Origin: Mesaphorura yosii | Taxonomy: Eukaryota > Arthropoda > Collembola > Poduromorpha > Tullbergiidae | Assembly: GCA_009869945.1 (NCBI GenBank) | Contig: WIXG01000604.1 | Coordinates: forward strand, 1-33,197 | Length of the DNA: 33,197 nt | Direction: 5' to 3' | Shown: positions 1-33,197 of the stretch, piece by piece | Layout: each line of letters starts with the position of its first letter | Position numbering within the stretch: the first letter of the stretch is position 1 | Made by a program: the position numbers and the translations under genes | The notes under the pieces: model-generated | What the model was told of the DNA's origin: nothing | Seen by the model: only the letters and a program-made list of their open reading frames with translations | Database searches by the model: none

Positions 1-1560
1 CATGCCAAATGCCAAGGAGAGCGGAAACTGCCTTCTCTTGAATAGGACTGGAGAATTTCCTTCTGAGGGTACCAGGTTAATACGTGGTATGAACACTGTT
101 TCGCCCTTTGACCGTCCAGTGAGCACATTAGATATAATTAAGTTATTTTGCATTTTTTCAATGACTAATCTTGTGCCATTGCATAAACCCCTGGCCGAGC
201 AAAAATTTCTCAAGAGCATCACAATTGCACCAACCTTAACTTCCAAGTTGTGCAATGGCATGCCACTTGGAGTTAATCCATGAAGGTACTCAATTGGGTA
301 CTCCCGGGCTTCAGCCGGGTTATCAGATGAAATGTTATCTGCACTTGCATAAGTTCTAGAGGTTCCTTCTAATCGATTAAGCGATCGATCGATCGATTAT
401 TCAGCTTGAATACATCCTCGTTCTTTGGTGCCAATATAGCCCTCGAACTGAGGCGTTTGACGTCAGCAACAGGTATGCGCTTTCCAAAAATCGACTCCAC
501 CAAGTTACCTTATACAATCATTTCTGGTGGGACCTCAATAAGGTCAGCGGGCTCTTTCACATCACATGTTAGAGTTCCATCACCCATTTGTAGTAACCAA
601 TCACGATGAGTCCCGTCATCATTACGGACTCTCATGTTGGTATTAAGTTCCAAATAGTTAAATTTCGGCCACAGTTTTGAACGAAAAATGCTCTCACCAA
701 CTATTTGTGCCCTGTTTCCTTGTGGAACTACAACCAAACATTGTCGGAAGTCTCCACCAAGTAGTAAAACTTTACCACCAAATAGTTGGTCATTGCCACT
801 ACACTCACGCAGTACCTTATCGACCAAATTCAAAGCTTTCCATTGGGTCATCGTGCACTCATCCCATAATATGAGTTTTGTGTCACGTAACGCTTTGCCA
901 GCTTTGTTGGTCGGAGTGATGAGACAGACTTTTCCTGAATTGAAATTGGAATCTTGAAAGCAGAATGTGTTGTTCTACCAAAGGGTAGGAGTGTAGTTGC
1001 GATGCCAGTTCACGCAACGCAGTCTACATGTAGTTTAAGCCCTGATACTTCGTAGAACAGGGCCTCATAAAGGTAGGTTTTGCCAGAACCTCCAGGCCCA
1101 TCAACAAAAAAAAGCCTGTCAGAATTATTCTCATCTCTGACGGCATCCATGACTCTTTGGAAGGCTAAGGCTTGTTTAGGGTTCTTTTCTATGTTCTCAA
1201 TCCGTCTGGCTGCTTCACGCTGGTACACCTCTGCATCAATTTCATTCTCAGCCGCGATAACATCTGTTGGTTTCGGCAAGTTGAAATCTTCCAGGGTCTT
1301 TCCATACCCGAATAGAACATTTTGAATATCGTGCAACGCACGATCATAAAGAAAGTTTAAGTTCATATGAACATAATCTTCAACCATAGCATCTTTGTGC
1401 TTTTCCCACAATTCCAGAGGACCCGATGGCTGATTGAACGCGCATATTAGCGCAAAAAGTTCGCGAATTTGTCGGGACATCTTCGTTAGACAGCCCCCTC
1501 TGTTAGGCATCTCTCTCATTCTGAGTCATCTGCAAGTAAGTGTAACTTGATGATTGACAG
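1..1560 (-). pseudogene. Helitron-type PIF1-like helicase, decayed
   Basis: This is a helicase module of a Helitron rolling-circle transposon, read right to left and running off the left edge. The N-terminal side keeps LLADDSE (about 1520-1540), then RELFALICAF. Walker A is GPGGSGKTYLYEALF (about 1065-1110), followed by TGIATTLLPFGRTTHSAFK (about 960-1010), Walker B ILWDEC (about 855-870), GGDFRQ, RAILAPKN, YPIEYLHGLTPSGMPLHNL, LLRNFCSARGLCNGTRL, and RRQFPLSLAFGM at the edge. It is broken by in-frame stops at a TGG-to-TGA position near 1518, at about 1010 and at about 510. Frameshifts fall near 1500, 930 and 370; the last lies at a GATC-repeat tract. It can no longer encode a helicase. The family call is firm because motif order matches Helitron helicases; the Rep/HUH domain is not visible here. 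Confidence 0.88.
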
Positions 1561-1689
1561 GCGGATAAGACCGTACTGGTCAAAGGACTTGATATCCTTG
1601 GTCGGGTTTCTTTTGACTGATGAGATTCATTGTAAACTATTCGTGCAGTTACTTTCAAGGTAGCGTGCAGTCCTGTCCGTTTCACTGAA

Positions 1690-2393
1690 CCTCTTCAATT
1701 AAAGGGCTTGGAACAAATCTCAACTAAACTAAACGTGTATACCCCCCGAGGCAATGCGTGAATGAATGAATAATGCTCATTTTCTTTAAATTTTTTCGGA
1801 AATCAGTTAATCCTAACCTTTTCAATAGTTTGAAGAGAAATTAAACTAATTCTTCTTCACTATTCTCAGCTTTAGTCTAGGTTACTCTAGTCTAGGTTCG
1901 TATAAAGGTGCTAGGCTAACTGATTCCGAACCTAGCAGACTCCTCTCCATAAGTAGAGAATACACATTCAGGTGCAGTAAGAACTTTGATTGAGGCATAA
2001 AGTTGAATTTACAATATTTTTATTAAGACATTGAAATACAAATAGCCATTAACTTAATTAGTGTTTATTAAGCAATAAACTTAACAATTGCATTAAAATA
2101 TACAGCAATTAATAAATTTCACAATGCCTACATAAATGAATATACATCTAAATCTAAAGTAAATTTAAACAGTGCAGCTGAAGAGACTGAAGATATTTTG
2201 CTGCTTGAAAGCGGCCGGGCTGGATCTTGAACTCTGGCCAATGTGCTATAACTTTGAACCTACGATTTGAACTGAGAAAATTTATTTCTTCATCTTTCGG
2301 TCGAAAGAAATCTTGTTTCTTACTTGTGAGAGCGCATGATTCACCACTTGCAATTCGACCTTTTCTCGAGGCCTGTTGCTTATTTCGTCGCTT
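1690..2393. other. AT-rich spacer between the two helicase relics
   Basis: No coding region is seen. The stretch is AT-rich and holds a direct repeat of TAGTCTAGGTT (about 1871-1897). It also holds a 9-bp inverted repeat, CTAGGTTCG (about 1890) with CGAACCTAG (about 1927). Neither can be tied to a named element. Confidence 0.5.
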
Positions 2394-3050
2394 TTAAGTG
2401 TGTGGTTCTTCACGCATTGAATTTAAAGATTGAAGTCTTCTCAGTTCACCATGTGCTTCCTCGTCGCATGGAGTAAACTTTTCTGAACGAATTAACTTTG
2501 GCAGGTACATGGACGTGATGGCCAGTCCTTTCAATGTCTTGACTCTGCTCAGTGCCACATAAGCCATGCTTTTCGCGAAGTTGTCTTTTCCCAGATCCAC
2601 CACCAAATTCGTGACTGTTAGACTCTGCATTTTGTGAGTGTTGATTGCCCAAGCCAATACTAAAGGAATCGCGGCTCTTGTGACTCATTCATGGCACTTG
2701 TTTTGAAATTCCACAGTTCTTAAAGGAATTGGTTGAATTTCCGTCATGTGATCGAATTTTGCAGGAACTTCTTGAGGCAGCTCTTCTCTCAGTGGTCCTC
2801 TTCTTAGAGCCGCCCATCTGAACCCGGCTACAACTCCCAACGCCCCATTCACCAGTCCTTCTTTCACATTGTTGTTCTTTCTCAGCATAATTTTACTTCC
2901 AATACCCAAGTGTAACTCCTTTGGAAACCCACCGCATTTGTTGTCGTCTTTGTGCAGTACCGACCAGCTTCCGCCAATTCAACTTCTACTCTTTCCAATA
3001 TGGTTTGAAGTGAGCTTAATTAGTCTACCTATGAAGCTATTTAATCAATT
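2394..3050 (-). pseudogene. Second PIF1-like helicase relic (C-terminal part)
   Basis: One reading frame carries C-terminal PIF1-family helicase motifs: FPKELHLGIGSKIMLRKN, then VKEGLVNGALGVVAGF, then WAINTHKMQSLT (the family's HKSQGxT motif), then MAYVALSRVKTLKGLAI. An in-frame TGA at 2685-2687 splits it, just before AAIPLVLAWAIN. The HKSQG motif is changed to HKMQS. The N-terminal ATPase half is absent upstream. It lies 5' of the other helicase relic on the same strand although it represents a C-terminal part, so the two are not one gene in order. It is probably from a different PIF1-like or Helitron copy, and is non-functional. Confidence 0.8.
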
Positions 3051-3059
3051 CAAGTGAGA

Positions 3060-3845
3060 AATCTACCAATAACACTGAAGACCCATTGTTGCCAAGGCAT
3101 CCAGCTTCAAACGCAAATTGCACAAAATTGGCCCACACGATTTTCGATTGCATATGCTCGTTGGAAAACTATTGTCAAGGAGATTCAGAATCACAAATAA
3201 CTCAAAGCTCGAAGGGGATCAGAACGCGTCACTTTTTCGATATCTCGCTCCCCTGGAGTGATTGATAGCTTTTGGTGGTAGTGACGTCTGCATATCAAAG
3301 GTTTCTGAAGAAACACTTTGTGGCTACCGCGCTCTGCGCGGCGCCACGATCCACCCCTTGCAAAAAATATCAGATCGTTTACTAACAATAAAATCCTTAA
3401 CTAATACCAGCTTCTCATGATATGTCATGTAACTTCCAATCTCTTGGAAGCCTGCAGTATCCAACTCGCAAATTGCATAGGAATAAGCCCCAATGCAATG
3501 AGATGCGAAATATACCCCCCCCGGTGTTACTCGGATGCAGCTGTAGCGATAGTTGTGGGATAGTTGAGCGTCGTCAATGGCTTAGCCAGAGTAAAATAAG
3601 CGGAATTGCAAATTGCTTCGGGTGCACCCACCAATAAGCTCATCTATCAGAGCCGTCACGTAAATCGGATTAGGTTCGCCGCTCTCCGCCTGCTCTCGGC
3701 TGTAATTAATGATCCAGTTTCGCTCCTCCTGCCTCTGGGTTAATCAATTGCATTTTCAGCGCATGACAAACGTCGAGAGCCTCTAAAAATCTTGTCTAGG
3801 CAAAACACATGTATATGAACAGTGGAATTTAGATTTAGCAGTCAA
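3060..3845. other. Intergenic stretch, nothing recognised
   Basis: Only short open frames without family resemblance are seen. No repeat structure, RNA gene or exon pair could be supported on either strand. Confidence 0.5.
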
Positions 3846-4039
3846 GTTGTCAATTCAATTGGCACTTACACCAGGCTCGATTCCGTTCTTGAAGTACAGC
3901 TTTGTCCCTACCCCGCCGATTGGCACGATTCTTGCTTCCTTCAACGCGTGGGCGTCCAAGTTCGCTTCGGCTGCACTTGAGGGCGCAGGTGCTGCACACA
4001 ACGACCGTGGCGCCACCTTTTGGAACGCGGCACACTTTC

Positions 4040-4319
4040 AGCCAGCCTAATTTTACACAGCCAAAAGTACTCGTGACGAGAACCATCGGCGCAAATTTCT
4101 TGCGCCCAGCTTCCGTCTGCCGTAACAATGGCCCAATTCCTCCTCCTGTTGACCGAAGGGAAACCAGTCCCGCAAGCCGAGTATGTCAACGACTCCATGC
4201 GAATTGCAGCTGCAGGTCTGCTCTACCCTGTCCACGATAGCCAACGCGATGGTATGGCCATGGTATATGGATTTATGCACATCCCGTTTGAAGGTCGTCG
4301 TCAGGTGATCCAGTCATAA
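4040..4319 (+). pseudogene. Possible CRAL-TRIO-like exon or relic
   Basis: A frame ending at 4319 contains AEYVNDSMRIAAAGLLY and DSQRDGMAMVYGFMHIPFEG. This resembles the middle of CRAL-TRIO lipid-transfer domains (alpha-tocopherol transfer protein type), where a helix is followed by a Q-x-x-G-x-x-x-I-x-D strand. About 20 codons upstream, in a different frame, QPKVLVTRTIG resembles the preceding strand of the same fold. If so, a frameshift near 4105 separates them. No start codon with a clean upstream exon was found, and no downstream partner exon is visible. The resemblance is weak; this may be a chance open frame in a locally GC-rich stretch. Confidence 0.25.
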
Positions 4320-4783
4320 ACCATACTGAAACTGTTACGCAACATTCGACTCGACTATGGGTTTTCAAAGTATGAACACTTGATGTGCAAGGAAAGGATC
4401 CTTAATCAACACAAGGCACTGTAAACCCGCCCTCCCACGGAGAACGGCATGAAGCCGTGATTTCCGATAGAGGATAATATGTAATTCACTATAAAAATGA
4501 CATTTGACCCCTCTGGCCAGTGTACTCGATGAAATTTAGTTCGAATGAAGTGATTCTATCTTTTTGATACACCATCTTTAGCCTTTTGCTAATAACTTCC
4601 ACAACGGTCAACATAAACCCCTGGTACTTGGTACACATATTGATTTTCATGTGTACTATTTGTGTGAAAAACTTGGCGCAGTTAGAAGTAATGGCAATGA
4701 CAATATGTGATTCTATATTTTTTCCACAGAGTGTATATATATACATATATACTGTGTTATGTCGTAACCAATATTGCGAAACT
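4320..4783. other. Spacer, probably holding the P450 3' UTR
   Basis: No gene is seen. A TA-rich microsatellite-like tract of alternating TA lies at about 4733-4756. A small hairpin (ACGGC-ATGAA-GCCGT) lies near 4446-4460. The P450 transcript probably ends in this stretch, but no AATAAA is evident on the minus strand. Confidence 0.4.
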
Positions 4784-6353
4784 CTATTCTGGACTTTGTT
4801 CATCATGTCTTATACTAAACACGAGCTGATGTGGTTTGGGAATCATTGTGCTGCCACCTAACTTCGGTTCCAGACTCGGTGCCGCCTCGCCAGGGACCGG
4901 CCCAACCTTGAGCATCTGAAACACGCTCGTTGTGAAGAGGAAGAGGTCATCTCGCGCCAGTTGCTCCCCGATACAGACACGCTTCCCTGTCCCAAAAGCC
5001 ATGAATCCCTCACGTCGGGTGAACTGACCCCGATCGTCAAGGAACCGTTCCGGCCTGAAGTTCTCAGGGTCGCCCCAGACCTCCCGATTGTTATGCGCCT
5101 CGTGCACGTTGATGTAGATCATCGTATCCTTTGGGATGTCGTACCCATGGAAGTGGACCGGTTCCTCCGTGGAGTGGAAGACGCTGAATGGGACGAGTGT
5201 CCTGAATCGCATCACTTCGTGGAGCACCGCCTCCACGTAGGGCAAGGACCCCCGATCGGTCAGCGAGGGTAACCGGGCCACCCCCAGGACGGTCCGGATC
5301 TCGGCGGCAAGTCGCTCCTGCACTTTCGGGTACAACGCGAGCAGGAGACACACCCACGACAGGGTCGCACCGGTCGTCTCCACGCCGGCCACAAACAAAT
5401 CCAGCAGCGTCGCCATCAGCCCTTGCTTTCCGTGGTCGCCATGGAAACTCGAGTCCGGCCTCGAGCTAGCGCCCTCAATCTCGTCAATGTACGCATCAAT
5501 GAAATCCCGGGGGTGCCCCGCCACTCGAGTCGCCCAATGTTTGTCCAAGTATGGTTTGAACAAGGCGCGGGCGTCGCGGAACACGTTGTCGAGCCGGTTG
5601 TCCTGGGTGACCCAGTACGGGAAGTGGTTCGCGAACCAGGGGATCATCATGGACAGCATCGTGAACACATTCACGTCGGACAGGCCATCGACCACCAGAG
5701 CGATAAACTTCCTGATTTCGGGGTCGGAGTGGGCGAACGGCTCGCCCCCGGTGATGAGGACCCAAATGATGTTCCAGGTCGCGACGGTTAACACGGTCCG
5801 CGTCCCGAGAGGTGACCCCGCTCCCTCCCGAAGGGCCTGCACCAGGTCTTGGGCCTGGCTCAAGATGATGTCCTCCATGGACTTGGTGCCGAACCCAAGC
5901 TGCTTCAGACGCCGCACTGCAAAGGCGCGCTGCTCCCTCCATACGGCCCCGGATGTGAAAGCCAGGCCCTCCGGTTGGCCCCCTGACCTGCGGGCAAAGA
6001 CGGCAAACTTCGGCCGGCCACAGAATGCGAATTCGGAGAACGCCTCACGGCAGAGTTTGTAGTCGGAAATGATGACACAAGGGAACGACCCGAAATCTAC
6101 CCCTACGATGGGACCGTAGGTGGGAATCCAGGCGATGGCGGTCTTGTGGGGTTCTAGGCCGAGGTTGGGGAGGTGGCCGAGGATGGGGAAACCCCAAGGA
6201 CCTGGCAAGGGCCCTATTTAAGTCCCTCGACGCGTACATTAGAAGTTGGGACTTACCTGGTGGGAAATTCTTGGGTTTTCGCTGCCCAATTAGGTAGGCT
6301 ACGACTGCGGCAGCTGCGCTGGCGAAGTTGAGCACCGAAAACAGCGAAATCAT
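4784..6353 (-). CDS. Cytochrome P450, CYP2 clan
   Basis: This is an ER-anchored haem monooxygenase that would hydroxylate a hydrophobic substrate using electrons from P450 reductase. There are two exons, 6353-6257 and 6201-4784, joined across a 55-bp intron with GTAAGT donor and CCAG acceptor; the join restores the proline hinge PPGPWGFPILGHLP. The product is 504 aa, normal for the family. Residues 1-22 form the N-terminal membrane anchor. Visible motifs are the I-helix AGVETT, the K-helix ExxR (EVMR), the NFRPERF meander, and the haem loop FGTGKRVCIG with Cys442 as axial ligand. All are intact, so it should be functional. The sequence just upstream of the ATG ends in CAG, suggesting a 5' UTR intron. 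The coding region is much more GC-rich than its flanks. Subfamily and substrate cannot be told from sequence. Confidence 0.95.
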
Positions 6354-6819
6354 GGTTCTCCTGATTTTGTGAAAATAAAAATTTATCGGTAATTAAAAGG
6401 TGACTGTAAATCTGGAGTTAAAACTTACCAAAGTCCAGTACGGAAAGTGTGCAAGCCGAATGGACAAGCCACGGACCTTGATTGAGCTCACAATGCCAAA
6501 ATTGTTATATAATTACAAACATCGTAAAAAATTAACTTGCTTGACCACTTTCTTTCATATACAAGTATTGTACTTTGCGCAGTATCTTTGCCATCTTTTC
6601 AAGTATGCGGAATGTATCGTATCGGGGATGTCCTTCAACTGACCAGCGTGCCGTACACATGTCCAGGTCCGGTTTCGTGAGTTGTAACCACAGTTGCTTT
6701 GCGATTTTCCATTGGATTCTCCAATTGCAATATTTCCAATTTCGATTGCATAATTGCTACTGAATTGGGCAGTTTCCTGAATCTCAGTCCAAAACTTGAC
6801 CTGTGACCTGTGCTTTATG

Positions 6820-6915
6820 GTCCGGTGAATATAAATTCGTTGCTCGCCTTCCTCGTCGGTGCGTGCATCCTTCTCATGGTCTACTGTATTGGGCAGCGGA
6901 AACCTAAGAATTTCC
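6820..6915 (+). pseudogene. Orphan first exon of a CYP2-like P450
   Basis: On the opposite strand to the intact P450 and head to head with it, the frame ending near 6911 reads LLMVYCIGQRKPKNFPP, preceded by hydrophobic residues. It closely matches the end of exon 1 of the neighbouring P450 (LIGQRKPKNFPPG). The donor has lost one G: the intact gene has CCACCAG|GTAAGT, whereas this copy has CCTCCAGTTAAGT, so the splice frame is shifted. No in-frame ATG is seen upstream and no second exon follows. It is best read as a remnant of an inverted P450 duplicate. Confidence 0.65.
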
Positions 6916-7179
6916 CTCCAGTTAAGTCGTGACGGTGCTCATCATCCAACTTTGAGGAAGTTTATCGAAACTTTAAAGCTGGAACAGGGGCACACGGAAT
7001 TCCGCCCTGTTTAGGCCAATGCCGGGACTGCACCGCCAGCAAAGCGACGAAAGCACAGGGACTTGAACCAGAATATTCGTAGAAAAGTAGAACAATATAG
7101 CTCACCAAATTTTGATATGATTAAGTACCTGACTGGTCTCGCCTATAACCTCACATATCAAGTTTAAAATAATCTTAAT

Positions 7180-7185
7180 TTTATT
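7180..7185 (-). terminator. AATAAA polyadenylation signal of the bHLH-PAS gene
   Basis: A canonical AATAAA hexamer on the minus strand, about 225 bp downstream of the TAA stop of the bHLH-PAS gene. No other gene ends nearby. Confidence 0.55.
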
Positions 7186-7408
7186 TATAGTACTATACAA
7201 TAATACTTTAAACCATTTTAAATATTTCCTTGTTAACGTTGGCTGTATTAAAGTTTTACCTCGCATCATATTTCTAGTCTTTGTACATTTTTTATCTTCG
7301 GCATTTTTCGTTGTTATTTCTGCATTATTGATTCTACATTGTTGATTCAGCATTGTTGGTTCAGTATTTTCGGTTGGACATTGCTGAGGCATTGTTGGAT
7401 GGGAAGTC

Positions 7409-8846
7409 TTATTGAGTGATAGTTTGTTGATTCGAAGAAACCCCAACAAAATCCTCGTCTCCGTCCAGCATCCGGAGCATCTCATCCAAATACTCATCCT
7501 CTTCTTTATAGTCTCCAGAGCCGAGGGCCTCCTCCCACCAGCAACCATCAGTCTTCTCCTCCAGCAACTTGTTCTTCATCCCCCACGCATCCACCTGAAT
7601 CGCCCCTACAACCTTGTCCCTCTCGAAGACTTCACTTATCATGTAGTCCCTTCCGGCCAGATAAGTTATCGTGCGAACGGTTCCATCCGTATCTTTAATC
7701 TCAACCCTCTTCTTTGCGCCCTGCGTCACGAACCACGCCCACCCACCCCCTTTCACGAGCACTTGGTAGCATCTCGACTGGTGACTCCCTTCTTCAGAGC
7801 TGCACAACCTCCCAAACTCCTCAAACGCCTCCGCGCTATCGGGGTGCGCCATCTCGTACCCGGAGAGGCCGAGGAGTTCGGGGATCGAGTAGCCGAGGTG
7901 CTGTTGGGCTCTGGGAGACGTACAGGTGTTATTAATTTGCCAATTTAAAGGCAATTAAAACCTAATTAAGGCGGACTCACTTCGAACCCGCGTAGAACAT
8001 CTTCATATCCAGCGTGCAGACGAAATCGTACGAGACGAGAACGCTGAAGTGCGGGTGCTGGAGGGGGTAGCCATTGTCTTGCGGGTGGAGAAGTTGCTGC
8101 TGCTGCTGGACGAAGCCAACGAAGAATGACCCTGTTCGGGTGAGGAACAGCTTGCCAGTAACCTTGACCACTGCACCTGAGGCCAGGCGGACTGTAGCAG
8201 AGTTGGCAGCACCTTCGAGAACGTTGTTGGATAACTGCTGGATTCGGTGTGGTGATTGCAGCAGGCGCTGTACTTTGGACCGGTCTTCACAGTGGATATG
8301 GTCGAAGATGCTGGTGGCGAGGGGCTGTGAAGAGAATGGGGCAATTAAACTAAGGAAAGACAGGGGGCTCTTTGAACTTACTTTTTCACGGTGGAGGAAG
8401 TTGCTGGGGTTCTCCGATACATACACAATCTCCCCATCCGTTGCCATCACGATGAGAAGTGAGTTTTGGCCGAGCAGAGCTCCTACGTCCAGGGATCCCA
8501 ACAAAGACTCGCCGCTTTCCATCTTCACTCCGATCTGCTCCACGAACCTCTTGAGTTTCCCATAGCAAACCGCCACCCTCAGCACCCCTATCTTGTCCAA
8601 TTCTCGGAGCTCTGAGCGGGGGAGGGGTAGTGATAAAGCGAGGTCCTGGAAAGCCCCAGCTTCGGCTGCTCGCCTGGCCCGGGCGCAGTTCCGCCAGCCT
8701 TGTCGGCGGGTGGCGGGGTGTTTGTACATATAGTCATCCGAACTGGCTGTTGTTCTCGAGTCGGGGGAGGGCGTGGAGGAGTCACCCGAACTCCAGCTGG
8801 CCGCCGGCTCCGAGCTCGCGTCACTAATTTTCCTCTTAGAGCGCAT
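7409..8846 (-). CDS. bHLH-PAS transcription factor (HIF/SIM/TRH type)
   Basis: This is a DNA-binding regulator expected to pair with an ARNT/cycle-like partner in the nucleus. There are three exons, 8846-8382, 8324-7981 and 7910-7409 (introns of 57 and 70 bp, phases 0 and 2), giving 436 aa. Residues 50-103 are the bHLH, with NCARARRAAEAGAFQDLA in the basic region and helix 1 (compare the AARSRR pattern of HIF) and LPLPRSEL plus LDKIGVLR in the loop and helix 2. PAS-A starts near 127 (DGEIVYVSENPSNFL). PAS-B runs about 250-360, with LGYSIPELLGLSGYEMAHP and VKGGGWAWFVTQ. The C-terminus is acidic (EYLDEMLRMLDGDEDF). At 436 aa it is far shorter than HIF-alpha proteins. A CAG lies just before the ATG, suggesting a 5' UTR intron. 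The HIF, SIM and TRH groups cannot be separated by eye. Confidence 0.85.
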
Positions 8847-8849
8847 TCT

Positions 8850-9240
8850 GAAATGGGACTGCTGCTGCTGGACTCTGCAATCGCAAGTGAAGCAGAGGCG
8901 AGTGTTCAACTGTCGACTGTTGTCATTCCGTAGTCAATCGAGTGATAAAAAAGTAAACGTTACGTAACGCACGCCTTTGCCCAAGGTCAGATTAGTTGTG
9001 GACTTGTTTACGAGTTGCGGAGCGAGTGATGACAAAGACCGTAGACACAGTAATTATTATTGTAAAAAAAGTGCACGTTCACGAGGCCGGTCTACTGCTC
9101 CGATGCGGGGAGAATTCCAAAATCAGCGGATCTTCACCAGACTTACTCCGGGGAGGCGTTTGTTTACTCATAAATCCATTTCAAGTTGATTTATGGAAAA
9201 GCGTGTGAGTTAGTGCTGTTTATAATCAACCTCTGACCGG
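8850..9240. other. Upstream region of the bHLH-PAS gene
   Basis: No gene is seen. This stretch should hold the bHLH-PAS promoter and 5' leader on the minus strand, up to the start of the GPCR relic. No convincing TATA box was found. Confidence 0.4.
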
Positions 9241-9245
9241 GTTGA

Positions 9246-9890
9246 CCTGTATATTCAAGGAGGTCACAGTGCTTCCAATGACATTCTCGTTTTACTCCAT
9301 CGTCGTGATTACGATCAAGAGGTACATGATCGTGGCTCATCCATTCAGTGCACGTTCTTTCAATACTTAGAGACAGAAGTGGATGACTGGAGGCGTCGTC
9401 TGTTTCTCTACGTCAATTCGTCGCTTTTCTTTGGTCTGGGGTGCAATCCACGAACTTGACGCTCCACCAACGACGTGGCATGATTCTCTTATTGGAATCA
9501 TAAATACTGTGGCATTACTAATTATCCCACTGCTCATTGTTATACCGTTGAACATTGCAACCATGGTCAAGTTAAAGAAGCAGCGGAGGAAACGAGCTGA
9601 ATGGAGGCAGGCTGTGGAAGACCCAGACTCCGTAACCCTCGATACTCCTGGCAGCCGTTTCCATCTTCATCCTCTGCGTGCTCCCAGTCTTTGTGCACAC
9701 ACTTCTTCGCATGTGGCTGTCAGCAAACAATTACGACTGGAGCCAGATTTACTTCTGCTACTCTTAAATTTTGGAAGTGTCCCCGTCTTCACAGTCGTGC
9801 TTCAGTGTGCCGTCAATTTCCTCATTTAAATTGTGGGTGGGTCAACGTTCAGAAAAACATTCGTAAAAATGTGTGTAGTACTTTGTAGTT
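9246..9890 (+). pseudogene. Decayed rhodopsin-family GPCR copy
   Basis: This fragment parallels the intact GPCR at 10359-11306 but lacks TM1 to TM3. It begins near a TxC motif matching the TM3 cysteine. It continues with ITIKRYMIVAHPFSARSFNT, then a TAG where the intact gene has a Trp codon, then QKWMTGGVV, a TM5 segment (LLIVIPLNIATMVKLKKQRRK), a frameshift near 9645, and NFLI followed by TAA where the intact gene has Tyr. The tail FRKTFVKMC matches FRATFMKIC. With two nonsense codons, a frameshift and no start, it cannot encode a receptor. Confidence 0.85.
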
Positions 9891-9999
9891 GGACAAACAC
9901 AAGGATAGCTGTCATTCGTGACCGAATAGTAACACCAACAACTTCGATTGAACTCAGCTCGAGTAGTTCAGGACCACAAACAATTCCCTGTCATGACAA

Positions 10000-10290
10000 A
10001 TTCCAGTCAGACAGATCTCATGGCACAGATGTTTGCATCTTTGAGGCCAGCAACTGCACAATTTTTTGCATCTCACATTTATCAATGATGTCCACTCAGC
10101 ACCAGACCTGGATCGGGATCTTGTTGTCCTTGGATTGGAATGGCACAAGCTTAGGTTGTATAAGAATTCTCAGAAGTGTCTTCCCCGTCTGGCAAAATCA
10201 CGTTTTTAATCTATTCTGGTGCAGGATTTGGCAATTATTCATAAAATGCACGACACTGGAGATTCATATTTCAATTTGAGTGTTAGTGCT
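10000..10290 (+). repeat. Duplicated GPCR upstream block, copy 1
   Basis: The stretch from CAGACCTGGATCGGG to TTCATAAAATGCACG (about 10107-10255) resembles the stretch at about 11590-11720 upstream of the truncated GPCR. Shared elements include GTCCTTGG, GGCACAAG, GGTTGTATAA versus GGTTGCATAA, ATCACGTTTTTAAT versus ATCATGTTTTTAAT, and AATTATTCATAAAATG versus AACTATTCATAAAATG. It shows that the tandem duplication carried the promoter region along with the gene. Confidence 0.7.
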
Positions 10291-10358
10291 AGCCACGACT
10301 AGTCTGAACTGGTCAACGTGCGTGAAGTTAAGTCTATATGTTAAAGTTGTAAGGTGCA

Positions 10359-11306
10359 ATGGAAGGGTCAAATGGATACCTTGAACACATTCGAACTTGG
10401 GGAATTTTTATCGTGTCAATCTTTGGTCTGTTTGGCAACGCACTGTGCATTCTTGTATCCCTTCACCGTGACATGAGGTCACCCGTCATTGTTCTCATTA
10501 TCGGCCTAGCTCTGGCAGACAGTTCAGTCCTGGTCACTCTGAACATTACATCAGGAGCTGGAGAACTGTTCGGGTACAAGCAAACATGGTGTAGGGTACG
10601 AGACATTCTCATTCGGATGCTCGTCGGGTTCTCATTTTCATGCTCTATTTACTTCATCCTGATCATCACGGTCGAGCGCTACCTGATCGTGGCCAATCCG
10701 CTCAGTGCTCGGTCATTCAATACCTGGAACCAGAAGAAATGGATGACACTTGGGGTCGTCGGCTTTGCTACGGCCGGGTGTGTCTTCGCTATCATCTGGA
10801 CCTTCTACGTATGTGGTGGCGGCGTAGCCAATCCATGGCTCAGATCGGTGGTTGGATTGTTAAACGGTGCTGTTTTGATCTTAACAATGTTGATCATTGT
10901 TCCTTTGAACATTGCGATCATCTTCAAGATAAAGAAGCAACGGAAACAACGAGCCGAATTGATGCAGGCCACCGCGGAAGACGTTGGAGACTCTGCGACC
11001 CCGATGCTCATCGCCACGGTTGTAGTCTTCATCTTTTGCATGCTTCCAGGTTTCGTGTATAACCTTCGTATCTATCTCAAAATTACTCAATTTATGGATG
11101 ATCAAAGTTTAGCCAGTTTCCACACTAAATGGGGAAGTATTCACATCTTCATGGGTGTTCTCCAGTCCTCAGTCAATTTCCTTATTTACTGTGTTGCAGG
11201 ATCAAAATTTCGAGCAACATTTATGAAAATTTGTGGTACATTGCTCCGTGGGTTAGGGCGAGAGCGTACTCGTAATAGATTCATAACATCAACAATTTCC
11301 TTATAA
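10359..11306 (+). CDS. Rhodopsin-family GPCR, neuropeptide (FMRFamide)-receptor-like
   Basis: This is a plasma-membrane seven-helix receptor of 315 aa, encoded in a single exon. TM1 carries the GN motif (GLFGNALCILV), TM2 has LALADSSVLV, and TM3 starts after TWC and ends in ERYLIVANPL, the family's DRY position. TM5 is VLILTMLIIVPLNIAI, followed by a very basic third loop (KIKKQRKQRAEL). TM6 is ATVVVFIFCMLPGFVYNL, and TM7 ends SVNFLIYCVAGSKFR in place of NPxxY. The N-terminus is short (about 10 residues), so a small ligand or peptide seems likely. The FMRFamide-receptor likeness rests on the ERYL-ANPL and NFLIY-KFR signatures and is tentative. It is the only intact member of the local tandem group. 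An AATAAA lies at 11454-11459. Confidence 0.88.
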   Translation: MEGSNGYLEHIRTWGIFIVSIFGLFGNALCILVSLHRDMRSPVIVLIIGLALADSSVLVTLNITSGAGELFGYKQTWCRVRDILIRMLVGFSFSCSIYFILIITVERYLIVANPLSARSFNTWNQKKWMTLGVVGFATAGCVFAIIWTFYVCGGGVANPWLRSVVGLLNGAVLILTMLIIVPLNIAIIFKIKKQRKQRAELMQATAEDVGDSATPMLIATVVVFIFCMLPGFVYNLRIYLKITQFMDDQSLASFHTKWGSIHIFMGVLQSSVNFLIYCVAGSKFRATFMKICGTLLRGLGRERTRNRFITSTISL

Positions 11307-11453
11307 CTCACAAGTACTTCAGGATCAGAATAGAACTACATCATCGAGATTAAGACTTCCCAATTTTAATCAAAATGTCACCACCGAATGCGTCCTGCCA
11401 GCACGACGCAGAAATGTTTGTAGGTTCCTATCTTCGCAAATATCCGGTATAAG

Positions 11454-11459
11454 AATAAA
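11454..11459 (+). terminator. AATAAA polyadenylation signal of the GPCR
   Basis: A canonical hexamer about 150 bp after the GPCR stop codon on the same strand. Confidence 0.5.
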
Positions 11460-11584
11460 AGCTTCAAGTTCACCTTCTCGATTGGATGTTATTCGTGAAG
11501 CATCGTCATTATCTCACTGCAAAATTCAGAATTTAATGTAAATGAGTTCGAAATGAGAACTTTTAAAAAATTCAGAGATCGCGT

Positions 11585-11735
11585 CAATCCAGACAGACCA
11601 GGATTTGACTGTCCTTGGCACAAGTTTTGGTTGCATAAACGTTCTCAAGAATTGTTCTCCTAAAATCATGTTTTTAATTTATTTTTATCCAAGCTTTAGA
11701 CAACTATTCATAAAATGTGCACACGTAAGTTTCAG
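11585..11735 (+). repeat. Duplicated GPCR upstream block, copy 2
   Basis: This is the partner of the block at about 10107-10255, with the same ordered landmarks (GTCCTTGGCACAAG, ATCATGTTTTTAAT, ATTCATAAAATG). It sits upstream of the truncated GPCR copy. Confidence 0.7.
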
Positions 11736-11832
11736 TTCGCGGTTTAAGTCGGTGGCAACAACACACTTTGAACTGACCAGTGTGCCGTGTATTTTACTTT
11801 CAAGATTTTCAAGTCAAAGCCGTGCGTGTGCC

Positions 11833-12000
11833 ATGGAAGAAGCATCACATTCGCAAGTCTTTGAAAACCTGAGAACATGGGGCTTCTTTATTGCGGGAAT
11901 CTTTGGCATGCTTGGCAACGCACTGTGCATTCTCGTATCCCTCCACCGGGACATGAGGTCACCCGTCACGAGGCGTGCAGGCCACATATGCTTCGGCTGA
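11833..12000 (+). pseudogene. Truncated GPCR copy (N-terminus and TM1 only)
   Basis: From the ATG, LRTWGFFIAGIFGMLGNALC and then ILVSLHRDMRSPVT match the start of the intact GPCR almost residue for residue. Similarity stops abruptly after the codons for MRSPV, at about 11968. The frame then runs through unrelated sequence to a TGA at 11998-12000. Only TM1 is present. The sharp breakpoint suggests a partial duplication or a deletion rather than gradual decay. Confidence 0.85.
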
Positions 12001-12173
12001 ACCGCTTCCGCATGGCCACAACTTCGCCGAACAGACCCGATTCTGTTGTTGGGAGCCAATGGGTTGCTACACACGAGCACCGGACTGTATTCCTCCGAAT
12101 CTTAACCACACACGCAAATCTTTGCCCAACCGTCGGGCGAAGACGGATTGTAGCCAACCGTTTCGTACAGTGT

Positions 12174-12747
12174 CTAGCATGAAGCGGAGTTTCCTGTGAT
12201 CAAGAAGGAGCCCAAAGATTCACTGAAGCCCGAGTAGCCTCCGGAGAGCTCTCCAAACAGGGCTTTCGGGTGGTCTCCCCCTGCACGCCCTGTAAAATTG
12301 CCGCCTTGATAGAGTGTGACGTAGGGGGCGAGGTAGTCTAAGCGGTCATCAGCATGATTTATGCTGTTGGTTCGGTTGTCAAGGGCTTGCAGGGGGGGTG
12401 CATTGGTAGGAGCGAAGGACGACCACCTCAGACTCGCCTTGGTAACCAACCATATCGTAGTATTCCAGCTGCCAACATAATAAATGGTTAGAAATCAGAC
12501 CCATGGCAAACCTAGAGGATCTGGACAATTATTTTGAAATTGGCGCTTACTTCCCAACACCACTCACGGCAACCCGAGTTTTCCCGGAATAGGTTGTGTC
12601 ATATCTCCCAACCAGATCGTAACCGTAACTGTAGCAATCTGTAGCATGAAATGCGATAAATTTTTGCTCTATGTCCTGTGAACGAGTAGTGGGCAGGGAG
12701 CCGCACACCAGGACCAGAAGGCATCGTAGATTCCTGATGGAAACCAT
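12174..12747 (-). pseudogene. Beta/gamma-crystallin-like secreted protein, probable frameshift
   Basis: The start at 12747 gives a signal peptide (IRNLRCLLVLVCGSLPTTRS). Two readings exist. In the favoured one, exon 1 is 12747-12568 with donor GTGAGT, and exon 2 starts at 12468 with LEYYDMVGYQGESEVVVLRS. This has the Greek-key signature Y-x4-Y-x-G. A stop follows soon unless one base is gained or lost in the run of seven C (12398-12392), after which NSINHADDRLDYLAPYVTLY and QGGNFTGR give a second signature, Y-x4-F-x-G. In the alternative, donor GTAAGC (exon 1 to 12551) keeps one frame open to 12174 (163 aa) but loses the first signature. The homopolymer could be a sequencing error or a true break. 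The protein family is likely; the role is unknown. Confidence 0.55.
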
Positions 12748-12810
12748 ATTTCTAATACTTTTTCCTAGGCTCTGTAAACTGTAATTGAGCTTCGAAGCAA
12801 AGATAATTTG

Positions 12811-12820
12811 TATTTATACC
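12811..12820 (-). promoter_or_regulatory. TATA box of the crystallin-like gene
   Basis: GGTATAAATA on the minus strand lies about 65 bp upstream of the ATG at 12747. That spacing fits a TATA-driven start near 12785 and a leader of about 40 bp. Confidence 0.5.
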
Positions 12821-13311
12821 GGCAAGGAAGTGCGTCAGCTCCGGGAATCGAGCATCACTCGCGAATCTCACAGATAGCTGAGGCAGATGACAGTGAACAA
12901 GGTCCTGGTAACGTAGTTGGCCGCATCTGCTGTAAAATGCCATTACGAGCTTCCACTTCAAGCAGTCTCATGAGGTCCTGTTCCAGTGAATTTAACCGAG
13001 GGCTTCCGCACAGTAAATGCAAGAATTCACAGTGGTCAAGGTCTCCGGGCTAAATTGGCAAAACGCAATCATTTATTGAGTTTGCATTGCGTGTCCTCAC
13101 TCATTTGTCAATTGTCAGGGTTTTCGTAGCAACTCAATAGCAGCCTCAACGCCAGGGCGTATCGCCTGACATGACAATGGGGGCGGGATCCGAATCGAGT
13201 CATGCAACGCGCACGCTGCGATGCGGACAAAAGCTCCATGTGCAGAGTGGTTAACGAAATACAATAAAAGCAGCTCAATTCAGCTTTGAGGGTCAAATTT
13301 CGGTCTCTGCA

Positions 13312-14501
13312 ATGTCGAGAAAACGTTGCTGGCCCGTCTGGGCAATATTTGTGGTCGCAATTTGTGGACAAGTCTGCACCAAACAATGGTAAGTGCTCCG
13401 CGCACAATTTCTTGGGTTTCTGACTGTCTTCCCGCCCATTTCAGCGATATTGAAACATTTGAGCCTGGCGACGCTGCCGTCCGTGAAATTACAAAGCTTG
13501 CCAGCTCCGTGAAGGCTACCATCGCCCTCTACACAGGATACACCCAGACAGCCGTGAAATATTGGGGCGAAATTGCGTGCAGGGACAAGGCCGGCAGCTT
13601 GGCGCCACTTCAACGTATTATTCGCGATGTGGTCATCGTGCAGATCGTTACCTCCCGTACCACGAATTTGCACTCGCTGGTCCAGTTCCTGAGCGTCGTT
13701 ACGAAAGACTGGAAGCCAGACCAGGCGGAGAGGGCGTACGGATTTCTGTTGAGCGAAGTGCAGGACGCCCTGACCCAGAAATACAAAGAGAGGGCGCCCA
13801 CCAGCTTCCAGCTCGAAATTGGCGTGGAAATCCACGCGAAATTCGGCGCTCAATCCAAACTGTACACAAAGCTTCCGGAAATTGTGCGGCTCATCCTTGA
13901 AAAGAAGTCGGTCCGGATCCAGAACGTGGGCTCCAAGCGCTTCTTGGGGTTCAGCCCTTTCTCCGAGCAGAAGTCGGAGGATTTGGTCAGTGCCAAGGTG
14001 GAGGAGAAAGGGGAGACGTCTGGTTGGATTTTGGAGGCTACCGTCGACACTGAACACTGGGAACGAGAGGAGCAGTGGGCGCGGGATCATATTCAAATGG
14101 TGTATGTGCGCATCAAGGCGGGAGGAATCAAGGGTAGCAACGGCTCGGAGTATCTGACTGTGCGCGCGCCTCCCGAGGCTGCTACAACGGTAGGGCCCGA
14201 GGGTGACAAGGAGAAGTACAATTCCTATCCGAGCAGGTGGCATTCCTACCCTCTTGAGGGCGACCGCTTCATTCTAGCGCTCGAGATAGATGGCACTGTC
14301 TCTCTTCGACTGATGGGTCTAGGTTTCTATGACACTGCGAGCGGGTGGTTGACTGAACTCGATGGAAACGTTATGCTGGAGGGCGGCGAGATTTATGACC
14401 GTGACCGGCACGGTGGGCACGGGGGTGAGGGCAGCGGCCCTGTCCAGGCGGAGGCCGCTGAGGCCAGAATGCGTAGTCGCTGGATCATTTCATCATCGTA
14501 A
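13312..14501 (+). CDS. Secreted protein of unknown family, 377 aa
   Basis: Two exons, 13312-13388 and 13445-14501, are joined across a 56-bp intron (GTAAGT donor, TTTCAG acceptor, phase 2). Exon 1 encodes a signal peptide, SRKRCWPVWAIFVVAICG, followed by QVCTKQ. Starting further downstream in exon 2 would lose this secretion signal, so the upstream ATG is preferred. Residues 30-200 look helical (ITKLASSVKATIALYTGYTQ, then VVIVQIVTSRTTNLHSLVQF). The second half is rich in strands: VRIQNVGSKRFLGFS, GWILEATVD, and aromatic/Gly turns. It vaguely recalls beta-trefoil lectins but has no diagnostic QxW repeat. The C-terminus is His/Gly/Glu-rich. I do not recognise the family. An ATTAAA lies at 14524-14529. 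Confidence 0.75.
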
Positions 14502-14639
14502 ATGGACAAGTTTTCATTACAAAATTAAACACAGCATGCGAAAAACCTCAAATTTATTGAATATTCAAAAGGTTGGCACAGAATACTGACTTAGAAAAGG
14601 GGAAAGCACACATCGCAGGGCTCATCCATGCAGGACGTG

Positions 14640-15230
14640 CCGGAATTCACCTACTGCGTGCCGCACGCTGTTTCCCCAACTCCTTGCAGCAGCCCGGCAG
14701 GGCGATGGGTGGTCGACGGCCCGATGCCCACTGCTTTTCGCACTTTGTAACCGACGTCACGAACAATCGTCGCCACACCGTCCACGACGGATCGCACGGG
14801 CTGCAACGGGGAGGGCTTTTAGGGCGCTGGTTTGACCCCGACGACGTGTCTCACGTTGTACCCCACGTCGATGATTAATCAATCAATGAGCTTCTCCTTC
14901 ATTCTACCGGCGCTATGCACCCCAAAATTCGTACATCCATGTGCAAGACTTTGAATCCCCAAGACGTTGGCTGCTTACCTTCACGTTCTCTTTGCAAACA
15001 GGACAATGTACAGCAGTTTTTTTGAGTGGAAGGAAGCGGGAAAATGTTGACCCAAGCGTCGTGGGTGTGTGGGGCATGTACAATGTCTCACGCAGGTGTT
15101 CGTGCGCCCCTGCACGTAGAAGAGGATGTGGTAAACTTGGGAAACGTGCGTGCACATCGGGGGCATCGACATTGGCTGGCCAACCTCAGGATAATCGGCG
15201 AACCAATTTGTTTGCCAATGCACCAATGGT
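14640..15230 (-). pseudogene. Possible LITAF-like zinc-ribbon remnant
   Basis: On the minus strand, a proline-rich stretch (DYPEVGQPMSMPP, near 15195) and, in another frame, LKKTAVHCPVCKENVK (near 15000, followed by GTAAGC) recall the N-terminal part and first CxxC knuckle of LITAF-type membrane-associated zinc proteins. Further on, another frame has CCKELGKQR. The pieces lie in different frames and no membrane-inserting hydrophobic stretch is seen between them. If real, it is a decayed copy. The CPVC knuckle alone could be chance. Confidence 0.2.
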
Positions 15231-15498
15231 ACTGGAGACGGTGACTGACACCAGCCCGGATGACAAAATTAGTTAAAGTTACAGCACCTGAATAAATTCA
15301 CGTATGCATATGGAATGCCAGATACGAAATGCCAAATCTGTCGCTAAATCTCTTGACATTATGAAAAGTATGGATCGATGAAAACTGACTGCAGGGTTTG
15401 TAGCATTAATTTCATCGCACGCACGTACGATATGGATAGTAGTGACAGCAAATCCACGAAAAGTAGTGTTCTACTTTATCCTGATTGGACTGGGGTTG

Positions 15499-17892
15499 CT
15501 ACTTTTGGGGTTCTTTATGATGTAACTTCAAGCTACGATGTAATGCACTGAATGACGGCCGCGCTTCCGGGTCATGGCTCCAGCAGGAAAGCATTGTCTG
15601 GTAGCTGTTGAGAATCCATAAATACGTCTCCAAATAGTACCACCACCAGAACATACACTTACAAGGAATAGTCACCTGCTGTACCGAATTGTCAGTACAG
15701 TACGTAAACATACATGTCATCGTACGCGGTGCTCGGTTGTTCCAACCTCAACCCATTCTGAAGTTCTTTCACGTACTCCGCGTACCCGTGCACGTACAGG
15801 CTCGGATTCAAGTACGGGAGCTTAGCCAAGCTGTAAATCTCCCACATTGTGACTCCAAAGGACCACACGTCCGAGGCTGTGGAATACTTGCCATCGACCA
15901 GGGCTTCCGGCGGAAGCCAACGCCAGGGAACCTCTTTCTGTGAATAGGAAAATGGTAAGCCGGGACGAAGGCATAATTTAATCTTGATTCTTGACGTTCT
16001 TCAGACTTGAATAGTTTCCAACCTTTTTCGAGCGCATGTAGATAGGATTTGTATACAGCTGCTTTGAGAGTCCAAAATCCGTGAGTTTCACGTGAGCCCG
16101 GTCTTTAAGTAGCACGTTACGCGCAGCCAAGTCTCCATGAATCACAGCTTTACTCGATAAATACTCCATTGCATCCGAGATTTGAAGCGCCCATGTGGCC
16201 ATGAGCTCCAGGGACACGTGTTCGTTCGGGATGAACTGTGTTGCCGTACTCATGTAAAATCTGTGGCGTGAAAAAAATATGGCCGAGTTGTACTTATCTG
16301 GTAGACTCTCAAATGGGGTTCGTGTTCAGGGTTCCTAAGCTAAGCTAAGCTAACCGAACCCGAACCCCATTTGAAAGTTTGCGAGATACGTACAACTCGA
16401 CAACCCGAACCCTGAACTCGGCCAAAAATATTTGCCAAAGACAACGCGCCATTTTCTGTTTGAACTTACTCATGCCGCTGTCCACCAGCACACTGACTAA
16501 GCAACTGGGCCTGTGCCGCTCCAAATACGAATGCAGATTCCCGAGCGGACATTCTTCGACGACCAGGTACAGCTTGTTGTCTGTTTCAGTGTCGGTGTAC
16601 GTGCCCACCAGCTGCACAATGAAAGGGTGCTGGTGGACCAAGTCCAAGGTCAAAAATGCCAGCACCTTCAACTCTGCGAGTAAGGAAACATTACAATGGT
16701 CGTCACCTTCCCCTGCTTCGTCTTTTGTAGCCTTCAAGGCTACATTCTCGCCTTTGTACACGCCTCCGTACACGATTCCAAAGTACCCCTGACCGAGCAC
16801 ATTTTGTTTATCTACACAGCGGAGACAGTGCTTAAGTACAAGGAGCAGCATACAAACGAGTACGAAATAAAAATAAGAAAATGAATTGAATTGCTAATTG
16901 CGTACAGCTTACCGAAGGAGAGCTCGCCTGGCTTGATCGCAAGCCTTTGAACAAGGCTATGGTTGACTGCCTCTTGTTGGCCGTTCCGCGTCGTAAAATA
17001 TCGGCACTGGTATTGGGAGAGCATTTTTGATAAAAAGCTTCGCCTTCGCACAGCCATACGAACCCCCAGAGACAGAAGAATGACTCCGGTGAGGGATAGC
17101 ATCATAGGAAATACCAACGCTGATAAGTCATTCTCTGTTTCAGTTCCTGTTCCAAGATCTTGCTCAGGCTCCACATCGTCACCACCTTCAGGTTGACGAT
17201 CAAATACGCAATCCTCGACGTACAGGCTTGTGCTCCTCTCTCTGCAGTAAGAGAACTGAGACCAACTCCCGAAGTTCGGTTTGGCGGCTGCAAGGTCGCG
17301 AGCACACTTTATGGTATCGGACAGGTCTGGTTGGAGCAAGTCTGCAACCATTTGAAAGAAGGAGACCGGACCGGACCATGTTTCAAGCAGAGCACGGGAT
17401 TTACATAGAATTTGAGAATTTACTTGAGCACGGCATGCCACAAAGGTTTGGAGTCTGGTAATCCTTGTCCGAGCACCACCACTGATTATTTACCTGTTGG
17501 GATTAGAACGACGTCACAGATGGTGTCAAGAATTTGATCGAGACAATCAAAATAGACCGTATGTATGTATTTACCGCAAAGAGTCCATACATGGTCGCAT
17601 TCGTGTTTTTGTTCCACCATTTGAAGGAGGAGTTCCAGTAACTGCTTTGATGGGCCAGGCAAATCCCTGTGCAACAACAGGAAATCACGGGTGGGGTCTA
17701 ATTTTCTGCAGTGGGAATCGAACGACGGGACTCACAGTCTCCAAGTTCCTCTTTGCTAAAATTGTGATCCCACAGTATTTGTGCAAGCTCACAGCGAGTA
17801 TAGACTTTGGACTCGGAAAGCAGTGCCAACGCCAGAAATAGAGTGAATCCAATGACGGTCGTACATATGAAGATTGGAGACAGATGATCCAT
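15499..17892 (-). CDS. Receptor tyrosine kinase with c-type lysozyme ectodomain
   Basis: A predicted single-pass receptor kinase. Exons: 17892-17736, 17666-17575, 17493-17424, 17341-16913, 16811-16498, 16235-16023, 15937-15714, 15604-15499; 534 aa. Residues 1-28 are a signal peptide. Residues 29-153 are a c-type lysozyme domain opening [12 protein letters not shown], with cysteines 34, 55, 90, 101, 105, 119, 139 and 151 spaced as in hen lysozyme. The catalytic Glu35 position is Ser60 and the Asp52 position is Met78, so hydrolysis is not expected. An acidic linker precedes a TM helix (181-200) and basic RMAVRRR. The kinase (250-534) has GQGYFG, Lys276, Glu296, HGDLAARN (387-394) and DFG (407). 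The exon 5/6 junction is uncertain: the stronger donor after 16470 leads to a stop with the nearest acceptor, whereas GTCAGT/ACACAG keeps frame and length. The role as a sensor of bacterial wall or another glycan is inference. Confidence 0.88.
16281..16423. repeat. Nested inverted repeat inside the lysozyme-kinase intron
   Basis: Arms pair as CGAGTTGTAC (16284-16293) with GTACAACTCG (16390-16399), and TCAAATGGGGTTCG (16309-16322) with CGAACCCCATTTGA (16361-16374). Between them is a CTAAG tandem repeat (16335-16353). A further pair, TTCAGGGTTC (16325-16334) and GAACCCTGAA (16407-16416), and GGCCGAG (16281-16287) with CTCGGCC (16417-16423), overlap the first hairpin. This looks like a small non-autonomous hairpin element or a rearranged MITE. 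It lies in the same intron whose splice sites are ambiguous. Confidence 0.75.
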
Positions 17893-18574
17893 GATGAACG
17901 GTTATGATCACGGCGTGTTTCTTCGGGGTCCCTTGAATTCCATCATTTAACCTAGCTGTGGGTGCAAGCACACAAATACGAATTCTTGAACCACGGCCCA
18001 CAAAATAATACAAAACCACACAACGCTGTGGCGAAAGTCACTGAACTGGTTGAACTCTCACTTTTGTGTGATTCAGGTTTCAGCATTGCAGATTAATTTT
18101 ATCCTAACTTCGTCATTCCGTGCTTACAGCTGCAGTAACCGCTTAAATAATGTTTAAAATATACAAAGTAGTATTTACATTTACATAACATTCCACCTTT
18201 TGTGCAGGACAGCCACATTCATTCTTTCATTTCTGCGCTTTGCCTGCACGAAACCACAGCGCGGCGCTAAGCGGGCTCAGACTTAGATTATAAGCACAAT
18301 TTGACTTTTGCTAATTCATGTCAAATCACATCATACGATTAAGCACAAGTTACACGACATCAATGCATGAGTGGCTGGTTATAAGATTAGAATTAAGGCA
18401 GGTATGACGGCCAGACGTCAATAACTAAGCTTACACAAGGAAACTTTTTTATTTGGCAAGCGTTCTGCTCAGAAATTAGTTACCAGGTCCCTATCAGCGC
18501 CAACTCCTTTTTCGGGGTTCTTCACGAGCTCATTTATCTAGCAGCTATAGTAAGATATACCTTTGATGAGACAT
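17893..18574. other. Upstream region of the lysozyme kinase
   Basis: No gene is recognised. It should include the promoter of the lysozyme-kinase gene on the minus strand. Confidence 0.35.
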
Positions 18575-18610
18575 TTATAAAGACGCCATCGTCAGGGGAG
18601 GAGGAGTTTC

Positions 18611-18769
18611 CTATGGCAGAACCGTGAATAAGGAACTAACCCCGGGTCCGAGTGAACTGGTCCCACGTCCTGTTGTATAGGATACGAGCGTTCCACCATC
18701 TTGCACTATGCTGAATTGCTCGTCAAACGTTAGACGTGCCAACAGTATGGAGGTGAGCAAGAAGTACAT
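18611..18769 (-). CDS. Possible small secreted peptide ORF
   Basis: The ATG at 18769 opens a 52-residue frame starting MYFLLTSILLARLTFDEQ, which looks like a short signal peptide, followed by a Gly/Ser/Thr-rich tail without cysteines. It ends at TGA 18611-18613. A GTTAGT/ATAG pair inside would give a 30-bp intron, which is too short to trust. An AATAAA-like hexamer lies near 18448-18453 on the same strand. No family is recognised, and it may be spurious. Confidence 0.2.
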   Translation of the reverse strand: MYFLLTSILLARLTFDEQFSIVQDGGTLVSYTTGRGTSSLGPGVSSLFTVLP

Positions 18770-19184
18770 GGTAATGGCCCAGAGTGGACTGCCACGAAGT
18801 CGGGTGTCCAAGTCATGAGCCTAGCCGACTCCACAGACCACGTGGACATATGTACGTTGAGTGACCAGAGCACTTCCAGATTAGAATGGGTAGCACGTGT
18901 CGACAAGCTCGTCAATTTCACGCTCCGTCAAGGCACTTGCGCGACCTATATTTGTTTTAAATTGATGCATGATTCCCCTCGCATTCAGTGCTATTTCACA
19001 AACTATATTGCTAAAGAAGACAAGAATAGTCTTCCGGACTGGATAATTTTATAACGGACCTCGTAACGTTTCTTGACCTGGCTTTTAATGATTTGATTTC
19101 ATAATTAGGAAAAGAGAGGACATTTTTCTCTGCTACTGAGCATATTTTATTCTACTTCTAAGTTAAGACATATTATTGTTTATT

Positions 19185-19265
19185 GATTTTGCGGTCCGGA
19201 GGGAGAGCAGCAGTTAAGTTTGTTGATCCGATCTGACCGAATAAAACATTCAATTCAATTCAATC
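19185..19265 (+). repeat. Possible retroelement 3' tail with (CAATT)n end
   Basis: GCGGTCCGGAGGGAGAGCAG leads to GACCGAATAAAACATT and then three CAATT units. A polyadenylation hexamer directly followed by short tandem units is typical of the 3' ends of non-LTR retroelements or SINEs. No reverse transcriptase fragment was seen upstream, so the element type is open. Confidence 0.35.
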
Positions 19266-19488
19266 AGGAGGAACAATCGTTCACAAATCCTTGGCTTTAT
19301 TAATCCAATCATTTTCATGATGTGGCAAGCGTTTTCGCACAAGTGCATCTCATGCCTCGCACAAGGCGAGGATCTTTATGCCGTTCAATAAATCAGATTG
19401 GCTTTGCGTCTGTTGGAGTTTGGTCGTAAGTGTCCTTCAGCGATCCTAACACTTCGCAACCGACGCTAATGCGACTGAAAGTACACAA

Positions 19489-19855
19489 ATGAGTTTGCTG
19501 AAAATACTCGCATATCTTTTCCTTTGCTGCACATTAATAACGTGAGTCAACCTTTATCTGGCACACTTCTCCTCATGTACACACAATGATCTGCAGAGGC
19601 ACACGCCCACTCTCCGCCAACAATTACTTAATTGTCAAATACAAACACAAATTACGGAGCTACAGACAACCAATTTTGTTGGCTTCATTGATTAGTGATT
19701 TGACGGGCAGGCTTTGGAGTTTATTTACAAGAAAGTAAGTAATCCCGAATGCGATCTTTGTGGTATTGCTAGGGGAGTTTCATATTTTGTGTGAATGTAG
19801 ACATTATAATAATTTAAGATGCAAATACTTAAAAGCTCGTAAATTATCTAAGTGA
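19489..19855 (+). CDS. Small cationic secreted peptide gene
   Basis: This is a three-exon model: 19489-19541, 19597-19734 and 19801-19855, with introns of 55 and 66 bp using GTGAGT and GTAAGT donors and CTGCAG and TGTAG acceptors. The phases agree and give 81 aa. Residues 1-17 are a clear signal peptide (MSLLKILAYLFLCCTLI). The rest is rich in Lys, Arg and Tyr, for example NNYLIVKYKHKLRSYRQP and LRCKYLKARKLSK, with a net positive charge and only one cysteine. The composition fits a membrane-active or neuropeptide-type product, but no family or dibasic cleavage pattern is certain. Each exon is short, so the model rests on splice sites and phase. Confidence 0.4.
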
Positions 19856-20033
19856 ATTTATAGAATTAAAAGCAAGGAGAAATGTAACAATTTGTATTAC
19901 TCATTATTATTTTAACGTCTCATTCAGCATAAGGAAAACATCATCTTGAATTCATGAATGATGTAACCTGTGAATAATTTCATTTGTCTGTAAAGGGCTT
20001 AGCTGTAATGGACAATAAACTGAATCTGATTGA

Positions 20034-21129
20034 TTAGTGATTGGCACTGAAGATGCAATGCGTAGGAAAAACAGCCATAGCAATTAAAGCAAAGTTCCAC
20101 AAACCAAGTTCACGCCTCAATACGATTGCGGAACTGGGCGCCGTAGTTGTGCTTGACGTCGTGGTGGTCGTCGTAGAGAACTGTGTCGGCGGTGGCTCAC
20201 ATTCCACGATATCCAGCATTTGCATTACAGACTGTGCTGAAGCCAAATGCGGGCGGATTGCGGCTGCCAGAAATTGCAACACTTTTGGAGAAGCTGCTGC
20301 GGCGAGCATTGGCCCCAAACTCATACAGTTGGCTTCAAAGGTTAAACAAAGCATTGAGTTTTTGGAGATCTACCAAATTAGCAAATACTTACCGTCGCCC
20401 TCAAGCAGCTCGGTTAGCGTACATTTGTCAAATGTGATTTGCGCGATAGCCGAGAGCAATTCGTCTACCCCACCCTTGACCATCGCCCAGATTTGATCAA
20501 ATTCAGATTTCCCTATAAAAATTGGGCCCCACGGTTCTATTCCCTCGCCGCAAATCTCCAATCCGTCTGCATGGAACGACAACCCTTCTAACCCCAGCTC
20601 AATCGCGGCCCATTTGCCCTGCAGTCCATCGGCAGAACCGTTGGCATGCAGAGCCTGCCCGGTCAAATTGACGTAAGGTGTGTCAAAGCGGAGAAACAGG
20701 TCCCCAGTGCCGAAAATTTGAAGGAACGGCGAGTTGATCAGCGCACCGAGTTCATAAATGCCGGAAAGTTTTAAGAATTCCAATTTGATTTCGACAGTGG
20801 CAGTGATTAGTGGGTAGGTCGACGTGCAATCGAGTTCCAGGAAATCCACCACGGTTTCAAGTCCTTCCCAACCTGCGTCACTGTTCAAAAGATGCACCGA
20901 ATAGCCAGGTATTTACCAGAGCACCACAGTTTGTCACTTACGTTAGGGTAAAGTGCCCGGAAATGAAATCCTCGTCGAAATCGATGGTTAATGGTGGCCT
21001 GATTGGGTAATACGGAGGCGTTGGGCCGATCCCACCCTCCACGTTGCGGCAATCTGGAACCGCAACAGTGGACACGGTGAAAATGGCGATGGACAAGGCC
21101 CACGTTGCTGGTGTTCCTTCGAATCTCAT
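20034..21129 (-). CDS. TULIP/takeout-like lipid-binding protein with GPI-type tail
   Basis: Three exons, 21129-20942, 20880-20393 and 20332-20034 (introns of 61 and 60 bp; phases 2 and 1), give 324 aa. A signal peptide follows the ATG (PATWALSIAIFTVSTVAV). The body resembles the TULIP fold of takeout/JHBP proteins, which bind hydrophobic ligands in a long tubular pocket: IKLEFLKLSGIYELGALINS, GTGDLFLRF, and a late amphipathic helix, KGGVDELLSAIAQI. The C-terminus departs from secreted takeout proteins. A Thr/Ser stalk (TTTTTTSSTTTAPSS) is followed by a short basic break and a hydrophobic tail, LWNFALIAMAVFPTHCIF, the layout of a GPI-attachment signal, so it is probably tethered to the cell surface. 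It is divergent from the CLCA kinase gene. The family assignment is by fold pattern, not motif. Confidence 0.7.
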
Positions 21130-21756
21130 TCTGAACCACTCGCTAAAAACTTTAAATGGCACGCCTCAGTCTCAGGGGCAACGACAAAGGTTATGAATGC
21201 TTGACCCGAAATGGCATACGATACAAGTATTTTGCATTTTTATAACTTTGCAAATTGAAATTGCAAAGTTTGCCACCTCATCCGGTGCGAACCAGTACAT
21301 TATCTCACCGACGGCTAATTGTGCTAATGAGAAATCTGTGTTCGTGTCGAATGTCGAAGATTGTATCATAATTGTCATCTTCCATTATCCCGAGCCATTA
21401 AAATGAACCATCGCACGTCAGTCCCAAGTTCACAGTACACGGGCGAAACTCATGAATATTTGGCGTATGGTTTCCAGCTTCAGAAAGGCAAAGAGATTGC
21501 GGAAATGTCATTTGATGTGTGCGCGTGTGTGCAATTTGCAATTACAATCTCGCACAAGTTTCGTGACGACGAGGTGCCTGTTTACATTCTGACGATAATT
21601 TACTACATGGAAAATCACTTGAGACTTTGGAGGCGAAATCGGTACTTCAGATTTCGCCCAATTTATTCATTGACTTAAACGTAAACTTAAAACCTCACAA
21701 ATTTGATATTTAGTAGTGAGAACTTGGAGACTTTATTACTGGAACCACCGTTCAAC
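21130..21756. promoter_or_regulatory. Shared upstream region of two divergent genes
   Basis: These 627 bp separate the ATG of the TULIP gene (minus) from the ATG of the CLCA kinase (plus), so both promoters must lie here. A perfect 10-bp hairpin, AACTTTGCAA (21244-21253) with TTGCAAAGTT (21261-21270), lies near the TULIP side. No clear TATA box is seen for either gene. Confidence 0.5.
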
Positions 21757-24700
21757 ATGTGTCTTGCCCTCATCTTGGTCTTGGCGTTACTGCCCACTCC
21801 CAGTGTCCTCTGTCTTCAGTTGGACAGTGATGGCGGCTACCACATCGTCGTGGCGATTGCAGATTCTGATGTGTCGCCCATGGGCAATGGCACAGAAGCC
21901 GGAGAATACATTAATTCCGTGAAGGTATCCAGTTGCTCACTTTGCAAATTAATTTCTTCATTTGTGTCATTTTGCTGCAGGAAATGCTGAACAACTTTGC
22001 AGCCATACTTTGGGCGGCAACCAATTCGGTGTTTTTTCTCAAATCGGCCCAGCTTTTATTACCCGCGTCCTGGAGTACGAAACTTGGGTTCGAGGCGAAT
22101 GTTTCAATGTACGAATTTGCATTCCAACCATAAGTCAGACCTACGAGTGAGGGGTCCTTATTCGATTAACATTTATGTACGTATAGTGCTGGAGCCATAG
22201 ACGCACGAGCTCCGCATTTACACTCAATTTGTTCGTTAGGGATCGTTTTAATGAATTTCAGCGCGAAATGTCAAAATATGGCTTTTCTCTGACTTTTCAA
22301 TATAATTTCCTGGAACATTTCCGTCTCCAACGTTTCCAAGCACTATCTTTCCTCGGATAGCTGGACCCAGCTTTTCGGCCATCAAATATTGAAAAACGTG
22401 TAAAGCGTATAAGCGAGAACATATCCTCATTTCACCGGAGTCACAGAATGTTGAATCATTAAGTTTGCAAGTTTCTCCCGAATTTACACTGCAGGAGCTC
22501 AGAGACTTCAGACACCCCATGGTTACCGCTTGGGGCGAGGGAGGGGGTCAGCTTGTGGATGCTCCATCCTGCTGCTTAGGCAATTTTTTGATCCTGGGTA
22601 TTGTCTTCCTATGTCTCCAGGAATCCTAAAGAAGGAATTTGCACAAATTTTTAAATGCTTGCCTCCAGCGAGACACTGCGGACATTGAGGTTGGTACAGC
22701 CGCCATCTTGTTTGAAAACTTCAGAATGGCGGTTTATCGCTATTCTGCAAATGTTCCGATAGCTTGCATATTTCACTTTAAATTAACTGCACCAAACAGG
22801 GGTGAATGCTGGACGTCATACCGAGGGGCCAGCATGGTTTTAAAAGCCGGTGGTATCCCCATCGCATAGCACATTTATTTCAGGCTAGATAGCGCTCCAA
22901 ACGGTTGCAAGCGCATGATCTGCGAAAGAGCCACCGGAAACTTCAACAGGTGTTATTGTGCGCCAGGCAATTGTCCTTCCAGGGAATAGATGCAGAGCTC
23001 GTACGAAAAGTGTTGTTTACCAGATCTACGAATTACCTGCAATTCAAAAGTGATCGAATAAGGGCGCCCCACCATTTGTAATCAAAAATGTTTGTAAAAT
23101 GTGAATCCGATGAATTACAGGGCGACTTATGTTGGCGCTGACGTGCAGATTTCAGGAGACACTGACGTACCAGTTGCCGAGAATTATTACCCTTGCGGCA
23201 CGCCTGGGGTGCGTATCCGGCTACCGGTTTGGTTTCTTGATGCCAATCGCACACGTGACGAGTTCGGATCGCAATGTACGTTAATTTATCAACTGAATTT
23301 TGAATGTCATTTAATTCATTGAAGAATCTATCCATGCATTTTGCCACTTCACAGCCAAGGGTCTCCTGAACCTCTGGCTCCGGTACAGGTTTGGAGTTTG
23401 GGAGGAACACGGCTACCCAGGACACCCAATCACGCCATACTTTTACCGCCCGAACGTTGTGGAGGAGGGACCAGTGCCCGCACTGTGGCGCGTGACTTCC
23501 TGCAACGCTTCCGAACTGCTCGGGGAATTAAGCCCAGTAAACCGCAACTCGAGCAGAACCTGTGATTTGCACGACTTTGACGCACTGGACAAGAGTTGTC
23601 GTTTCCATCCTGGAGCGGACGTCAACGAAAAGAACGTGCGCACGTCACTGATGAATTTTCAGTGGGTTGAATCTTTGCAGGGTCTTTGCGACGAGGGCAC
23701 GCACGACACACGGGCGCCGAACCGACAGAATTTGTATTGCGACTTCCGCAGTGTGTGGGAGGTTATTCGGTCCAGCCAGGACTTCCGGACCTTGAAGAAA
23801 GAGGCAACTGGCATGAGTAGCACGATGCCCTCAATTCGATACGATGTCGTTATCCCAAATTCAAAGCCCGTGCTCTACATACTTTTCGATCTGAGTGACC
23901 CGGATTTTACTTGGAGAGACAACGTGTACAACATGTGGATGGTTGAACTCGAAGCGTTCGTGAACGCCTTACCTTCGGACGTATACGTGTCGCTGACAAT
24001 TTATCCAAACTTGCTGGACCCGTCGACGGATCTGGAGAGGAAATTGAACTGGACTTTATTGGATGAAGCGAAGAGAGGGGAACTTCTAAGGTTAGGGTGG
24101 AATCCGACGTTTCGTTCAGACGATTTCCATTTAGGAATGAAAAAATAGGTAGATTGGACCTGGGGCGAAAGGTCCATGTGACAAAAGCGCTTGATACAAA
24201 CAGAGCTAGGCGAGAAATACCTGCGCCCTTTCTAAGACTAATTCTATGTATATGTCCATCACAAAAGAAATGTTAAACTCCCATGCTAAGACAAATGTTA
24301 AAGTTAAATGTTGGGACAAAAGTTGCATTCCCATGCTAAAGCATCTTAAATGCCGATGCTAAGATAAATGCTAAATGCCCATGCTGCACTCATTAAATGC
24401 CCATGATAAAACAACTGTAAATTATGCCTTATCATGGAAGTTTAACACTTATCTTGTGATGAGCATTTGCTTTGCATTGGTCTTTTTTTTACCTATTCTT
24501 CTTGTATCAACTTTGTAGGCCCATATGACATAGGTTCAATTTAACAAGGTCTATGATACTGAATTCGTTGTACAAGTTACGTCCAAAATGTAAATCACAT
24601 GTCCGCGTTTCGTAGAATACTCGACTTTGTACATCACACTGAACATGAACTTACGAAATATTTCGACTTCCGCCTACCGCTTGCCGAGGTTTTGTCCGAA

Positions 24701-27700
24701 CTGAAGCAGACGTCAAAAAGTTCCCCAAATGGTACCGACACTCTCTTATTGGTTCTTCGAACGGAGCAGATACCCCTTGAAGTTTTTATGCAATTTTGTA
24801 AGTTATGAAAGGATGAGAAACGGGGACATGGCAGATTGACCACTAACTCGGAGTGCAATATTTTTAGTCCAGGGTCCCGCACCGTACGAAGAAGATTTCG
24901 TCGTCGAATTGAGGCAGCATGGAATTTCGTTGTTTGCTCTGGAGGCGAATTTGGTATTTGACGAAAATAATCCAAATATGACTCTAGAGTATCTGGCAAC
25001 CATATCCGGTGGAATGTATTCGGAGCTGACCAGCAAAGACCCGTCGGACGAGGAAATGGCGGGGATGCGTTCGGTCTTTATGTCTGTACTGGACAGGCTT
25101 TCAGGAGACGCTAAAGTTGACGTACATGCGCATGAAGTGTACGAGGTCATCTACAAGGAACTGCTGACCAACGTTTCGCAAAAATCTGTGTTCATCCCAC
25201 AGCCAAGTGTGTGTGCCATGGAAATTGTGCACATCTACGTCACTGTTGCCGGCGGAACCGGTGCTCGGCTGGAAAAGATTGAATTGCTACTGCCTGGCCA
25301 TGACAACAGCGCTGTTCCCTTCACTTCACGGAGGGAATGGTTCCCATCGGTATCGGTGAGTGGGGAGGAAGAAAAGTGGGCTACTATACTGCCGCAGACG
25401 TACAGTACAATCATCATCTCAGAGTTCCAAGAACCGAAGAAAGCCGAGCCAAACGGGGCGTCGTTTTGGGAGCTCCGTGTTTCGCTGGTACGGGACACCA
25501 GCGAATTTGGGGAACATTGGGGGCTGGGGTCGATGCGGGGCGTTGTAACTGTGTACGGTGTCAAGGCGCCCGGGTACAGGATCCTATCTCATAAAACCCT
25601 ATGACCGTGACATAGCCGACATTTCGACAAAAATGTCAATCCCAAAAAATTTGGATCTTATAAAGATTTTCTGACATTTGACAGTGACTGTGACACTTTG
25701 ACATAGTGCCACACACTGTCACCACAATTATGTCACTTCGTGACATAATCCTACCTCATAGTTCTTAATGTAGCTAGAGTGTCGCGAATGTCAAGAAATT
25801 CGTGACAGAGGTCCGGTTCGCAATCAACTTGGCTAATTATGCGAAAGTAGTTACTTTAATTCTGATTAATTTTGGTTTTTGAATAGAAAAATATGTTTCT
25901 TACCAAAGTCACTTGATTTTGTTAAGAAATGTGTGCAGCTTCACTAATTAATTTAGTAATCAGTCCCTTTTTTCTCGGTCAACGATTTCAAGTGCCGGCG
26001 GAAATTTTTTCAAAAAATATGTCACTTTCTGAAAATATGTCAAATAGTGCAAAATTTTTTATGATGGTGGTACCTTGTCATTGCCAAAATCTCGGTCTGT
26101 GTCACCCTTAAATATGTCATGCCCGCGGGGTTTTATGAGATCCAGGGCCAAAGCAGCGGCCTGCGGTGTCCCTCGCCAAAATCGACCGACTTTGAAAGCG
26201 GAAATATTTACATCTGCCGATGCAGACGGCAAATTTGGATGTGCTGATCGAGCCGTCAATGAATTGCCACTGGCAATCTACGCCAAAGTATTTGCGGATG
26301 ATGGTAACATGAGTGGACCGGTACCAATCCTTCTCGACGGTCCACAAAACTCCAGTGGTGGCGGTAACGATGCAGGCCAGCCATCGATGTCGACAATGTC
26401 CGCGCATTTGCTGCATCTGCAGACCGGAACCTCAATCACAATGGTGTTGCGTGACGATGGCCTTGCTGGGGACCTGGTCGCGGGGGACGGACTCTATTCC
26501 GGCTACGTTTACCCACACTTGAAAGGTGGATGGAGGCTCTACATTACCGTCTACGACATGACAGGTGGGTTTTTAGCACAACTTCGTACAGAACTGATTC
26601 ATAGTGTTTATATTAATTACAGCTACTACTTTAAGTGACTGCTGTGTGTGTACATCTGTCTGTCTCTCCTTGCGTGCGATCAAGGGTTGCAAATTTCCCA
26701 ATGAAATTTGTATAGTATATTCTTGGGGTAAAAATTAAGGCTGAGTTCGAAGATGGGCACCCGAGGTCAAAGGGCACCGGAGTGATAAAAAATTTTGTAT
26801 TTTAAAATAAACTGGACGGCATCGAGACAATTCGAGACATCCTCCTGCCGCAGCGGTATGGCTGAGAAGGGAGTCGGACCTGAGAATGACGGTCGGTCTC
26901 CAGTTCGATTCCTCATACCATGAAATGTTTTTGTAATTTTTAATCGATCTCTAGGACTTCTGGGGACAATCTGGCAAGCTTTTCTGGCGCTACTTTTATA
27001 CTTCTGGCCTTGAACGGTTTCTTACGATAACTTTTGAAATTCTTTATTGGATAGACAGCACGAGCGTTGAGCGATCGCACGTGATCAATCCGATTGGCCG
27101 AATTCATTCTGTAAAACAAGACGATTTGGAGGTGACCATAGCGGGACGGACATTGACCACACCATACTCGACTGTCTTCGAAGCCCAGAATCTGATTCGA
27201 GTCACGGACGCATGTGTACGAAAGCGGTTCCTGTCCCGTGTCGTGGACACACAAGTCGTGGTTCTGGACGGTGAAAGTGCTGAGTTCGTCAAAGTGACTT
27301 TTACAGCGCCAGTTCTTACGGTATCCCAAGACGAAGACTTGGAAGACGACCCGGGTACGCCCTCCTTCACAATTTCGAATAATTCATAATTGCTAAATCA
27401 TTGCTACATCATTCCATAACAGAGTTCAGTGGTTATTTTGTGGTCATGGCTTACCTTGCCGAGCACGTGGACACTTTGATCAACGACTTCACTCACGAAT
27501 CCGTACACGTTCAAGGCTTTTTGATTCATTCCAAAACTTCGGGACGGGCAATCGATCCAGTGACGTTGAAGCGCGGGAACGCGACTGCGTACGCAATGGT
27601 GTTGATGGCCCCTGGTCAAATAACTGCGAAATCTCCGCTGTCTAACATTGTCCAGATCAAAGGGTGGCATCAGCAACCTGTACCCGCCGAGAGCGTTGGC

Positions 27701-28927
27701 TGTCTCATTGGTTGCGTGCTCGTCATTGAAATCGCGGGTGGTCTGGTCATTTTATTTCTCGTGCTGACTCTATTTCTACTCTGGAAAAAGAACCAGTCAC
27801 AGGCAACAAAGCTGCGGGAATTGTCCACGGCTGAAGTGAAAGAATTCTTGCACGGACAAAAGCAAATCCAAGGTAAAGGAGCAGCAAAACCGAATGGAGC
27901 GACGGAGGAGGAATTCGTCGACATGTCCGAGCGAATCCAGTCCCTCCCGTACGACAGTAAATACGAAATCCCACACAACAAACTGCACATTGACAAATCC
28001 GAGATGCTGGGCTCGGGTACTTTTGGAAATGTGTACAAAGGCTATGTTGTGAACCACGGCGCCGCAGGAGCGGCGGGGAAGGTGCTGATCGTGGCTGTCA
28101 AGACGATGAAGCCTGATATGGACAAATCGTACTTCAAAGAATTGCTGGCAGAGGTGAAGCTCATGACTCACATTGACGGGGCGCATCCCAACATTATTCG
28201 ATTAGTGGGCGCTTGCACAAAGAATATCAGAAAATGCCAAGTATTCCTCGCCACGGAGTTTTGCTCCAATGGAAATCTGTCATCGTATTTGCTGACGCTG
28301 AACAGCGCCACCGTGTCCATATACAGCCTGATTAAGTGGGCCCGTGAAATTGCAAACGGATTGGAATTCCTCGGACAGAACAAAATAATTCACGGCGACT
28401 TGGCGGCCAGAAACATTTTGTTAGATGGGAATTTGGTGGCCAAAGTCAGTGACTTTGGTCTTTCGAAGCAATCGATTCAGTACGCAAAATATGAGGGACC
28501 AGGCGACGCGGACGAGGAGGAGGCGGTGGGTAGGCTGTTGCCTTGGAAGTGGGTTGCTCCCGAAGTGCTCCAATTCGGCAAATTCTCGCTTCGCTCTGAT
28601 GTGTGGTCCTATGGAGTAACACTTTGGGAAATCTTCAGCCTTGGCCAAGTTCCCTACCCGGGCATTCAATGGAGCCCCGATTTTGTCCACAAGTTGGAGC
28701 ACACGGGACTGAGGCTGTTGAAGCCAAACTTTGCGACGGACGCTGTTCACGATATCATGCGCTCCTGCTGGGCGCTGGACCCAAAGAAGCGGCCGGGGTT
28801 CAGTAGATTGAAGGCAGGATTCGATCAGATGATGGTCAACACGGCGGATGGAGAATATCTCAACTTGCAGGTCGCCGCAGATACAAATGACTTCAATACG
28901 AAAATGTCTAAGACCCATGTTAATTGA
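21757..28927 (+). CDS. Receptor tyrosine kinase with CLCA-type ectodomain
   Basis: A predicted single-pass receptor kinase of 1432 aa. Exons: 21757-21924, 21981-22108, 23121-23275, 23355-24090, 24616-24797, 24868-25573, 26146-26564, 27055-27354, 27423-28927; all phases agree. After a signal peptide, residues 22-1010 follow the calcium-activated chloride channel regulator (CLCA) layout: EMLNNFAAILWAATNSVFF, the CGTPG segment, a metalloprotease-like core, APNRQNLYCDFRSVWEVI (271-288), a VWA domain from about 322, LRDDGLAGDLVAGDGLYSGY, and PLSNIVQI. The HEWAH zinc motif is replaced (LLNLWLRYRFGVWEEHG, 154-170), and the VWA metal site reads DLSDP. TM is about 1026-1051. The kinase has LPYD-KYEIP, GSGTFG (1128-1133), Lys1158, HGDLAARN (1255-1262), DFG (1275) and a C-terminal YLNL, a possible Grb2-type SH2 site. 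Fusion by misjoined genes is unlikely because exon 9 itself holds the CLCA end, TM and kinase. Confidence 0.9.
22886..22989 (+). other. Cysteine-rich open frame inside the large CLCA-kinase intron
   Basis: After a good acceptor (TTTATTTCAG at about 22875-22884), the frame reads LDSAPNGCKRMICERATGNF and NRCYCAPGNCPSRE, then TAG. Cysteine spacing is C-x4-C-x9-C-x-C-x4-C, suggestive of a small disulfide-bonded module. No signal-peptide exon could be paired with it, and the nearest upstream donor would make an implausibly short intron. It may be an alternative exon, a nested-gene relic, or chance. Confidence 0.2.
24270..24416 (+). repeat. Degenerate minisatellite in a CLCA-kinase intron
   Basis: The unit TTAAATGCCCATGCTAAGA recurs in varied form about six times (for example CTCCCATGCTAAGACAAATG, TTAAATGCCGATGCTAAGA, CTAAATGCCCATGCTGCA, TTAAATGCCCATGATAAAA). 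Spacing is irregular at about 15-35 bp. It lies wholly within the 525-bp intron between exons 4 and 5. Confidence 0.65.
25605..25810. repeat. TGACA/TGTCA-rich palindromic stretch in an intron
   Basis: TGACA or its complement TGTCA occurs many times in about 200 bp. A perfect hairpin lies at its core: TTATGTCAC (25728-25736), a TTC loop, and GTGACATAA (25740-25748). It sits in the 572-bp intron between exons 6 and 7 of the CLCA kinase. Confidence 0.55.
26852..26921 (+). repeat. tRNA-like element with A and B boxes (possible SINE)
   Basis: TGGCTGAGAAGGG (26859) matches the tRNA internal A-box pattern, and AGTTCGATTCC (26902-26912) is one base from the B-box consensus; the 45-nt distance between the T8 and T54 positions is near tRNA geometry. 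GGTATG (26855) and CATACC (26914) could pair as part of an acceptor stem. The T-stem does not pair well, so it is not a working tRNA gene. A tRNA-derived SINE head in the intron is possible. Confidence 0.3.
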
Positions 28928-28965
28928 TTAGGATTTTGTGTATATCGATTGGGATTGGCGGACTG

Positions 28966-28971
28966 AATAAA
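28966..28971 (+). terminator. AATAAA polyadenylation signal of the CLCA kinase
   Basis: A canonical hexamer 39 bp after the stop codon on the same strand, which gives a very short 3' UTR. Confidence 0.6.
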
Positions 28972-28989
28972 GGAATGAAAATTACACAA

Positions 28990-30040
28990 TTATTTTTTAT
29001 TTATTTCACTGATCTTTAAATATTCGCCGTCATATGGATCACGACCAGCCAAACTGAATTGAAAAATTCCGAGTCACTGGAGTCATCATGACAGCTCAAA
29101 CATTATTCGTAGCTGCTTTGGACTGCATTTTCTAATTTACAGGTTGGATGTAAGTCTTGACTCAGTCTTCTTCAGTCTGACGTGAGCCAACGTTGATCAA
29201 CTCGTCAAAGCGCGACCAAACAAAAACGACACAACACATTGTTGGGAAAACACGATTAGTTTCTCATCTAGGTTGGCTCCGAGTCAAAATTCTGTCTTTT
29301 GAATTATTTCTTATTTATTTTATTCGATTGAAGAAGCCGAAGTGTCCTGCAGCAATTTTGCACTGCGTGAATACTCAGACTCGAAGAAAATTGCCACTCC
29401 GCTATTATTAGCGTAGTAGAGTGGAACTTCTCTATAATTTAATCACCGAAAAATGGAAAGCAGCTATCGCTTGAATTTTACAACAGTACATGCAAAATTC
29501 AGCAAATTCGGGCAGACCTGGTTTAATTAATCAGAAACATGAAAATGAACTTAAATAATTGTGGGCACGTGGGTCACCGAAAATGTCATTGAATGACTGC
29601 AACTGCAACACGACATCTTTCTCATTTTGCCCCAAAAATGTTTGAACCTGACCAACACGGAAATATAAAACCCAGAAGTAAAACTTATAACTTATGATTT
29701 ATAAATTAACGAAGGTGACATAGAATGCCAATCTGACTCCGAGTGGACAGTCTGACAGTCATTTCAATTCATGCTAAATTATGCACCACAATAAATTGGC
29801 CTTGGCACAATAATTGGTCCAATTTTAACACATACGCACTTTTCATGTAGAAAAAAGCAGATTCTGGTCGTCAAATCCTGCAGAAATGGCTTGAACTGAT
29901 GCAATCCTTGCGTCTGATTACGCGTTTTGGTCACAGTCCCCATTGACCTGCAATAACATACTGGAAAACTGCACGATTGTGGGCACTGCGTTCTTGGTCA
30001 ACGTAAGCTCACCGTTATAATTCATTACCTCCCGGTCTTA
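28990..30040. other. Intergenic stretch before the ionotropic receptor
   Basis: It is AT-rich with no recognised gene. A possible exon end near 29942-30003 (LTCNNILENCTIVGTAFLVN before GTAAGC) could belong to the N-terminal part of the ionotropic receptor, but no phase-compatible partner was found. Confidence 0.3.
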
Positions 30041-30051
30041 CTCGTTCAGTC

Positions 30052-31693
30052 ATGTCGTATTATACTTGCGTGCAATACTGGCAGGGAAAATCCGGGTTGA
30101 TTGACGAACAACGGTACCTCTCCACCGAATTCAACCAACACGTACTAGAATACCTTGAGCAAACTCTCGGATTTATATAATGTAACCAGATACAATTTAT
30201 TACCTTAGATCAATGATTCATTGCTGTGACTTCAATTTTCTCGCTTGCAGGTTCAATCTGACTCCTGCCTCGTCTTTGGAGAGACCCGTCAACGGAGTCT
30301 GGACTGGTGCTGGGAGCCTACTCATGAGTGACAGCGTGGACCTTTCAATTGACTTGAACGTGCATGTGCCCTTCCGAGCCCAATTCTTCACACTACTTCA
30401 TCCGTTGTTTACCGACAAGTGAAATCTTAACCTTTACTAATAAGTGAGTATTGTTCATTGTGGCACTGAAATCTTGTTCCTATTTTATCAGACTTGCCAT
30501 TTATGTTCGGCAACCACCTGCCAGCACTGTCCGGAACATTTTTACGCAGCCGTTCACGCCAAACCTTTGGTTTACCATCATCCTGAGCTTCATCATCTCT
30601 CTGATAGCCATCTACTGTACAAAACGAGTACAAAGGTCCTGCGATTTAAGCCTTGCACTAAATACACGACAAAATGATCTCAAAATGCTTACTGACGATT
30701 CTGTACTGTGGTTGACGTCGTTCGTGACATTGCAAGGTCTGTAAACTTTCGAACTAATTTAGTATCCACAGCATACTTAATCCAAATTTTGCAGGCTGGC
30801 ATCAACGACCACACGCTTGGAGCCTGAGAACTGTCTGCATAGTCGCTTCACTCGCTGGTCTGATACTCTACATAAGTTACTCTGCGAATTTGGTTTCATT
30901 ATTCCCAGTGCAGACAGTACCCATCAAGGACCTGGTTCAATTTGTGTCGTCAAAAGTCCCGCTGAATGCAGCTGACACGCTGGCAAATGTTATGAACGAT
31001 GTAAGCATTGCGTTACTTTTCTCAGTTGAAATTTCATTACAATGCAGTTTTTATTTTGTCTCAGGATTTGTTGCGGGTCCCGTCGAATCCAAACCTGTAC
31101 AAACGAATGCGCTTCGTGCCCCGAGTTGAAGGATACACGCTGGCTCTGGACAAGTCAAGGACCTATCCTACGGCGTATGCGACACTGTCGTCTCGTTTCT
31201 ATACTGAAACCAAGTCGGGACTCGATTTTGCAACGGATGCATTTTTATGTAAGGAAATCACTGAGATTCGAGCGCAGTGTGTTCCATACCAAATGGGCTG
31301 GGTCATTCCAAAGAATAAGACATGGTTGAGAGAAGGGTTCAATGTCAAGTAAGTTAAAGACCACATCACGATACATATGCATATTTTTCATAATCCTGGA
31401 CTATTTTTAGGATAATCGGTTTGTATACGTCTGGACTCCTTTGGAGAGAGAGAAAAGAGTACACGTCCTCGTTTCGATCCAATTGTGACCCCGCCTTCGA
31501 CGCGAATCAACAGTCGATGCCAACCAGCAGAACTTGGAAAAGCAGTGCCTTGAGCAGAGGATTAACAATGGCCGATACGTTTACGGCATTTATGGCGTTC
31601 CTAGCTGGTGCGAGTTTCTCAATTCTAGCAATGATGGTAGAAAAATGCCATGAAGGACGGCGAAGGATAGAAACACGGTCGTTTATGACCTGA
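30052..31693 (+). CDS. Ionotropic receptor (IR), partial or with a broken 5' end
   Basis: This is a ligand-gated cation channel of the iGluR-derived chemosensory IR family. Five exons agree in phase: 30251-30418, 30492-30736, 30795-31000, 31065-31348 and 31411-31693 (introns of 58-73 bp). They encode part of the S1 half of the ligand domain (GVWTGAGSLLMSDSVDLSID), TM1 (PFTPNLWFTIILSFIISLIA), the pore/TM2 region, TM3 (TVCIVASLAGLILYISYSAN), S2 (VEGYTLALDKSRTYPTAYAT) and the last TM (ADTFTAFMAFLAGASFSILA). A likely earlier exon at 30052-30179 ends LEQTLGFI then TAA, before the nearest GT, and its phase does not fit. So the 5' part is either mis-modelled or pseudogenised. The amino-terminal region is missing, as in many divergent IRs. 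AATAAA lies at 31737-31742. Confidence 0.75.
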
Positions 31694-31736
31694 AGAGGTC
31701 AATTAAGAATCGAGTGAATTTTTCGTGTAAATGCGC

Positions 31737-31742
31737 AATAAA
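31737..31742 (+). terminator. AATAAA polyadenylation signal of the ionotropic receptor
   Basis: A canonical hexamer 44 bp after the stop codon on the same strand. Confidence 0.55.
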
Positions 31743-32055
31743 AGCTTCACAAAGTTATTCAAGTTTGACTTGTGATTGACACTGATTTTGTATGCCATTC
31801 TTGTAACATAGATTTTTATTGATTCAATGTCGAAATTCAAATACAAGAATTACGAGTCTAACAGCAACGTGATAGTCTTGTCCAACACTTCCTCCCAGAA
31901 CACTTAATGGTTGAAGTAAAAATAGTTCCCAATGGTCGCCTTTTGTCCGCTGCATGCCAGCAAGTACTTGTCGAATTCTTGAGCTGAATTTAGATTTGCA
32001 GTACGTAGTTTAGTTTTTCACGAACGTCTCAGCTCACGAAGTGTGCTTCAAATAG

Positions 32056-32391
32056 CTAGTCCATAGCGTAAATGTTGATGATGTAGACGAACTCGTCACC
32101 AAAGAGTCTGCACCCGTTTGTGAGTGTCACGATGAAGAGAGCCGCCCAGAAATACATGACGATTATTATCGCTAAGAACAGGGTCAGATTGCCGAGCACG
32201 ACGTCAATCATGTCCTGGAAATTACAGATAACCGTGGAACCGTACACGAGAAGGTAGTTCAGCCAGTGCCGAAACCAATAGCGGGTCGGCGTGATGTGTT
32301 GCTGGCGATCGTCCCAATCACATGGAATCAGGCAGAAGAAACTTATAAACTTGAATGCGAAGTGCAGATGTTTGATTGAAGCTTCAGACAA
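32056..32391 (-). pseudogene. Gustatory-receptor-like fragment
   Basis: A 111-codon frame without ATG has an in-frame TGA a few codons upstream. It shows an amphipathic start (HLHFAFKFISFFCLIPCDWD), a hydrophobic segment around LNYLLVYGSTVI, and a strong TM stretch, VVLGNLTLFLAIIIVMYFWA. Layout and composition resemble the N-terminal third of arthropod gustatory receptors, which have F-x-x-x-G-L-x-P-type starts and WD turns. No downstream exons for the remaining helices are seen before 31750. It is most simply a fragment. Family assignment is tentative because these receptors are highly divergent. Confidence 0.35.
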
Positions 32392-32571
32392 CTTCTTTGC
32401 CGAACTTTGTCTTCACGAGTTAACCCTCGTGCACGCATTCCACTCGGAAGCCCACCCGCCTATGCCACACCACTATGGTATGGAAATGAAGGAGCCGAAG
32501 CTGAAAGGCTTCGATTGGTTTCAGTCGGGAATAAATGTTTGCGACTCAAAAAAATGACACATGAGAAACAT

Positions 32572-32577
32572 TTTATT
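32572..32577 (-). terminator. AATAAA polyadenylation signal of the small Cys-rich peptide gene
   Basis: A canonical hexamer on the minus strand about 110 bp downstream of the peptide's stop codon. Confidence 0.5.
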
Positions 32578-32685
32578 GGAGCAAGAGTATTGTTGGTGAA
32601 TGTCAAAAATTATCGAGGAGAAAGCAAAGATGAAATTGTGGTGTCGCGGATTGCGTTGAATTGAGTTTGCAACGGAATTTTGTCA

Positions 32686-32844
32686 CTAACCAGTTCCGCA
32701 CATGATTCGGAGACACTTCTTCATATCGTCAGCGTAATCCTTTTCGCATTCCGCAGTGCATTCCGAGAGTCGGTTGGCTGTGGACAGAACGATCATGCAC
32801 ATGACCAAGGCCAGTACAAAGAAGATGAAGAATGCACGGGTCAT
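32686..32844 (-). CDS. Small secreted cysteine-rich peptide, 52 aa
   Basis: The ATG at 32844 gives a 52-residue precursor. It has a strong signal peptide (TRAFFIFFVLALVMCMIVLS) and a mature part of about 28-30 residues with two cysteine pairs, C-x3-C and C-x4-C, separated by ten residues (CTAEC, then CLRIMC). This spacing resembles helical-hairpin peptides, a fold used by antimicrobial peptides, enzyme inhibitors and some venom peptides; which role applies here cannot be told. The mature part mixes acidic and basic residues, so it is not strongly cationic. A 5' UTR intron (32934-32857; GTAAGA donor, CGCAG acceptor) precedes the ATG. A TATA-like TTATATGA lies near 32982. No paralog is visible in the window. 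Confidence 0.6.
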   Translation of the reverse strand: MTRAFFIFFVLALVMCMIVLSTANRLSECTAECEKDYADDMKKCLRIMCGTG

Positions 32845-32989
32845 GTTTCGTTGTTTCTGCGAACACGACAAAACGAGACTTTTACGAGGGTTGCCTGTAG
32901 TAGTCATTTATGTAATTATACGCGGGATTCTTACCAATATCCCAGGCACTCGTGAATTCACAATCTTAAATCAAGCTCTCATATAATGC

Positions 32990-33197
32990 CGGTGTCACCC
33001 ATGGTCGGTTGCATTAACATACAAGCGACCGTAAAGATAAGCAAATGCCTCGAAAGCCATAGCCAAAGCCACCACCGCACCGCACCGCACCGTACCGTAT
33101 CGCGCAACCATAAACGACTCGAGACGCAAGCGAGCAAGCTGCAAGAGCTACAAAAACATTGCTAAATGTGTCTGCGGCGTGTTCGCTCTTTCTTCCC
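32990..33197. other. Right edge, with a short CCGCA repeat
   Basis: No gene is seen. A short run of CACCG units (about 33073-33098, GCACCGCACCGCACCGTACC) is a minor tandem repeat. Confidence 0.4.

Follow-up and report, generated by a model that had tools for sequence, protein, structure and literature searches.

A springtail receptor tyrosine kinase with a catalytically dead c-type lysozyme as its predicted ectodomain

A gene in a 33,197-nucleotide stretch of DNA from the springtail Mesaphorura yosii (contig WIXG01000604.1, considered at its full length and called the window below) is predicted to encode a receptor tyrosine kinase (RTK) whose ectodomain is a c-type lysozyme devoid of both catalytic residues. 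Such a lysozyme-RTK with a dead active site had been proposed in an initial annotation of this DNA, and the evidence for it is strong: a single reading frame, and the same layout at eight loci, the window included. Taken as a whole, the protein is probably a single-pass RTK of a springtail expansion of PVR/VEGFR-like kinases, in which an ectodomain drawn from the animal's own lysozymes has lost both catalytic residues and has been kept as a binding module, and in which a glycan-type ligand would cluster the receptor. The features of the window are collected in Table 1.

Table 1. Position and content of the features of the window (position 1 is the first letter of the whole stretch).
Feature	Position	Strand	Content
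Lysozyme-RTK gene	17892-15499	minus	ATG at 17892, stop ending at 15499; eight-exon open model
Exon 1	17736-17892	minus	Signal peptide (about residues 1-28) and lysozyme to Trp28 (hen numbering)
Exon 2	17575-17666	minus	Lysozyme; holds the lost Glu35 (Ser60) and the lost Asp52 (Met78)
Exon 3	17424-17493	minus	Lysozyme VNNQWWC..., cysteines 3-5
Exon 4	16913-17341	minus	Lysozyme end (cysteines 6-8), acidic stalk, TM helix then RRRS, juxtamembrane segment
Exon 5	16470-16811	minus	Kinase N-lobe (GQGYFG, VALK) and hinge; lower limit 16470 or 16466, according to how intron 5 is spliced
Exon 6	16023-16297	minus	Catalytic loop; upper limit 16297 with the canonical donor, or 16260 with the canonical acceptor and a weak donor
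Exon 7	15714-15937	minus	Kinase C-lobe
Exon 8	15499-15604	minus	Kinase C-lobe end (IYQTMLSCW) and stop codon
Foldback (inverted-repeat) element, intron 5	16271-16433	none	Arms 16284-16327/16356-16399 and 16271-16289/16415-16433
CLCA N-terminal domain PF08434	23372-23791	plus	E 1.3e-16
Second tyrosine kinase frame	27383-28924	plus	CLCA domain 4.7 kb upstream; whole pair 23315-28924

The gene lies on the strand and between the limits first given for it, and its first four exons, which had been said to encode a signal peptide and a c-type lysozyme, are bounded by GT-AG splice sites with consistent phases, intron 1 being in phase 1 within the codon of Trp28 (hen numbering). The product reads, in order, as a signal peptide, the lysozyme domain (KVYTRCELA...YVEDCVF), an acidic stalk, a transmembrane (TM) helix with RRRS and a tyrosine kinase, the signal peptide and the TM helix having been judged by eye from the translation. 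The fourth exon, to which a TM helix had also been ascribed, unites by itself the last three lysozyme cysteines, this helix and the juxtamembrane segment in one reading frame. The kinase that follows in the same model, as had likewise been claimed, matches PF07714 (E 2.8e-69, 233.7 bits) and has intact catalytic motifs. Besides the junction at intron 5, which is treated below, the exons are open, and no stop falls between lysozyme and kinase in the model. Neither an Ig domain nor an Amidase_2 (PGRP/amidase) domain was recognized in it by Pfam.

The lysozyme domain matches PF00062 (Lys) over profile positions 1-118 of 123 (E 6.2e-21, 75.3 bits, for a cut-off of 27 bits). Among PDB sequences, 279 distinct entries match at E <= 0.001; the best is lysozyme C 2gv0 (E 7e-23), and the best 60 of the 279 are all lysozymes. 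All eight cysteines are present (residues 34, 55, 90, 101, 105, 119, 139 and 151), and the gaps of 21, 35, 11, 4, 14, 20 and 12 originally reported are exact by residue count. Profiles, cysteines and the PDB sequence match together support a lysozyme fold for the predicted ectodomain. From a biochemical perspective, the c-type lysozyme enzyme (EC 3.2.1.17) requires both Glu35 and Asp52, in place of which the window copy has Ser60 and Met78; these substitutions, also pointed out in the initial annotation, were confirmed by alignment.

The window gene is one member of a family. In the assembly searched (93.0 Mb, 1127 contigs, named here by C and a number, the window being C604), eight of the 13 lysozyme loci, window included, precede a kinase match on the same strand by less than 6 kb, at 0.9-1.35 kb, and none of the 13 follows one within 6 kb, all 149 kinase matches having been used for the count. 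For trypsins, taken as a control, one of the 150 matches listed (of 177) precedes a kinase on the same strand within 6 kb and none follows one. This lone trypsin neighbour (C251:72165-77402, minus strand, 4.3 kb upstream of the kinase) is due either to chance or to another fusion. Lysozyme, Ig domain, TM helix and kinase N-lobe stand in single frames of 441 and 449 codons in C328 and C297, respectively; the second half of the lysozyme, the TM helix and the full kinase share a frame of 500 codons in C535; the lysozyme end, Ig domain, TM helix and kinase a frame of 674 codons in C346; and the lysozyme end, TM helix and most of the kinase a frame of 390 codons in C313. The lysozyme piece within the C346 frame reaches 21.6 bits, under the cut-off, and 80.4 bits together with the upstream exons. 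In C966 and C1 (about 659 kb), lysozyme exons, TM helix and kinase follow one another in order, with continuity from lysozyme to TM helix presumed. Moreover, the truncated frame of C549 encodes a lysozyme domain (64.5 bits) as well as a segment that resembles the Ig part of C297 and is not recognized by Pfam; no kinase was found in the 4.7 kb downstream or, by the kinase search, on the contig, and C549 may be a pseudogene or a soluble decoy form. C1 also bears, near 657 kb, a further and damaged copy in which the catalytic loop is apparently missing. Over the whole genome, the kinase C-lobe has at least 149 matches at exon level, which for 93 Mb is a large expansion of tyrosine kinases, and Amidase_2 (PGRP-type) has two.

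The nine receptor-type domains (C549 included) were aligned with two PDB sequences and with four lysozymes that occur free-standing in the genome. The eight cysteines are found in all 15 rows, nine receptor-type domains among them, and Glu35 and Asp52 are both missing in nine of the nine, with S, G, C, A, A, A, S, L and H at position 35 and M, L, L, E, N, N, S, S and S at position 52. The free-standing lysozymes have Glu35 in four of four cases and Asp52 in three, both residues being present in three, with Lys at position 52 in C118. In three of them the protein ends no more than three residues from the end of the domain, and C118 has a tail of about 50 residues. Acidic loops in C328 (LLDEDLSDDI) and C297 (FLDEDITDDV) resemble, in the alignment read by eye, the calcium-binding loop of alpha-lactalbumin (Asp82, Asp87 and Asp88); by the same reading this loop is missing in the window copy.

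The further claim that the sugar-binding cleft is kept is borne out by half. Around the cleft (hen numbering), the window copy retains Trp62, Trp63, Asn59 and Trp108 and has lost Gln57, Asn44, Asn46 and Asp101. Over the nine receptor-type domains, Trp63 is kept in eight and Trp108 in all, Asn59 in three and Gln57 in one. An N-glycosylation sequon at N39 occurs in seven of the nine and in one of the four free-standing lysozymes; an N49 sequon, just before position 52, occurs in five of the nine, and the free-standing lysozymes have an N48 sequon in two of four. Glycans at the N39 and N49 sequons may cover part of the cleft. The lost contact residues and, in five of the nine domains, the sequon beside the cleft speak against an open sugar cleft, and Trp28, Trp63 and Trp108 may have been kept for folding only.

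With regard to the origin of the domain, introns at codon 28 (phase 1), codons 57/58 (phase 0) and codon 82 (phase 1) can be placed in the window gene and in C346, C966 and C1, although for intron 1 of C1 and C966 an alternative splice reaches an equal or slightly better score; of these introns, the first and second are found in C535 and the first and third in C313. The free-standing lysozymes of C167 and C118 fit all three, in the same phases, with two donors tying for intron 1 in C167, and the one at 552 kb of C1 fits the first and third. Since these positions and phases are common to receptor and free-standing genes, the lysozyme domain of the receptors most likely derives from the animal's own lysozyme genes. 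In the lysozyme tree, built from the same 15 rows, the receptor-type domains fall into two groups, one with C535, C346, C328, C297 and C549 (93/91), three of the five having a Pfam Ig domain, and one with C604, C1, C966 and C313 (98/98). A single origin of the receptor lysozyme domains is neither shown nor excluded.

The kinase tree comprises 36 rows, namely 19 from this genome and 17 from the 120 listed of 6627 kinase matches, five further proteins of that list having been left out. Midpoint-rooted, with four rows flagged as long and a sampling without proturans or diplurans, it separates by a 100/100 branch the 19 genome kinases and eight Collembola rows from nine other arthropod rows. The Collembola RTKs with which they group are annotated as VEGFR-, Kit- or FGFR-like, and the tree places the genome kinases among arthropod RTKs without assigning them to one class. 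The lysozyme-RTKs occupy three kinase groups in this tree. Substitutions were counted by the simple Nei-Gojobori method in six lysozyme and five kinase paralogue comparisons. pS is 0.71-0.90 across the 11 comparisons (0.73-0.90 for the lysozyme domain), near or at saturation, and pN is 0.23-0.39 in the six lysozyme pairs and 0.09-0.28 in the five kinase comparisons. Silent sites are saturated in nine of the 11, so that dN/dS is given only for the C604-C313 lysozyme (0.21) and the C535-C346 kinase (0.08). The low pN of the lysozyme domain against a near-saturated pS indicates that the dead domain has long been maintained by selection. Furthermore, in five of five pairs the copies differ more in the lysozyme domain than in the kinase (50% versus 85% identity for C328/C297), the faster divergence expected of a recognition domain.

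Other hydrolases stand ahead of kinases of the same expansion. In C789 (16300-19200) a single frame of 858 codons runs from a complete subtilase domain (E 7e-28) through a TM helix into a tyrosine kinase, and five of 72 subtilase matches (C789, C981, both strands of C646, and C793) precede a kinase on the same strand by less than 6 kb, with one downstream. The four subtilases read each lack at least one residue of the Asp/His/Ser triad, the positions of which were assigned from subtilisin: His and Ser are lost in C789, His in C981, where Ser is kept, all three on the minus strand of C646 (Thr for Ser), and Ser on its plus strand, where Asp and His are kept. The free-standing subtilases of C500 and C225 have the complete triad. 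Similarly, five of 21 CLCA matches precede a kinase on the same strand by less than 6 kb (the window, C37, C387, C185 and C610); in the window pair no Pfam family was recognized in the unspliced stretches between CLCA domain and kinase. The three CLCA domains read have (N/S)LWLR at the site of the HExxH motif of CLCA proteins, and in the window domain HExxH is absent from that site. Finally, in C1099 (2834-6109) a kelch frame is directly upstream of a TM helix and a tyrosine kinase, and this kinase sits with C346 inside the C346/C535 group of the kinase tree, a nesting within lysozyme-RTKs that suggests ectodomain exchange.

How such a receptor might work can be outlined from its parts. Once expressed and brought to the cell surface, the dead lysozyme domain on its TM helix would act as a conserved inactive binding fold that holds a ligand, and by the general logic of RTKs the ligand held by the ectodomain would cluster the receptors and switch the kinase on. 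By analogy with non-catalytic PGRPs, the most likely class of ligand would be a microbial or environmental glycan, such as fragments of peptidoglycan or chitin, which the ectodomain might sense directly, as the initial annotation had supposed; lysozyme-RTKs would then be kinase counterparts of the non-catalytic peptidoglycan-recognition receptors. Because the evidence from the cleft is mixed, a protein ligand is nearly as likely as a glycan. It is accordingly to be taken seriously, if not as our first choice, that within the same architecture the ectodomain binds an endogenous protein, such as a hormone-like ligand or a partner in mating or cell adhesion, or is a dimerizing scaffold rather than a glycan sensor. 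The absence of Gln57, Asn44/46 and Asp101 from the window copy and the sequons beside the cleft are in line with this, as is the ectodomain divergence, which also fits reproduction or cell recognition; in addition, the same kinase stock bears other degenerate hydrolases and a kelch propeller, so that any stable extracellular fold may serve. The tryptophans weigh on the side of the glycan, with Trp63 in eight and Trp108 in nine of nine domains, and the window copy retaining Trp62 and Asn59 as well.

While the family does not hang on intron 5 of the window copy, in-frame splicing of this copy is uncertain at that junction. The donor and acceptor that come closest to consensus (16469 and 16261) shift the frame when joined. 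Two in-frame GT-AG options exist, one with the canonical donor GTAAGTTC and acceptor 16298, which sits within the foldback element, the other with a weak donor at 16465 and the canonical acceptor 16261, and each is weaker on one side. Unlike the window copy, the paralogues C966 and C1 splice here in phase 2. The window copy may be intact with an altered junction, may contain an assembly error or may represent a recent pseudogene. That the family is real and this one copy a pseudogene or an assembly error at intron 5 is rather unlikely. It would account for the frame shift between the best donor and acceptor, the phase 2 of C966 and C1 and the foldback element in the intron, and damaged relatives do exist in the truncated C549 and the tandem copy of C1. 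Against it, an in-frame splice is available with the canonical donor, every other exon is open, the kinase motifs are intact, and in both domains a low pN contrasts with a saturated pS. A recent pseudogene is at odds with this substitution pattern, and for the window copy the idea is kept alive by intron 5.

The ectodomain has also been considered as a bait that senses microbial lysozyme inhibitors or other proteins attacking lysozyme, in a guard-like role. A dead lysozyme on a kinase, together with degenerate proteases on sister kinases, is the layout expected of inhibitor baits, and fast ectodomain divergence fits it too. Known inhibitors of c-type lysozymes, however, contact the catalytic residues, and these contact sites are gone, so that a bait appears decidedly improbable. 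Still less probable, to the point of being scarcely tenable, is some enzymatic activity retained by means of other residues: acids do occur nearby (Glu at 52 in C313, Glu at 34 in C1 and C297), but position 35 is without an acid in nine of nine domains and position 52 in eight of nine, and the substitutes differ among copies. Lastly, two adjoining genes, one for a lysozyme and one for a kinase, which the initial annotation had itself named as a way to refute its proposal, or an assembly join deserve almost no weight. The introns that set the kinase exons apart from exon 4 could speak for such a reading, but exon 4 itself unites lysozyme and TM helix, the model has no stop between lysozyme and kinase, and single open frames with lysozyme sequence, TM helix and kinase sequence at five other loci on separate contigs count heavily against it.

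The preferred reading, an inactive lysozyme mounted on an RTK as a binding module, can be set beside several known systems. With the c-type lysozyme/alpha-lactalbumin family (GH22, PF00062) the receptor domains share a near-whole-domain profile match, the eight cysteines and the intron positions of the free-standing members of the genome, but they lack both catalytic residues and are joined to a TM helix and a tyrosine kinase. A non-enzymatic member of this family has a precedent in alpha-lactalbumin, which is secreted. With arthropod PVR/VEGFR-like RTKs they have in common the HGDLAARN loop, found also in Daphnia and Anopheles VEGFR-like kinases, the grouping of the kinase with springtail RTKs and the Ig domain retained in C328, C297 and C346; they differ in that the window copy has a lysozyme ectodomain instead of several Ig domains and in their many lineage-specific copies. 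Plant LysM receptor kinases combine a glycan-sensing ectodomain, a TM segment and a kinase in one protein, a layout that lysozyme-RTKs would share if the glycan reading is right, although the LysM fold and the serine/threonine-type kinase are different and unrelated. Receptors of the PGRP-LC type are likewise transmembrane receptors built on a hydrolase fold without catalysis, but their fold is that of an amidase, their signalling goes through Imd with no kinase of their own, and their ligand is established. Arthropod PGRPs have frequently lost catalysis, and non-catalytic PGRPs can be recognition receptors (PMC4833078). RTK families gain new ligand specificities through ectodomain exchange (PMC8662651), and the words 'lysozyme', 'hydrolase' and 'peptidase' have no occurrence in the text of that paper on RTK domain shuffling.

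In agreement with the original remark that no described lysozyme-RTK was known to its author, none was found in the open PMC literature or in protein databases, within the limited sensitivity of these searches. No lysozyme-kinase protein appeared among 5.8 billion proteins in a search that needs shared 5-residue words: the lysozyme part of the window protein gave 38 candidates, none at E <= 0.001, and the lysozyme, Ig and TM part of C297 gave 2008, none at E <= 1. Nor does PF00062 occur among the 120 listed of 6627 kinase matches, by a precomputed domain column read by eye. Since the protein searches depend on such words, lysozyme-RTKs of other springtails could escape them.

RTK classes are defined by their ectodomains, and no record of a lysozyme ectodomain was found among them in these searches; a lysozyme-RTK would directly exemplify the conversion of an antimicrobial enzyme into a receptor. 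If its ligand is a cell-wall glycan, the detection of microbes would lead to signalling by a tyrosine kinase without recourse to the Toll and Imd adaptors. It is tentatively proposed, at somewhat less than an even chance, that this lineage has built a repertoire of immune or environmental receptors by repeatedly mounting killed hydrolases (lysozyme, subtilisin and CLCA-type metalloprotease) on one expanded RTK stock, catalysis being traded for recognition with a direct tyrosine phosphorylation signal, which would make them a general class of pseudoenzyme receptor kinases. The parallel decay of unrelated hydrolases beside one kinase stock allows the question of why dead enzymes make good receptors to be tested in a single animal.
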